The notes beneath the pieces are model-generated. The model searched no databases and was not told the DNA's origin. It worked only from the letters and a program-made list of their open reading frames with translations. Below are positions 1-64,000 of a stretch of DNA of 64,000 nt, one piece after another. Position numbers and translations under genes: made by a program. Positions within the stretch are counted from its first letter, which is position 1. Each line of letters begins with the position of its first letter. Where the stretch lies: positions 792,603 to 856,602 of the forward strand of contig AP017647.1 in the NCBI GenBank assembly GCA_003584625.1, given 5' to 3'. Origin of the DNA: Methanothermobacter sp. MT-2. Lineage in GTDB: Archaea; Methanobacteriota; Methanobacteria; Methanobacteriales; DSM-23052.

Positions 1-1677
1 TTTAAGTATTTCTAGTCCTTTTTTTATTCCGTGGGCCATGGGTGTTGTGCCGCCTACTTTGATGTTGTCTACTTTTTGTTGGAATGATTGGGCTCTTTTG
101 GTTGTGGGTATTATTACTTCCGCTTTTCTTCCTTTGAATCCTATGATGCTTATTTTGTCTTTGTGGCGTTGGGCATCTTGTATTATCTTGTTTAGTATGT
201 TTCTTATCTTGGCTGCTTTTTGGTCTGTGAACATGGATCCGCTTATGTCTACTACTAGTGTTATGGCTGCTCTTGCACCATGTTTTCTTATTTTTTCGCG
301 GAGGTCTTCTGGTTCTATTTTTATGGTGTTTTTTGATTTTAGGGCTGCTGCTCTTAGGGTTGCGTCTATGGCTATGTCTTTTGATTTTCCTTTTAACATT
401 TTGCTTTTAACATATTTTCCTTTTTCTGTTTTTGATTCTACTCTGCTACCGTAGAGTCTCCTGTTTTTTTTCCCTTTGAATTTCATGAGTTTTTTCAAGT
501 CTATTTCAACTTCTTCTTCTTGGGGTGTTCTCTCCTGTGGGTTGGATGTCATTTTCAGGTCCGCTGAGCCTAGGCTTGGTTGTCTGCTCTCCCCAGGACC
601 TTTTTCATCCGGCGGGGGGTTCTCACCCCCAACTGCCTCGCCTTCGATGGCTTCCCCTGCTTCTTCTTGTTCCATTTCCGTTTTAGCCCTTTGTATTTGT
701 CTTTTCACGTCTTGGCGGGCGTAGGATTTTTCTGGTATTCTTTCTCCTAGTACGAGTTCAACTGCTTCTTCAAGGTCTTCTGGCATGACCCGTGTCCTGC
801 CATTGTATGATGCTAGTGTCTTTGCAGTTTTTAGTATGGCTATGTCTGCTCTGTGACCGTCAACGCCCACGTTAACACATATCCTTGCGATGAGTTCTAG
901 GAGTTTCTTGTCTATCTTGACTTTTGGTAGTATTCTTCTTGCTTTTATTATCCTTTTTAGGAGCTGTTCCTGTTCTTTTTCGAATTCTTTCCTGAACTTT
1001 TCTGGGTTTTCTTCGAATTTTTCTCTGCGTTCCATGATCTTTACTCTTTCTTTGATGTCCTGGATTGTTTCCACGTTAATGTGTAGGCCTATGCGGTCTG
1101 CTAGTTGCGGTCTTAGTTCTCCCTCTGCCGGGTTCATTGTACCAACCAGTATAAACCTGGATGGGTGTGATATTGAGATTCCTTCTCTTTCAACATAGTT
1201 TACGCCGTAGGCTGCTGCGTCAAGTAGAACGTCTACAAGGTGGTCGTCTAGGAGGTTTATTTCGTCAACATAGAGTATGTTTCTGTTTGCTTCTGCGAGT
1301 ATTCCTGGTTCAAGGGCTTTTATACCCTCTTTCAGGGCTTTTTTTATGTCTAGTGATCCGACAACCCTGTCTTCTGTTGATCCTAGTGGTAGTTCCACCA
1401 CCCTCATCTTTTTCTCTTCAACTTCTATGTCCTTTGATCTGCATAGTTGGCAGAGAGAATCCTCATCCTCAGGGTTGCAATTGAATGGACACCCTTTCAC
1501 TGTTTTTATGGATGGTAGCAGATCTGCCAAGGCCCTGACTGCTGTTGTCTTACCCGTGCCTTTATCGCCCCTTATCAAAACCCCACCTATGGATGGGTTT
1601 ATAGCATTTAATATTAGGGCCTTTTTAACCTTTTCTTGTCCTACTATTGCCGTGAATGGGAAAATCAAATTCTTCAC
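1..1677 (-). CDS. Magnesium/cobalt chelatase-like ChlI-ChlD fusion (AAA+ plus VWA), C-terminus cut by window edge
   Basis: The frame encodes an AAA+ ATPase of the chelatase ChlI/BchI type fused to a ChlD-type tail. Walker A (GDKGTGKT) is at residues 37-44, followed by a four-cysteine insertion (CPFNC...CQLC), a [11 protein letters not shown] Walker B and the arginine-bearing ADRIGLHI region. Next comes an acidic, Pro/Gly-rich linker and a VWA domain with the MIDAS start DISGSM; the gene runs off the window about 60 residues later. Start: GTG at 1677 is preceded by GGTGAG; GTG at 1684-1686 is an alternative. Such proteins power metal insertion into tetrapyrroles in bacteria; in methanogens, which make no chlorophyll, the substrate is unproven (cobalt or another metal is inference). 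Confidence 0.85.
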
Positions 1678-1847
1678 TATACTCACCACAAGAAGAAATA
1701 ATCCCCTTTTCTTATAATCTTATATTTGATAATATCCCCTTTATAAAATTAGTCCCAGCCCTAATCATACCCAAAAGCCATTTTTTAAGACCATAAAAAA
1801 AACTATTAATGATAAACGCCAAAAAATATAGGATGAGGTGATTTAAG

Positions 1848-2003
1848 TTGTGTACTGTAGGGGGGCCCATGGCTGATATAAAAATGAGAAAGATCAAAAC
1901 CAAACGTTGTAAATGCCTTGATTGTGGTAACGAATTCAAAGGTGTTGGTAAAAGGATCATATGCCCATCATGCCAATCAGATAACATAGAATGCTCCGAA
2001 TAG
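1848..2003 (+). CDS. Small zinc-ribbon protein, first tandem copy (51 aa)
   Basis: The reading frame starts at TTG 1848, five bases after a good AGGTGAT site; an internal ATG at 1869 would give a 44-residue version. The protein starts MCTVGGPM and carries two CxxC pairs (CLDC and CPSC) around the core GNEFKGVGK, a typical one-zinc ribbon of rubredoxin-knuckle type. It ends NIECSE. Eleven bases later begins a near copy of the gene. The shared basic patch before the first CxxC (KTKRCK) suggests nucleic-acid or protein contact, but no function is known to me. It is too short for many gene callers. Confidence 0.75.
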   Translation: MCTVGGPMADIKMRKIKTKRCKCLDCGNEFKGVGKRIICPSCQSDNIECSE

Positions 2004-2013
2004 GTGATCTTAT

Positions 2014-2169
2014 ATGTGTAGTGTAGGGGGGCCCATGGTAGACCTTGACCTTAAAAAGGTCACGAGTCGAAAATGTAAGTGTCTTGATTGTGGTAACGAG
2101 TTCAAAGGTGTTGGCAAAAAAGTCAGATGTCCATCATGTCAGTCAGACAACGTAGAATGTTCAGAATAG
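2014..2169 (+). CDS. Small zinc-ribbon protein, second tandem copy (51 aa)
   Basis: This is a paralogue of the preceding gene with the same length and plan: MCSVGGPM, then a basic KCKC segment, CLDC, the identical GNEFKGVGK loop, CPSC and the end NVECSE. The start is ATG 2014 with TAGGTGAT upstream, which overlaps the stop of copy one, so the two genes look translationally coupled. The frame overlaps the start of the next gene by 13 bases. Differences between copies are concentrated between residues 9 and 17, which argues that both zinc folds are under selection. Function is unknown. Confidence 0.75.
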   Translation: MCSVGGPMVDLDLKKVTSRKCKCLDCGNEFKGVGKKVRCPSCQSDNVECSE

Positions 2170-2612
2170 AAAAAGATGAGATACTCTTCATCAGAGGAGA
2201 CAATGGCATTATTGGCGTGGCCAAATCAGCCCAGCCAATGAGCATATTCATGGGAACGCCAAAAGAAGAGATTGTGTTATCATTGGATGAGGATGATCTC
2301 ATAGCCGTCTCGGCATTCGAAACAAGCCCCAGGATAGAAAGGGCCATAAAATGCATGATACACCTCCTAAAAGAGGTGGGAACACCCCTAATTGTATTAG
2401 ATGAGGGACATCCAACTTCCAAACGCCTTAAAATGGTTGTGTCAGTTGGCGAAACCATAAGATTAGACTGCAATATAACCCCTGGCACGCACCCAGAACA
2501 AGATCTGCTCTGCTCAGCCCCCGAACTATCAGGCACGATCATAAAAGCAGCGAAAGACGGTATAATAATCGAAGGAGAAGCTAAAAAAACAAAAATAGAA
2601 AAACTACTATAA
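2157..2612 (+). CDS. Conserved methanogen protein of unknown function (151 aa)
   Basis: An open frame begins at ATG 2157 inside the end of the second zinc-ribbon gene ([11 protein letters not shown]...); the longer frame from 2127 would lie in the body of that gene and has no ribosome site. The protein is soluble, acidic and rich in beta-branched residues, with segments such as [17 protein letters not shown] and [14 protein letters not shown] do not recognise a named domain. The tight overlap with the zinc ribbons suggests a three-gene transcription unit, so the function may be linked. Confidence 0.65.
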
Positions 2613-2680
2613 CCTCTCCACACACCCTATTTCCACAAACCCCCATAGAACTTATATTCACTAATACCAAACATTCTATT

Positions 2681-3364
2681 ATGATAAACTTTTATCAATT
2701 ATTCGGCCAACTCATATTCATTGGGATAGTAAGCCTACTAACCCTACTTTTGATTAGTCTATTCCTTGGAAGAATACTATTAAGTAATAATCGTGTAATA
2801 TTCCCCAGACTACTCCTCTTAACATTAGACTTATTCTATGGTCCTTTTAAGCGTTTCGCATCCATATTCGGGCTTAATGAGAGTATAGTGGATCAGATTG
2901 GAGTAGAGGTCAGAAACAAGGTTAACGAGGAAAAATTCAAAAACATACCAGCAAAAGACAAACTCCTAATCCTACCACACTGCCTAAGACACCCAAAATG
3001 TGAAGCACCCCTAGAACCCTCCGGCCTAAAATGCAAAAATTGTAAAAAATGCGTCATCGGCATACTAAAAGAAAAAGCAGAAGACATAGGCTACCGAGTA
3101 TTCATAATACCAGGTTCAACCTTCCTCAAAAAAATAGCAAAAGAGAACAGGTTCAAATCAGTGCTCGGAGTAGCCTGTTACCAAGACCTGAACCTTGCCA
3201 TGATGCAACTATCCAAATTCACACCCCAAGGCGTGCCCCTACTCAAAGACGGCTGCTACAAAACCAAAGTAGATATTACCATGGTACTGGAAAAAATGGG
3301 CATACAAAAACCTAAAAGGCCTCGCCTACAATGCGGAGCTGATCAAAAATGGACATCACCATAA
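2681..3364 (+). CDS. DUF116 family membrane-anchored cysteine-rich protein
   Basis: The protein starts with one strong hydrophobic segment (residues 8-35) and then carries the DUF116 core: [14 protein letters not shown], the close pair CKNCKKC, and later [10 protein letters not shown] and DGCYKTKVD. The cysteine spacing suggests metal or iron-sulfur binding on the cytoplasmic side. DUF116 proteins are widespread in archaea and anaerobes and have no assigned activity. The last 16 bases overlap the TatD-like gene, which suggests joint translation. Start ATG 2681 is the first in frame. Confidence 0.8.
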
Positions 3365-4182
3365 CAGACAACCACATACACGTAGACCATATCAACGGCG
3401 AAGGACCTGTCAAAGTGGCTGAAAAATTCCATCATGCCGGCGGCAAAAGAATGATAATACCCAACAAGCCAACCTGGACCATGAAAAAACCATTCAATTT
3501 CAAAGAAGCCATGGACCTTGTTATAAAATATGCTGAAAAGATAAATTCCAAGACAAGTGTAAAAGCCTACCCCATCGTGGGAGTACACCCAGCAGAACTT
3601 TCAAGGCTTATAGAATCTGGTAAAACAATCCAAGAAGCCGAAGAACTCGTTAAAAGAGGGCTTGAATATGCCCAGAAACTCGTAATAAAAGGGGAAGCTA
3701 TAGGTATAGGTGAAATTGGAAGACCACACTATCCAGTAGAAGAAAAAGAATGGGAAGCGCACAACAGAATACTATTATATGCCCTGGAACTTGCAAGGGA
3801 AGCTGACTGCCCAGTACAACTCCATACTGAAAGTTCAACCCCAATACAATTCAGAGAATTTTCAAAGATGGCTGATAAAGCTAATATGAAAAGATACAAG
3901 GTTATAAAGCATTTTTCAGGTCCATATGTTAGTGAGGATGAGAATTACGGGCTCACACCATCACTGATAGCTTCACGTGACGTTATAAAAAAGGCCCTTG
4001 AGAGGGGTAACCGGTTCCTCATGGAAACAGACTACTTGGATGATCTGGGCAGGCCAGGAGCAGTATTGGGTCCGAAGACTGTCCCGAGACGTACAAGAGA
4101 ATTCCTTGAAAAGGGTTTTATGAGCTTGGAGGACGCCCATAAGATCCATGAAGATAATTTTATGAAAGTTTATGGGTTTTAG
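3349..4182 (+). CDS. TatD-related metal-dependent hydrolase
   Basis: This 277-residue protein has the amidohydrolase/TatD pattern: the N-terminal metal-binding HIH in TDNHIHVDH, a [10 protein letters not shown] strand end, QLHTESS, KHFSGPY and the late aspartate in METDYLDD. These positions normally bind two metals in a TIM barrel used for phosphodiester or amide hydrolysis. The substrate cannot be told from sequence. The gene overlaps DUF116 by 16 bases, and the pairing suggests a shared, undefined task. It ends convergent with, and four bases into, the VIT-like gene. Confidence 0.85.
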
Positions 4183-4757
4183 TGTGATCCGCCAAGGAAT
4201 ATGCTTATTAAACTTATCATGATTCCAATCGCCACGATTTCTATACTTGTTTTGAAAATGTTTTCCCTTGATATTCTTCCAAGGTAAATTCCAAGGATGG
4301 CTAATGCTATCATAGACAATAATATTGTGATTATCGTCGCGGTTATCCTATCTTTTATAAAAAAGAATGGTATTGTGGGTACGAATGCTCCGATGAAACT
4401 TGAGAATCCATGGGTGAACATGCTCATATAGATCCTTCTCTTGGCCTGTTGATGTATTATGGTGTCGTCGAGGCTGCCTTTTTCCATTATCATCTTCTTT
4501 TCAAGTTCCCTCATTGTACGGGTTTCCTCGGCTCTTTCACCTATGAATGAACCGAATGCGTTGGACATTGCGATGGCTATGCCGCCGCTTAATCCTGTCA
4601 GGCCAATGAGATAGTTTTCTATTTCAACTCCGCCGATACCTGCCACTCCACTAGCTGTTAGTGTAACGCCCATGACTGCTAGTATGCCGTCAAGGGTTCC
4701 TAGTGCAACGTATCGGCTCATTGTAAGATATTCGTGGATGAATTCTCTAAGATCCAT
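4179..4757 (-). CDS. VIT1/CCC1-like metal transporter family membrane protein
   Basis: The 192-residue protein has a first membrane region starting ALGTLDGILAVMGVTLTASG, typical of the VIT1/CCC1 iron-manganese transporter family, followed by a Gly/Ala-rich segment, a cytoplasmic EERAEETRTMRELEKK-type helix with glutamates, and three more hydrophobic segments near the C-terminus. The family moves Fe(II) or Mn(II) out of the cytosol. The stop codon overlaps the TatD-like gene end. It lies two bases after HMG-CoA reductase on the same strand, so it is probably the last gene of that operon. Confidence 0.75.
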   Translation of the reverse strand: MDLREFIHEYLTMSRYVALGTLDGILAVMGVTLTASGVAGIGGVEIENYLIGLTGLSGGIAIAMSNAFGSFIGERAEETRTMRELEKKMIMEKGSLDDTIIHQQAKRRIYMSMFTHGFSSFIGAFVPTIPFFFIKDRITATIITILLSMIALAILGIYLGRISRENIFKTSIEIVAIGIMISLISIFLGGSH

Positions 4758-4759
4758 TT

Positions 4760-5968
4760 TTAGGATCCTCTACCCAATCTTATATGTGCTCTTGCAAGGT
4801 GTCCTGCTGCCAGAGCCCCCATTAGTGATAGTTCTCCTGCTAGCACCGCCCCTGCGACTATCTCTGCAAATTTCTGGACTTTCCCCGATCCTTTGACTCC
4901 CATTATCTGGAGGCATTCTGAGGCTGTTTCTAGTCTTGTGCCTCCTCCTATGGTGGCTAATGGGACGTCGGGTAGTGTGACTGAGAAGTGTAGGTTTCCG
5001 TTGGTTTCTTCGGCTGTTGTTATGCCTAGGCTTCCTTCTGTGATGTGTGCCTCGTCTTGTCCAGTTGCGAGGAATATTGCGCCTATTATGTTCGCATAGT
5101 GTGCGTTGAATCCCATGCTCCCTGATATGGCCGATCCTAGGAAGTTTTTTGCGAGGTTGACTTCTTGTATTGCCTTTGGTGTTGTTTTAAGCATCTTTTT
5201 TATTATTTCAGCGGGGATTTTCACTTCGGCTGTTATGCTTTTTCCTCTGCCTTCTATGAGGTTTAGGGCTGCTGGTTTTTTATCTACGCATGCGTTTCCG
5301 CTTAATGCGATAAGGTGCGCTCCTGTTTCTCGTGTTAGGAGTTTCATGGCTTCTTCTGTGGCTATTGTTACCATGTTCATTCCCATGCTGTCTCCTGTGG
5401 TGTAAACGAATCTTGGGTAGATATAGGGGCCTACTATGAGTATTGGGTCTATTTTTATCAGTTTTCCGTGGCGTGTTGTTGATTCTGCCGCTTCTTTTAA
5501 CTTTTTAAAGTTTTTTTGGATCCATTCTCTGAGTTTTAATGCTTCTTTTATTGATTTTGTTTTTAGTACTGGTGCTCTTGTCATTTTGTCCCCGGTTATT
5601 CTTACTGTGGCGCCTCCTGCTTTTGTTATGGTTGAGCATCCTCTGTTTACTGATGCTACTAATGCCCCTTCTGATGTTGCGAGTGGAATGTAGAATTCTC
5701 CTTTGGCATGTTCTCCGTGGATTTTGAGGGGTCCTGCGATTCCTAGGGGTATTTGTATTGTGCCTATGGGGTTTTCTATGTTTCTTTTTTGGGCTTCTTC
5801 CATGTTGATTGTATATTTGGAGATGTGTTCTAGTTTTGTTCCGGTTATTTTTTCTAGGAATAGTTTTCTTATTTTTGTCGCTTCTTTTATTGATCTTGTA
5901 TATTTTTCGATTTCATGGAGTTTTATATCTCCTCTTTTCAGTGCTTGTATTATTTCTTCTTCTATCAT
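4760..5968 (-). CDS. hmgA: Hydroxymethylglutaryl-CoA reductase (NADPH)
   Basis: The 402-residue enzyme reduces HMG-CoA to mevalonate, the committed step to archaeal isoprenoid lipids. Visible class I hallmarks are ENPIGTIQIPLGIAGP (residues 45-60), the catalytic glutamate region ATSEGALVASVNRGC, the DSMGMNMVT nucleotide-binding motif, GQDEAHI with the catalytic aspartate, and the late histidine in GHLARAHIRLG. Length matches archaeal enzymes that lack the eukaryotic membrane domain. It sits between SucD and the VIT-like gene. HMG-CoA synthase and thiolase for the preceding steps are at 23.4-25.6 kb. Confidence 0.96.
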   Translation of the reverse strand: MIEEEIIQALKRGDIKLHEIEKYTRSIKEATKIRKLFLEKITGTKLEHISKYTINMEEAQKRNIENPIGTIQIPLGIAGPLKIHGEHAKGEFYIPLATSEGALVASVNRGCSTITKAGGATVRITGDKMTRAPVLKTKSIKEALKLREWIQKNFKKLKEAAESTTRHGKLIKIDPILIVGPYIYPRFVYTTGDSMGMNMVTIATEEAMKLLTRETGAHLIALSGNACVDKKPAALNLIEGRGKSITAEVKIPAEIIKKMLKTTPKAIQEVNLAKNFLGSAISGSMGFNAHYANIIGAIFLATGQDEAHITEGSLGITTAEETNGNLHFSVTLPDVPLATIGGGTRLETASECLQIMGVKGSGKVQKFAEIVAGAVLAGELSLMGALAAGHLARAHIRLGRGS

Positions 5969-5981
5969 AGGATCCCAGGTT

Positions 5982-6839
5982 TTATAGTCTTTTTAGCATT
6001 TCGGGTATGTCTGATGGTTTCTCGGCTACTTGGACGTCTGCCCTTTCAAGGGCTTTTATTTTGCTTTCTGCTGTCCCAGCACCTCTTTCTATGATTGCGC
6101 CGGCGTGTCCCATCCTCTTGCCTGGGGGTGCTGTTCTTCCTGCTATGAATGCCATCACAGGCTTTGATATATGCTCTTTTATATATTCTGCTGCTCTTTC
6201 TTCAGCATCCCCGCCTATTTCACCTATCATGAGTATTGCTCGGGTGTCCTTGTCTTCTTCAAATCTTTCGAGTACGTCGGCAAAGCTTAGGCCTACTATT
6301 GGGTCTCCTCCAATGCCTATACATGTGCTCTGTCCCATGCCGGCGTTTGTGATTTGGTGGGCGAACTCGTAGGTTAGTGTGCCGCTTCTTGATACTATGC
6401 CAATGTCTCCTTCTTGGAATATGTGTCCTGGCATTATCCCAAGTTTCCCGACTCCTGGTGTTATTATGCCTGGCGTGTTTGGGCCGATGATGATTGTGTT
6501 CATTTTTTTGGCATATTCCATGATTTGCATGGAGTCGTGGACTGGTATGTGTTCTGTTATTATGACAACGAGGTCTAGGTGTTTTATGGCTTCGTAGGCG
6601 GCGTCTTTTGCAAAGGGTGCTGGTACGAATATTATTGAGGCGTTAACTTCTGTTTCTTCTTTAGCCTCTTCTATGGAGTTGTATATTTTCACTCCTAGGA
6701 GTTCTTGGCCGCCTTTTCCGGGTGTTACACCTGCGACTATTTTCGTCCCGTAATCTAGCATTTGGCGGGTGTGGAAGGACCCTTGTTTTCCTGTTATGCC
6801 TTGCACGAGGCATTTTATATTTTCATCTAAGATTATCAT
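5982..6839 (-). CDS. sucD: Succinate-CoA ligase (ADP-forming), alpha subunit
   Basis: The 285-residue protein has the N-terminal CoA-binding Rossmann fold ([18 protein letters not shown]), the [13 protein letters not shown] segment and the active-site histidine in [17 protein letters not shown] that becomes phosphorylated. It pairs with SucC, which is not in this window. In hydrogenotrophic methanogens the enzyme works in the incomplete reductive TCA branch that makes 2-oxoglutarate. It lies between an unrecognised gene upstream and hmgA downstream, with gaps of about ten bases, so these form one transcript. Confidence 0.95.
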
Positions 6840-6849
6840 GTTATAACCC

Positions 6850-7578
6850 CTATACTTTTAGTATTCTTGTTCTTTCTTCAAATGGTGCTGCCAGGTCTAT
6901 TATGTTGCCGTTTAGGAAGGCTGTTGCCGATACTATTACGCTTCCTGGTATTACATGTGATGGTGATCCTCTTCGCACAAGGTATACGTTTTTGTTGCCT
7001 AGTACGGCGCCTAGCATGGCCCCTGCGACAACTCCTATACTTTCCATGTTTTCTATTGTGGCTATTACTACTGGGTCGTCTGTTTTGTCTGATACGTAGC
7101 CGACCCCTGGTATTTTACGGGTGCCTTTTTTTATTTCTTCACTGACATCTGTAACGTCATCCATACCCCTAGCGGCTTTGATAGCTGAGTTAGCCACATT
7201 TGAAACGAAATCTTCGCCGCCATATGTGTCGAAGGATAGTATGATCGCGTCTGGGTATCTGTCTTGTCTTATTTTAGCCTCTGCATAGGATATGCCTTCA
7301 CCAGCACCTTCTGGGGTGCCTGATATCCCCTCAAGGTCTCCTATCTCCTCTGAATTCTCCCTTAGGATGTGGATTATGGCCCTGTTTATCTTTGCAATTA
7401 TCCCATCCTCTACAAAGGCGCTTATAACAACATCATCCCCTGTTATATTAGTTAAAGCCGCCTTATAGGCTCCAAGATCCACAAGCACTGGGATGTCAGT
7501 TTCTAGATTCCTTATTAATTCCCTGCTGCAACTCGTATCATTCGCTGATATATCAGCTCCAATTGAAATTACCTTCAC
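6850..7578 (-). CDS. Conserved archaeal protein of unknown function (242 aa)
   Basis: The start is GTG 7578, directly after GGTGATC. The protein is soluble, with Gly-rich motifs [31 protein letters not shown] and a late hydrophobic Gly/Ala strand [31 protein letters not shown]. It resembles an alpha/beta enzyme, but I cannot place it in a named family. It is the first gene of the run leading to sucD and hmgA, diverging from aroD. The linkage suggests central carbon or lipid metabolism, which is inference only. Confidence 0.75.
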
Positions 7579-7656
7579 AAGATCACCATAAGAATCTTGT
7601 TAAATAATTTAGATTAAAATATAATATTATCCTTTCCTCATATAGGAGGATGAAAA

Positions 7657-8328
7657 TTGACCATGATATGCGCACCAATATTTGAAAAAAACATTGAAAA
7701 TATACCTGGGATCGCCAGAAAATACATTACCAGGGGAGCTGACATACTAGAACTTCGAATAGACGCCATAAAAAACCCATCAAAGGCCAAGATCAAGGAA
7801 CTTGCAAGTGACATCCAATTTCCATTCATAGCAACCAACAGATCGGCAAAAGAAGGCGGATCATTCAAAGGCTCGGAAAAGGAAAGGATAGAACTTTTAC
7901 TCGCAGCCGCCCCAAAGGCAGAATATGTTGACATAGAATTACAGACAAAAAAAGAAGAACTACAAAGGATCCTAGAATTTCCAGTGAAAAAAATCATATC
8001 CTATCATAACTTTAAAGAAACACCACCATTAAAAATATTATCAAAGATTATAAAAGAAGAAAAAAGACTAGGGGATATAGCTAAGATAGCTGTTATGCCA
8101 CAAAACATAAAAGACACACTCATCATACTAGAACTACTTTCAAGGGAAGATAGACTGATTGGGATATCAATGGGTGAACTAGGAAAATATACAAGGATAA
8201 TCGCAGCCCTCTTCGGATCCCCCATAACATATGCAAGTGGTGGGAGATCCACAGCACCTGGACAATTAGACATTGAAAAAACCCGCCAAATCCTCAAAGA
8301 ACTGAAACCAGAAGGGAGGATAAGATGA
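7657..8328 (+). CDS. aroD: 3-dehydroquinate dehydratase, type I
   Basis: The 223-residue enzyme removes water from 3-dehydroquinate in the shikimate pathway. Seen are the ELRID substrate motif, the general-base histidine in IISYHNFKETP, the Schiff-base lysine in DIAKIAVMPQN and the GGRSTAPGQ phosphate/carboxylate loop near the end. TTG 7657 is the better placed start, six bases after GGAGGA; ATG 7663 is the alternative. It overlaps the signal-peptidase-like gene by four bases. AroA' and AroB' for the steps before it are at 12.7-14.7 kb. Confidence 0.94.
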   Translation: MTMICAPIFEKNIENIPGIARKYITRGADILELRIDAIKNPSKAKIKELASDIQFPFIATNRSAKEGGSFKGSEKERIELLLAAAPKAEYVDIELQTKKEELQRILEFPVKKIISYHNFKETPPLKILSKIIKEEKRLGDIAKIAVMPQNIKDTLIILELLSREDRLIGISMGELGKYTRIIAALFGSPITYASGGRSTAPGQLDIEKTRQILKELKPEGRIR

Positions 8329-8939
8329 GAAAATCCTATCTCCTACTACTCTTTTTAATTGTTGCCATTGGAACAGGATTTTATATCCATGAAAACACTC
8401 ATACTGTTAACATAACCATAGAAACTGATGGTAATATCGTCACTGTTAAAACTTCAACATTATTCTTCACCTCAACACCACCCGGGATGGAGGAAGAAAT
8501 CGCAGATCACGTGAAAACTGTTATAGGCGACCCTGAAAGCACCGCAGATTCTATAAAAGCTGATGTTAAATCTATAGCTTCAAAATATGGTTATGAGAAG
8601 GTTAATGTCCAGTTAAGATCGCAGTTTGGTGTTGACCAACTGCCAATGACTGCAGTTGTCAAAGGAGATTCAATGTATCCAACACTAAAGGATGGCCAAG
8701 AGTTAATAATCCTGAAAACGAAAGAGGTTAAAGTTGGGGATATCGTAGTTGCTAAACATCCAGAATATGGTCTAATCGTGAAAAGGGTGGGGAAAATAGA
8801 AGGGGACAGGGTTTATCTTATGAGCGACAATAAAAATATTGAGCAGGTCTATACTGGAACCTCCATAGTAACACTGGTCCCCTTAAACACTTGGCTTCCT
8901 AAATCCGCTGTTATAGGTGTGGTGAAGGAGATCAAGTAA
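8325..8939 (+). CDS. Signal peptidase I-like (S26) membrane protein with Ser-Lys pair
   Basis: An N-terminal hydrophobic helix (residues 4-20) precedes a roughly 90-residue extracytoplasmic-looking segment, then the S26 motif GDSMYPT with candidate nucleophile Ser116, VGDIVVAKHPEYG and GLIVKRVGKIEGD with Lys153. The catalytic partner position is lysine, as in bacterial leader peptidases, whereas most archaeal and ER enzymes have histidine. The long segment between helix and serine is unusual for the family. It may process secreted or pilin-like substrates, or be a specialised S26 protease. It is coupled to aroD by ATGA. Confidence 0.8.
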   Translation: MRKSYLLLLFLIVAIGTGFYIHENTHTVNITIETDGNIVTVKTSTLFFTSTPPGMEEEIADHVKTVIGDPESTADSIKADVKSIASKYGYEKVNVQLRSQFGVDQLPMTAVVKGDSMYPTLKDGQELIILKTKEVKVGDIVVAKHPEYGLIVKRVGKIEGDRVYLMSDNKNIEQVYTGTSIVTLVPLNTWLPKSAVIGVVKEIK

Positions 8940-9879
8940 GTTCTGATAATCTTTGTATCCTCTTTAACATGTTTGGGTGGGTTGAGAGCAGCTCCATTAT
9001 CCTAGCACCTGCACTTATCTTAACACCCCTATATTTTATCTGTTGCAGTTCGCCTTCACTTATAGTCCCGTTCATGTCAAGATCTACTTGGCGCAGATCC
9101 TCTACCTCAGCAGCTGCACGAGAAACATCATTAACAAAGAACGCCTTCAAACCTTCAACTTCCTTTATCTCATCCTCATCCGAAGCCGCGGATCCATAGA
9201 CAAGCTTGTAGAGTGCGCTTGCCAGTTTATGTGGTTGTCCACCTATCTCAACACTACCATAATCTGCGTAGTATTCACGAACCCTTGAAATGAACAAGAC
9301 TATCAATTGTCCAATTAGATATGCTACAAGTGCTAAGAGTCCTATAAGGCCCATGTCCCTGTTCCTGCTGAATATTGAGCTTATGTAGATGTAGTAGCAT
9401 ATTAGTGGTATTGCACTTACAAAGGTCATGACTATCATATCATCATGTCTTATGTGGGATATTTCATGGCCTAGAACAGCCCTAAGCTCATCCTCATCCA
9501 ATAGTCTTAGCATGCCCCTTGTAACACATACTCGTCCATCAGATTTCGTCCTACCAAATGCAAAGGCATTTGGCACATCTATATCAGCTATTCCAACCCT
9601 TGGTTTTGGTATGCCGGCCTTCATTGCAAGTTCTTCAACCATTGCATGCAGTCTTGGAGCTTCCTCTGGTGAAACATATTTCACGTGCATTGTGGCTTCA
9701 ACTATACTTGGCGAGATGAGATACTGTAATAGTATGATGCCAAGTCCTAGTAGCATGTAGAATAGTGGGCCTCCGAATCCCATCTTTGACCCTATCAACA
9801 TTAATATGGCGTATATTAACAGGAATAGGAATGTTGTGGCGAGAAACATTCTAAGTTTCAGTTTCCATGTGCCTCTCAT
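8932..9879 (-). CDS. htpX: HtpX-type M48 membrane metalloprotease with EF-hand-like loop
   Basis: The 315-residue protein has two N-terminal membrane helices (about residues 12-30 and 38-56), the zinc motif HEISH at 138-142, two further helices (150-170 and 178-198) and the third zinc ligand in REYYADYGS (Glu202). HtpX degrades misfolded membrane proteins. Residues 266-277 form a canonical calcium-type loop (D-x-D-x-N-G-T-I-x-x-x-E) followed by a helix, an insertion I do not expect in HtpX. It ends convergent with the signal-peptidase-like gene, overlapping by eight bases. Confidence 0.92.
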   Translation of the reverse strand: MRGTWKLKLRMFLATTFLFLLIYAILMLIGSKMGFGGPLFYMLLGLGIILLQYLISPSIVEATMHVKYVSPEEAPRLHAMVEELAMKAGIPKPRVGIADIDVPNAFAFGRTKSDGRVCVTRGMLRLLDEDELRAVLGHEISHIRHDDMIVMTFVSAIPLICYYIYISSIFSRNRDMGLIGLLALVAYLIGQLIVLFISRVREYYADYGSVEIGGQPHKLASALYKLVYGSAASDEDEIKEVEGLKAFFVNDVSRAAAEVEDLRQVDLDMNGTISEGELQQIKYRGVKISAGARIMELLSTHPNMLKRIQRLSELT

Positions 9880-9964
9880 TTTAGGTCATTACCTCCCTCT
9901 TTTTTTTGTTAGGTTGAATTTATGAATTTTTAGTATTTATAACTTTCTGTAACTAAAAAATGTT

Positions 9965-10675
9965 TTAGATTTTTATCCCGTTTCTCTTAAGTATTCTCTT
10001 AGGGTTATCCTTTAGGACCTTTTTAAGTTTCTTTTCTGGTATTCCAGCACCTAAACCTATTTGATATGCCACGTTATAGCTTATAAGATCTGCTGGATGA
10101 TGCGTGTCAGTGTTTATCACTAGAGAAGCGCCCACTTCCATCCCAACAGATGCAACATGCCCATTAGCAAGACAATGCCCACTCCTGGCAGTTATCTCCA
10201 ACGCTATATCATTTTCTCTTGCCATCTCAGCCTCATCATACCCTATAAGGCCAGGATGGGCTAATATGTCAACTTCAGAAGATTCTAGGGCCGCTCGATT
10301 AGTTCCTTTTAACACTGGTTCTACTATTGTTTCTCCATGGACTACTATAATCTCGGCTCCCAGGCGCCTGGCCTTCACAGCCAACTTATCTACTATCTCA
10401 ATAGGCGCGTGTGTAATCTCCGCACCTGGAATAACTTGGATATCCCAGTTTTCATTCACATCAGAAACAGCATCTATAAGATATTCTATAGTGTTTATGT
10501 TGGAAGCGTCTATATGGTCTGTTATGGCCACTGCCTCATGTCCGAGTACGCAGGCGCGTCTAGCAATCTCTGATGGTAAAAGTTCACCATCACTCAACAG
10601 ACTATGGGTGTGTAAATCTATCCTACCATTGATCATATTAAAGTATATTAAATCTTCAAGGGATATACTTTTCAT
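9965..10675 (-). CDS. PHP-domain metal-dependent hydrolase (histidinol-phosphatase-like)
   Basis: The protein shows the four PHP motifs: [11 protein letters not shown] near the start, [21 protein letters not shown], and [10 protein letters not shown]. These bind a trinuclear metal site used for phosphoester hydrolysis in PHP phosphatases and polymerase domains. At 236 residues it is a stand-alone PHP protein; homologues are often annotated as histidinol phosphatase family without proof of substrate. ATG 10675 is used; ATG 10636 ([11 protein letters not shown]) is close to where many PHP proteins begin and is an alternative. Neither has a clear ribosome site. Confidence 0.85.
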
Positions 10676-10735
10676 GTTTTTTTTAGAGGATGTATTCCCA
10701 CAGTTTGACAGTCGACTTTTTAGTTTGAGATGCTT

Positions 10736-11176
10736 TTAGGTGGATAGACAAGTTGCAGATATGATGGTCCATTCTCCATTTTCTTTTCTGAGCTTAAACT
10801 CCCATCTTTCCACATTGGAATCTATGACCTTGAATTCTTCTGTGTATTCCGTAAAGTTTTCTGTTTCTGTGAATTCAATGTTTATACACTCATTTAAATT
10901 TTTTGTGACGTTGACTCTTATTGTTGCTTCGTTTGGGTTTGAAGAAATTATTTCCAAGTCTTCAGGAGTGAGAAACGTGGTATATTCATAAAAAGTGGAG
11001 CCTTCAGTAATTTCAGTTGAATTTGTCATATTAGAGTTTTTCTCTGCGAAGTAATCATTGATTTCTTGCGTTATATCCTCTTTGTCTTCTTCGGTAAGCC
11101 CAGAAGTCGCGCAACCTAAAATTGACGCTATCAAAATCAAAACCCCGATAATGTAGAGAGATTTCATCCAACTCAT
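10736..11176 (-). CDS. Predicted secreted lipoprotein, unknown function
   Basis: The N-terminus is a lipoprotein-like signal: a hydrophobic run followed by ILGCATSG, where Cys22 would be lipid-modified. The remainder (about 120 residues) is acidic, rich in Thr, Asn and Glu, with several N-x-S/T sequons, as in surface proteins of methanogens. The C-terminal part (RWEFKLRKENGEWTI) resembles a small beta-sandwich of the NTF2/DUF4878-like type, but this is a weak guess. It diverges from the pantoate kinase gene. Confidence 0.65.
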   Translation of the reverse strand: MSWMKSLYIIGVLILIASILGCATSGLTEEDKEDITQEINDYFAEKNSNMTNSTEITEGSTFYEYTTFLTPEDLEIISSNPNEATIRVNVTKNLNECINIEFTETENFTEYTEEFKVIDSNVERWEFKLRKENGEWTIISATCLST

Positions 11177-11245
11177 CCCCCCTATGTCTCGATAAAATAT
11201 TCCTGCATATATATTTTATGGAGAAAAACTTATCTTTCTAGTAGT

Positions 11246-12094
11246 ATGAAAGTTGAGGTATTTGTACCGGCTCATATAACAGGATTTTTCCAGATAATTG
11301 AGGATGATAACCCGCTTAAGATGGGTTCTCGGGGTGCTGGTGTAGTTATAAACAAGGGGGTTCGGACCAAAGTCAAATTTTCAAGGAGTGACAAGCAAAG
11401 AGTAATTGTTGATGGTGTGAATGATTTTATAACTTGGAAAGTGTTGGAAATTCTTAATGAGAGTTTTGAATTGCCAAGTTTAAAGGTTTATCATGAACTT
11501 GAAGTTCCAATTGGTTGCGGTTTTGGCGTTTCCGGAGCTTGTGCCCTGGGAACTTCACTAGGAATATCAAGGTTATTAAAACTTCCTTTAACTATTAATG
11601 GTGCTGCTTCAATCGCTCATCGGGCCGAGGTCGAGCTTGGAACGGGTTTGGGTGATGTTATCGCGGAATTGAATGGGGGTATCTGTCTAAGATTGAGAGA
11701 GGGCGCTCCAGGCCATGGAATAACCGATAGGATAATCCATGACCCATTATATGTGGTCTGTAAGGTCTTCGGGGAACTTGACACAGCCACAGTAATTAAA
11801 GATCCTAAGAGTAGGGATATGATAAATTTTATAGGGTCTGGGATGCTGAAAAGGCTGGTCTCTAATCCTAATCCAGAAAATTTTATGGGTTTGTCTTATG
11901 AGTTCGCAGAGAAAACAAAACTTTTAACAAGGAATGTGAAAGAACACTTTGAAATAATCGAAGAAGAGGTTATAGGGGCTTCAATGGCGATGCTCGGCGA
12001 TACAATATTCGCCCTTTCAAAGGAACCTGATACAAGCTTGGATAATCCCATCATAGCAAAAATAGATTCTAAAGGCGCCAGGTTTATCCAATAG
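11246..12094 (+). CDS. Pantoate kinase (archaeal CoA pathway, GHMP family)
   Basis: The 282-residue protein starts PAHITGFFQIIED and has the GHMP ATP-binding loop GCGFGVSGACALGTSLG (about residues 91-107), followed by AHRAEVELGTGLGDVIAELNGG and a C-terminal GASMAMLGDTIFAL strand. This pattern is that of archaeal pantoate kinase, which phosphorylates pantoate before condensation with beta-alanine, replacing the bacterial PanC/CoaA order. The downstream enzyme phosphopantothenate synthetase is not in view. It diverges from the lipoprotein gene with about 70 bases between starts. Confidence 0.9.
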   Translation: MKVEVFVPAHITGFFQIIEDDNPLKMGSRGAGVVINKGVRTKVKFSRSDKQRVIVDGVNDFITWKVLEILNESFELPSLKVYHELEVPIGCGFGVSGACALGTSLGISRLLKLPLTINGAASIAHRAEVELGTGLGDVIAELNGGICLRLREGAPGHGITDRIIHDPLYVVCKVFGELDTATVIKDPKSRDMINFIGSGMLKRLVSNPNPENFMGLSYEFAEKTKLLTRNVKEHFEIIEEEVIGASMAMLGDTIFALSKEPDTSLDNPIIAKIDSKGARFIQ

Positions 12095-12195
12095 GGGGGG
12101 AAATCAAATCCAAACTTAAATTATATATTATTAATCAAACCATATATTAACCGTTAGTTTCCCTTTCCTTGTAGAATAATGGTAGGAATCCTCAT

Positions 12196-12723
12196 ATGAT
12201 AAAGATAGTATATGATGTTGGAATTTACAGAAAGACTCTCAACGATCTTATAAAAGAAGATGATATTGTAGTGGAGATAGGATCCCATGTAGGCAGATCA
12301 ACAAGGATAATAGCAGAAAAAACCCGGAAAGGGAGGGTTATAGCAGTCGACAAAAGCCCCCAGGCATATGAGGCCCTGAAAAACCTTCAAATAGAATACC
12401 CCAACTTAAAGTTCATCCAAGGAGACGTCAGACTCCAAGAAACCCTCAAAAAAGTCCACGATCATATAAGATCCTGTGACGTTCTAGCAGTAGATCTTGG
12501 GGGCGGCCATCATCCAGACACAACATTCAAAGTATACTTTATATGGTCATCAACACTAAAACCCAGAACCTCAATTATAAGGAACAGGGGACTCCTAGAT
12601 TTCGCGAACTCCTCACAAATCGAAGAGGACATCTCATCAAATATGGGCTGGCTAGAATCAAGCAGCCATGGGGGAGTGCCTCCAAGACTAAAAGAATTCA
12701 AGCTCTGGTCTGAAAAATTATAA
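12196..12723 (+). CDS. Class I SAM-dependent methyltransferase-like protein
   Basis: The 175-residue protein begins with a Rossmann fold: VVEIGSHVGRSTRIIAEK (motif I), VIAVDKSPQAYEAL (acidic motif II) and FIQGDVR (motif III). The C-terminal half (SSHGGVPPRLKEFKLWSEKL) is atypical and no substrate-binding domain follows, so it may bind SAM without known methylation. It lies 18 bases before the AroA' gene on the same strand, and the conserved-looking placement suggests it is the first gene of the aromatic operon. Confidence 0.7.
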   Translation: MIKIVYDVGIYRKTLNDLIKEDDIVVEIGSHVGRSTRIIAEKTRKGRVIAVDKSPQAYEALKNLQIEYPNLKFIQGDVRLQETLKKVHDHIRSCDVLAVDLGGGHHPDTTFKVYFIWSSTLKPRTSIIRNRGLLDFANSSQIEEDISSNMGWLESSSHGGVPPRLKEFKLWSEKL

Positions 12724-12741
12724 AATTGGGAGGTAAACAAC

Positions 12742-13530
12742 ATGATAGGTAAAATGATTAGAATGGAAAGAATAATAAACCGCGAAACAGGCCGAACGGT
12801 CATAGTACCAATGGACCATGGAGTCTCCATAGGCCCAGTCCCAGGCCTACTAGACATGACCAGTATAATAGACCAGGTCGCCAGCGGAGGGGCTAACGCA
12901 GTCCTAATACACAAAGGGATAGTTACAACAGGACATAGAGGATACGGTAGAGACATAGGCTTAATAGTCCACCTTTCAGCCAGCACAAGCCTAGGACCAG
13001 ACCCAAACAATAAAGTACTCGTAACCTCAGTAGAAAAAGCCCTGAAACTCGGAGCAGACGCAGTATCAGTACACGTCAACGTAGGATCCGAAACAGAACC
13101 CGAAATGCTAGTAAAACTTGGGACAGTGGCAGAAACCTGCGATGAATGGGGAATGCCACTCATAGCAATGATGTACCCAAGAGGCGAAAAAATAGAAGAC
13201 GAACACGACCCAGAAGTCGTTAAACTCGCCTCAAGAGCAGGGGCAGAACTCGGAGCAGACATTATAAAAACCAACTACACAGGAGACCCAGACACATTCA
13301 AAGAAGTTGTTGAAGGATGCCCAGTACCAGTAGTCATAGCAGGAGGCCCAAAAGTCGAAACAGAAGAAGAACTCCTACAAATGGTCAAAGACTCAGTAGA
13401 AGCTGGAGGGGCTGGAGTAGCCATCGGAAGGAACATATTCCAGGCAGAATCACCAGCTAACATGACAAAAGCCATAGCAGCCATAGTACACAAAGAAATA
13501 GACGTTGAAGAAGCCCTCAAAATGCTATAA
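12742..13530 (+). CDS. aroA': 2-amino-3,7-dideoxy-D-threo-hept-6-ulosonate synthase (AroA')
   Basis: The 262-residue protein is an FBA-class I-type aldolase: [15 protein letters not shown] near the N-terminus, [15 protein letters not shown], the Schiff-base lysine in [10 protein letters not shown], and the phosphate loop [13 protein letters not shown]...[13 protein letters not shown]. It condenses L-aspartate semialdehyde with 6-deoxy-5-ketofructose 1-phosphate, the archaeal route into aromatic amino acids that bypasses DAHP. The aspartate semialdehyde comes from LysC/Asd encoded at 29-33 kb. AroB' follows after 18 bases. Confidence 0.93.
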
Positions 13531-13548
13531 ACGGGAGATGCAAAAAAT

Positions 13549-14673
13549 ATGAAATTTGCCTGGATAAAAACACCAGACATGGAATGGGAAGAGAAAAAAC
13601 CACTCATAACAACAGCACTCGAATCAGGCATAGACCACATACTAGACCGAGAAAACATCGAAAAAATACATAAACTCGGAAACATAAAAGTTATAGCCGA
13701 CGATGAAGACGCAGACATCATACTAGTAGGAGTCAACGGTGAAGGAGACAGCACACTACCACTACCCAGCAACCTAGAAGAATCAAAAGATCTAATGGCC
13801 GCGAAAAGCCTTAAAAGACAGGGCAAACCAATAGCAGCCTACGTGGAAATAAAAGGTAAAAGATATGAGGAACTCGCAAGACTACTCGGCAGAATAGTAG
13901 ACTATCTAATCCTAGTAGGAAAAGACTGGAAAATAATACCCCTCGAAAATATAATAGCAGACCTGCAAGGAGAAGACGTTAAACTAATAGCAGCAGTAGC
14001 AGACGAAGAAGAAGCGAAAACAGCCCTCGAAACACTGGAACATGGAACCGACGGAGTCCTAATAGAACCAGAAAACCCATCCCAGATAAAAAAGATAGCC
14101 AAACTAATCGAAGATATAAAAATGGGCTACTACGAACTCAAACCAGCCACCATAACAAAACTAGAACCATTAGGATCAGGTGACAGAGTCTGCGTAGACA
14201 CCTGCTCAATAATGGAAATCGGAGAAGGAATGCTCATAGGCTCATATTCACAGGGCCTATTCCTTGTTCACAGCGAATCCCTAGAAAGCGAATACGTAGA
14301 ATCAAGACCATTCAGGGTTAACGCAGGCCCAGTACATGCATATGTGATGACACCAAACCATAAAACCAAGTATCTCTCAGAACTTGAAGCAGGAGATGAA
14401 GTGTTAATTGTTGACAAGGATGGGAAGACGAGACCGGCCATAGTTGGCAGGGTTAAAATCGAGAAACGGCCCCTAATACTTGTGGAAGCCGAATATAATG
14501 GGATGAAACTTAGAACATTACTGCAGAATGCCGAGACAATACGTCTAGTTAACGATAAAGGCGAACCAGTATCAGTATCGGATTTAAAAGAAGGAGACAA
14601 GATACTAGTATATGTTGAGGAGGCTGCCAGACACTTTGGAATGGCAATAGAAGAGACTATAATAGAAAAATAG
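13549..14673 (+). CDS. aroB': 3-dehydroquinate synthase II (AroB')
   Basis: The 374-residue protein is the archaeal dehydroquinate synthase that oxidatively deaminates the AroA' product to 3-dehydroquinate. Visible family signatures are the N-terminal KFAWIKTPDMEWEEKK, CVDTCSIMEIGEGMLIGSYSQGLFLVHSE, and FRVNAGPVHAYVMTPNHKTKYLSEL. It is unrelated to bacterial AroB. The pair AroA'-AroB' with AroD at 7.7 kb and shikimate kinase and chorismate mutase at 33.4-34.6 kb covers much of the pathway in this one window. Confidence 0.94.
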   Translation: MKFAWIKTPDMEWEEKKPLITTALESGIDHILDRENIEKIHKLGNIKVIADDEDADIILVGVNGEGDSTLPLPSNLEESKDLMAAKSLKRQGKPIAAYVEIKGKRYEELARLLGRIVDYLILVGKDWKIIPLENIIADLQGEDVKLIAAVADEEEAKTALETLEHGTDGVLIEPENPSQIKKIAKLIEDIKMGYYELKPATITKLEPLGSGDRVCVDTCSIMEIGEGMLIGSYSQGLFLVHSESLESEYVESRPFRVNAGPVHAYVMTPNHKTKYLSELEAGDEVLIVDKDGKTRPAIVGRVKIEKRPLILVEAEYNGMKLRTLLQNAETIRLVNDKGEPVSVSDLKEGDKILVYVEEAARHFGMAIEETIIEK

Positions 14674-14687
14674 GGTGGGGTGAATCT

Positions 14688-15617
14688 ACGTATAGAGTCG
14701 AGATCATAAGCCCTAAGGAAAAGGATGAAAAGCTCGAAGAACTAGCAGATAAGGTATACTTTGAAAGGAAGGCTAACATTCATGGCGCTTGTGTCAAACT
14801 TTTAACAGATAATAAAAGCTTCAAAGAGGAATGGGAGGACAACTTCAAATTCATGAATGAGGACATCAGACCCCATGCCAAAGTATTTGCTGTTGAAAAT
14901 GGGGGAACCCTCAGAATATTCTATGAGCCTTTATCAAAGACTAGCATTGTTTTAAACTGTGATTATTATGGTTGGGTTAAGAGCATAGCCCTTGCCACAA
15001 TCGCCGACTTCTTCGAGGATTACCATTCAGAGCATAGAAGATATTCTGTTCATGGTTCGGCTGTAGATTGTCATGGACGAGCCCTTGCAATTATAGGACC
15101 GCCCGGCACAGGCAAAACAACACTCACATATGGTCTTCTATTAGATGATAGGTATAGTTATGTTTCTGATGACTGGTTTTTCACGCGCATATTCGAGAAT
15201 GGTATAATGGTATACTCATCAGAGAAAAACTCCTATATACGCGATGATATAGCAGAATCCTGGAGCGAATACAAAAACCTAATATTAGAAGTGAGCCTAG
15301 ATGAAAGGAAGAGAGGAATAGCTGATGTTAACAGGTTATTCAATGGCAGGATTAGAGAATCATCTAATCTTGAGGCCATAGTACTCCTTGAGAGGGATGC
15401 TGCTGATAAACCCTTCAGGAAACTTAAAAGCAGAGAAGCCCTAGAATACATGAGAGAAAATGATTTCTGCAACCCCCACCAACTTATAAGAGATGAGAGG
15501 AAATATAAGCTCAGATTAGAATTTTTCAAGGAGATATTCCAGGATATGGATGTTTACCTGCTTAACACCATTGAAACACCCCAGGAAAGCCTGGACAGGA
15601 TAAAAAACATACTATAG
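14688..15617 (+). CDS. HprK-like P-loop protein; canonical start appears lost (ACG at 14688)
   Basis: The P-loop GPPGTGKTTLTYG and the downstream VSDDWFF acidic motif resemble HPr kinase/PEP carboxykinase-type ATPases. The first ATG in frame is at 14853, but the frame is open and protein-like for 55 codons before it (YRVEIISPKEKDEKLEE..., then NIHGACVKLLTDN), with no ATG, GTG or TTG. A strong site GGGGTGA (14677-14683) lies four bases before ACG 14688 in this frame. I therefore place the start there, giving 309 residues; an ATG-to-ACG change or a base error are both possible. Function is unknown; it precedes thpR. Confidence 0.65.
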   Translation, partial: TYRVEIISPKEKDEKLEELADKVYFERKANIHGACVKLLTDNKSFKEEWEDNFKFMNEDIRPHAKVFAVENGGTLRIFYEPLSKTSIVLNCDYYGWVKSIALATIADFFEDYHSEHRRYSVHGSAVDCHGRALAIIGPPGTGKTTLTYGLLLDDRYSYVSDDWFFTRIFENGIMVYSSEKNSYIRDDIAESWSEYKNLILEVSLDERKRGIADVNRLFNGRIRESSNLEAIVLLERDAADKPFRKLKSREALEYMRENDFCNPHQLIRDERKYKLRLEFFKEIFQDMDVYLLNTIETPQESLDRIKNIL

Positions 15618-15627
15618 AGGCCAGACC

Positions 15628-16188
15628 ATGGAGAAGATAAGAAGTTTCCTCGCTATTGACATTGACAACTCCCTCAAAGACAAAATAATAGAAGTTCAAA
15701 GATCCTTGAGGGAAGCTGAGGCCCAGTTAAAGTTTGTAGAACCAGAAAACCTGCATTTCACCCTGAAATTCTTCGGCGAAACAAACCAAAAAATCCTAGA
15801 AGAAATTTCAAATATAATCAAAGAAAAAATAAAACCATACAAGCCATTCAAACTCAAAATAGAGGGTTTAGGGGTTTTCCCGAACAAGAATTATATGAGG
15901 GTTTTATGGCTAGGAGTCCAAAACCCTGAAGAATTCTCAGAAATCCAAAAAACACTCGACAAGGAATTCCAAAAGCTAGGATTCAGGAAAGAGAGAAGCT
16001 ATATACCACACCTCACAATAGCGAGAGTCAAAGGTGGAAAAAACAAGGACAGACTACGGGAGAAGATAGAGGAGCTAGCCAACACCAAAATAGGGGAAAT
16101 GCAAGTAAAAAAATTAAAACTTAAAAAAAGCGAACTCAAACCAGAAGGACCAGAATACACCAACCTCAAAACCTTCAAACTGGGATAA
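15628..16188 (+). CDS. thpR: RNA 2',3'-cyclic phosphodiesterase (2H family, ThpR/LigT)
   Basis: The 186-residue protein contains both 2H motifs, HFTLKF (residues 46-51) and HLTIAR (about 127-132), in the usual spacing. Family members open 2',3'-cyclic phosphates and can ligate tRNA halves with 2'-5' linkage in vitro. It lies ten bases after the HprK-like gene and four before the CCA-adding enzyme, so the RNA-end-processing pair is likely co-translated. Start ATG 15628 gives the standard N-terminus with RSFLAIDID. Confidence 0.93.
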   Translation: MEKIRSFLAIDIDNSLKDKIIEVQRSLREAEAQLKFVEPENLHFTLKFFGETNQKILEEISNIIKEKIKPYKPFKLKIEGLGVFPNKNYMRVLWLGVQNPEEFSEIQKTLDKEFQKLGFRKERSYIPHLTIARVKGGKNKDRLREKIEELANTKIGEMQVKKLKLKKSELKPEGPEYTNLKTFKLG

Positions 16189-16191
16189 AAC

Positions 16192-17562
16192 ATGGACTAT
16201 ACCAGAATACTCAAAAGAATAAAACCAACAAAAAAAGAAAAAGAAAAAGTCACAGACTTCGCCAAAAAACTAATCAAAACCATAAACCAGACAGCGAAAC
16301 AAAAAAATATAAAAGCAAAAGCCACACTCGTAGGATCAATTGCAAAGGGCACATGGCTTGCAGGAGAAGCCGACATAGACATATTCCTAAAATTCCCCCT
16401 AAACACACCCCAAGAAAAACTCAAAAAAGAAGGCCTAAAACTCGGCTACGAATGCATAAAAAAATTCAAAGGCCGGCCAGAAGAAAGATACGCCTCACAC
16501 CCCTACGTCACCGGCCACATAAAAGAATATAAAGTAGACTTCGTACCATGCTATGACATAAAAGACGCATCCCAACTCAAATCAGCAGTAGACAGGACAA
16601 TACTACACACACGCTACATCAAAAAAAACTTGAAAAAAGAACAAATAAAAGAAGTATTATTACTTAAAAAATTCATGAAAGCCATAAAAGCCTACGGATC
16701 AGAATTCAAAGTAGGAGGATTCGCAGGCTACCTATGCGAACTACTAATCATAGAATACGGAAACTTTCAAGGAGTCCTAAAAGCAGCATCCCAATGGAAA
16801 AAAGGTCAGATAATAGATATTGAAGGTTATGGCACCGGAAGAAACTTCGAAGACCCCCTAATTGTCATAGACCCAACAGACAAAAACAGGAACGTCGCAT
16901 CACCACTCACACAACAAAAACTTTCAGAATTCATAATAGCAACGCGCAACTTCCTAGAAAACCCAAAACCAGGATACTTCCAAGAAATAGAATATTCAAA
17001 AGACAAAAAAGAAATCCAAAAAAAATTCAAAGAAAGAGAAAGCAAATGCCTAATCCTAGAATTCAAAATGCCAAAAGTGCCCCCAGACACCCTATATCCA
17101 CAACTGAAAAAAAGCATGGACACACTAGTATCACACCTCTCAAGGGAAGGATTCAAAACGAACCGAAGCTCATATTGGAGCGACGAGAAAAAAAACGCCC
17201 TAATAATATTCGAATTCGAAACATGGAAACTACCACGCTACAGGAAACATATGGGCCCCAGGATCTGGTCAAGGAAGCATGCAAAAAGATTCCATAAAAA
17301 GTATGGTGACAAGATCTGGGTACAAGACGACCGCCTATTCGTAGAAAAGAAGAGAAAAGCAACCAAACCAGACTCCTACCTTAAAAATTTACTAGGGGAG
17401 AAAATAGAACAGCTAGGACTTGGAAAACACATAAAAAAACAACTCAAAAAGGAATACAAAATCCTTGACATAAATGAATACCTGAAGAATAGACAACCCC
17501 CAGAAGTCCTAGAATTCCTTGATGAATTCCTAAACCCGGGAAAACACCTCTTCAGATCCTAA
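16192..17562 (+). CDS. cca: CCA tRNA nucleotidyltransferase (archaeal class I)
   Basis: The 456-residue enzyme adds CCA to tRNA 3' ends. The nucleotidyltransferase core is visible as LVGSIAKGTWLAGEADIDIFLKF (residues 46-68) with the catalytic aspartates, then EYKVDFVPCYDI, and the tRNA-binding tail with FRKHMGPRIWSRKHAKRFHKK-like basic stretch. Four of the five tRNA genes in this window lack an encoded CCA and therefore need it. Its stop overlaps that of priS by four bases on the opposite strand. Confidence 0.95.
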   Translation: MDYTRILKRIKPTKKEKEKVTDFAKKLIKTINQTAKQKNIKAKATLVGSIAKGTWLAGEADIDIFLKFPLNTPQEKLKKEGLKLGYECIKKFKGRPEERYASHPYVTGHIKEYKVDFVPCYDIKDASQLKSAVDRTILHTRYIKKNLKKEQIKEVLLLKKFMKAIKAYGSEFKVGGFAGYLCELLIIEYGNFQGVLKAASQWKKGQIIDIEGYGTGRNFEDPLIVIDPTDKNRNVASPLTQQKLSEFIIATRNFLENPKPGYFQEIEYSKDKKEIQKKFKERESKCLILEFKMPKVPPDTLYPQLKKSMDTLVSHLSREGFKTNRSSYWSDEKKNALIIFEFETWKLPRYRKHMGPRIWSRKHAKRFHKKYGDKIWVQDDRLFVEKKRKATKPDSYLKNLLGEKIEQLGLGKHIKKQLKKEYKILDINEYLKNRQPPEVLEFLDEFLNPGKHLFRS

Positions 17563-18533
17563 GATTTTTCCTTCACAAAACCTGGAACCGCATCCCTCAA
17601 AGGATTGAAAGTTTCAAGATTTTTAACATGAGTACAGATCATGCTAACCTTTGAATGCAATGAACTAGGAAGCCGTAATATCCTCTTAAGGTCAATTGTA
17701 ACCCTAGCATCTACTAATTGAAGATTTAACTTCGCAACACCCCTCATAAGCCTCTCATATACAATAGGTCCTATAACACCCTTAAATTCACCCCAATCAT
17801 CAGATCTTATAAGATCCCTAGACTCTAAAATCTTCTTCATCGTCTGACGTGTTATATCCTCAATTTTCTCATCACCACTAAAATGTAAAATAATATAACG
17901 GCCCCTTTCAGTGAAAACCCTAGGATAACCCATATCAACCATAAAATGATCCAAACTACGTATACTACCATCCAAGCCAACATATGATAATTTTGGCACA
18001 TCTCCACCCACAACATACCTTAATATTTGGCCTCGAACCTCAGAACCCAATTCTAGGATAAGAGGATCCAAGACCCTTATATGGTAGCCTCGACCAGAAT
18101 ATATTATATGGATATCATCAAGGTCGAGATCATCCCTTAGCGTGTCTATGATCATCGCCACTACCTCCTTAGCCTGGTCTAGGCACTCTTCACATACATT
18201 ATCACATTTACAGGGTCTTACTGGCAAGTCCTTAGCGTCAACATCAAACACGAGCTCTGATGATATCCAACCTTCACGTCTCCATGGCCTCTTATATAAT
18301 GCTACAGAGGAGTAGGCAGCATATGGCGCTCTATATCTGAGAAATTTTATGAGAAGTTTTTCATCATGAAAGAACCTGTACCTGTCATTTGGGCCTTGGC
18401 CTGTATGGTCGAATCCGAATTCTCTAAGGTGGATGTTTTCCCTTATGAAATCTGGTATGTTTTCTATTTTCCATTCTCTTGTGTAGTATTTCCTTCTATC
18501 TTCTGGTGTTGCTTCTTGGAATATCCTTATCAC
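17559..18533 (-). CDS. priS: DNA primase small (catalytic) subunit
   Basis: The 324-residue protein is the archaeo-eukaryotic primase catalytic subunit. Seen are the metal-binding ELVFDVDAKDL, a zinc-binding cluster C-x-C...C-x2-C (PCKCDNVCEECLDQ), the IIYSGRGYHIRVLD nucleotide motif and VFTERGRYIILHF. It makes RNA/DNA primers with PriL. The gene starts inside the last 38 bases of priL, which implies coupled translation of the heterodimer. Confidence 0.95.
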   Translation of the reverse strand: MIRIFQEATPEDRRKYYTREWKIENIPDFIRENIHLREFGFDHTGQGPNDRYRFFHDEKLLIKFLRYRAPYAAYSSVALYKRPWRREGWISSELVFDVDAKDLPVRPCKCDNVCEECLDQAKEVVAMIIDTLRDDLDLDDIHIIYSGRGYHIRVLDPLILELGSEVRGQILRYVVGGDVPKLSYVGLDGSIRSLDHFMVDMGYPRVFTERGRYIILHFSGDEKIEDITRQTMKKILESRDLIRSDDWGEFKGVIGPIVYERLMRGVAKLNLQLVDARVTIDLKRILRLPSSLHSKVSMICTHVKNLETFNPLRDAVPGFVKEKS

Positions 18534-19791
18534 CTTTCCCCTTTTTTTCCCATCGTTTCCTGTTGTAGTATGTGAGGGGGTTTTGGATTTTTTCGCATAA
18601 CTTGTCTGGTTTGCATAGGCTTGGTAGGTGTATTTTTATCTTTTCGCAGCTCATTGGCGTGTACCATTTACTTTCCCCTTCATGTTCTAGGCTAGGTGTT
18701 TCATGTAATCCGAATCCGAGCTTTGCTGTGATATTAAATTTTTCTTGAGGGTCGTCCTGGAATAAGGGTGGTTCGCAGTTATCAGCCGCCTCATATATTA
18801 ATGGTAATATTTCATTGAGTGTTACATCGAGGTTTGGGTCGAAATCTGAAACCTTATGGGGTTTCCTGTCTTTGAAGACAGCTGGATACAAGCGGGCATA
18901 TGATAGGAATCCTGTGAGTAATAATACTATGGCATCGTTTCTGTTACCTGCCTTAACGCCGGCCATTGTATTTTTTATACATGGTGGAAATGCATCGAAA
19001 TCCAGTCTAGAGGCTCTTATTGTCCCGGCACCTGCTTTTTTAGGGATGAAGAATTGTTGGCTTATCTTTTCGCGGATTTTATCTGCCAGTTCTAATAGTG
19101 TGGGGTGTGGTTCGATTTTCGCAGCCATCTTATGGACCTTGTTGATGTATTTTTCGGTTTCTTGGATTATAAGGTATGGTATGATCTTCTCTCTTAGAGC
19201 TTCGATTATGTGTCGGTTTCTTCCCTGTTGGGATTCCTTGTCTAGGATGACTTTACCATTTTTGAGTATGAGTTCGGTTAATTTTATTCTCCTGTTTTCA
19301 AGGAGTTTTTCTAGTTGGCTCCAGTGTGGTGTTTCCCCATCTAATAATTCTTCCAGGATACTGGTTGATATCCTCTCTTTCAGATGATTTTCCATCGTCG
19401 AAAGTCTTTCTTTCACAAGCTCGCCCTCTGATTCTATGAATATACGGGTTTCCCTAGAATTTGGGTTGAATCTAGCCCCTATAGCCTGTGCGAGTATGTA
19501 GAATGCCACAACATCAAATTCTGCTAACTCAGGGTTGAAAAGGAACCTGTAGTATCCCGGGTTGTATTTTCCACGGCCCCTTTTTTTCAAGTACCATTCA
19601 ATCCTTTTTATGGAAAGTTCCCAGAGACTCCCCGGTATCTTGGAATCATCATCAAGTTTCTGACCACTTGTATGCTCTATGATGCGAAAAAGGCGAGGAT
19701 CATCTTCCATTATCCTGTTAATATCTCCAATAGCTTTTACACGTTCCTTTGCCTCTTGTGAGAATGGGTTTATAAAAATTGTAGACATCAT
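18496..19791 (-). CDS. priL: DNA primase large (Fe-S) subunit
   Basis: The 431-residue protein has the C-terminal iron-sulfur domain of PriL/p58 with cysteines in FPPCIKNTMAG, NCEPPLFQ, SCEKIKIHLPSLC and LCEKIQNPLTYY; the four ligands of the 4Fe-4S cluster are expected among these. The N-terminal half is helical and contacts PriS. The gene is first in a two-gene primase operon and overlaps priS by 38 bases. It begins MMSTIFINPFSQEAKERV. Confidence 0.94.
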   Translation of the reverse strand: MMSTIFINPFSQEAKERVKAIGDINRIMEDDPRLFRIIEHTSGQKLDDDSKIPGSLWELSIKRIEWYLKKRGRGKYNPGYYRFLFNPELAEFDVVAFYILAQAIGARFNPNSRETRIFIESEGELVKERLSTMENHLKERISTSILEELLDGETPHWSQLEKLLENRRIKLTELILKNGKVILDKESQQGRNRHIIEALREKIIPYLIIQETEKYINKVHKMAAKIEPHPTLLELADKIREKISQQFFIPKKAGAGTIRASRLDFDAFPPCIKNTMAGVKAGNRNDAIVLLLTGFLSYARLYPAVFKDRKPHKVSDFDPNLDVTLNEILPLIYEAADNCEPPLFQDDPQEKFNITAKLGFGLHETPSLEHEGESKWYTPMSCEKIKIHLPSLCKPDKLCEKIQNPLTYYNRKRWEKKGKGDKDIPRSNTRR

Positions 19792-19832
19792 ATAAAATAT
19801 AGTCTCATCCTACAATAAACCTTTTATTAAGA

Positions 19833-20114
19833 TCAGGGTTTAATTTTGTTAGTAGACATGTTGGTTCGATTGGTCTCATTTTGTGTTGTTGTATTGTTTT
19901 TTACAGGGATAGCATGTTTTTCTACCCATACAGGCTGAAATGTAGGGTTTCCTATGGTGTTCATCTTTTCTTCTTGTGCCTTTATCACTTGTGGTACTTC
20001 GATTTTTGGAATTTCTGTGAAGAATATCAGGGCCGATGCTGATCCATAAGCTATTAACGCTATCATTAATATGACGAATATCCTCCCAAGTTTGCCATGG
20101 TTCAACTTTACCAC
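19833..20114 (-). CDS. Small single-pass membrane protein, unknown function
   Basis: This 93-residue frame has a basic start (MVKLNHGKLGR), one membrane helix (residues 11-32) and an outside tail rich in Asn, Thr and Lys with sequons (NNTT, NET, NRT), as is common in surface-anchored archaeal proteins. No domain is recognised. It lies between priL and the QueG-like gene; an overlapping minus-strand frame from 20169 is a shadow. Coding nature is supported by composition only. Confidence 0.5.
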   Translation of the reverse strand: MVKLNHGKLGRIFVILMIALIAYGSASALIFFTEIPKIEVPQVIKAQEEKMNTIGNPTFQPVWVEKHAIPVKNNTTTQNETNRTNMSTNKIKP

Positions 20115-20241
20115 ACCTTCTAAAATTTTTTTGATTAACCCTCCAAATAAATATAGTGGTCTGAATCATCCCCTTTTTTTGGCCGCATTGAGTTGACCAT
20201 TAGGGGAATGCAAAACTATTTTTTAAGCTTTCCTTTGGAAA

Positions 20242-21096
20242 TTGTATTATATGATAAAATTAATAGATTATCATATGAGTTCTCGTGTTTTGAAAAAGGA
20301 ACTTTTGAGAAAATGTGAGGATCTTGGAATACCCCTCGTGGGTTTCGCACCAGTTAAAAGATGGGAAGATCCACCAAAGGAACTTCCCCACAAATTTTCA
20401 GAGTGGATACCTAAGGAGTTCCATCCCAGATCAATATACCCAGAGGCAGCTACCGTCATGATAATAGGACTCCCAGTCCAACTCCCTATAGTGGAAACAG
20501 CACCCTCCATATATTATCATGAATTATATAAAACCGTGAATACCATGCTGGATTTAAAAGCCTACGAACTCTCAGTTTTTTTGAACATGGAATCATATCC
20601 TTCCATTTACCTGCCAAGAGATGGGTATGCTAATATAGATGTGCTGCTTGAAAACCCCTTTGCCTTTTTCTCCCATAAACACGCAGCTTACCTCGCTGGC
20701 CTAGGATCCTTCGGACAGAACAATCTAATTCTAACCAGGGAATATGGGCCAAGGATCAGATTCACTTCCATATTCACTTCTGCTTCCATAAAACCAGATC
20801 CTATAAAGGTCAAGGATTTATGTATAAGATGTCTTAGGTGTGCTAGTAACTGTCCAGTAGGAGCCATAAAAACAAAGGGAGAGTTCCCACCACCTATAGA
20901 TAAAAAACTTTGCGCTATGAGGAGCGCGAAACTTTGGAGTAAACATAAATCACCCTGCGGCATTTGTATCAAAGTGTGTCCCGTGGGAGAAGATAGGAAA
21001 CTATTTAATCGCACCGACATGTCCATATATGATGGAAAAGGCCCTAAAAAGTATAGGAGGGCCTGGTCCCATGTGCAAAAATATGGAACCCTTTAA
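20242..21096 (+). CDS. QueG-like 4Fe-4S protein (epoxyqueuosine reductase family, short form)
   Basis: The protein has the reductase core found in epoxyqueuosine reductase-type proteins (AAYLAGLGSFGQNNLILTREYGPRIRF, then FTSI) followed by two ferredoxin-like clusters: CIRCLRCASNCPVGAI and CGICIKVCPVG. Full QueG binds a cobamide; this version is short (284 residues) and lacks the HEAT-repeat tail. Methanogens make archaeosine, not queuosine, so the substrate is probably different. The start is uncertain: TTG 20242, ATG 20251 and ATG 20275 are all possible and none has a strong ribosome site. Confidence 0.8.
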   Translation: MYYMIKLIDYHMSSRVLKKELLRKCEDLGIPLVGFAPVKRWEDPPKELPHKFSEWIPKEFHPRSIYPEAATVMIIGLPVQLPIVETAPSIYYHELYKTVNTMLDLKAYELSVFLNMESYPSIYLPRDGYANIDVLLENPFAFFSHKHAAYLAGLGSFGQNNLILTREYGPRIRFTSIFTSASIKPDPIKVKDLCIRCLRCASNCPVGAIKTKGEFPPPIDKKLCAMRSAKLWSKHKSPCGICIKVCPVGEDRKLFNRTDMSIYDGKGPKKYRRAWSHVQKYGTL

Positions 21097-21377
21097 TTCC
21101 TTCCTGAAAATGTGAATTGGAGGGAAAAACGGGAGATTGGAAGATTTTATCCAAAAGACGATTATTGCTCCATTCCAATAACATTTTTTGATGAGAATAT
21201 TAGATGCCAAAATCCAAGATTTAAGCTGGAACACCTCAATGAAGCGATTCTGGGTTTGTAAGAAAAAAATAGTAAATTGTATGGTCAACCATAATTTGGA
21301 AGGAACATAAGTAACTGATATTGTGGCCAGCGAAAAAAAAAGACCTTCATCGGTTATTATATTATACCGTCAAGTAT

Positions 21378-21913
21378 CTACATTACTGTTGCTATGGCTT
21401 TTTCTTCGTCTTCAACAATTCCTCCAGAAGAATCTGCAACTTTTATCGCTATTTTTAAATAGTATTTTTTCTTGAAATTTTGGGCTTCTGAATGTTCTAT
21501 TCTCCCTAACAGATCTGAAACTGTTTTTAAACCTTCCAGTGGGGTTTTTGATTTTCCAATGGAAACTCTGCATAAGATTGCATACCTTAGTAGGGTTTAG
21601 TGAAAAAAAACCCAAAATGGTGTTAGATTTTTGCATAGTATGTGTGAGATTTCGCAGATAATGGAAGAGGTTCCCTATCATAAACTTTGGCAGTGAGTGG
21701 GTAATAAAATGGGAAACCCTTGTCTGTGTTTGAAATCTAACTTCGTTTAAGTTCTCTAATGAAACAAAAAAAAGAGGAAAATTTGGCTTTGTAAAAATCA
21801 TGATTTTCTCTATTAGGTTTTCACATGCCTGTAAGGTGATAGCGGACGTTTTTGAGCTTGGTTTCCTTGTATCCTTCTCTTTCACTCTTTGAATAGTTTT
21901 CATCATCAAAAAA
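21378..21913 (-). pseudogene. Decayed coding remnant in several frames
   Basis: The 988-base gap between the QueG-like gene and the acyltransferase-like gene has no convincing intact gene. On the minus strand, two segments read like protein in different frames: 21596 down to the TAG at 21378 (…KTPLEGLKTVSDLLGRIEH… and …IKVADSSGGIVEDEEKAIATVM) and about 21913 to 21821 (DDENYSKSEREGYKETK…VRYHLTGM). Neither has a proper start and the space between is broken by stops and a T8 run. A 165-codon open frame over the same bases (21412-21909) is in a third frame and looks spurious. The original function is not recognisable. Confidence 0.35.
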
Positions 21914-22084
21914 ATCTTTTCAAGACAGATATTACTATTTCCACCAAAGTTTCTGAGGCGATATTCAGGTGATTATCTGCATAAAACTAAATATGATTTC
22001 TACAGAGCCTAAATTTGGCGTGATCCTTGAAAAGACTTCTTATAATTGAAATTTACCCAAATTTTTTCACGGGACCCGCACAGA

Positions 22085-22837
22085 CTATTGAGAGATTCTG
22101 ATCATGAATAGAATGGCCAGGATGATGGGTTGATGTATAAAGTATATGAAGAGTGAATGTCTTCCCATGAATGCTAAAAACTTCACGATTTTATACTTTG
22201 AAAGGTCTTTTATATGGAATCTTCTTTTATAGTCCTTGTATAGTTTCCCAGCAGCGTATATTCCAAGGGAGACCACACCCATCCATGGTAGGATGGGAAA
22301 ATAGTCGAGTGTATAAAAGTTTGGTGGGATGATACCAAGCCAGAAAAGATAACTGATATCAAATCTTTGATTTAAGAGGAAAAAACCCACTATTATGAAC
22401 AAGATAGCTAGTGGGAGATTTAGTTTTTCATGACGTAGTAGAGGGTAGCTGAGTATTATTGCGACTCCTATAAAATGCAGAACCCCAAATATTATATAAC
22501 CCTCGCCGATCACCAGCCAAGTTACAATGGTGATGATAAAAGCATATGATAGTATCCTTAAACCCCTCTTCACATACTTTAAGATGAGCAAACCTTTATA
22601 TCCAGAGAGGATAGTGCGCATATAACTGAGTTTGAGGGATGTTCCCACAAGGAATATGAAAATGAAGGCTGTTAACCTCCCAAAGAACCATAAAATGCCG
22701 CTTTGGAGGTTGAGTGACACCATCCCAAGATAGTTAAGATCAAATAATGAGTGAAAGGTTATCATCATCAAAACTGCAATTCCCCGGAGCACATCCACCT
22801 CCCAAAACCTAGGATATAATCTCTGAAACGACATCAT
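22085..22837 (-). CDS. DUF1624/acyltransferase-like multi-pass membrane protein
   Basis: The protein begins MMSFQRLYPRFWEVDVLRGIAVLMM, the typical start of heparan-alpha-glucosaminide N-acetyltransferase/DUF1624 membrane proteins, followed by about seven hydrophobic helices, a GVLHFIGVAIILSYPLL segment and the late FMGRHSLFIYFIHQPIIL motif. Family members are thought to acylate or acetylate cell-envelope sugars. The open frame extends to 22924, but those 29 codons lie in the conserved element upstream of the structured RNA, so ATG 22837 is chosen. Confidence 0.8.
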   Translation of the reverse strand: MMSFQRLYPRFWEVDVLRGIAVLMMITFHSLFDLNYLGMVSLNLQSGILWFFGRLTAFIFIFLVGTSLKLSYMRTILSGYKGLLILKYVKRGLRILSYAFIITIVTWLVIGEGYIIFGVLHFIGVAIILSYPLLRHEKLNLPLAILFIIVGFFLLNQRFDISYLFWLGIIPPNFYTLDYFPILPWMGVVSLGIYAAGKLYKDYKRRFHIKDLSKYKIVKFLAFMGRHSLFIYFIHQPIILAILFMIRISQ

Positions 22838-22900
22838 ACACCCATTTATTCCTTCAAGATAATAATCAGTTTTTTGATCAGAAATTTTATTTTCCACTCC

Positions 22901-22954
22901 ACTTGCAAGACCCCCCACACACATGGGGGTAGTGGATGGGAAAAATTTAAATAC
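22901..22954 (+). promoter_or_regulatory. Upstream element and TATA box of structured RNA locus 1
   Basis: ACTTGCAAGACCCCCC at 22901-22916, with a G-run at 22925-22929 able to form a hairpin, is one of five similar elements in the window. The TATA box TTTAAATAC at 22946-22954 follows, about 25 bases before the predicted RNA start. The element would also lie upstream of the divergent acyltransferase-like gene. Confidence 0.6.
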
Positions 22955-22974
22955 ATCTTACAAATAATAAACAT

Positions 22975-23110
22975 TCTGTAGAGGTAGCTCCCGAATCCCC
23001 CCCTAAGGATGTGGGGGGTGTAGTGGCCGCGTGAACCGGCCAGTGAAAAATAAGGACATCATCAAAGTTTTCACGAAACCCTATCCACGAGGGTAGTTTA
23101 CACATGACAA
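22975..23110 (+). ncRNA. Structured RNA, family member 1 (class A)
   Basis: No protein frame fits; instead the region folds into consecutive helices that are perfect on inspection: C6/G6 (22998-23003 with 23013-23018), TGGCCG/CGGCCA (23024-23029 with 23037-23042) with the loop CGTGAAC, GTGAAAA/TTTTCAC (23043-23049 with 23068-23074) and ACCCT/AGGGT (23078-23082 with 23090-23094). The loop GTGAAC (23031-23036) can also pair with GTTTAC (23096-23101), forming a pseudoknot. It is closest to the copy at 55.4 kb. The tRNA-Gly pair starts 20 bases later, so it may be a tRNA co-transcript. Function is unknown. Confidence 0.65.
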
Positions 23111-23128
23111 AGTTATTGATAAGAGTTT

Positions 23129-23280
<152 letters not shown>

Positions 23281-23310
23281 TGTACTAGTTCTCTTACAAT
23301 CCCTAAAATC

Positions 23311-23316
23311 TTTTTT
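23311..23316 (+). terminator. T-run terminator after tRNA-Gly pair
   Basis: Six T residues 30 bases after tRNA-Gly(TCC) fit archaeal U-tract termination. There is no strong preceding hairpin. Confidence 0.4.
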
Positions 23317-23433
23317 CTTGGTATTCTTTTGAAATCCAGAGGAAAATTTTTTATAGGCATGGGGGAAATGTTAAAATAATCTTAGTAGATGGTAGATTAA
23401 TCTTTATCGTGTAAATTTTGGGTTGTGATGTTT

Positions 23434-25637
<2,204 letters not shown>

Positions 25638-25710
25638 TCTTCTCTCCGTCTTATTAGACGTGGGGGGGCCTTATTAAAAGCTGAAAATAAAAAAGGGGAA
25701 GTGTGGGAGG

Positions 25711-27330
25711 TTACATTGGTGGCATTCCGCCTTCCATGCCCTCCATTCCTTCTTCTTCGCCTTCTCCGCCTGCGGCGGCTATGACGTCATCGATTCTTAG
25801 TATCATTTCTGCTGCTTCTGCTGCTGATTGTATGGCTTGTCTTTTGACTCTGTGTGGTTCTAGTACTCCTGCTTCTTTCATGTCCACTACTTCGCCTTCG
25901 AAAACGTCTAGGCCCATGTATGGTGATTCTTCGTGGGCTGCTCTTAAATCAACGAGAGTGTCAATACTGTCAAGACCAGCATTCTCTGCCAAAGTCTTAG
26001 GAACTACCTCAAGAGCCTCTGCAAAAGCAGCTACAGCCAACTGCTCCCTGCCACTAATACTCTCACTGTAATCTTTAAGTTTTTTAGCGATCTCGACCTC
26101 GGGAGCCCCGCCGCCGGCAACGACCTTCTCATCTTCAACAGTCGCTGAAACCACTCCGATGGCGTCTTCGATAGCTCTTTCTACTTCGCTTACAACGTGT
26201 TCTGTGGATCCTCTTACTAGTATGGTGACTGCTTTGGGTTCTTTGCATTCTTCTACGAATATCATTTCTTCTCCTGAGATTTTTTTCTCCACGACTTTTC
26301 CTGCTTCTCCGAGGTCTTCTTCGCTGAGGTCTTCGATGTTTGTGACTATTTTTGCGCCGGTTGCCTTTGATAGTTTTTCTATGTCTGATTTTTTAACTCT
26401 TCTGACTGCGAGTACTCCGCCTTTTGCTAGGTAGTGTTGTGCTAGGTCGTCAATGCCTTTTTGGCAGAATAGTACGTTGGCTCCTGTGCTCACTATCTTG
26501 TCGACCATGTCTCTTATCATTTTTTCTTCTTGTTCGATGAAGGCTTGCATTTGTGATGGGTCTGTGATTCTTATTTCGGCGTCTACTTCTGTTTCTTTGA
26601 CTTCTATTGGACAGTTGAGTAGTGCTATTTTCGCGTTTTCAACCTTTTTGGGCATGCCTGGGTGTACTCTTTCTTTGTCGATTATCACTCCTTGGACTAG
26701 TACTGAGTCGTCTACGCTGCCGCCTTCTTTCTTTTCTATTTTTATGTGGTCTTTGTCTACTTCGCCGTTTTCTTCTACTTGTTTAACGGCGTCTACAACG
26801 AGTTCAGCTAGTGGTTTTCTGGCTTTTTCTGTTCCTTTTCCTGTCATTGCTGTCATGGCTACTTTTAGTAGGGTGTCGCGGTCGCTTGCACTTATTGATA
26901 TGCTGTCTAGGATTTCTTGGGCTTTTCTGGCTGCTTGTCGGTAGCCCATTGCTATGATTGTTGGGTGTATGTCCATGTCAAGTAGTTCTTCTGCTTTTTT
27001 GAGGAGGTCGCCTGCTATTATGACTGCTGTGGTTGTTCCGTCTCCTACTTCATCTTCTTGTGTTTTCGCAACTTCTACCAGCATTTTTGCGGCTGGGTGT
27101 TCTATGTCCATTTCTTTTAGTATTGTTACACCGTCATTTGTTACTACGATGTCCCCTAGGGAGTCTACGAGCATTTTGTCCATTCCTTTTGGGCCTAGGG
27201 TTGTTCTAACAGTTTCTGCTAATACTTTTCCTGCTAGTATGTTCATTCTTTGGGCGTCTCTTCCAAGGTATCTGCTTGTACCTTCTGGGAGAATGAGAAC
27301 TGGTTGTTGTCCTCCAGTTAACTGTGCCAT
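25711..27330 (-). CDS. ths: Thermosome subunit (group II chaperonin)
   Basis: The 539-residue protein has all group II chaperonin signatures: [17 protein letters not shown] near residue 35-60, the ATPase motif [16 protein letters not shown], the conserved [13 protein letters not shown] and the acidic Gly/Met-rich C-terminal tail ending GGMPPM. It folds proteins in a double-ring, eight- or nine-fold cage. TGAGGTGAT lies directly before ATG 27330, and a minus-strand TATA box is at 27381-27392, fitting strong and heat-inducible expression. Base use changes abruptly between about 25945 and 26150, a possible gene-conversion tract with another thermosome gene. Confidence 0.97.
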
Positions 27331-27380
27331 GTAATCACCTCAATAAAATATTTTGCAATTATCCATGGGTTAGAGGTTCT

Positions 27381-27392
27381 ATAAATATTTTA
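27381..27392 (-). promoter_or_regulatory. TATA box of thermosome gene
   Basis: TAAAATATTTAT on the minus strand lies about 50 bases before the ATG at 27330, a normal distance for a short leader with the GAGGTGAT ribosome site. Confidence 0.5.
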
Positions 27393-27484
27393 CGGTTATC
27401 TTTGGGGGTTAATATAATTATAAAATGTTACTTAAAAAAAACATTTGCATTATAAAAACACTTAAAATATAGGGGGTGTGACCC

Positions 27485-28060
27485 ATGCCAAAGATAATAG
27501 GGATCGTTGGAAGTCCAAGGGTTGATGGTAACACAACCTTCCTAGTCAAGGAAGCTTTAACCGCGGCAGAAGAAGAAGGAATCGAAACAGAACTCATAAA
27601 ACTAGCAGAACATGATATAAACCCTTGCAGGGCATGTGATACATGCCTAGAGGGTGAATGTCCAATAGAAGATGATATCCCAATCTTGTTAGAGAAAATA
27701 GAAGAGGCTGACGCTATCATAATAGGCAGTCCAGTCTACTTTGGTAATGTAACCGGACAGACAAAAATGTTCATGGACAGAACAAGACCACTAAGAATAA
27801 ATTTCAAACTAAAAAATAAAATAGGCGGTGCAGTGACAGTAGGAGGTTCAAGAAATGGTGGCCAAGAAACAACATGTTCTGCAATTCACAATTTCCTACT
27901 GATACATGAGATGATTGTTGTAGGAGACTCTTCACCAACAGCCCACTATGGCGGTACAGGGGTTGGACGTGGAAGAGAAGATTGTAAAGAAGACCAATTT
28001 GGGATAGAAACATCCAGGAACCTTGGGAAGAGGATCGCGGAGCTTGTCACCAAAATTTAA
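27485..28060 (+). CDS. Iron-sulfur flavoprotein (NADPH-dependent FMN reductase fold)
   Basis: The 191-residue protein has the flavodoxin-like FMN loop GSPRVDGNTTFLVKEAL and SPVYFGNVTGQTKMFMDR, plus the compact cysteine motif C-x2-C-x2-C-x4-C (CRACDTCLEGEC, residues 43-54) that binds 4Fe-4S in methanogen iron-sulfur flavoproteins. These transfer electrons from ferredoxin and help remove oxygen or peroxide. A good GGGTGTGACCC site precedes ATG 27485. Confidence 0.9.
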   Translation: MPKIIGIVGSPRVDGNTTFLVKEALTAAEEEGIETELIKLAEHDINPCRACDTCLEGECPIEDDIPILLEKIEEADAIIIGSPVYFGNVTGQTKMFMDRTRPLRINFKLKNKIGGAVTVGGSRNGGQETTCSAIHNFLLIHEMIVVGDSSPTAHYGGTGVGRGREDCKEDQFGIETSRNLGKRIAELVTKI

Positions 28061-28062
28061 TA

Positions 28063-28581
28063 TTATTTTTCAATTTTTTCCCAGAGCATATCATTACCAC
28101 TTTTATGGGATCTGAAATAACCCTTCCTTTCAAGGTTTCGGAGAATCTGGAGCATATTCTTATACTTCAAATCCTTGAATCCTATATCCTGGATGAATGA
28201 ATGTAGTTTTTCTGTGGTGGCCCTACCATCTGGTAGTAGTCTGTAAATTTGTGACTGGAATGATGTAAGATCCTTTTTCGGTTTTGCTGTTAACTTTTTA
28301 AAGTATCCTTCTATCTTTTCTAGTTCCTCGATTCGGGCTTCTTTCTCGGTTAAAATTTTGTTCAGATTGTCTATGACATTCTCTTTTTCCTTTAAAAGTT
28401 TTTCAAGTTCATTGATATGTTCATCTTTTTTTCTTAATTCTTCCTCTAATATCTCCAGCTTTTCTGTGTTATCTTTTCTTTGCTCGCATTTTTCAAGTTC
28501 AAGTTCTAGTTTGCTTATCTCAAGCATGCATGCCTTGACAAGACGCCTTAATTCCTCTTTCTCTGAATCTTTAAGAAACAT
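28063..28581 (-). CDS. Coiled-coil protein with C-terminal winged-helix-like region
   Basis: Residues 1-100 form a long heptad-rich coiled coil (ELELEKCEQRKDNTEKLEILEEEL and repeats of LEK/KEKE). The C-terminal 70 residues (LPDGRATTEKLHSFIQDIGF...LQILRNLERKGYFRSHKSGNDMLW) resemble a winged helix with a wing hairpin. A regulatory or structural DNA-linked role is possible; no family is recognised. ATG 28581 after AGTGAT is used; ATG 28590 is the longer choice. It follows the PAP2 gene in the lysine-operon direction. Confidence 0.65.
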   Translation of the reverse strand: MFLKDSEKEELRRLVKACMLEISKLELELEKCEQRKDNTEKLEILEEELRKKDEHINELEKLLKEKENVIDNLNKILTEKEARIEELEKIEGYFKKLTAKPKKDLTSFQSQIYRLLPDGRATTEKLHSFIQDIGFKDLKYKNMLQILRNLERKGYFRSHKSGNDMLWEKIEK

Positions 28582-28599
28582 GTTAATCACTTGAAAAAA

Positions 28600-29178
28600 T
28601 CACTGATTTCCCCTTTTGATATTCATTCTATATTTTTTGCTGGACTTAAAAAATTTTTCTTCAATTCCAATAGAAACCAAAGCGCATAATATTCCAAGCA
28701 GAGCCCCTACAATAACATCCGATGGATAATGTAAACCCATATAAATCCTAGAAATCCCCACAAGAACAGCCAAGAAAATAAAAATAGGAAGTCTACCATA
28801 CCTTATCCCAAGGATCATAAACCCGCTGAAAGCAGCTACACTATGACCAGAAGGCATAGAATAACCCCCAACGATAATAGAATGCCTCACCCACCAAATA
28901 ACTTCGAATGGACGGGGAACCTGGAAGATGGCCTTTAAAGATTCACTTAAAAAATATCCTAAAACGAGGGCTAAAAGGCATGTGAAAGCTGTTCTCCTAC
29001 CCTTCACCCCAAAAAAAACTAAAAGTATTATGGATATGATTATCCAGAATATTTGAGTCCCTGCAAATGTTATAATTGGCATTAAAAAATCAAAAAAGGG
29101 GTTATGGAGCTGAATATTGAAAAAATAAAGTAATAAAAGATCTAGATGGTGCAAAAACCCAAGCAGACTCTCGAACAT
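28600..29178 (-). CDS. PAP2-family membrane phosphatase
   Basis: The three phosphatase motifs are in place: KAIFQVPRPFE, YSMPSGHSVAAFSG and SRIYMGLHYPSDVIVG, between about five membrane helices. Family members remove phosphate from lipid phosphates such as undecaprenyl or, in archaea, polyprenyl diphosphates. At 192 residues it is a standard length. It begins two bases after asd and is probably read through from the lysine operon. Confidence 0.88.
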   Translation of the reverse strand: MFESLLGFLHHLDLLLLYFFNIQLHNPFFDFLMPIITFAGTQIFWIIISIILLVFFGVKGRRTAFTCLLALVLGYFLSESLKAIFQVPRPFEVIWWVRHSIIVGGYSMPSGHSVAAFSGFMILGIRYGRLPIFIFLAVLVGISRIYMGLHYPSDVIVGALLGILCALVSIGIEEKFFKSSKKYRMNIKRGNQ

Positions 29179-29180
29179 TT

Positions 29181-30227
29181 CTAGAATATTATCTCATTTA
29201 TTAACTCAGCATTTAATATTGATGCACCTGCAGCTCCACGGATAGTATTATGACCAACCAACACATACCTCAAACTATTCTCAAATGCATCATCCATTCG
29301 AAGCCTACCAACCGTAACAGCCATCCCACCAGATTCATCCCTGTCAATACGTGGCTGAGGCCTGTCCTCTTCTTCCCTTACAACCACTGGTTTTTCAGGT
29401 GCTGAAGGCAACTCTAACTTCTGCGGTATCCCCTGAAATTCATCCATGATCCTCTTTATATCATCAATTTCAAATTCCTCTTCAAGTTCTATGAAAACCG
29501 CTTCAGTATGTCCATCAAGTACAGGAACCCTATGACAAGACGCGCTTATACCAAACTGGGCAGGAGTGACAGTCCCATTCTCTAACTCCCCAAGAAGATG
29601 GAGCGTCTCAGTCTCTATCTTCTCTTCCTCCCCTCCAATGTAAGGTACTAAATTATCTATTATTGCCATTGATGGGACGCCATTATATCCAGCCCCTGAA
29701 ACAGCCTGCATAGTAGCTACATACACCCTCTTTATAGTGTACTGGTCATGGATTGGCTTCAAAGTCAACGTGAGGGCGATCGTGGTACAATTCGGGTTCG
29801 TGACTATGAAACCATCCCATCCACGCCTCTTTTGCTGAACTTCTATAAGATCTAGGAAATCAGGGTTAACCTCTGGTATGACTAGAGGCACATCAGGTTC
29901 CATTCGCATAGCACTTGCATTCGATGCCACCACATACTCTTCCGCGAACTTCGGCTCCACCTTCGCAGCTATCTCAGGTGGAAGAGCCGAAAATAGTATG
30001 TCAACATCCCCTACCTTAGAGGGGTCTGTCCCTGCAACTATTATATCCTTAACTGACTCTGGCATTTCACTTTGAAGATACCATTTAGCCACTTCCCCGT
30101 AGGGTTTCCCCTCAGAACGTGGAGAGGCCGTGAGCACCTTAATCTCAAATTTAGGATGCTTATCTAAAAGTTCTATGAAACGTTGACCAACCATTCCAGT
30201 CGCGCCTAAAACTCCCACATCAACCAT
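29181..30227 (-). CDS. asd: Aspartate-semialdehyde dehydrogenase
   Basis: The protein has [17 protein letters not shown] at the start (NADP-binding), the catalytic cysteine in [17 protein letters not shown], the substrate-binding [12 protein letters not shown], and [18 protein letters not shown] with the active-site histidine. It makes aspartate semialdehyde for lysine, threonine and methionine and, in archaea, for AroA'. ATG 30227 is chosen because AGGTGAT lies five bases before it. It is the fourth gene of lysC-dapA-dapB-asd. Confidence 0.96.
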
Positions 30228-30232
30228 TATAA

Positions 30233-31054
30233 TCACCTGATTCCCAGAACATCATTCATATCTGATATCTTACCTGGCTCGGCTTTTTCTATGAATCTCA
30301 AAGCCCTTATAACCCCGCTAACGAAGGCTTCTCTACTATGTGCCCTGTGGATTACTTCAAGTCTTTCACCTTCACCAGCGAAAAGCACTATATGGTCTCC
30401 TACAATATCCCCAGCTCTTATGGCATGCACTCCTATTTCATCATCTGTCCTTTCACCTATAAGACCCCTTCTGCCATATACACTCACCCTCTCAGGGTCT
30501 CTGCTAGTAGCGGCTGCTATTATCTCCAATGCTCTTAAAGCCGTTCCTGATGGTGCGTCCCTTTTGTGTTTATGGTGTGCTTCCATGATCTCAACATTAT
30601 AATCAGGTAAAAGTTTTGCAAGTTCTTCAAGGACCTTGAAGAACACGTTAACGCCAACAGCCATATTAGGGGCTATAATAGCCTTAACATTATTTTCTTT
30701 AACGTCTTTTTCAATCTTCTCTAACTGTTCACCTGAGAAACCTGTTGTCCCCACCACAACATTTATGCCAAGCTTTGAAGCCTTTTCCACAGTGTTTACC
30801 GCCGCATCCGCTATTGTGAAATCCACAACAACATCAGGTTTTGAATCCTTAATAGCCTCTTCTAGTTCTTCTGCAGAATTTACCTTAACACCGATGGTCC
30901 CTATACCTATAACTTCCCCAACATCTTTTCCTTTAAATGGTGTGTTTGGGGCTTCTATGGCTGCCACCACTTCCATACCATCTTCTTTTGTCACCCTCTT
31001 TACTATCCTTGAGCCCATCCTGCCACAAGCACCGCTTACCGCCACTCTAATCAT
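30233..31054 (-). CDS. dapB: 4-hydroxy-tetrahydrodipicolinate reductase
   Basis: The protein starts [19 protein letters not shown] (Rossmann NAD(P)-binding) and has [14 protein letters not shown], the catalytic [18 protein letters not shown] with the conserved histidine and lysine, and the C-terminal [17 protein letters not shown]. It reduces the DapA product in lysine synthesis. ATG 31054 follows GGGTGATATCA, which overlaps the end of dapA. Confidence 0.96.
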
Positions 31055-31065
31055 TGATATCACCC

Positions 31066-31959
31066 TTAGATTAATGAGAGATCCTCTAGGATTCTCTGGA
31101 GTTTCGCCCTGTTTTCTTCTTTGAGTGGTGCTAGTGGCGGTCTCACATGACCAGCGGGTTTTCCCATCATATTCAAGGCTTCTTTCGCAGGTACTGGGTT
31201 AGTTTCGATGAATAATCCTTTCATAAGATCATATAATTCATAGTGAGTTTTCATCGCGGATTCGAAATCTCCCGATAGGGCCTCGTTAACCATCCTGGAC
31301 ATTCTAGCAGGGTCAACATTCGCAACCACTGATATAACCCCTTTCGCGCCTAGTGGTATCATTGGTAATGTGAGATTATCATTCCCTGAAAGTATGGTGA
31401 ATTCATCATCCAAACCGCTTTCTATGAGCCTATTCATTAACTGAGAGACTTTGTCAAGATCTGGGCTGGCCTCCTTGAGACCTATCATATTATCTTCCTC
31501 TGCCAGTTTAAGCACGGTGTCAACGTCGATGTCTGTTCCAGTCCTTGAGGGTACATTGTAGATTATTATAGGTATATCCGCGGCGTTGCTAAGTATCTTG
31601 TAGTGTTCTAGGAGGCCGTGTGGTTGCGGCCTGTTGTAGTATGGTGTTATGACTAACGCTGCGTCGGCTCCTGCATTTTCGGCGTGTTTGACGAGTCCTA
31701 GCGCCTCTTTTGTGGAGTTGCTGCCGGCGCCTGCGATGGTGGTTACTCTACCATCGACTTCTTCAACTAGGAGGTCTATCATCCTCCTTTGTTCTTCGTG
31801 GGTTATGGTGGCTGATTCGCCTGTGGTTCCTGCTATGAGGAGACCATCCACCCCATTTTCTATCAGATAGTTTATGTTTTCTCGCAGCCCATCCTCATCC
31901 ACCTCGTCATCTGAGGTGAATGGGGTTATCATGGCCACGATTGTACCTTCTATTTTCAT
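31066..31959 (-). CDS. dapA: 4-hydroxy-tetrahydrodipicolinate synthase
   Basis: The 297-residue TIM-barrel aldolase has [32 protein letters not shown] with the catalytic tyrosine, and [11 protein letters not shown] with the Schiff-base lysine. It condenses aspartate semialdehyde with pyruvate. Its start overlaps the stop of lysC by four bases, so the genes are coupled. Confidence 0.96.
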
Positions 31960-33176
31960 TCTAAAACACCCCTTACAAGTTCATAAGCTTTTTTTCCATC
32001 ATCCCAGTCAACAAATATTACGACAGAGGTTTGTGATGATGAGATTTCAACAATATTCAAGTCATGTTCTCTTAGCGGTTCTGTGATTTCTGAGATTATC
32101 CCTGGTGTGTCTATGAATTCTGGGCTTGAAATTGTGATCATTGCAATGTCTCTTCCAAGTGATAGTGAACTTAAGTTTTCATCTTCAACAACAACATCAT
32201 GTAGGAGTTTGTGGGCTTCTTCAGCGTCCTCTTTTTTGATGAATAATGTTATGGAATTTTTTCCTGTTGATACTCCTATGATGTTAATATTCTTTTTGGA
32301 TAATGTGGATGTTAATTTCGCGAGTATTCCCGGCTTGTTTAATATTTCTTCTCCCACTACGGCGAGAACAGCTAATGGCTCAGAGTTAAAAGTTACAGTT
32401 TTAAGCTGTTCTTTTTTTGAGGGGCCTATGATTTCTGTGCCAGGCGCTGAAAGATCACCATGCTCGAATCCTATTATTTTGGCTTTTATTTCAGGTATTT
32501 TATATTTTAGTGCGTGTGGGTGGAGTACTTGGGCTCCGTGGGTGGCTAAGTCCCTCATTTCCTCTACTGAGATTTTGTCTAATTTTTTAGCTTCTTGGAG
32601 TTTGTTTGGGTCTGTTGACATGACCCCTCCAACGTCTGTAACGATGATTACTTCATCTGCATTTAGGCAACGGCCTAGTAGGAATGCTGTGATGTCGCTT
32701 CCGCCTCTTCCAAGTGTTGTGATATAACCTTGTTTGTCTTTTCCTAGGAAGCCGCAGACAACTGGTATAATACCCTGGTCTAGGAGTTTTAGGAGTGTCT
32801 TGGATTTTTCTATTGTTGTTTTAAGGTCTACTTTGGCGTCTAGGAGGTTGCTGTCTGTTATTATTGGCCATTCGTCTTTGTATGGGTCTATGTATTCTGA
32901 TTTCACTCCAAGGGCTTCTAGGGCTGCTGAGAATATCCTTGCGCTGGTCATTTCACCCATTGAGACTATCTCTGCTAGTTGTTTTTCCGTTATAGCATTG
33001 TCCGTTGCTTTTTCAACGATTCCTAGTAGTTCGTCTGTGGTTTTGTTGATGGCTGATACGACCACTACTATCTGGTTTCCTTTCATGTGTTCTTTGACTA
33101 CTGATTGGGCTGCTTTTCTTATCCTTTTACCGTTACCTATGGATGTTCCGCCAAATTTTGCGATTAGAAGTGCCAT
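31956..33176 (-). CDS. lysC: Aspartate kinase
   Basis: The 406-residue protein has [16 protein letters not shown] at the start, the aspartate/ATP-binding [15 protein letters not shown] and [13 protein letters not shown], and two C-terminal ACT-type segments ([42 protein letters not shown]), which normally confer feedback control by lysine or threonine. It begins the aspartate-family block and follows S17e by 16 bases. Confidence 0.95.
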
Positions 33177-33192
33177 TTGTCTTCACAACCCA

Positions 33193-33384
33193 TTATTGTG
33201 ATTGTTGTCTCATGAGTCTTGTGATGTAACCTGCTATTTTGTTTCTAAGGTGTTTTGTGTTCACTGTTGAAAGTTCCTCGACTAACTTTTTGTTTTCTTC
33301 AAATTCGAGTGTGAATTTGTCAGGATTGTTTTCTATCAATTCTTTCGCTATCCTTTTAACGAATGCTGTTCTGATATTGCCCAT
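33193..33384 (-). CDS. rps17e: 30S ribosomal protein S17e
   Basis: The 63-residue protein [21 protein letters not shown]...[18 protein letters not shown] is the archaeal/eukaryotic S17e. It lies between chorismate mutase and aspartate kinase with gaps of 2 and 16 bases, so a ribosomal protein is embedded in an amino-acid biosynthesis operon. Confidence 0.95.
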
Positions 33385-33386
33385 GA

Positions 33387-33683
33387 TTATTTCCTCCTGA
33401 GTATTTGTTCTTGTTCCATCTTGTTTAATTCTGTGAGTATTCTCATTATCTTTATGAGTTTATCTTCATCGATTTTGTTTTCCCTGGCGATTTTCCTTGT
33501 CTTTTCTTCGATTTGTTTTTCTCTTTCAGGGTCTAGGATGTCCATGCCCAAGACTATTTTTGCTTTTATTATCTTCCTTGCCAGGGATGTTCTCTTAGAG
33601 ATGAGATTTAATATTTTCTCGTCTATAAGATCTATTTTCGCCCTGGATTCTTGTAAAAGTTGCAAAGCCTCTGATTTTCTCAT
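33387..33683 (-). CDS. Chorismate mutase (AroQ type)
   Basis: The 98-residue helical protein has the AroQ signature: an early arginine ([19 protein letters not shown]), a lysine/arginine at ARKIIKAK and a late [14 protein letters not shown] helix. It converts chorismate to prephenate for Phe and Tyr. It lies seven bases after shikimate kinase and two before S17e. Confidence 0.9.
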
Positions 33684-33690
33684 TTGGAGG

Positions 33691-34554
33691 TCACCTGCCT
33701 GTGAATTGTGTGCCTTGGTTGTCGACGCTTGTAATGATTATGTCCCCTGGATAGGAGCTCCATGCTTCTATGATATTATCCTGTTTTTCCTCTGTTGTTA
33801 TCGCGACAAATGCTGGTCCGGTTCCTGATAAACCTGATGCGATCGCACCTGCCTCCAGGGCGTCCACTGCAACTTCTGGGTTGAATCCTAGTGTTGCACA
33901 GTATATTAGGCCATTGAGGGTTAATGCCCTGTATAAGTCGCCTTCCAGGGCTTTTTTAAAAGCTATTTCCACGAGGGGTGCGAGTATTTTCATCCTTTTA
34001 ACATTTGATTCTGCAGTTAAGGATTTTCTCTGCGGCATATATATTAATATCTTTTGATTTTCCATTAGCCCCCTTTGGATTATCTTTCTTTCTAGGTTAT
34101 CTGTTATTGTGAATCCACCATAAAATGAGGCGCTAGCATCATCAAACGCACCTGTAATCGTAACCCCGGCTTTTAGAGAAGCGTCAATAGCCAGGTTGAG
34201 GATCTCCCATTCATTAAGTGGTTCCAAGTCGAATTCTTCTGCTATGAGCTTTGATGCTGCCATTATTATGGCGTTTGATGTTGCGCTGCTACTTGAAAGT
34301 CCTGATGCCACTGGTAGGTTAGATGTGGTTTTAACCTTTAACCCGGTATCTATATTATATTTTTCAAGGATAGTCTTTGCACATGTCCTCATTAGGGTGG
34401 TGTCAATCTCCTCGTCACAAATGCATTCCACTCCCTCTGGTATAAGTTCGACTTCTGCTGTTACATGACGCTGTATCGCGAAGGCTGAACCTTTACCGGT
34501 TGCAATGGCATTAATGATGGTGGCCGAACCCGGTGAACGGACTTTTGTTTTCAC
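33691..34554 (-). CDS. Shikimate kinase, archaeal GHMP type
   Basis: From GTG 34554 the protein (287 residues) reads MKTKVRSPGSATIINAIATGKGSAFAI, the usual start of the archaeal enzyme, then TTSNLPVASGLSSSSATSNAI (GHMP ATP loop) and ASGLSGTGPAFVAIT. It is unrelated to bacterial AroK. The open frame extends to ATG 34623, but the extra 23 residues are not family-like, and AGGGTGG lies just before GTG. It heads the minus-strand run towards the lysine genes. Confidence 0.92.
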   Translation of the reverse strand: MKTKVRSPGSATIINAIATGKGSAFAIQRHVTAEVELIPEGVECICDEEIDTTLMRTCAKTILEKYNIDTGLKVKTTSNLPVASGLSSSSATSNAIIMAASKLIAEEFDLEPLNEWEILNLAIDASLKAGVTITGAFDDASASFYGGFTITDNLERKIIQRGLMENQKILIYMPQRKSLTAESNVKRMKILAPLVEIAFKKALEGDLYRALTLNGLIYCATLGFNPEVAVDALEAGAIASGLSGTGPAFVAITTEEKQDNIIEAWSSYPGDIIITSVDNQGTQFTGR

Positions 34555-34946
34555 TATACCATTCCACCCTAGTTTATCATTATAAATAATATTATATATA
34601 TTTTTAAGGAGAGGAAGTTCCATATTAAAAAATTAGGAGGATCCCTTTATAGATTAGAATCCAAGGTTTTCAAGGAGAATCCAAAACTTCCTTTTATCCA
34701 AATGTACATTGCTCATGAAACTTTATGGTATGACCTTCTGCCAAGATTGTTATTCCACCCCCCATATTGGATAAAAAGGATGTGAGACAATGGATAATGG
34801 TTATTAGCTACCTAGAATGTGATTAGAGAGAAACCATTAAAATTCTTGGTTTTCACAATTTTGGATTAAATACTCCCATCATCTGTTGGGGGGATAAATA
34901 TTTATTGAAACAAAAAATAAAAAAGGATAAATGGAGGTAATATTTT
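34555..34946. other. Intergenic region without recognised gene (392 bp)
   Basis: This space between the divergent shikimate kinase and thioredoxin-like genes has no convincing frame and no motif of the structured RNA family. It holds the TATA-like palindrome ATAAATATTTAT at 34894-34905 and GGAGGTAAT at 34933-34941 for the thioredoxin-like gene. A CCACCCCCCATATTGG segment near 34755 has no partner that I can see. Confidence 0.6.
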
Positions 34947-35216
34947 ATGGTAGTCAAAATTGAAGTGTTCACATCACCCACATGTCCATATTGTCCAATG
35001 GCACTAGAAGTGGTTGAAGAGGCGAAAAAAGAATTTGGAGATGCCATAGAAGTTGAACAGATTGATGTGATGGTAGACAGGGAAAGAGCGATTGAATATG
35101 GTCTCATGGCCGTGCCTGCCATTGCAATGAACGGTATACTGAAATTTATAGGAGCTCCCACAAAGGAAGAGCTTATAGATGCGATAAAAGAAGAATTGGC
35201 AGAATCTTCTTTTTAG
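34947..35216 (+). CDS. Small thioredoxin/glutaredoxin-like protein (CPYC)
   Basis: The 89-residue protein has [20 protein letters not shown] with a CPYC redox pair (residues 14-17), and [11 protein letters not shown] with the cis-proline. Such small archaeal proteins blend thioredoxin and glutaredoxin features and are reduced by thioredoxin reductase or F420-linked partners. The ribosome site GGAGGTAAT and the palindromic TATA box at 34894 suggest strong expression. It precedes cbiD by seven bases. Confidence 0.92.
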
Positions 35217-35223
35217 GATTTTA

Positions 35224-36315
35224 ATGAATGAAAAAAATCAAGATTTTGGCATAACAACAGGCGCTGCCGCCACAGCAGCGGCAGTTGCTTCTATTTTACA
35301 TTTAAACGGTGAAGAGAATATTAAAAATGTTTTTATAGACGCGCCATACGGTAAACTAAAAATAGATATTAAAAGCGTGGAAAAACTTTCAAAGGAAAAA
35401 GCACGGGCAATAGTCGTTAAAAGACCATACAATGACCCTGACGTAACTGTGAACATCGATATAATAGCAACAGTCAAACTAAACAACCTTGAAAAGATCA
35501 TAATCAAAGGAGGTGAGGGTGTAGGTAAAGTAACAAAACCAGGACTCCCAACCCCCCCTGGAAAACCCGCAATTAACCCCACCCCAAAAAAAATGATAAA
35601 AGAGAACATAAAAAAACACCTACCCCCAGGAAAAGGAGCCACTGTAACCATATCAGTACCGGAAGGGAAAAAAATCGCGAAAAAGACAATGAACCCCAAA
35701 CTAGGAATAAAAGGGGGCATATCAATACTAGGAACCACCGGTATCGCACGTCCAATGTCATCAAAAGCCTACAAGGATTCACTCGCATGCCAAATAGACA
35801 TAGCAGCCTCCCAAGGATGGGAAGAACTAGTATTCGTACCAGGTAACATCGGAGAAAAAATAGCTAAAAAACATTTCAAGAATATCCAAGAAGACAGGAT
35901 AATACAAATGGGCAACTTCCCAGGTTACATGTTAAAAATAGCAGCTAAAAAACAATTTAAAAAGATCATACTCCTAGGCCATGCAGGTAAACTCATAAAA
36001 ATAGGCGCAGGGATATTCAACACCAAAAACAGCATAGCAGATGGAAGACGCGAGATAATAACAGCCCACGCAGCCCTAAATGGCGCCTCAAAACCCCTCC
36101 TAATTGAAATTTTCAAAAAAAGAACAGTAGAAGAAATGATCACCGAACTAGATAATGAAGGATTAACCCAACCTGTATTCAACAGTATTGCCTCATCAAT
36201 AAAGAAAAAATGCCAAGAAAGATATCCTATGGATTTTGACGTGCTAATCTTCGACTTGAAAGGAAGAAAACTCAACACTAATTCTAAAACAAGACAAAAC
36301 CACACCTTCCAATAA
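35224..36315 (+). CDS. cbiD: Cobalt-precorrin-5B C1-methyltransferase
   Basis: The 363-residue protein begins with [23 protein letters not shown], has [56 protein letters not shown] and [22 protein letters not shown], all typical of CbiD. It methylates C1 in the anaerobic corrin ring pathway, which methanogens need for the cobamide of Mtr. It lies between the thioredoxin-like and glycosyltransferase genes; no other cbi genes are in view. Confidence 0.95.
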
Positions 36316-36324
36316 GGTGAACCC

Positions 36325-37386
36325 ATGAAAAAAGTTATCCTAATCGGCAAATTCCCACCACACCTTGGAGGAGTCGCATCCCACGTCCAAAACCTCGCAA
36401 TACAACTAAAAAAGAAAGGATACCATGTTAACGTCTTAACCTACCCCCATAATAAAATAAAAAATATCAAAGACATAAAAGTCTCATCAGCCCCAACAAT
36501 AAACATCAAAGGTTTAAGAGGATTAATATTCACAATCACAGCAACACAAAAACTAATCAAAACAATCAAAAAAGAAAACATCGACATTATACACGCCCAC
36601 TACATAATCCCACCCGGCCTCATAGCACTCCTAGGATCCCTCATAACAAAAAAACCATACTATGTGACTGTACATGGATCAGACGCCCTCATACTATCAT
36701 CCAAAACACTACTAAAACCACTAATCAAGATTATACTTAAAAAAGCCTCAAAAATCCTTGTTATAAGTGAAAAATTAGCCGATAAAATCCTAGAACTCGG
36801 AATACCAGAAGACAAGATAATAATAACATACAACATGGTAAATACAAAAATCTTCAACCCACAAGTTAAAAGTTCATTCAAAAAAGAAATAAAAACAAAA
36901 AAACCCATCATATTATTCGTAGGCAACCTAGTCCCACAAAAAGGCGTTGAACACCTAATAAAAGCAAAGAAACTCCTAAAAAAAAATTCAAAACTAGTCA
37001 TAGTAGGTGGAGGACCCCTACTCAAAAAACTAAAAAAAATCGTCAAAAAAGAAAACATCAAAGATGTTATATTCACAGGACCCAGAACAGACATAAACAA
37101 TATAATGGCCGCCGCAGACATAATAGTCCTACCATCAATCTCCGAAGGACTCCCCATAGTACTATTAGAGGCCATGGCAATGGCTAAACCAGTAGTAGCC
37201 ACAAAAGTCGGAGGCATACCAGAGATCGTCGACGAAAACGTAGGAATACTCGTAGAACCAAAAAACCCAAAAAAACTAGCAGATGCAATAGAAAAACTCC
37301 TCTCAGATGAAAAATGGAGAAAAAAACTCGGAGAAAATGGACTGAAAAAAGCTGCTAAATTTTCAACCATAAAAACACCATATTAG
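36325..37386 (+). CDS. GT4-family glycosyltransferase
   Basis: The 353-residue protein has the N-terminal GKFPPHLGGVASHVQNLA, DIIHAHYIIPPG, the C-terminal ILFVGNLVPQKGVEHLI, and the GT4 signature SISEGLPIVLLEAMAMAKPVVATKVGGIPEIV. It transfers a sugar from an activated donor to an unknown acceptor, possibly a membrane lipid or glycan. The coding strand is very A-rich. It overlaps the possible GTG start of moaC by one base. Confidence 0.9.
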   Translation: MKKVILIGKFPPHLGGVASHVQNLAIQLKKKGYHVNVLTYPHNKIKNIKDIKVSSAPTINIKGLRGLIFTITATQKLIKTIKKENIDIIHAHYIIPPGLIALLGSLITKKPYYVTVHGSDALILSSKTLLKPLIKIILKKASKILVISEKLADKILELGIPEDKIIITYNMVNTKIFNPQVKSSFKKEIKTKKPIILFVGNLVPQKGVEHLIKAKKLLKKNSKLVIVGGGPLLKKLKKIVKKENIKDVIFTGPRTDINNIMAAADIIVLPSISEGLPIVLLEAMAMAKPVVATKVGGIPEIVDENVGILVEPKNPKKLADAIEKLLSDEKWRKKLGENGLKKAAKFSTIKTPY

Positions 37387-37394
37387 TGATCATT

Positions 37395-37865
37395 ATGAAA
37401 CTAACTCACACAAACGGAAAATCCATCCACATGGTCGACATAACCCCAAAACCAATAACCAAGAGAACAGCCACTGCAGAAGGCGAAATACGCCTAAAAA
37501 AAGATACAATAAAACTAATCAAAGAAAAAAGGATAGAAAAGGGTAACGTGCTTGCAACAGCTCAAATAGCCGCGATAAACGCCATTAAAAACACATGGAA
37601 CATAATACCATTATGCCATCCACTCCCCATAACAAACGCAAAAATAAAATTCAAAATCCTAGACAATAAAATAACCGTAAAAGTAACGGTAAAATGCAAC
37701 GGCAAAACAGGCGTGGAAATGGAAGCCCTCACAGGAGCGAGCATAGCACTCCTAACAATATGGGACATGGTAAAAAGCATAGAAAAAGACAAAAAAGGCC
37801 AATACCCACACACAAAAATATCAAACATAAAAGTGGTTGAAAAAAAGAAAAGTGAACCGAAATGA
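37395..37865 (+). CDS. moaC: Cyclic pyranopterin monophosphate synthase
   Basis: The protein has MVDITPKPITKRTATAEGEI, the active-site IIPLCHPLPIT and GVEMEALTGASIALLTIWDMVKS, all MoaC signatures. It makes cyclic pyranopterin for the molybdopterin or tungstopterin of formylmethanofuran dehydrogenase. ATG 37395 is chosen because GTGATC precedes it; GTG 37386 is possible. The stop overlaps the helicase start (ATGA). Confidence 0.94.
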   Translation: MKLTHTNGKSIHMVDITPKPITKRTATAEGEIRLKKDTIKLIKEKRIEKGNVLATAQIAAINAIKNTWNIIPLCHPLPITNAKIKFKILDNKITVKVTVKCNGKTGVEMEALTGASIALLTIWDMVKSIEKDKKGQYPHTKISNIKVVEKKKSEPK

Positions 37866-39943
37866 ACACCACAAAGACCATGATGAAAATAATAAAAGAC
37901 TGCTACCCCCACATAAAAGACCTGAACCCAGCCCAACAAGCCACAATCAACAAAGGCTACCTCGAAGACAACCACAACTATATACTAGCAATACCAACAG
38001 CAAGCGGAAAAACACTCCTAGGCCTCATGGCCGCCATAAAAACAATACTAGAAGGTGGAAAGGTCATCTACACAGTCCCCCTACTATCCATCCAAAACGA
38101 GAAAATCAAAGAATTCAAAGAACTTGAAAAACATGGCATTCGCGTGGGTAAAGATCCAAGATCCTCAGATTTCGCCATCATGGTCTTCGAATCATTCGAC
38201 ATACTAACACGCTTCTCATGGAACACACTACATGAAATAGACCTCCTAATAATAGACGAATTCCATATGATAGGTGAATATACAAGAGGGCCCACGATAG
38301 AATGTGCAATCACCCGTTCAATGTCACTAAATCCTAGAATGAGGATAATAGCACTTTCCGCAACATTAAGCAACCTGGAAGAAATAGCAACCTGGTTAAA
38401 TGCAAAAACCATACAACATGATTATCGTCCAGTCCCACTCTACAAGGAAGTTCTAACCCTCGAAATGCTCAAAGCCAGAGAAAAAAACGAGGCCATAGTC
38501 AAAATACTAGAAGAAGCCATAAAAGAAGACAGCCAAATCCTCGTATTCATATCAACAAGACGCTTCACAGAAGCCCTGGCAACATTCGTCTCGCAAAAAA
38601 TACACATCCCGAGGGAAATGAAAGAAACATTCAGCGAAGTCGCCGATAAAATACTTGAAATCCCTAAAAAGAGCGGATCGGCACCAACATTCACTTGTCT
38701 TAAACTTGCAGAATGCATCAAAGAAGGTGTCGCATTCCATCATGCAGGTTTATTCACTAGACAAAGAGAAATCATAGAAGACGAATTCAGAAACGGCAAC
38801 CTATACATGATCACAGCAACACCCAGTTTAATGTATGGTGTTAACCTACCATCTCAGATCGTTGTCATAAGAGACTACACAAGATGGACCAGGCAAGGAC
38901 CCAAATGGATCCCAGTGTTCGACTATGAACAAATGTCTGGAAGAGCCGGAAGACCACAATACGACAACGTAGGATACTCATATCTCATAGCAAAAACTCT
39001 AGAAGAAGCATACCAACTAGAAGAATACTACATAGATGGTGAAGTAGAACCAACCAACTCAAAACTCATAGAAAACAAGGACGCAGTCTACCACCAGATA
39101 ATAGGACAAATAGCAGCAGGGCTAGCAGACAATCCAGATAATCTAGTTGAATTCTTTAAACAGACATTCTATGGCCATCAACTCGCCAACAACCCTAATA
39201 TGAGCATGTTCACAGACACTCTTGAACATGAGATAAATTCCTCAATAGAATTCCTCATCAAAAACGAGATAATAAAACCAACCCCAAGCGGGTTTAAAGC
39301 CACAACATTTGGACTCCTCATAGCAAATTCCAATTATAGTGTTGAGACAAGTATAAAACTCCGTCAATTCGCAACAGAAATGGAGGAACTCGACATCCAC
39401 AGGTTAATCTATGAGATATGTAAAACCCCTGACATGCCATTCATATCCTTCAAAACCCGCAAAAATAGGGATCGTGTCCGTGAAAAACTCCAAGAACATG
39501 GAATATTCACTATAGATGTAGGTAACCCAGAGGCTACAGCAGCATCCCTAATAGAATGGATAAACGAAAGAAGCGAATATGAGATTGAAAACGCCTTTAA
39601 TGTATATGCCGCCTCAACCCGCAGAGCAGCCTACGAAGCATCCCAACTTATAAGATTCTTCAAGAACATATGCGAGGTCACAGGAATCTATGGCTATTCA
39701 CAGGCACTTGACATGCTCATAGCACGCTTATACTATGGTGTTAAAGAGGATATAATACCACTAGTTGTGGGAGTGAAAAGATTAGGTCGCATAAGAGCCC
39801 GAAGACTCGTAAATACATTCGGATACAACCTAAAAAATGTAGATGTAGATGACCTGCAAAAAGTTGATGGAATCGGGCCGAAAATGGCAACTGCAATCAA
39901 AAAATATGCAAAAAGAAACCCTAAAATAATGGCTAAGTATTAA
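37862..39943 (+). CDS. hel308: Hel308-type superfamily 2 DNA helicase
   Basis: The 693-residue protein has motif I AIPTASGKT, motif II IIDEFH, motif III SATLSN, motif VI QMSGRAGRPQYD, then a ratchet-like helical domain and a C-terminal helix-hairpin-helix (VDGIGPKMATAIKKYAKRN). Archaeal Hel308 unwinds lagging-strand forks. The enzyme here has the family's normal length. It overlaps moaC by four bases, an unrelated pairing. Confidence 0.94.
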   Translation: MNTTKTMMKIIKDCYPHIKDLNPAQQATINKGYLEDNHNYILAIPTASGKTLLGLMAAIKTILEGGKVIYTVPLLSIQNEKIKEFKELEKHGIRVGKDPRSSDFAIMVFESFDILTRFSWNTLHEIDLLIIDEFHMIGEYTRGPTIECAITRSMSLNPRMRIIALSATLSNLEEIATWLNAKTIQHDYRPVPLYKEVLTLEMLKAREKNEAIVKILEEAIKEDSQILVFISTRRFTEALATFVSQKIHIPREMKETFSEVADKILEIPKKSGSAPTFTCLKLAECIKEGVAFHHAGLFTRQREIIEDEFRNGNLYMITATPSLMYGVNLPSQIVVIRDYTRWTRQGPKWIPVFDYEQMSGRAGRPQYDNVGYSYLIAKTLEEAYQLEEYYIDGEVEPTNSKLIENKDAVYHQIIGQIAAGLADNPDNLVEFFKQTFYGHQLANNPNMSMFTDTLEHEINSSIEFLIKNEIIKPTPSGFKATTFGLLIANSNYSVETSIKLRQFATEMEELDIHRLIYEICKTPDMPFISFKTRKNRDRVREKLQEHGIFTIDVGNPEATAASLIEWINERSEYEIENAFNVYAASTRRAAYEASQLIRFFKNICEVTGIYGYSQALDMLIARLYYGVKEDIIPLVVGVKRLGRIRARRLVNTFGYNLKNVDVDDLQKVDGIGPKMATAIKKYAKRNPKIMAKY

Positions 39944-40248
39944 TAGATAACCCCCTTAAATCTTAGTTAAAAAAAGTTTTGTTATGTTGGCGTGGAAATG
40001 TGGAGGAAAGTGTATATTCGTAGATCCATTGAGCCTGTCACTAAAACTTGATGGAGAGTCTCATACTACATCCATTTTATTAAATGGAACCATCAAAATA
40101 TACTTTTATCGTCCCCATGAAGAATAGCCCTTTAATCTTCTAAAAACACCATTTACTATTATTAAAAAAGGTATAAGGATGTGTTTTGTCCATACAAAAA
40201 AATAATGTGACATGTGCATAAGTTTGAGAAAGCCTAAGGTGACCCTAA
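39944..40248. other. Intergenic region with nested inverted repeats (305 bp)
   Basis: No frame is convincing. Two nested inverted pairs are seen: TTGATGG/CCATCAA (40048-40054 with 40090-40096) enclosing CCATTT/AAATGG (40072-40077 with 40082-40087). This could be a hairpin in the leader of the downstream DUF2115 gene or after hel308. TTTAATC near 40130 and runs of A are possible promoter parts. Confidence 0.4.
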
Positions 40249-40773
40249 ATGCTTGAAGATATCCATGAAAAGTTGACTAAAAGAGATCTTTTAAAGATTC
40301 TCAAAAGGGAAGCTTCAAAAATTTCAATAAAGGATATAATGGACGCCACACTCTACCTAAAGGAAGAGACTAAGTACATGTCGGCCCGTGAACAAGAAGA
40401 GTTTATTAAAAGATTTACAAAGGCCTTTTTCAGAAGGATGAGGGATGTGAAAAATGAAAAGGATAAAAAGGAGTATGGCGAGTTAATTGATACCGAAAAA
40501 TTAAGGGATTTTATTGAATTTCTCGATGAACAACTCAAAAATGCTAAGGGCAAGCCCGAGGAATGTTTCCAAAAAATTGCGCGGATAATAAGTTTATATG
40601 CAACATTCATAAAAGAAGAGCCGATACATCCTGTTGGAACCCGTTTTCCAGGCGGCTTAATGGTGAAAAAAAGAAAAAATGTTTATTATTGTCCTGTTAA
40701 AGAGAAGCAGATGAACACACCTGGTGCTCTTTGCAGGTTTTGTGTTACTGTCCAGGATCCTGATGTTGCTTAG
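40249..40773 (+). CDS. DUF2115/UPF0305 family protein
   Basis: The 174-residue protein ends with conserved cysteines (YYCPVKEKQMNTPGALCRFCVTVQD), preceded by HPVGTRFPGG, a pattern I recall for the methanogen-restricted UPF0305/DUF2115 family. The first 120 residues are charged and helical. The cysteines may bind zinc. Function is unknown. It is preceded by CTAAGGTGACCC, a good ribosome site. Confidence 0.8.
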   Translation: MLEDIHEKLTKRDLLKILKREASKISIKDIMDATLYLKEETKYMSAREQEEFIKRFTKAFFRRMRDVKNEKDKKEYGELIDTEKLRDFIEFLDEQLKNAKGKPEECFQKIARIISLYATFIKEEPIHPVGTRFPGGLMVKKRKNVYYCPVKEKQMNTPGALCRFCVTVQDPDVA

Positions 40774-40775
40774 GG

Positions 40776-41261
40776 TTAGACCATGAGTCCTATTCCATCA
40801 ATAACAAGTGCCAAGCCGATTATCCAAGCAAGGAAGACAGGATTCATTGCAAAAGTGCCCACTATCAAATATAAGACTCCAAGTATACATACTGCTGCAG
40901 CCGCTATCTTACTAGTCTTCTCCTCCCTTGCAAATAAGCTTGCTATACCTGCTATTATCAGGATTATACCTGTAAGGTATATCCAGAATGCCGTTAGAGC
41001 GCTGAAGAGTGCTATGTTACCTATAAGGGCTATTGCTAGGATGATACCGAGTATACCCAATATCAGGTAGAGTATGCTAGCTCCTTTACTATCTGTCCAT
41101 GTTCTGGCTCCGAGAATGAGCAACCATAAGCCTATAAATAGGATTGCAACACCGCTAAGAACGCTGAGTGTAAAGATGGACGCCACAGGGAAGATCAGTA
41201 TCAGTAGTCCTAGGATCAATGTTATAATACCAAGTGATCTTGTTCCATTAATTTTTCTCAC
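40776..41261 (-). CDS. DUF308/HdeD-like membrane protein
   Basis: The protein has about six short hydrophobic helices with repeated GIxxLILGLLILI and Ile/Ala-rich motifs, as in HdeD/DUF308 proteins. Members are linked to acid or stress tolerance in bacteria; nothing is known in methanogens. GTG 41261 after GGAG is chosen; TTG 41273 gives four more residues. Confidence 0.75.
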   Translation of the reverse strand: MRKINGTRSLGIITLILGLLILIFPVASIFTLSVLSGVAILFIGLWLLILGARTWTDSKGASILYLILGILGIILAIALIGNIALFSALTAFWIYLTGIILIIAGIASLFAREEKTSKIAAAAVCILGVLYLIVGTFAMNPVFLAWIIGLALVIDGIGLMV

Positions 41262-41409
41262 CTCCCACTCCAATTTTCTGCATCATATAATATGAAACTC
41301 ATCTTATAAACTTTTTTTGTCTGGATTCCAAAAAAATGTGATGAATTTCGCTGAAAGAATGGGAGAGAGTCAATTAACGAAAAAATAAAAAATTAGAAAA
41401 ATTGGAAGG

Positions 41410-41715
41410 TTAACCTCCGCCGTCACAGAGCTCTGAACCCATATCAACCTCTTCAAGATCTTCCCGCATCTTCTTGAGCTTTTTAAGGCTTTTATCTAGC
41501 CTTTCACTCTTTTCGGATTCTCTTCTTTCAATTTCTGCCTTGTCTATCACTTCAAGATACTCAGTGTTATACCATAGGTCTGAATCAGCAAGCCTAGCCC
41601 ATCCCTGGTCATTCTCTACTTTAAGCCCTGAAACCTCTCCTGTAGTACCAGTACCACCGTATCTTACAATGGACCCTACAGTTATCATTTTTCCTCTTCC
41701 ATCAACAATCTCCAA
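41410..41715 (-). CDS. DUF2098 family protein
   Basis: The 101-residue protein begins MEIVDGRGKMITVGSIVRYGGTGTTGEV, a KOW/SH3-like beta fold seen in DUF2098, and ends in a charged helix (LDKSLKKLKKMREDLEEVD). The family is common in methanogens and has no known function. It follows the PRC-barrel gene on the same strand with a 17-base gap. Confidence 0.75.
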   Translation of the reverse strand: MEIVDGRGKMITVGSIVRYGGTGTTGEVSGLKVENDQGWARLADSDLWYNTEYLEVIDKAEIERRESEKSERLDKSLKKLKKMREDLEEVDMGSELCDGGG

Positions 41716-41732
41716 CCTTAAAACCCCCCCTA

Positions 41733-42017
41733 CTATTCTTCTTTTCCAAGTGAAAGTTTAGTTGATTCCTCCTTAGGAGTTTCCGAAATCTTCTCGGCTT
41801 CTTCAGCCGCTATACTGATTATAACATAGTCACCCACTTTCTGTATTTTATCAACGTCTATTAGGAATGTCTGTGGTTTAAGTGATAATTCCCCCTTTGA
41901 TACTATCACAGAATTTATCACTCCCTTCTCAGGATCGACGTCCATATCAGATACTTTACCCACTTCCAGGGCATTCTTATCAAGAACCTTTTTACCCAAA
42001 AATTCAGAGACCAACAT
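41733..42017 (-). CDS. PRC-barrel domain protein
   Basis: From ATG 42017, after GGTG, the protein reads MLVSEFLGKKVLDKNALEVGKVSDMDVDPEKG, a PRC-barrel, the small beta fold shared by photosynthetic reaction-centre H subunits and RimM. In archaea such proteins are abundant, and one role is in cell division (CdpB type), which is only a suggestion here. The frame continues upstream to 42098, but those residues are hydrophobic and overlap the divergent M50 gene. Confidence 0.85.
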   Translation of the reverse strand: MLVSEFLGKKVLDKNALEVGKVSDMDVDPEKGVINSVIVSKGELSLKPQTFLIDVDKIQKVGDYVIISIAAEEAEKISETPKEESTKLSLGKEE

Positions 42018-42085
42018 CAAAAACACCAACAAATCTTTATATCTAGTGAGAATATATATCTCTTTATAAAGTAAAAAGTTTATCC

Positions 42086-43117
42086 ATGAAAACATCATTA
42101 AGAATATTCAAAATATTTGGCATACCAATAGAACTAGACTTCTCATTTCTAATACTAATAATATCCATATACCTACTGGCATTTTCAGGTTTCATATCCC
42201 TAGAAATGGCCGTACTCATAACACTGATCTTTGTAACAGTTGTAATCCATGAATTATCACATTCATATGTAGCACTCCACTTTGGGGTGAAAATAGAAAA
42301 AATACTCTTACTCCCCATAGGCGGCATAGCCAAAATGGAGGAAATACCCCGCGTACCCCGTCAGGAACTATTAATATCCATAGCAGGACCCCTCACAAAT
42401 CTGATAATAGCAGCTGCTTTCTATGGTATACAATCAACAAGAATATTCCCACAAACAATAACAAACTTCATAGGCAACTTCATACTAGTAAATATTGTAC
42501 TAGCACTCTTTAACTTGATCCCAGCATTCCCAATGGATGGTGGAAGGATCCTAAGAGCGCTCCTAGCAGAGAAAATGACTTATCTTCGTTCAACAGAAGT
42601 CGCGGCAAACCTTGGGAAATTCCTAGCCATCCTCATGGCCATGGCCGGGATATTCTACAATTTTTTCCTCATACTGATAGCTCTCTTTATCTATATCGGC
42701 GCAGAACAAGAATACCGGCTCGTATTCATATCATCCCTGCTTGAAGGTGTTAAAGTAGGGGATGTGATGACACCAGAACCCATCACCCTCAAACCATCCT
42801 CAACGGTTAGTGAAGCTCTTGAAACAGTATTCAAATACAAACATATGGGTTATCCAGTGACAGAAAACGACGAACTTAAGGGTATAGTGACATTCCAAGA
42901 CCTTTCAAACGCAGAGAAAGATGCTCCTATCTCAGAGGTCATGACAAAAAATGTTATCACAGTAGACATCAATGATGATGCCATCTTAGCCCTTGAAAAA
43001 TTAACTAGTCACGATCTTGGAAGATTACCAGTTCTCAAAGACAACAAACTCGTCGGCATAATATCAAAAACAGACCTTATAAGAACACTCGATATTATGA
43101 GAAGAACAAAAATGTGA
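42086..43117 (+). CDS. Site-2-protease-like M50 metallopeptidase with two CBS domains
   Basis: The 343-residue protein has HELSHSYVALHFG (zinc motif HExxH), PLTNLIIAAAF, and FPMDGGRILRALL with the zinc-binding aspartate, within about six membrane helices. Two CBS domains follow (VGDVMTPEPITLKPSSTV and ISEVMTKNVITVDINDDA), which bind adenosyl ligands and probably gate the protease. Substrates are unknown, commonly membrane-bound regulators. It diverges from the PRC-barrel gene. Confidence 0.93.
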   Translation: MKTSLRIFKIFGIPIELDFSFLILIISIYLLAFSGFISLEMAVLITLIFVTVVIHELSHSYVALHFGVKIEKILLLPIGGIAKMEEIPRVPRQELLISIAGPLTNLIIAAAFYGIQSTRIFPQTITNFIGNFILVNIVLALFNLIPAFPMDGGRILRALLAEKMTYLRSTEVAANLGKFLAILMAMAGIFYNFFLILIALFIYIGAEQEYRLVFISSLLEGVKVGDVMTPEPITLKPSSTVSEALETVFKYKHMGYPVTENDELKGIVTFQDLSNAEKDAPISEVMTKNVITVDINDDAILALEKLTSHDLGRLPVLKDNKLVGIISKTDLIRTLDIMRRTKM

Positions 43118-43135
43118 AAAAAGGGAGAATAAAGG

Positions 43136-44725
43136 ATGGAGGATGCCTGTCGCCTAATAATAGAGAAGATTATGAAAGGGGATGTGAAAACAAGAGAAGA
43201 ACTTGAAAGGATTAAACGTGAAACCTGTAAAAACTTCAAACTTGAAAAATTCATGAGCAACTCCCTGATACTAAAATACGCGAAAAAAGATGAGAGAAGA
43301 ATCATAGAAGAATTCCTAAGAAAAAAGCCTACAAGAACAATCTCAGGGGTTGCGGTCGTGGCTGTAATGTGCCAACCACACCCATGCCCCCATGGAAAAT
43401 GCCTCTACTGCCCAGAAAGCGAAAAAGCACCCCCAAGTTATACCGGGGAAGAACCAGCAGCACTCAGAGCAAGAATGTACAAATTCCACCCATACCACCA
43501 AGTATATAATAGGCTAAAACAACTCCAAAGCATAGGACACCCCACAGACAAAGTGGAACTAATCATAATGGGAGGAACATTCCCAGCCCAGACACTCTGC
43601 TACCAAGAATGGTTCGTGAAACAATGCCTAAAAGCAATGACAGACTTCACAAAGAAAACCCCAAGATACAAAGGTTACATCTCCCTCGAAGACGCTCAAT
43701 CAGCTAATGAAAAAGCACCCATAAGATGCGTTGGCATTACATTCGAAACAAGACCAGACTATTGCAAAGAAGAAGACGTGGACAGAATGCTCTCATTTGG
43801 CGTTACAAGAGTCGAACTCGGAGTCCAAACAATCTACAACCACATATATCATCGTATAAAAAGAGGTCATAACATCCAAGATGTTATAGAATCCAATAGG
43901 ATACTAAGAGACTCAGGAATCAAAGTTGCAATGCACCTCATGCCAGGACTCTTCGCAGACTTCAAAAAAGACCTCAGAATCTTTAAAAGAATATTCTCAG
44001 ACCCATCATTCAAACCCGACATGATAAAAATATACCCATGTCTCGTTACAAAAGGCAGCCAACTATACCAAATATGGAAAAAAGGAGAATACAAACCCTA
44101 TAATACAGAAGAAGCAGCCGAATTAATCGTCCAAATAAAAAAAATGTTACCCAAATGGGTTCGCACAATGAGAATACAAAGAGACATACCATCACACCTA
44201 ATAATCGACGGTGTTAAAAAATCCAACCTCGGAGAAATAGTCTACAAAAAACTCAAAGAAAAAAACATACAATGCCAATGCATAAGATGCAGAGAAATAG
44301 GACACAGACTATCAGAAGGAGCCAACATAAACCCAGACAACATAACACCCCTAAAGGAAGTCTACAAGGCAACCGACGGAAAAGAATTTTTCCTCTCATA
44401 TGAAGACCCTGAAAATAACATCCTCATAGGATTCCTCAGACTAAGATTACCATCCAAAAAAGCCCATCGAAAAGAAATTAACCAAGAAACCGCACTAGTA
44501 AGAGAATTACACGTATACGGGCCAATGCTACCCCTAGGCGAACCAGGGAAAGGCATCGGACAACACTCAGGATACGGAGAAAAACTGCTATCCTGGGCAG
44601 AAGAACTAGCCATAGAAAATAGTAAAGAAAAAATATTAATAACAAGTGGAATAGGAGTCAGAGACTACTATAGAAGGCTTGGATATGAAAAAGAAGGCCC
44701 ATACATGGCAAAAATTTTAAAGTGA
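43136..44725 (+). CDS. elp3: Elp3 family radical-SAM tRNA uridine modifying enzyme
   Basis: The 529-residue protein has the iron-sulfur motif [29 protein letters not shown], the partner loop [19 protein letters not shown], and a C-terminal acetyltransferase domain ([31 protein letters not shown] with the acetyl-CoA loop). Elp3 makes cm5U at tRNA wobble U34. It precedes deoC by ten bases. The length is as in archaeal homologues. Confidence 0.95.
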
Positions 44726-44735
44726 GGTGGATTAA

Positions 44736-45404
44736 ATGGAAAAAGAAGTTTTCGCACGTCTCATAGACCATACCAATGTAAAGGCTGATGCAACAATAAA
44801 CGACATAATAAAATTATGTAAAGAAGCCACCCATTACGGATTCGGCTGCGTCATGGTAACTCCAAGTAATGTTAAATTAGCATCAAATATCCTTAAAGGA
44901 ACACCAGTAAAGGTAGGTTGTGTTATAGGATTCCCAACCGGCAGCACCACACCCCACATAAAAGCCCTTGAAGCCAAGGAAGCCATAGAAAACGGTGCAA
45001 ACGAATTAGACATGGTTATGAATATAGGTGCCATGAAATCCAAGGAACTAGACTTGGTCGCAGATGATATAAAAGGGGTGGTTGAAGTTGCCAGAGACAA
45101 TATCGTTAAGGTCATCATAGAAACAGCGTACCTAACAGACAAAGAAAAAATACTAGCCTGTAAAATAAGTAAAAAGACTGGTGCAGATTATGTTAAAACT
45201 TCAACTGCTTACGGGGGCCTTAAAGGGGCGACCATAGAAGACGTGAAATTGATGAGATCCACAGTCGGAAAAAATATGGGTGTTAAAGCCTCTGGTGGTA
45301 TAAGAGATCTTAAAACTGCATTGGCCATGATAGAAGCAGGGGCTGATCGTATAGGAACATCAAGTGGCGTTCAGATAATCAGCCAATGGGAGGATCTAAT
45401 ATGA
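44736..45404 (+). CDS. deoC: Deoxyribose-phosphate aldolase
   Basis: The 222-residue TIM barrel has LIDHTNVKADAT, CVIGFPTGSTTPHIK, NELDMVMNIGAMKS, YVKTSTAYGGLKGAT with the Schiff-base lysine, and GVKASGGIRDL. It cleaves 2-deoxyribose 5-phosphate to acetaldehyde and glyceraldehyde 3-phosphate. The stop overlaps the next start (ATGA). Confidence 0.95.
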   Translation: MEKEVFARLIDHTNVKADATINDIIKLCKEATHYGFGCVMVTPSNVKLASNILKGTPVKVGCVIGFPTGSTTPHIKALEAKEAIENGANELDMVMNIGAMKSKELDLVADDIKGVVEVARDNIVKVIIETAYLTDKEKILACKISKKTGADYVKTSTAYGGLKGATIEDVKLMRSTVGKNMGVKASGGIRDLKTALAMIEAGADRIGTSSGVQIISQWEDLI

Positions 45405-45754
45405 GGATCAAGATAGAAGTTGAGGGTAAAGGTTATGCGATTGGAGAACTAGATGATAGGAACCCTAAAACTGCCCAGATAATCTATGAGAACCTGCCAA
45501 TAGAAGGAAGGGCGCTCATATGGCTCGAAGAGGTCTATTTTGACATTCCTTTAACAATTGAGTATGAAAATCCATCGAAGACAGCTACAATGGGTGATAT
45601 ATCCTATTGGCCTCCTGGTTACGCCCTTTGTATCTTTTTCGGGTCAAGTCAACCCTACTCTGAAGTTAATCATATTGGTAGGGTCATAGAGAATCTTGAA
45701 CTCTTCTGGGAAGTGGAGGAAAGTGATAGGATAATCATAGATAGGGTTGAGTGA
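45401..45754 (+). CDS. Cyclophilin-like fold protein (DUF369-type)
   Basis: The 117-residue protein [36 protein letters not shown]... has a cyclophilin-like beta barrel pattern with [12 protein letters not shown] and [20 protein letters not shown], as in small archaeal/Thermotoga proteins of the DUF369 type. It is not known to have prolyl isomerase activity. It is coupled to deoC by four bases and its 3' end overlaps cofH by 20 bases on the opposite strand. Confidence 0.7.
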
Positions 45755-46892
45755 CTGGTTCTATTTTCCTATAGAGGGTGTCTCGCATGGCAGGCATCCT
45801 ACCAATATCCAAGATAACTCTTTCCATTTCCTCGATTTCTGCGTTGACACCATATGATGCTCCTGCAGACCGTGAAATGTTCTCTTCTCCAAGCGTCCCT
45901 CCAAGGTCGTTCGCACCTGCGAGTAGGCACATTTGCGCGAATTTGAATCCGAGTTTAACCCAAGATGCTTGTATGTTTTTTATAAGGTCTCTGAAGAACA
46001 ATCTTGCAACCGAATAAAGTTTCAAGTCTTCTGTCCCTGTACTGCCCGCCTTTGCCTTTCCTTCCCGGTATATTCTCGTGTTTTTGTGCATGAAGGGTAA
46101 TGGTACGAATTCTGTGAAACCGCTTGTATGCTCTTGGACGGATTTTAAAATTTGGAGGTGTTTTATTCTTTCCTCTGCATTGTCTAGGTGACCATACATA
46201 ATAGTGCAAGTTGTTGGGATACCTGTTTTATGGGCTGTTTCTATCACTTCAATCCATTCTCTTGTGTCAAGTTTTTTTGGGCAGATGACACGTCGAATAT
46301 TATCGTCTAGGATCTCTGCTGCTGTGCCGGGCATTGAATCTAAACCTGCTCTTTTCAATATTTTAAGGGTTTCTTCTATTGAGAGTTCGGCCTTCTTCGA
46401 TCCATAGTATATTTCCATCGGCGAGAATGCGTGGATGTGTATCTTTGGAAGCTGGGATTTTATAGCTTTCAGTATGTCTTCATAGAAGTATGTGTCTACT
46501 TGGGGGTGTAGACCTCCTTGGATGCAGAGTTCTATGGCACCATCCGCCGCGGCCATTTTAGCCCTTTCAACTATCTCTGGTATGTCCATGAAATAGGATC
46601 CTTTGTCTTCTTGGTTTTTTCTGAAGGCACAGAAGCCGCAGTTGCCTGTGCAAATGTTTGTGAAATTTATATTCCAATTTTTTATAAATGTCACTTCTTC
46701 CCCGACTACTTTTCTCCTCACAGCATCTGCTGTTATGAATAGTCCATATAACTCGCTTCCCTGGAGTTCCATCAAGTAAAGCGCATCCTTGAATGATATT
46801 GGCTCATCTAAGCCTTTCTCTAACACTTTTTTTGTTTGTGGGCTGATTTTCAAGGCATCAAGCATACTATCATCTTCTATCTCATCATTCAA
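45735..46892 (-). CDS. cofH: FO synthase subunit 2 (coenzyme F420 synthesis)
   Basis: The 385-residue radical-SAM enzyme has the cluster motif [12 protein letters not shown], then [38 protein letters not shown] and [17 protein letters not shown]. It transfers a tyrosine-derived radical to the ribitylaminouracil ring in making FO, with CofG elsewhere. The start is TTG 46892 or ATG 46865 (MLDALKIS); the ribosome site is weak for both. It diverges from structured RNA 2. Confidence 0.95.
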
Positions 46893-46960
46893 AGTCCATT
46901 GAAAGATTACTTCCTCTTTTATTTTTATAGCAGGTTCATGTTATAAATTTTTTATCTAAG

Positions 46961-47014
46961 TTCTGCAAGAAGACCCCCCTCTGAAAGGGAGGATAAATTG
47001 CAAAGCTTAAATAC
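46961..47014 (+). promoter_or_regulatory. Upstream element and TATA box of structured RNA locus 2
   Basis: CTGCAAGAAGACCCCCC at 46963-46979, then a GAAAGGGAGG run, matches the other four elements. The TATA box CTTAAATAC is at 47006-47014, about 22 bases before the predicted RNA start. Confidence 0.6.
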
Positions 47015-47034
47015 CGCCTTCCACATACAACCCC

Positions 47035-47178
47035 ATTTTGTAGACCATATAACTAGAAGCATGGGATTCTAGGCTAAGGAGGGTCCTATAACTGTGAAGC
47101 CATAGGTGAACTCCCCAACCTTGCAAAGTTTCATGTTGGAAACCCCACTTGTAAGCGTGAAGGTTCACTAAGTTTATG
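47035..47178 (+). ncRNA. Structured RNA, family member 2 (class B)
   Basis: Helices visible are CTAGAA/TTCTAG (47053-47058 with 47067-47072), CCTAT/ATAGG (47085-47089 with 47102-47106) enclosing GTGAAGCC, and GTGAAC (47106-47111) with GTTCAC (47163-47168), a perfect six-base match. Between them lie GCAAAGTTTCATGTTGG and GTAAGCGTG, also found at 53.3 kb. The region contains no usable frame. It lies in a 676-base gap between cofH and the histone gene and has its own promoter. Function is unknown. Confidence 0.65.
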
Positions 47179-47353
47179 TTCGTTGCGAATGTTCAATATA
47201 TGTTCAATAGTGGGGATAATGCTCAAATGACCCATTTCTTCATGGATACTATGCATGGTGTTACGCCCCTCCCACGATATGCTCCAAGTGGATCCTGTGA
47301 CTGATATCTCTGTCAATTATCAGCACATAAAAAACATTTCCTTGGAGGTTGGA

Positions 47354-47368
47354 GGCCCCTTTTTTTTA
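47354..47368 (+). terminator. T-run terminator after structured RNA 2 region
   Basis: GGCCCC is followed by a run of eight T at 47360-47367. It could end the transcript of structured RNA 2 or of read-through from it. The region between 47180 and 47354 shows no gene. Confidence 0.4.
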
Positions 47369-47526
47369 TCTATACTGATGGGTCATAGGAACCCATGAGT
47401 TTTTGACAGTGCTATTTTTCATGGGATTTTGTTTGGGGAAAGTTACAATTTCGTGATTTGTTCTACTGATTATCATTGTAATCTTATGCTTGAATTGGTC
47501 CCATACATGCAAGTATAATCAATAGA

Positions 47527-47534
47527 TTTAAATA
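47527..47534 (+). promoter_or_regulatory. TATA box of histone gene
   Basis: TTTAAATA lies 42 bases before ATG 47569, and GGAGGTGA (47557-47564) is the ribosome site. Both are near consensus, as expected for an abundant chromatin protein. Confidence 0.55.
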
Positions 47535-47568
47535 TGAGTAATTATTAGGTTATTTTGGAGGTGAAAAT

Positions 47569-47778
47569 ATGGTCGAATTACCAATAGCACCAGTTGGAAG
47601 AATAATAAAAAATGCCGGTGCCGAGAGAATAAGTAATGATGCAAGAGAAGCACTAGCAAAAGCCCTAGAAGCAAAAGGTGAAAAAATAGCAGAAGCAGCA
47701 GTTAAACTTGCAAAACACGCCGGTAGAAAAACCGTTAAGGCAGAAGATGTGGAATTGGCCGTTAAAACAATGAAATAA
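47569..47778 (+). CDS. Archaeal histone
   Basis: The 69-residue protein [29 protein letters not shown]...[20 protein letters not shown] is a single histone fold of HMf/HMt type, with the DNA-binding arginines after GR and the RKT loop conserved. It forms dimers and longer hypernucleosomes around DNA. Rubrerythrin follows 82 bases later. Confidence 0.97.
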
Positions 47779-47860
47779 TCCACTTCGTGTGTGGGGGTAT
47801 ATAAATAGACACCCCACACACACTCTCCTTTTCTTTGAACATACCATGGAGGAGGATATC

Positions 47861-48352
47861 ATGTCAACATTAAATAATCTAAAAGAGGCGTTTGCAGGGG
47901 AATCCCAAGCAAACAGAAAATATCTTGCATTTGCAAAGAAAGCTGATGAGGAAGGATATCCGCAGATAGCGAAGCTATTCCGTGCAGCTGCAGCTGCAGA
48001 GGAAGTGCACGCTTTTAATCATCTAGATGCTATGGGGGCTGTTAAAAGCACAGAGGAAAACCTTAGAGAAGCCATAGATGGTGAAACCCACGAATTCGAG
48101 GAGATGTACCCCCAATTCATCGAAGAAGCCGAAAATGAAGGGGAAGAACAGGCTAAATGGAGCTTCACCGTTGCTAATAAAGTCGAGATGATACATGAAC
48201 AACTTTACAAAAAAGCCCTTGAAAATCTCGGAGAAAACGAAGAAGTAGACTATTATGTGTGCAACTGGTGCGGTAACACAGTCGAAGATAAACCACCAGA
48301 AAAATGTCCAATCTGCGGAGCCCCACAAAAAGAATTCAAAAAAATAGATTAA
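47861..48352 (+). CDS. Rubrerythrin
   Basis: The 163-residue protein has a ferritin-like diiron domain (AFAGESQANRKYLAFA, then AAAEEVHAFNHL and the late MIHEQLYKKALENL) and a C-terminal rubredoxin-like zinc/iron site (CNWCGN...CPICGAPQ). It reduces hydrogen peroxide in anaerobes. GGAGGATATC lies before ATG 47861, so this start is preferred to the longer frame from 47789. Confidence 0.95.
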   Translation: MSTLNNLKEAFAGESQANRKYLAFAKKADEEGYPQIAKLFRAAAAAEEVHAFNHLDAMGAVKSTEENLREAIDGETHEFEEMYPQFIEEAENEGEEQAKWSFTVANKVEMIHEQLYKKALENLGENEEVDYYVCNWCGNTVEDKPPEKCPICGAPQKEFKKID

Positions 48353-49674
48353 ACAAGACCCTTTTTAGGTACTTTAATCCTAAATGTGGTCCCATCATCT
48401 GATATCATTTCGACATCAGCATTAATCTGATCAGATAAACTTTTAACTAATTGCAGACCTAAAGATGAAGTTTTCTGCCAATCAAGACTGTCTGGGAAGC
48501 CCACTCCATTATCACTTACCTCAAGTAGTATCTCATCATTCAATGACTTCAATTTTAAGTTAACCTCTCCCTCAGCACCTTCTGGGAACGCATGCTTTAA
48601 AGAATTTGTTACAAGCTCATTTACTATGAGGCCAATTGGTATGGCCAATTCCACATCCATTTTTACCTTGTCAAGATCCAAGTTGAGTTTTATCCCAGGA
48701 ATGGCATAACTGTTGAATATTCCACTGGCAACTGTCTGGAGATATTCTGCTATGTCAATCTCTTTAAGGTTAGAGGAACGATAAAGTCTCTCATGAATTA
48801 ACGCCATGGATCTGGCCCTGTTCTCGCTTTCCTTGAAAAGTTCAAGGGCCCTTTTATCCTTTAGGTACCTTGATTGTAGGCTTAAAAGACTGGAGATTAT
48901 CATGAGATTATTCTTCACTCTATGGTAGGTCTCTTTAATGAGCAACTCCTTCTCCTTAACTGTTTTTTCCAACTCTTTTTGCGTCTTTTTAATATCAGTT
49001 AGATCTTCGATCACAACAATAAGCAGATCATCTCCACCAATCTTAACAAGCCTAGAGAAAACTCTAACATAATGTTCATTTCCCTTGGAATCTAAAAGTT
49101 TAGTTTCATAGGGTTTAACCTCACTTCCCTTTTCTATAATCTTCAATTTCTCTTTAATCTCTTTAATCCTCTCTGGGAGGATGAAACCCAATTCAAAGGA
49201 TTTACCCACTAATTTGCCCTTTTTTAACCCGATCAGTTCGCTGGTGGCTTTATTCAGATCAAGGATCTTCCCTTTCAAATTAAGAACTAATATATACTTG
49301 GGTGAGAGTTCAAAGAGTGAACGATACTTTTTTTCACTTTCTTCTAATTGCCTCCTCTGGGCATCTATTTGCTCAGATAAAAATATTGTAACCGTGTTCA
49401 CAAAAAAGAACATTAAAACACGGAACACATCCTCGAAAAAGCTAAATCCTAGAGAATATGCGGATGCTAAAAGTAAAAATGATAATATCCCAGTTAAGAT
49501 CAGAGACTTCCTTTTAAACCATATAGCTGCTAGGATAATCGGGATATAAAAGAAGTGAGTGAATATAATACGAACATGTAAGATAAAATGGAAATAGAAG
49601 ATAAGGGCTATTGAAACCCCCATAAGAACCGCTAAGACAGAAATTCTCACCTTATTATCATAGAGATCAAACAT
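48349..49674 (-). CDS. Membrane sensor histidine kinase (PAS, HisKA_2-type)
   Basis: The protein has about five N-terminal membrane helices (to residue 105), a PAS domain (residues 115-235, with SLFELSPKYILVLNLKGKIL), the phospho-acceptor TYHRVKNNLMIISSLLSLQSRYL of the HisKA_2 type, and the ATPase motifs GLIVNELVTNSLKHAFPEG and SDNGVGFPDSL. No response regulator is adjacent. ATG 49674 after GGTGTT is used; ATG 49686 is the longer choice. Its stop overlaps the rubrerythrin end by four bases. Confidence 0.92.
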   Translation of the reverse strand: MFDLYDNKVRISVLAVLMGVSIALIFYFHFILHVRIIFTHFFYIPIILAAIWFKRKSLILTGILSFLLLASAYSLGFSFFEDVFRVLMFFFVNTVTIFLSEQIDAQRRQLEESEKKYRSLFELSPKYILVLNLKGKILDLNKATSELIGLKKGKLVGKSFELGFILPERIKEIKEKLKIIEKGSEVKPYETKLLDSKGNEHYVRVFSRLVKIGGDDLLIVVIEDLTDIKKTQKELEKTVKEKELLIKETYHRVKNNLMIISSLLSLQSRYLKDKRALELFKESENRARSMALIHERLYRSSNLKEIDIAEYLQTVASGIFNSYAIPGIKLNLDLDKVKMDVELAIPIGLIVNELVTNSLKHAFPEGAEGEVNLKLKSLNDEILLEVSDNGVGFPDSLDWQKTSSLGLQLVKSLSDQINADVEMISDDGTTFRIKVPKKGLV

Positions 49675-49787
49675 GAAAAACACCACAAATCATACCTAAA
49701 ACTTTTTTTATGGGGAAATTATCATACCCCATTTTATATATAAAATTTTCCCACCCCAAAAAATGGGATAGTTATAGTGGGATTTGA

Positions 49788-49861
49788 TGGGCCCGACGGG
49801 ATTTGAACCCGCGATCTTCTGGTTAAGAGCCAGATGCCCTGCCAGACTGAGCTACGGGCCC
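49788..49861 (-). tRNA. tRNA-Lys (CTT)
   Basis: On the minus strand GGGCCCG pairs with CGGGCCC, the anticodon stem is TCTGG/CCAGA with loop CTCTTAA (anticodon CTT), and the T loop is TTCAAAT. The discriminator is A (T at 49788 on +) with no encoded CCA. A minus-strand TATA-like GATAAATAATATG lies at about 49880-49895. Confidence 0.96.
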
Positions 49862-50029
49862 CTCATAGATAAAAGATTAGGACATATTATTTATCCTCTT
49901 TTTTAGTTACATAAATTTTTTGGTTTATCATTTAATTGCTTGGCAACTCTTATATTTTGGGTATGGTGTAGAGTATAAGGGAAAAAATATTATAATATTT
50001 GAAGCATATGAAATTTTAGGTGGGGTCTA

Positions 50030-50752
50030 ATGAGGGTTGCTTTAAGTGAAAACATTGAAGAATACCTGGAAACTCTCTATAAGCTTTCACAGCGAAAAAA
50101 GCTTATAAGTACATCAAGCATATCAAGGGAATTGGGGATAGCCAATGCAAGCGCCACTCAGATGCTCCAGAGATTGGCCAAAATGGGTTTTGTAGATTAT
50201 TCCCCCTATAAAGGTGTTAAACTTACAATGAAAGGTTATATGATAGCTGAGAAGATTATAAGGAAACATAGGCTGCTTGAAAGGTTTCTGCATGACATGT
50301 TAAAATTGAAACAAGAAAAAATACATCCTCAGGCTTGTGAAATGGAGCATGCGCTTTCTGATGATGCTGAAAGAGCCCTTTGCCAATTACTCAAACAGCC
50401 AAGCCACTGTCCTGATAAGAATCCCATACCCCCATGTAACCTCAAATTCGAAACATGTGATGAATGTTTAAAAAGGAAGGATGATGATGTTGAAGAAATA
50501 GGTTTAAGAGACCAAAATCTCCTATCCCTACCTCAACTAAAAGAAATGGGGAAAGGAAGAATATCCTTTATAAGGGGCGATTACAAGTTCCTAAAAGATG
50601 TTATGAACATGGGGATAACCATCGGAACTCTTATAAAAGTCTTGAAAAAGATTCCCCGGATAGGATCTGTTGAAATAGAAGTTAATGGATCAAGGATCGT
50701 GCTTGAAAAAAATATTGCGGAGAATATTTTTATAAACGCCAAAAATCACTAA
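50030..50752 (+). CDS. DtxR/MntR-family metal-dependent transcription regulator
   Basis: The 240-residue protein begins with a winged helix (YLETLYKLSQRKKLISTSSISRELGIANASATQMLQRLAKMGFVDYSPYKGVKLT), followed by a dimerisation domain with metal-ligand residues (KHRLLERFLHDML... ACEMEHALSDDAERAL), a cysteine pair in NLKFETCDECLKR, and a C-terminal FeoA/SH3-like region. It should repress iron or manganese uptake genes. AGGTGGGG precedes the start. Confidence 0.92.
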   Translation: MRVALSENIEEYLETLYKLSQRKKLISTSSISRELGIANASATQMLQRLAKMGFVDYSPYKGVKLTMKGYMIAEKIIRKHRLLERFLHDMLKLKQEKIHPQACEMEHALSDDAERALCQLLKQPSHCPDKNPIPPCNLKFETCDECLKRKDDDVEEIGLRDQNLLSLPQLKEMGKGRISFIRGDYKFLKDVMNMGITIGTLIKVLKKIPRIGSVEIEVNGSRIVLEKNIAENIFINAKNH

Positions 50753-50760
50753 AATATTTT

Positions 50761-51576
50761 TTAAGTTAACCAATTTTCAACCCTTTTCATGATCTTATCA
50801 AAGAAATCTAATGATTTTTCATGTGAACTAAGGGCTATTGCCAATTCTATGAGGGTCTTTTCATCTCCTACAAGGTTTATGTAAAGAAGAAGATTCTCAT
50901 ATAATTTACTGGTTTGATATCTTTCAGGCGCCTTTAAACCCCATAAGTGTATGAGGGCCCATTCTTTGGATGAATCTTTGATCTTTGAAAGTTGGAATTT
51001 CCTATTTGAAAATATCCTCTCTTGGATATATTTTAAAAGGTTTCTGTTTTTCAAAGCCCAGAAACTGAAATCCTCATACTTGGCTCTTAAATCATGGATT
51101 CGACCTCTTTTCTCTTCTCGTATCCTTATAAATTCTTCCTCATACTTATTAAGTTGAAATTTTGACCTGTCAGTCCCCACAAGCTTTAATAGATTACCGT
51201 GCCTCTTTTTCAGTTCTTTACCGGCTTCTATGTGGAGTATCTCATCATCTGTAAGTTTTCTCTTTTCTAAAAGTTCCTTTTGGGATTCGACTTCACCCCT
51301 CCATTCCTCACATTTCCTTGATTCAAGCTCTTTCACCTTTTCAGAGAATCTTCCCTTTAGAAGTTCCATTGTTAAAAACCTACGCCAATTATTCTCTCCC
51401 AGATAAGATAGTATGGCTGCTATCTCTAAAGGATCTTCTGGTTCGCCTCTAAAATATGATACAAATCGGGCGGTCTCCCTGGGGAACAAACTTGGGATTA
51501 TCATGACCAAAAGCCAAAATATAATTGAAACGGAAAGGGAAACTATTAATGGTAAAATGATTTCCTGGATAATCAT
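50761..51576 (-). CDS. Membrane-anchored helical partner of the AAA ATPase
   Basis: An N-terminal helix (residues 6-30) is followed by 240 charged, helix-forming residues with coiled-coil content (KVKELESRKCEEWRGEVESQKELLEKRKL). No domain is recognised. ATG 51576 overlaps the stop of the AAA ATPase gene by four bases, so the two proteins are very likely partners. It ends nine bases after the end of the DtxR gene on the other strand. Confidence 0.7.
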   Translation of the reverse strand: MIIQEIILPLIVSLSVSIIFWLLVMIIPSLFPRETARFVSYFRGEPEDPLEIAAILSYLGENNWRRFLTMELLKGRFSEKVKELESRKCEEWRGEVESQKELLEKRKLTDDEILHIEAGKELKKRHGNLLKLVGTDRSKFQLNKYEEEFIRIREEKRGRIHDLRAKYEDFSFWALKNRNLLKYIQERIFSNRKFQLSKIKDSSKEWALIHLWGLKAPERYQTSKLYENLLLYINLVGDEKTLIELAIALSSHEKSLDFFDKIMKRVENWLT

Positions 51577-53132
51577 GAGGACGCCCCTGTACTAAGGATA
51601 ATTTTCCGGAGCTCCCTTTTAGTCTCTGTTATAATATCTATCTTTTCAACATCCACACTATTATTATTAAGGTATTCTATTAACTGTGTGGGGGTTATTG
51701 TAGCCTCAAAATCTGCGAGTATTGAATCGCCTTCAAAGCCCACCCCAACAGCTCCATAAGCCAACAATAACCTTTTAGCCTCCTTAAGTTGTGGAGTTTT
51801 TATCCTGAAAGTACGCAACTGCTCATGCAATTCTGCTATGTCAATATTCATACGTTGAAGGTTTATGAGAACATGCTTATTCAAGGCCTCTTCTAGTATT
51901 TCAACATCTATTTTATCTTTTCCACGGTTTATCCTCACGGCCTGGGCTATCTGGGCAAGGTCCTTGGCATGTGCAAATGTTGGGTTTAATCCTTCACCAC
52001 CCTTGTCTTTGGGAGTGTAGAGTAATCTGAATCTTTCAAAGACGTCTTCTTCGTATTCTTCACCTATCAGATCTAGGTTTCTCCTGAATACTTCAATGAT
52101 CTCATCTATGGGTGGGGCTTGGAGGAATATGTGTAAAGGTGCTCTTCGTAGGTGGGCTTCATCCATTATACTTATGTCAAGGTTTGTGGAGAATACTGGG
52201 ATGAAGTGTGCATGTATAGCTACTGGCACACCCTTGATATATACCATCTCCTTCCTGTTTTCTAGGGGTATTATAAGACGGTTTAGTAGCATGTTATGAT
52301 CTTCTTTTTGCCTTCCAAGATCATCAAGTAGTAGGACGCCACCATTTGCTTTTATGATTGGTGATGTCTCATATACTCCCTTGTTTTTGTTGAAGTTTGT
52401 CTCCAGTTTTCTAATTGTAAGTTCAGATCCTGTGAATACAAAGGGTGCATATACTTTAACCCATCTTGGGTCTTCTGGTTGTTCCCTGGATAGTCTGTGA
52501 AAATCCGGATCATATAATTGGATTACCTGTTCATTAAATTCGATATAACGTGGGATTAAAAGTGGGGGGAGCAGGTTTGACAATTTACTTGTGATGAAGG
52601 TTTTACCCGTGCCTGGAGGACCATATATAAAAAAGCCTTTGCCGATTGTAGCCGCATTCACTAGGATCTCTTTAGCTTTTTCGCTGCCAACAACATCCTC
52701 AAAGGCTTTCTCGATGATCTTATCAGGTATCTTGATAGGGAATCTTCCTTCCAGTTGTTTCTCCATCACCTTAAAATATAATTCGTATCTTACAGGGGCC
52801 AGTCCAATGTAGGGGTTTTCTTTTAGGAGTTTTTCCGCAAGTTTTCTTCCCTTCATTTTTATAGCATATGTCACACTGGGGAATAGGAAGCCTCCTCCTA
52901 TGGAAGCGCAGAGTTCATCGTCTTCCATGTGCCGTAGGCATTCTTCAAGTATGTTCACATGTAATCCTGTGATTTCATGCATGTCTTTAACTTTTATAGT
53001 CCCATAGGTGGCTATGATTTTGAGGATAAGATCTTCTATAAATTTTCGGGAAAGATCTATTTCATCGAGGCTCTTTGGCCGTTTTAAGGCTTCGAAGAAT
53101 CTTTGCATTTTTTCATCATGGTAATAATCCAA
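51573..53132 (-). CDS. AAA ATPase with N-terminal winged helix, unknown pathway
   Basis: The protein (519 residues from TTG 53132 after GGTG; TTG 53144 is the longer choice) has a winged-helix-like start (ATYGTIKVKDMHEITGLHVNILEECLRHM), Walker A FIYGPPGTGKTFITSKL, a Walker B LLLDDLGR, the sensor PVFSTNLD and LRRAP with a candidate arginine finger. It is MoxR/dynein-type in style. Its translation is coupled to a one-helix membrane protein. Related ATPases in pilus and secretion loci make a membrane-remodelling job possible, but no other such genes are here. Confidence 0.8.
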   Translation of the reverse strand: MDYYHDEKMQRFFEALKRPKSLDEIDLSRKFIEDLILKIIATYGTIKVKDMHEITGLHVNILEECLRHMEDDELCASIGGGFLFPSVTYAIKMKGRKLAEKLLKENPYIGLAPVRYELYFKVMEKQLEGRFPIKIPDKIIEKAFEDVVGSEKAKEILVNAATIGKGFFIYGPPGTGKTFITSKLSNLLPPLLIPRYIEFNEQVIQLYDPDFHRLSREQPEDPRWVKVYAPFVFTGSELTIRKLETNFNKNKGVYETSPIIKANGGVLLLDDLGRQKEDHNMLLNRLIIPLENRKEMVYIKGVPVAIHAHFIPVFSTNLDISIMDEAHLRRAPLHIFLQAPPIDEIIEVFRRNLDLIGEEYEEDVFERFRLLYTPKDKGGEGLNPTFAHAKDLAQIAQAVRINRGKDKIDVEILEEALNKHVLINLQRMNIDIAELHEQLRTFRIKTPQLKEAKRLLLAYGAVGVGFEGDSILADFEATITPTQLIEYLNNNSVDVEKIDIITETKRELRKIILSTGASS

Positions 53133-53150
53133 TTTGGACACCAATTTATC

Positions 53151-53220
53151 TCTTGCTTATAAGACCTCCCCTTGAAAGGGAAGTATACAATTGGGGGCCT
53201 AGTAGGTTAAATTTAAATAT
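53151..53220 (+). promoter_or_regulatory. Upstream element and TATA box of structured RNA locus 3
   Basis: TCTTGCTTATAAGACCTCCCC begins at 53151, followed by GAAAGGGAAGTATACAATT and a G5 run; it matches the 58.8-kb element closely, including the GTATACA segment. TTTAAATAT is the TATA box at 53212-53220. Confidence 0.6.
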
Positions 53221-53232
53221 TACCCTTTTTTG

Positions 53233-53345
53233 CAGCCCACTCCTTAATAAAAGGTGTGGAGGGTGAACCCATGGTTTGAACTTCTCAAATTTGCAAAGTT
53301 TCATGTTGGGAAGACCAATGGTAAGCGTGGGGGGGTGGTCACAGG
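53233..53345 (+). ncRNA. Structured RNA, family member 3 (class B)
   Basis: The RNA contains CCAC-CCTT paired with AAGG-GTGG (53237-53245 with 53251-53259, with one base bulged on each side), GTGAAC at 53263-53268, the shared GCAAAGTTTCATGTTGG, and GACCA/TGGTC (53313-53317 with 53336-53340) closing around GTAAGCGTG. The 3' end overlaps the stop of the HAD gene on the other strand by a few bases. It fills the gap between two minus-strand genes. Function is unknown. Confidence 0.6.
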
Positions 53346-54019
53346 ATATCTTTTAGTTCCCCTATATTGGATATGATCTCGATGTCAAGCTTTTCACTCT
53401 TTATATGTCTTTTCTCATCCTCTTCTAATTTGGGTTTGACGAGTATTGCTGACATTCCCGCGTTCACAGCGCCTATTATATCCTCTCTAAATTTATCTCC
53501 AACCATAACAGAATCTTCAGGTTTACATCCCATTCTATTGAGGGCTTCTCTAAATATTTCAATGTCTGGTTTCTGGAATCCTACTTCTTCTGATGTGACA
53601 ACTTCGTCAAAGAAATGGTGTATGCCTAGTCTTATCAGTTTCTCCCATTGTTTTATGGTGAGGCCATTGGATATCACTCCAAGGTTGTAACCTTTGCCTT
53701 TAAGGTATATTAGGGTGGGTATGGTCTGGGGGAATGGTCTTAGAAGGGCGAATTTAACATTATGATATGTTATCACACCTAATGCTATGAGCAGTGGTTT
53801 TTCCTCTCCAAAAACTTTCTCTGTAAGCACGTTAAAATGTTTATCATAATTTGATCCCTTTTCATCTATGATATTCCTGAGGAGAGAGTAAGCTTCTTCC
53901 TGTTTGAGGGGTAGTCCGGCTTCTATCATAACACTTAAAGCGGCTTTTCGGGCTAACCTTGCAAAGCTTGATGTGTCATATAGTGTGTCATCAATATCGA
54001 AGTATACGGCTTTTGGCAT
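53339..54019 (-). CDS. HAD-family phosphatase
   Basis: The 226-residue protein has the nucleophile motif YFDIDDTLYDTS, motif II ISNGLTIKQWEKLI, motif III QKPDIEIFREALNRMG and the acidic motif VGDKFREDIIGAVNAGM. It is a subfamily I HAD (TIGR02253-like) enzyme and could be a sugar-phosphate or small-molecule phosphatase. It ends within structured RNA 3 and follows the polB2-like gene by 13 bases. Confidence 0.88.
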   Translation of the reverse strand: MPKAVYFDIDDTLYDTSSFARLARKAALSVMIEAGLPLKQEEAYSLLRNIIDEKGSNYDKHFNVLTEKVFGEEKPLLIALGVITYHNVKFALLRPFPQTIPTLIYLKGKGYNLGVISNGLTIKQWEKLIRLGIHHFFDEVVTSEEVGFQKPDIEIFREALNRMGCKPEDSVMVGDKFREDIIGAVNAGMSAILVKPKLEEDEKRHIKSEKLDIEIISNIGELKDIL

Positions 54020-54032
54020 TAAAGTTCACCTG

Positions 54033-54695
54033 TTAGATGAATGCGTCTAGGCTACTCTGCCTTTCACCACTCGCTAGGATTAGCAGATCATCTGTTGAGT
54101 ATCCGAGGGAGGTCATTATACGGGATACGGCAGCTAGAACTTGATTTTCTATATAGTAATCTGGGTCGTATTCTCCTTTGAAATCTTCAACTGGCACTGC
54201 CCGTTGACTGATGGGTTCTCTGCCCTTCACTATAATGTAGCGTATGATTGATCCTCTTTCAATTCTCCTACCCTTCATAAGGGATCTTCTAGCTGCTATT
54301 ATATGGGGGCCTATTTGTTTGTATTCATCAAGGTTCTTGGTGATCTGTGTGTGTATGATGAGATCCTCAACCTTCACATTACCTTTTTTGATATCATTTA
54401 TAACTTTTTTTATAATGTTCTTGGCCTTTTTGGGGGATCCGTCCTTTAGTATGGCTTTAAGGACCATCTGCTGTGTTTTTTTGGCTATGGGCGCCCAGTC
54501 CCTCCTTACAAGTTCCAGGCCCTTGGCGATGATAGTATCATCTTCTATTAGGGCGTATCTTTTCTTGGTTACGAAGAAACCTCTCTGGTAGAAGCCCTCA
54601 TATTCGAGTTCCATCCCCTTTGGGAGTTTGTTATTGATATAATCCAAGAATTTTTCAACCTGGGAGAGTATCTCCTTTTTCAGGTTCTCAGCCAA
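54033..54695 (-). CDS. polB2: DNA polymerase B, separate C-terminal subunit
   Basis: The 220-residue protein matches the thumb end of archaeal family B polymerases: [25 protein letters not shown] (the KKRYA motif), [32 protein letters not shown] and [18 protein letters not shown]. The exonuclease, palm and fingers are absent because the polymerase is split, as established in Methanothermobacter. The end QSSLDAFI is a PCNA-binding PIP-like box. The start is TTG 54695. Ribosomal S8e is upstream by 11 bases. Confidence 0.93.
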
Positions 54696-54706
54696 GTTTA
54701 TACAAC

Positions 54707-55090
54707 CTATTTTTTGATTAATATGCCGTTGAGTATGCCATGTTGCCCTGGTCTTGATGTTACCCTGGCAATACCTTTACTTGTCTCTACAATGGCACCC
54801 TTTGTTATGATGTTTCTCCTTACAAAGTGTGGGTTTGCCCTGTTTTCTATTACATTTAGTATTTCTGCAACTTCTACTTTGTTGGTGTCAGGGTCCACCA
54901 CGTTTATCTGGGTGTCTGTTACAAGTCTAAGCTTCCTGTTACCTCCCCTTGTCCTTATAGTCCTCATCTTCCTTTCACCGATTCTTGTCTCGGCAGCTTC
55001 TCTTCCAAGCTCATATTTTCTTTTTCCTCTGTTCTTTTTCAACCTTCCACCGGTTGGTTTCCTATTAGATTTACCTTGCCATATCGCCAT
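54707..55090 (-). CDS. rps8e: 30S ribosomal protein S8e
   Basis: The 127-residue protein has [30 protein letters not shown] at the start and [33 protein letters not shown] near the end, typical of archaeal S8e. GAGGTGATGCTA lies before ATG 55090. It heads the S8e-polB2-HAD unit. Confidence 0.96.
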
Positions 55091-55315
55091 TAGCATCACC
55101 TCAAAAATATTTATAATTAGGGAATATAATAATCTTCTAGAACTTAAAGTCAGAAAATTTCATCCATTAAAGTGTTTCATCTCCCCCCAAAAAAATACAT
55201 CATCTACTATTAACACCATCCACATTCTTATATAAATTTTTCGGATCCCACAAAATTTTCTAGGATAAGTTCACCCCCACACACACAAATAGGGGGATGG
55301 TGATTTTATCTAAAG

Positions 55316-55363
55316 TCTTGCAAGAAGACTCCCCCGGGGATGAATCGCGAAAAATCTAAATAC
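55316..55363 (+). promoter_or_regulatory. Upstream element and TATA box of structured RNA locus 4
   Basis: CTTGCAAGAAGACTCCCCC at 55317-55335 with a GGGG run following is the fourth element copy. TCTAAATAC at 55355-55363 is the TATA box. The region 55091-55315 upstream holds A/T-rich sequence without a gene. Confidence 0.6.
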
Positions 55364-55377
55364 AATCAAATATGAAA

Positions 55378-55512
55378 GCAGCCTCCGAATCCCCCACAAG
55401 GATAAGGAGTTAGTAGCTGTGTGAACCGGCCAGTAAGAATAAGACCCTCATAGAAGGGTTAAACGCTTCACGAAACCCCCTCACCTAAGCAAGGGGATAG
55501 TTCATCCAATGG
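55378..55512 (+). ncRNA. Structured RNA, family member 4 (class A)
   Basis: It shares CTCCGAATCCCCC, GTGAACCGGCCAGT and TTCACGAAACCC with member 1. Helices are GCTG/CGGC (55416-55419 with 55427-55430) with loop TGTGAAC, ACCCT/AGGGT (55444-55448 with 55455-55459) and CCCCT/AGGGG (55477-55481 with 55492-55496). GTGAAC (55421-55426) can pair with GTTCAT (55500-55505), where a C-to-T change relative to GTTCAC keeps pairing by a G-U wobble. hypE begins 62 bases later and has its own ribosome site; a leader role is possible but other copies are not upstream of hypE-like genes. Confidence 0.65.
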
Positions 55513-55573
55513 AAAAAGATTTTATACCATCTCCAATGAATAATCAAACAGAATAGTATAAAAAGGTGAACCC

Positions 55574-56584
55574 ATGAAGATCAGCATGTCACATGGTGCA
55601 GGCGGAGAAATGATGCAAAACCTCATATCAGAGATCATACTCTCCAACATCCAAAAAAAGAGTGTTAACGGCGGAGTTGGATTAGATGACCTGGATGATG
55701 CCGCTAGCATACCCCTAGACGGTTATGAGATAGTTATAAGTACAGACGGCCATACCATCGACCCCCTATTCTTCCCAGGTGGCGATATCGGGAAACTAGC
55801 AATCTCAGGTACAATAAATGACATTTCTGTTATGGGCGCGAAGCCACTCGCCATCGCAAACGCCATGATAATAAGTGAAGGCTTCAATTCAGAAGAACTC
55901 GAACAAATCATAAAATCCATGAACCAAGTATCCCAAGAAACCGGAACCTCCATAATAACAGGAGACACCAAGGTAATGGAACAAGGAAAACTAGACAAGA
56001 TGGTGATCACAACAACAGGCATCGGAATAACAAAAAAAGGCAAGATAATAAGAGACAACGGCCTAGAAACAGGAGACAAGATCATCCTAACAGGTAGCAT
56101 AGGAGACCATGGAATAGCATTAATGGCATACAGGGAAGGATTCGGCTTCGAAACAAGCCTAAAATCTGATGTAGCACCCATATGGGAGATAGTGGAAGCC
56201 GCCCTAAAAATAGGGGGTGTGAAAGCCATGAAAGATCCAACCCGCGGAGGTCTTGCAAACGCCCTCAATGAACTGGCAGAAAAATCTAATGTTGGCATGA
56301 TAATAGACGAAGATAAAATACCCATCAAAGAGGAAGTAAGGGCCGTATCAGAGATGCTTGGCATAGACCCCTATGAGGTTGCAAATGAAGGCAAAATAGT
56401 GATGGGCGTAGAAGCAGAACTTGCAGATGACATCCTTAAGGTCATAAGAAAAACAAAATATGGGGCCGAGGCAGAGATAATCGGTGAAGTCACAGAAGAC
56501 AAACATGTAATACTTGAAACATCTCTTGGCGGTAAAAGGATAATTGAAGCACCAATAGCAGATCCCGTCCCAAGAGTATGTTAA
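55574..56584 (+). CDS. hypE: Hydrogenase maturation protein HypE
   Basis: The 336-residue AIR-synthase-fold protein has MSHGAGGEMMQNLI, LDDLDDAASIPLDGYEIVISTDGHTIDPLFFPGGDIGKLA, and ends PVPRVC with the C-terminal cysteine that carries the thiocarboxamide later reduced to cyanide for NiFe hydrogenases. Hydrogenotrophic methanogens need it for Frh, Mvh and Eha/Ehb hydrogenases. AAAAGGTGAACCC precedes the start. Confidence 0.96.
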   Translation: MKISMSHGAGGEMMQNLISEIILSNIQKKSVNGGVGLDDLDDAASIPLDGYEIVISTDGHTIDPLFFPGGDIGKLAISGTINDISVMGAKPLAIANAMIISEGFNSEELEQIIKSMNQVSQETGTSIITGDTKVMEQGKLDKMVITTTGIGITKKGKIIRDNGLETGDKIILTGSIGDHGIALMAYREGFGFETSLKSDVAPIWEIVEAALKIGGVKAMKDPTRGGLANALNELAEKSNVGMIIDEDKIPIKEEVRAVSEMLGIDPYEVANEGKIVMGVEAELADDILKVIRKTKYGAEAEIIGEVTEDKHVILETSLGGKRIIEAPIADPVPRVC

Positions 56585-56603
56585 AAAAAAGGATATGATT
56601 AAA

Positions 56604-56996
56604 ATGGAAGAAATCACAAAAAGAAGACTTTTCGCCTTTATCATAGACTTTCTAATAGTCAATTTGATAATCTGGGCCCTAACCCTATTATCCTATCCTA
56701 TAATAGCATTCACAGGTTCCTTTCCCATTTACAATTATTGGCTGGTTTTAGTGGCTATTATAACAATCCTATATTTCAGTTACTTTGAATATCATGGTGG
56801 GACCATCGGCAAATTAAACCAGAAACTAAAAGTGGTCTCAAAGAAGGGAGATTTAGAATACAGGCAGGTTATAATAAGAAATCTTCCCAAGATTTGCTGG
56901 CTCCCACTAATATTCGATCTAATCCTTGCATATAATAAAGAATTAAGACTATTTGATAGGATAGCAGGTACAAAGGTTATAATGGAAGACAAATGA
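56604..56996 (+). CDS. RDD-family membrane protein
   Basis: The 130-residue protein starts MEEITKRRLFAFIIDFLIVN with the RDD-like arginine and aspartate, contains about two to three membrane helices and the EYHGGTIGKLNQKLKVV and LFDRIAGTKVI motifs typical of the family. Some RDD proteins are Na+(Li+,K+)/H+ antiporters. It overlaps the cyclo-ligase-like gene by four bases. ATG 56595 is an alternative start. Confidence 0.85.
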   Translation: MEEITKRRLFAFIIDFLIVNLIIWALTLLSYPIIAFTGSFPIYNYWLVLVAIITILYFSYFEYHGGTIGKLNQKLKVVSKKGDLEYRQVIIRNLPKICWLPLIFDLILAYNKELRLFDRIAGTKVIMEDK

Positions 56997-57619
56997 AAAA
57001 GGGAAAAATCAGAAAACTGATATGGGATCGCCTGCACAAACTTGGCATCTCAAAAAGACCCAAGGGAGATTATGGTAGAATACCCGACTTTAAGGGTTCA
57101 AGGACTGCTGCATTACGCCTTTCAAGGACAAGAGAATGGAAAAAATCCAAGATAGTATTTTCAAGTCCAGATTCTGCTCAACGTCCAGTAAGGGAACTGG
57201 CTTTAATTCATGGAAAAGATCTTATAATGCCCACACCACGACTCAAAAAAGGATACCTCCACATAAAATCGGCCACTACAAGAGGATATGAAAGGTCAGC
57301 CTCCACTATAAGAGGAGCATACAAGTTCGGATCACCCCTAAAAGATTTCCCCAAGGTCGATATTGTAGTTGAAGGGTCTGTGGCCGTTGACATGGATGGT
57401 AACAGGCTGGGTAAAGGTGGGGGTTATGGTGATCGCGAAATAAAAGAACTCAAGCTTCAAGGTGCAATATCCCATTATACGCCAATTGTAACAACAGTAG
57501 ATGAAGCTCAGATCGTCAAAAAAGTGCCAGTAGAAGCACATGACGAGAAAATAAACATGATAGTGACCCCAAACCGTGTTATAAGAATACAACCTATTTT
57601 ATTGAGAAGATTGACTTGA
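56993..57619 (+). CDS. 5-formyltetrahydrofolate cyclo-ligase-like protein
   Basis: The 208-residue protein has FSSPDSAQRPVRELAL, LIMPTPRLKKGYLHI, DIVVEGSVAVDMDGNRLGKGGGYGDREI, which resembles the 5-FCL ATP/folate motif GxGxGYYD with changes. Methanogens use tetrahydromethanopterin, so a C1 carrier substrate or a salvage role is inference. The 3' end overlaps the next minus gene by 26 bases. Confidence 0.8.
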   Translation: MKKGKIRKLIWDRLHKLGISKRPKGDYGRIPDFKGSRTAALRLSRTREWKKSKIVFSSPDSAQRPVRELALIHGKDLIMPTPRLKKGYLHIKSATTRGYERSASTIRGAYKFGSPLKDFPKVDIVVEGSVAVDMDGNRLGKGGGYGDREIKELKLQGAISHYTPIVTTVDEAQIVKKVPVEAHDEKINMIVTPNRVIRIQPILLRRLT

Positions 57620-58199
57620 AGGGTTTCCAGTAGATGTGTATATGTAAAAATGTCGCCACTACCATGAGAATCGCCATTTCAGCATGCCAATAAGTCACTG
57701 TTGGGTTTAAAGCCGTTTTGATACCTAATCTTATGAAAAAGATCAGTAAAAAGCCTGTGAAACCAGTCCCGGCATAACCAAATGTTAAAAGCAGATTCCA
57801 TAATCTCCTATGCTTCGACCTTTTAATATACCCCCTTTTAAAGAGGTAATAAGTGAAAAGGTATAATCCAAGGATGATCAAGCTCACTGGTATGATATGA
57901 TAATCATGATCAAAACCGCTTTTATCCTCAATAGTATGAGTTGTAACATTCCCATCATGTACATTATCTGCCTGTGCTCCAGTATTATTATCTGCTGTCA
58001 CTGAATCTAATGTCTGTGAAAAGTCACAGAAACCATCACCATTTAAGTCTGTATATCTTGGGCACTGTCCTGGATATGGATCATTTACAAGCCCATATGG
58101 ACAGGAAGTAGCGCAAGATCCTTCAAGTGATAACAGGCTGGCGATGAATGGGAATAATAGTATGAGTTTTTTGGCGATTTTTTCCCAATCCAAAATCAA
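57594..58199 (-). CDS. Membrane protein with Cys-rich ectodomain and DUF4405-like helices
   Basis: A signal-like N-terminus (residues 10-27) leads to an outside Cys-rich segment (CPYGLVNDPYPGQCPRYTD) and a calcium-type loop DLNGDGFCD, then a linker and four helices with a final YWHAEMAILMVVATFLHIHIYW, where histidines could bind haem or metal. It resembles ferric-reductase-like/DUF4405 membrane proteins. The start is TTG 58199, sharing TTGA with the stop of the frameshifted paralogue upstream, so the pair is coupled. Confidence 0.75.
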   Translation of the reverse strand: MILDWEKIAKKLILLFPFIASLLSLEGSCATSCPYGLVNDPYPGQCPRYTDLNGDGFCDFSQTLDSVTADNNTGAQADNVHDGNVTTHTIEDKSGFDHDYHIIPVSLIILGLYLFTYYLFKRGYIKRSKHRRLWNLLLTFGYAGTGFTGFLLIFFIRLGIKTALNPTVTYWHAEMAILMVVATFLHIHIYWKPFKSIFSIK

Positions 58200-58511
58200 C
58201 GCACCCCCAAGATCCTGCGAACACTACCTTTATAATAATGAAAATGGAATATCGTCACGATCACGAGGCCTATACCAGCCTCAACATGCCAATAGAGCAA
58301 CTGTTGATTAAATGGGCTTTTTAAAACCATTTTCAAGCATTAATAGTAGGATGAAGCCTCCGATCCCCGAGACTATAAATGCTATGAATATTATAAGGTT
58401 CCAGAGATTCACATGCCATCTTCTCTTAACTAAACCCATCCTATAAAGACCATAAGTGATTATATAAGATACTATAACTGGTAATGATACAGCTAAAATC
58501 TCATATTCCAT
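58196..58511 (-). pseudogene. DUF4405-like paralogue interrupted by a frameshift
   Basis: From ATG 58511, after GGGTG, the frame reads MEYEILAVSLPVIVSYIITYGLYRM... and stops at 58308 after FKKPI. One base out of phase, the sequence continues PFNQQLLYWHVEAGIGLVIVTIFHFHYY to a TGA at 58196. Both halves match the downstream gene in order (NGFKK-PFNQQLLYWHVE against KTALNPTVTYWHAE). The shift falls near 58311-58325, next to A5 and C3 runs in the gene strand. It could be a real pseudogene, recoding or a base error; the ectodomain of the paralogue is absent. Confidence 0.8.
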
Positions 58512-58629
58512 TAAAACACCCAAATAGATCTCAAATTAAAACTCGAATTTAAAGTAGGTTATCAAAGTTATGAAATACTATTTAATATACTTTACTGAAA
58601 TCATATCTATCAGATGGATATTATTAATT

Positions 58630-58731
58630 CCTGGTTGAGAGAGCATCTAATGAAAAAACTTTTTTTTGGTTTTTCTTCCCAGTGTCTGCCATATGCGCTC
58701 CTAGTCGAGAGAACATCTAATGAAAAACTTG
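58630..58731. repeat. Two-copy direct repeat in intergenic region
   Basis: Copies at 58630-58661 and 58700-58731 share GAGAG(A)(G/A)CATCTAATGAAAAA and flanking CCT(G/A)GT. A 64-codon open frame (58614-58808) covers them but looks spurious. The repeats lie just upstream of structured RNA 5, with a 70-base period; function is unknown. Confidence 0.55.
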
Positions 58732-58798
58732 AGAGTGGAGGGGGAACTTATCTTTTGTTACCAAAAAAAAAGATCCCAAATTTTTTTTATTCTTTCTG

Positions 58799-58872
58799 TT
58801 GCTTGTAAGACCCCCTGAAAGGGAGTGTATACACAATAGGGGGAGACAATTAGGATAGTTAAGTTTAAATAT
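58799..58872 (+). promoter_or_regulatory. Upstream element and TATA box of structured RNA locus 5
   Basis: TTGCTTGTAAGACCCCCT at 58799-58816, GAAAGGGAGTGTATACA and a G5 run match the 53.2-kb element. The TATA box TTTAAATAT is at 58864-58872. Confidence 0.6.
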
Positions 58873-58892
58873 CACCTTTTAGATAGATTCTT

Positions 58893-59030
58893 TTGCAGTC
58901 TTGTTCCTTAACGAGAGGAGCATAGGATCCAAGACCGAGCCGAGAAGGGTCCCATAGGCGTGAAACCATAAGGTGAACGCCCAAACCCTTGGAAGCTTCC
59001 ACGCGTAAAACATGTGCACATATGATGAAT
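58893..59030 (+). ncRNA. Structured RNA, family member 5 (class B), upstream of tRNA-Val
   Basis: It starts TGCAGTC like member 3 and holds GTTCCT/AGGAGC (58903-58908 with 58916-58921), GTGAAACCATAAGGTGAAC (motif shared with member 2) and GCGTG/CACGC (58958-58962 with 59000-59004), with an alternative GGCG/CGCC pairing. tRNA-Val begins about 13 bases after the RNA-like region, so a joint precursor with tRNA-Val and tRNA-Phe is likely. Function is unknown. Confidence 0.6.
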
Positions 59031-59042
59031 AATAATGGTGTG

Positions 59043-59117
59043 GGGCCGGTGGTCTAGGGGTAGGATACCTCCCTGACACGGAGGTGGTCGCGAGTTCGAA
59101 TCTCGTCCGGCCCACCA
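59043..59117 (+). tRNA. tRNA-Val (GAC), CCA encoded
   Basis: Acceptor GGGCCGG pairs with CCGGCCC, the anticodon stem is CCTCC/GGAGG with loop CTGACAC (anticodon GAC), and the T loop is TTCGAAT. The discriminator A59114 is followed by CCA (59115-59117) in the DNA, unlike the other four tRNA genes here. Confidence 0.96.
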
Positions 59118-59118
59118 T

Positions 59119-59192
<74 letters not shown>

Positions 59193-59207
59193 TTAGATAC
59201 TCTAATT

Positions 59208-60476
59208 TTAGGTTGCTGTGAGATATGTGTTAGTCGCCCCATTAATTTTAACTTTTAGGAATGATCCAGGATCTCCTTTTTCTGTTATAACTGGTATATA
59301 AGAGTTTGTCCTTCCTATGAACCCTCCCTTTCTGCCTTTTTCAACTACTAGGATCTCCTGGGATGTTCCCACCAGTTTAATGTTATCTTGTATTGTTATT
59401 TCAGATTTTATCTTTTCTATTATCTTTGAGCGTTTTTTAACGGTGTTGAAGTCTAGTTCTTTGAGTGATGATGATAGTGCCCTTGGCCGATGTTTATACT
59501 TTGATAGGTGGATGAAGTTAGGTTTTATCTCTTTTAAAAGTTTACAAGTGTCTTGGAATGCTTTTTCGTCTTCGGTTGGATATCCAACTATTATATCTGT
59601 TGCAATTGATATTCCAGGTATTTTTTCCCTGAAACTTTCCACTATATGCTTGAAATCTTCTACTGTGTATCCCCGTCCCATATCCTCTAAAATTTTGTTG
59701 TTTCCGCTTTGAACTGGTAAATGGAGGAATTTGTAAATCTTTTCTGATTTGAATGCTTCTATAAGATCTTCTAGTATGTTAAGCACGTTCCTTGGGTGCA
59801 TCATACCCACCCTTATCCTGAAATTTTCCTCTAGGGAGGTTATTTCATTGAGGAGTTCTGGAAGGCTTCTGCCTATGTCCCTACCATAAGCTGCTGTATC
59901 CTGGGCTGTTAATTGCAATTCTTTACAGCCTTCTAGCAGCGCATCCTCTGCTTCTTTTTTTATAGCCTCTATGGGATAGCTTCGTAGTTTTCCCCTGGCA
60001 AAGCGGGTGCAACAATAGCTACATTCCCCAAGACATCCTTCACATAATTGTATTATATGAATGTGGGGATTAAATCTTATCTTAGGCATCCCAGCTTTTC
60101 TTATCAGGGATAATCCCGTCTCTTTTATCCTTTCACCCGCCACGACACGATTGGCCACCTTATATATTCTATGGATTTTATGCGGTCCTATCCAACTTGC
60201 ACTTGGGGCTATCTTCTCCAGTTTTTCAGGGTCTATTTCTATCATGCATCCGGCCACTATCAATGGCTTTGAAGGATAAAGTTCCTGGACTTTTTTTATC
60301 CTGTTGATGACTTTATGTTCTGTGGGATGTTTAACATAGCATGTGTTTATTATGATGAGGTCTGCTTCTTCGATGGTGTCCACTAACCTTATACCATTCT
60401 TTGAGAGTATTCCTGCCATTATTTCAGAGTCGCCTTTGTTAAAAGTGCATCCGAATGTTTCAATGTATGCTCGCAT
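59208..60476 (-). CDS. tRNA t6A methylthiotransferase (MtaB/CDKAL1 type)
   Basis: The 422-residue protein has the N-terminal UPF0004 cysteines (ETFGCTFNKGD, INTCYVKH, VAGCMIEI), the radical-SAM cluster CEGCLGECSYCCTRFARG and a C-terminal TRAM-like domain. It converts t6A37 to ms2t6A in ANN-decoding tRNAs. It lies next to tRNA genes by chance or for dosage; its 3' end is 15 bases from tRNA-Phe. Confidence 0.93.
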   Translation of the reverse strand: MRAYIETFGCTFNKGDSEIMAGILSKNGIRLVDTIEEADLIIINTCYVKHPTEHKVINRIKKVQELYPSKPLIVAGCMIEIDPEKLEKIAPSASWIGPHKIHRIYKVANRVVAGERIKETGLSLIRKAGMPKIRFNPHIHIIQLCEGCLGECSYCCTRFARGKLRSYPIEAIKKEAEDALLEGCKELQLTAQDTAAYGRDIGRSLPELLNEITSLEENFRIRVGMMHPRNVLNILEDLIEAFKSEKIYKFLHLPVQSGNNKILEDMGRGYTVEDFKHIVESFREKIPGISIATDIIVGYPTEDEKAFQDTCKLLKEIKPNFIHLSKYKHRPRALSSSLKELDFNTVKKRSKIIEKIKSEITIQDNIKLVGTSQEILVVEKGRKGGFIGRTNSYIPVITEKGDPGSFLKVKINGATNTYLTAT

Positions 60477-60547
60477 ATTAGATCATCAAAATGATTTTAA
60501 AAAAAGTAGAATCCTATTATACTATACCTTTTATTGGTTATAAAATT

Positions 60548-61192
60548 TTAGAAGTGCCATCCATACTTGCCTATTAGGGGTACGAATGCAACTCCACCGA
60601 GGCTTTTTGTCTTGAAATTGTCCTCTGATAATTTTTCTAATAGGATGAGATCCTGGTAGAATCTGTCGCGTCCAACTGGCACGAGGAGTTTACCCCCAAC
60701 CTTTAGCTGTTTTTTAAGGGGTTCGGGTACTTCGGGAGCTGCTGCGGTTACATAGATCCGATCATATGGCGCTGCCTCCTCCCAACCCTCTGTGCCGTCA
60801 GCGTGTATAACTTTAATTTGTTTGTAATCCTTCAATTTCTCCTTAGCTCTCTTGTACAATGATTCTATACGTTCTATGGTGTAGACTTTCCCTTCTTCAC
60901 CGACTATCTCCGCGACTACTGCTGCATGATATCCGCATCCAGTACCTACCTCCAAGACTTTCATCCCCCTTTCAAGGTCTAGGGCTTCGCACATCATCGC
61001 AACCATATGAGGAGCTGATATAGTTTGACCCTCTCCTATGGGGAGTGGCTGGTCAAGGTAAGCGCTCATTTTCTGGTCTGCTGGGACGAATTTTTCCCTG
61101 GGAACCTTCTCCATGGCCTTTTTAACCTTCTCGGTTTTTATATGGCCTCTGGCCACCAGGTTCTCAACCATTCTTTTTCGTTCTTCTAACAT
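60548..61192 (-). CDS. pcm: Protein-L-isoaspartate O-methyltransferase
   Basis: The 214-residue enzyme has REKFVPADQKMSAYLDQPLPIGEGQTISAPHMVA, then the SAM motif VLEVGTGCGYHAAVVAEIVG and GTEGWEEAAPYDRIYVTAAAPEVP. It repairs isoaspartyl damage, useful at high temperature. Its first base overlaps the last base of the upstream zinc-finger gene. Confidence 0.95.
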   Translation of the reverse strand: MLEERKRMVENLVARGHIKTEKVKKAMEKVPREKFVPADQKMSAYLDQPLPIGEGQTISAPHMVAMMCEALDLERGMKVLEVGTGCGYHAAVVAEIVGEEGKVYTIERIESLYKRAKEKLKDYKQIKVIHADGTEGWEEAAPYDRIYVTAAAPEVPEPLKKQLKVGGKLLVPVGRDRFYQDLILLEKLSEDNFKTKSLGGVAFVPLIGKYGWHF

Positions 61193-61815
61193 TAAGACCC
61201 CGCTTTTATGATGTTGTTAGAAAGGTCAATCCTGTATTTTCCCCTGGTAGGTGATCCGTAGACTCTCTTAATTTTATGGGCTGGTGCAGCACCCCTTTTA
61301 ATGTGTCTATCAGTTGTTTTTATAGATTTCACTTGAAAGATATGGTCTTGAAGTTTGAATGTGTCACCGACTCTGAATGTGAAGTTTCTGTCTAGTTCAA
61401 GTTTCCTTGAGAATACTCTTCCATGTAAATCTATGGACACTCCTATTCTTGCCGGCGCATCTAATGGTATGCCCCATATTGTGCCTAGGTCAAGAGCCTT
61501 GCATTTTTCAACTCTTTTACCATTTTTTAATTCTAGGGATGTTATCTCTATGAGTCTTCCGCTTATGTTTAATGTGTCTCCTATTGCGATTTCCTCATCA
61601 GAGTATAATTTGACCTTGTCTTTCCATGATTTTTCATGTTGGCTTATGATCACTGGATAGTCGAGTGGTTTTGAGATGACTAGTTTTTCTTTGAATGTTG
61701 TGCCGCAATCTTCACATTTTAGAACTAGTCTTTTAACCTTTTTGTATTTTGAATCGGATTCTGTTTTACTTTTCAAAACTTTAAAGGATCTCGAGCCGCA
61801 AATGGGACATCTCAT
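61192..61815 (-). CDS. HVO_0476-family zinc finger protein
   Basis: The 207-residue protein starts MRCPICGSRSFKVL with a second CEDCGTTFKE pair forming a zinc ribbon, followed by a beta-rich region with RLIEITSLELKNGKRVEKCKALDLGTIWGIPLDAPARIGVSID. It matches the pan-archaeal HVO_0476 type of uncharacterised zinc proteins. It lies between the homoaconitase small subunit and pcm. Confidence 0.85.
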   Translation of the reverse strand: MRCPICGSRSFKVLKSKTESDSKYKKVKRLVLKCEDCGTTFKEKLVISKPLDYPVIISQHEKSWKDKVKLYSDEEIAIGDTLNISGRLIEITSLELKNGKRVEKCKALDLGTIWGIPLDAPARIGVSIDLHGRVFSRKLELDRNFTFRVGDTFKLQDHIFQVKSIKTTDRHIKRGAAPAHKIKRVYGSPTRGKYRIDLSNNIIKAGS

Positions 61816-61821
61816 CTCCTA

Positions 61822-62319
61822 TTACCTCATATTCCCATACCTTTTAAGGTAATGTTCCACAAGCCCACCATCTTCTAATATTCCAAGGATGAAATCGTCA
61901 AATGGTCTTATCCTAAAGGTTTCCCTTGTACTTTTGTTTTCTATAATCCCCTTTTCCAAGTCTATTTTGAGGGTGTCACCTTCTTTGGCTTTTATATCAG
62001 CTATTATAACTGGGAGGCCTATGTTAATAGCGTTTCGGTAGAATATTCTCGCGAAGGATTTTGCTATTATTGCTGATATACCTGCATGTTTGAGTGCGCG
62101 GGGTGCTTGTTCCCTTGATGAGCCGCATCCGAAATTTTTACCTGCTACTATTATATCCCCTTTTCTTATTTTATCTGCGAAGTCTGGTCTTATACCTTCC
62201 ATAACGTGACTTGCAAGTTCGTCTAAACTGAAGGTTCTAAGGTATCTTCCAGGTATTATAACATCGGTGTCGATGTTATCTGGGAATTTCCATGTTCTTC
62301 CTTGGATTATCTTATTCAT
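61822..62319 (-). CDS. hacB: Homoaconitase small subunit (coenzyme B pathway), YLRT type
   Basis: The protein (165 residues from ATG 62319) has WKFPDNIDTDVIIPGRYLRTFS, GKNFGCGSSREQAPRAL and FARIFYRNAINIGLPVI, the LeuD/IPM isomerase small-subunit fold. The specificity loop reads YLRT, the form reported for methanogen homoaconitase (AksE-type), whereas isopropylmalate isomerase has YLVY. The enzyme would lengthen 2-oxoacids for 7-mercaptoheptanoylthreonine phosphate. The large subunit is not in view. It overlaps the previous gene end by eight bases (ATGAATAA). Confidence 0.88.
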   Translation of the reverse strand: MNKIIQGRTWKFPDNIDTDVIIPGRYLRTFSLDELASHVMEGIRPDFADKIRKGDIIVAGKNFGCGSSREQAPRALKHAGISAIIAKSFARIFYRNAINIGLPVIIADIKAKEGDTLKIDLEKGIIENKSTRETFRIRPFDDFILGILEDGGLVEHYLKRYGNMR

Positions 62320-63304
62320 ATTTAGCCCCGCTGTTTTGAGCATTTGTTATGAGGGCCATGCCCCCAATGTCTTTTATTGTTTCTTCAGCCGCTTTTAGAA
62401 CGTCTTTGGGGTTTGTGTCTGTGATAGCATAAACTGCTGGTCCGAATGAGCTCATACCAGCGCCTACAGCTCCGCTTGATAACATGTTTTCTATTGTCTT
62501 GTCTATAATTGGATGTTGGAGTTTTCTTTCAACCCTTTTGAATCCTATCCTTTGGATTTCATTTATGGCTTCTCCGAATGAGTCAATGTCTTCTTCGAGG
62601 ACTGATGGCATCATTTTCATCAGGATTATATGGGATAGTCTTTCAACTTCTTTTAGGGGGATTGGACAATATTCTTGGAATATGTTAACCTCTTTTTTAC
62701 CAGATACTACTTTGTCTATCCTTGGAACTGCTACTATGATTTTCCAGTCTTCTGGGAAATCGTATCTGGCTATTACGGGTGGTGGTGATGCCTGGGATGC
62801 TGATGATGGTAGAAAATCTGTTTTTTCCCTTCTATTATGGCCTCCGTCAACTATAAAACCTCCGTATTCAAATGAGGCCACTCCTATCCCTGAAGTCCCT
62901 CCCCTACCAACTATCTTTGCAAGTTCCCATGAGTCCATTTCCATCCCAGATAAACTTGTTATAAGCTTTGCTGTGGCAAGGGAAACCTGAGTCCCTGATC
63001 CCAGACCAGAATGCGCAGGGAAGGTCTTCTCTATAATGAAATCGAATTTTTCAACGTTTTTAAGGCGAGTTAGCGTGTTCTTGGCTGCTTTTTCTATCTT
63101 GGCTGTGTATTCTCTGATGAGTTCTTCTTCAAGGTTTTCTTCGGCGAATATTGTTTTGAATTCTCCATTGGATACTGCTTTTATAATTAGATTGGGTTTT
63201 TTGAGTGTGATGCCAACGCCACCATCAATACGACCCCTTTCACCGTTAAGATCTATTAGGGTTAAATGCAATCTCGAGGATGTTATGATCCTTCCATTCA
63301 TCAT
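62312..63304 (-). CDS. Beta-ribofuranosylaminobenzene 5'-phosphate synthase
   Basis: The 330-residue GHMP-type protein starts GRIITSSRLHLTLIDLNGERGRIDGGVGI and has FPAHSGLGSGTQVSLATAKLI, RGGTSGIGVASFEYGGFIVDGGH and GAVGAGMSSFGPAVYAI. It is the decarboxylating condensation of 4-hydroxybenzoate or pABA-type acid with PRPP, the first committed step of methanopterin. The next gene downstream is the CoB-pathway subunit, so two coenzyme routes are adjacent. Confidence 0.92.
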   Translation of the reverse strand: MMNGRIITSSRLHLTLIDLNGERGRIDGGVGITLKKPNLIIKAVSNGEFKTIFAEENLEEELIREYTAKIEKAAKNTLTRLKNVEKFDFIIEKTFPAHSGLGSGTQVSLATAKLITSLSGMEMDSWELAKIVGRGGTSGIGVASFEYGGFIVDGGHNRREKTDFLPSSASQASPPPVIARYDFPEDWKIIVAVPRIDKVVSGKKEVNIFQEYCPIPLKEVERLSHIILMKMMPSVLEEDIDSFGEAINEIQRIGFKRVERKLQHPIIDKTIENMLSSGAVGAGMSSFGPAVYAITDTNPKDVLKAAEETIKDIGGMALITNAQNSGAKYE

Positions 63305-63312
63305 ATCTCACT

Positions 63313-64000
63313 TTAAGCGGATTTTTCTTTAAATGGTTTGGCGAATTTCCTCTCAACAGATTCCCTGTAGATGGAGTTCATGGTACAGAATGGGATTATA
63401 CGCCCATCAGGCGTGGCATAATGGATCACGCACCTTTTAACCCTGTCAATGTCGAAATTCCATGGGTCCATGAAATGCATGCAAGATATTAGAAGTGTCC
63501 TCTTGTGGAATTCTCCAAGGGCCTTGTATGATCTTTCTTTAAATATTGATATTAATATATTTTTTATATCAATAGACTTTGGGGCCTTTGATGTGTCAAG
63601 GGTTTTAGGGAGTTCTATTGCAGATTTTGCGATCGCCTTAGCCTTCCCAGTTATACCACCCTCTTTAAGATATTGAGTGTCCTTTTCGAGTATCTTGAAG
63701 AATTTATCCACATCAATGAAACGTGTTATAGGTATCATGTGGCTGTTTTCCACGAAGATGTATGTTGCTGTGCCACAATGAGGATGGCAAGTGAATGTGA
63801 CCTGTGGTTCGCCTTCTAATGCAGATACGAAATCTGAGATTGGACAGACAGAAGATGCAGGATAGAAATCATCTATTTTTATCTTGCCATTTGTCTGTTC
63901 CTCGATCAGCCTTTGAAAGTCTGGTATTGTTATCCTCTGTTCCTCAACCTTATTGGCTGGTGTTCTACCAGTAAATGATACTGGTTGGAAGTTAACACCC
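63313..64000 (-). CDS. Radical-SAM enzyme (MJ0619/Tes type), N-terminus beyond window
   Basis: The frame is open to the right edge and reads GVNFQPVSFTGRTPANK, SVCPISDFVSALEG, VTFTCHPHCGTATYIFVE and SHMIPITRFIDVDKFF, ending FAKPFKEKSA. The conserved cysteines and GVxFQPVSFTGR are those of the radical-SAM family with MJ0619 and the tetraether lipid synthase Tes. The SAM cluster itself is outside the window. Reported roles are pterin methylation and tetraether synthesis; here the neighbouring methanopterin gene favours the first, the thermophile context the second. Confidence 0.78.
   Translation of the reverse strand, partial: GVNFQPVSFTGRTPANKVEEQRITIPDFQRLIEEQTNGKIKIDDFYPASSVCPISDFVSALEGEPQVTFTCHPHCGTATYIFVENSHMIPITRFIDVDKFFKILEKDTQYLKEGGITGKAKAIAKSAIELPKTLDTSKAPKSIDIKNILISIFKERSYKALGEFHKRTLLISCMHFMDPWNFDIDRVKRCVIHYATPDGRIIPFCTMNSIYRESVERKFAKPFKEKSA

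Follow-up and report, generated by a model that had tools for sequence, protein, structure and literature searches.

A membrane-partnered AAA ATPase of thermophilic Methanobacteria as a probable accessory factor of Tad/Epd-like type IV pili

An archaeal gene pair encoding an AAA ATPase and a charged one-helix partner raises a simple question: which cellular machine does the ATPase serve? The two genes lie on the minus strand (ATPase, 51573-53132; partner, 50761-51576) of a 64,000-nucleotide stretch of DNA, here called the window, which comes from a closed archaeal genome of 1.52 Mb on one contig. The ATPase gene was delimited by its ORF, dN/dS, and a family alignment. Its longest ORF runs from 53144 to 51573 and encodes 523 aa from a TTG start; a second TTG at 53132, which is in frame and has GGTG ahead of it, fits the family start M-DYYHDE and gives 519 aa. 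ORF calls and this in-frame TTG bear out the gene coordinates given by an earlier, sequence-only reading of the locus. The four-base overlap that it described is exact, with ATGA at 51573-51576 (minus strand) forming the stop/start junction of ATPase and partner as read from the ORFs and the sequence, and the identical overlap is present in four other genomes (G001, G002, G003, and G018). Because dN/dS relative to three congeners is low for both frames (0.141 to 0.150 for the ATPase and 0.115 to 0.150 for the partner), both are real genes under purifying selection. The proposed coupling of the two into one unit is likewise supported.

Upstream of the pair, the same strand encodes ribosomal protein S8e, the C-terminal part of a DNA polymerase B, and a HAD hydrolase. 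The polymerase fragment is a stand-alone gene (window positions 54033-54695), as in a split polymerase, and precedes those for the HAD hydrolase and the ATPase. Within the window, the pair has no neighbours with a role in pili, secretion, or known defence systems, as had been claimed. The pair had also been called an orphan system beside a metal regulator. A DtxR-type regulator does adjoin it, ending 8 bases away, but it is convergent, on the other strand, and therefore outside the two-gene unit; the pair is also not an orphan, since homologues of the ATPase occur in pilus clusters (see below). Sigma-70 and terminator scans, which are ill suited to archaeal promoters, gave values close to the shuffle means.

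The ATPase had been judged probably active from its LLLDDLGR Walker B motif and a candidate arginine finger, and conservation of the key residues across the family agrees with that judgment. The active-site alignment comprised ten archaeal and five bacterial rows (15 in total), with residues numbered along the 523-aa ORF and all features on the minus strand. In the Walker A motif GPPGTGKT (residues 175-182; 52599-52622), G175, G178, G180, K181, and T182 are invariant in 15/15 rows, as are D274, D275, G277, R278, and Q279 of the Walker B motif LLLDDLGRQ (residues 271-279; 52308-52334). The same holds for F318, S319, and N321 of a sensor-1-like FSTN (residues 318-321; 52182-52193), for both R333 and R334 of the candidate arginine finger (52143-52148), and for the pair N288-R289. 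The second Walker B acid, which is E in the usual AAA proteins, is D in this family (DD type). By sequence, the active site is intact and is conserved from archaea to bacteria.

The winged helix corresponds to a weak Pfam HTH_45 match (E 0.0011) in one relative, and Pfam recovered only the P-loop region of the window ATPase itself (Mg_chelatase, E 1.8e-10). By family alignment and Pfam, a C-terminal extra domain (about residues 440-523; 51573-51827, minus strand) belongs to the long archaeal form of the protein only; neither the bacterial rows nor the short archaeal form have it, and it weakly resembles DrrA1-3_C (3 of 11 members, best E 0.0082). This domain is single in the window and tandemly duplicated, in proteins of 587-596 aa, in three congeners (L049, L050, and L051, from G001, G002, and G003). 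PDB searches with the single sequence and with a profile returned mainly P-loop regions of other AAA proteins, and an AlphaFold2 model of the ATPase with two relatives (mean pLDDT 39.7) was too poor for use. Four named families were rejected: ComM/YifB (35 bits versus a TIGR00368 curated cutoff of 362 bits), MoxR with a vWA partner (16 bits versus 27 for Pfam bpMoxR, the adjacent partner having no vWA match), the antiphage ATPase IetA (a P-loop match only, the partner having no PADLOC or protease match), and the pilus motor T2SSE (PF00437, no match to the window ATPase).

A tblastn search with the short-form protein as the query matched 78 plasmid records, the best E values being about 1e-38, query coverage reaching 94%, and identity lying near 30%; the bacterial sample consisted of proteobacterial plasmid records only. 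At all ten bacterial loci examined, which represent seven genera, the homologue lies inside or directly beside a Tad/Flp cluster identified by CpaF, TadB/TadC, a prepilin peptidase, or CpaB. Seven of these loci carried annotation, and three were read via ORFs or tblastn (Photobacterium, Pseudorhodobacter, and S. fredii). The bacterial members align with the archaeal ones through the N-terminal domain and AAA core, along about 430 residues. The ATPase gene of rhizobial Tad loci is followed by one (L082:10316-10879; equivalents in L122, L123, and L125) whose product, about 187 aa long, likewise has a single helix; it parallels the archaeal partner in architecture but has no detectable homology to it. 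Phage records yielded two tblastn matches, both from Salmonella, ComM-like, and limited to the P-loop region.

Among archaea, the ATPase is present in 21 of 151 genomes of the phylum Methanobacteriota (19 of the 91 of good quality) and in 19 of 396 relatives searched, three of these being of one genus outside the phylum that we take to be Methanopyrus; the genome sets used here (60, 150, 151, 395, and 396) overlap, and the tallies are not independent. Four of the five Methanopyrus-class genomes carry the gene, and the fifth, which is 89% complete, gave no match. In Methanopyrus, the ATPase, T2SSE, two T2SSF genes, a class III pilin, a 332-aa protein, and a prepilin peptidase follow one another in one direction. 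T2SSE lies directly downstream of the ATPase in 4/4 ATPase-bearing genomes, one contig ending just inside it, and the T2SSE proteins of the window genome and Methanopyrus show 61% identity across 404 aa. With homologues placed in Tad loci (10/10 of the bacterial loci examined) and in a pilus operon (4/4 of the ATPase-bearing Methanopyrus genomes), the earlier assignment to an unknown pathway no longer stands: outside Methanobacteria, homologues are found consistently within a characterised apparatus, the very observation that the sequence-only reading had named as refuting it. At the level of the ATPase family, the link to pili is well supported.

Does this link extend to Methanobacteria? T2SSF and class III pilins are each encoded in 91/91 good-quality genomes of the phylum, and the window genome has T2SSE, two T2SSF genes, and class III pilins. 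Given that a matching motor, platform, and pilins are encoded, the likely client machine is present. The ATPase gene of the window genome is nevertheless 102 kb from the nearest T2SSF, and in G010, G014, G016, and G018, compared by coordinates on one contig, the distance is more than 100 kb. Moreover, 72 of the 91 good-quality genomes have no ATPase gene, so the pilus does not need it. Considering this separation and the many genomes lacking the gene, the ATPase would tune the pilus instead of building it, as an accessory factor: most Methanobacteria have pilus genes without it. As we delimit a Tad/Epd-like pilus accessory AAA family, the window protein aligns with it through the N-terminal domain and the full AAA core, shares its DDxGRQ Walker B, NR, FSxN, and RR residues (invariant in 15/15), and comes from a genome with the corresponding pilus genes. 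A pilus-cluster location, which typifies the family although homology does not require it, is seen in bacteria and Methanopyrus and not in the window or other Methanobacteria; we therefore class the window gene as a homologue with an inferred function.

Two archaeal forms of the ATPase can be distinguished. The long form (about 520-600 aa) adjoins the S8e, polymerase-fragment, and HAD genes, while the short form (about 442 aa) adjoins purA and occurs in Methanothermobacter-type and deep Methanobacteriaceae genomes; the window genus has the long form only. In a maximum-likelihood tree of 428 columns, the window-genus ATPase groups with the short-form clade (support 100). The core of the window ATPase thus clusters with short forms, yet the gene has the location, and the protein the C-terminal domain, of a long form. 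Gene conversion would account for this mismatch, as would a tandem duplication followed by differential loss. In the one-contig genome G010 (L054:8880-11263), the long-form ATPase has one frame change and its partner has two frame changes and a stop, although the short paralogue is intact there. The joint breakage of both long-form genes is consistent with a joint unit.

The partner is a 271-aa protein (50761-51576, minus strand; defined by ORF, hydropathy, and dN/dS) with a predicted N-terminal membrane helix at about residues 6-24 (51505-51561, minus strand; Kyte-Doolittle maximum of 2.74 at residue 6). Its one strongly hydrophobic segment and many charges match the earlier description of a single-helix, charged protein. 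Twelve genomes, from two families, have it next to the ATPase: 4 of the window genus and 8 of the Methanothermobacter-type genus, G010 with its two broken genes being among the 12. At mapped loci with readable downstream sequence, it is not adjacent to the ATPase in Methanothermus (G060, presumably Methanothermus fervidus), Methanopyrus, or f3 (deep Methanobacteriaceae). On contig C80 of G149 (L130:2814-10478), a distant homologue of the partner (303 aa, 26% identity) occurs alone, the ATPase being absent, as the last gene after the type I restriction-modification genes hsdR, hsdM, and hsdS and a 454-aa gene. Since this homologue is solo and several ATPase loci have no partner, the partner family can exist without the ATPase, and the partner is a clade-specific companion that was added recently. 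For the same reasons, the earlier notion of a fixed complex was too strong. Partner matches at E values of 0.002 to 0.4 in other genomes, one of them within a 465-aa ORF (G014, L131), were taken as chance. A partner profile found nothing in the PDB below an E value of 0.057, and an AlphaFold2 model of the partner alone (mean pLDDT 44.8) was too poor for use.

Taken together, core-wide homology to genes of Tad clusters and of the Methanopyrus operon, the conserved active site, and the matching pilus genes in the genome suggest that the ATPase, an N-terminal winged helix joined to an AAA+ domain, is probably an accessory factor of the Tad or archaeal Epd-like (clade 1) type IV pilus machine. That it acts on the pilus in the window organism we likewise consider somewhat more likely than not. 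Its exact step is a guess, which we offer tentatively. The ATPase may form a ring that spends ATP to assemble, load, or remodel a component of the pilus base, the likeliest client being the CpaF/PilB-type motor or its platform. In the window clade, the overlapping one-helix partner would hold this ring at the membrane.

A different history, in which the ATPase was once a pilus factor and was recruited in Methanobacteria, through the new partner, to another membrane task such as envelope upkeep or secretion of another surface fibre, strikes us as unlikely. The distance of the gene from pilus loci in Methanobacteria and the presence of the partner beside it in two families only both speak for such a recruitment, as does the distribution of fimbrin (mth60 homologue): of 150 genomes, 14 encode it, and each of these also has the ATPase. 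The fimbrin pattern, however, tracks family membership in 12 of the 14, the other two matches being in f3 genomes and one of these matches weak, and fimbrin is missing from 7 of 21 ATPase genomes. Mth60-type fimbrin genes are found at L143:1309-1839 (the mth60 region) and G000:C1:288053-288577, and their co-occurrence with the ATPase is likely phylogenetic. According to the main text of PMC10370314, Mth60 fibres assemble by themselves and differ from type IV pili; we set them aside as the client on this ground and because their pattern follows phylogeny.

It is very unlikely that the ATPase is a replication or DNA-handling factor. The conserved order of S8e, polymerase B fragment, HAD hydrolase, and ATPase would suit that role, as would the winged helix and a DD Walker B resembling that of DnaC-type loaders, and PHROG 3277 matches at an E value of 6.4e-5, in the P-loop only. 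Against this, the short paralogue adjoins purA, the Methanopyrus gene and the ten bacterial loci adjoin pilus genes, and the partner is a membrane protein. A role of the pair in defence or conflict is highly improbable: the distant partner homologue lies near hsdR, hsdM, and hsdS in G149 and IetA models match the ATPase weakly, but the resemblance to IetA is confined to the P-loop region (residues 141-200), the pair keeps its position among housekeeping genes, and we found no relatives of either protein in the viral contig set and none of the partner in plasmid records.

Our best reading remains that Tad and archaeal Epd-like pili have a third ATPase, apparently without a name so far, which a lineage-specific partner would tether to the membrane. 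A broader scenario seems to us slightly less probable than its opposite: besides the motor and TadZ/FleN, archaeal Epd-like and bacterial Tad pili would share this overlooked ATPase, which probably passed from archaea to bacteria with the machine and which, in thermophilic Methanobacteria, moved off the pilus operon, was duplicated, and became a membrane-tethered two-gene module tuning pilus assembly. The main text of Denise et al. 2019 (PMC6668835) derives Tad from an Epd-like archaeal pilus and gives the second ATPase as TadZ (Tad) or FlaH (Epd); that of Makarova et al. 2016 (PMC4858521) assigns the motors of Methanobacteria and of Methanopyrus to a single clade 1 system and mentions MoxR/GvpN ATPases elsewhere. 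We did not find the present ATPase named in the main texts of these two papers or of PMC10934763, PMC8513845, PMC8460266, and PMC10370314. More widely, a search of open-access main texts yielded no description of it in Tad or archaeal pilus loci, which is not proof of absence. The analysis thus offers a testable job for a conserved gene pair of thermophilic methanogens, an accessory ATPase that is not among the Tad and archaeal pilus parts listed in those main texts, and a possible extra shared component in support of an archaeal origin of bacterial Tad pili. Because a gene-deletion system exists for M. thermautotrophicus (main text of PMC10370314), the pilus idea is directly testable; G016 is strain Delta-H or a very near strain, as two published primers for the fimbria genes of that strain match it exactly.

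Comparison with known systems places the ATPase as follows. ComM/YifB and Mg-chelatase-like AAA proteins resemble it in the Walker A region (residues 141-204), but the rest of the core is unmatched and it falls far below the curated cutoffs of TIGR00368 and PRK09862. The short paralogue beside purA in Methanothermobacter-type genomes shows 71-73% identity over about residues 4-432 and lacks both the C-terminal domain and the partner. Methanopyrus ATPases (L109, L110, L111, and L149) share 44% identity over 507 residues, C-terminal domain included, but are encoded by the first gene of the operon with no partner before T2SSE, and they have an acidic C-terminal tail. The bacterial Tad AAA ATPases (for example, WP_011428170.1 of Rhizobium etli p42e and WP_258285372.1 of Burkholderia pyrrocinia) have the same active-site residues and the DDxGRQ, NR, and RR motifs; they show 23-28% identity, lack the C-terminal extra domain, and are encoded within the pilus cluster. 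TadZ/FleN and the CpaF/PilB ATPases of Tad and clade 1 pili belong to the same apparatus but to other P-loop families, and the bacterial clusters have distinct genes for CpaF and for a second ATPase annotated as AAA.
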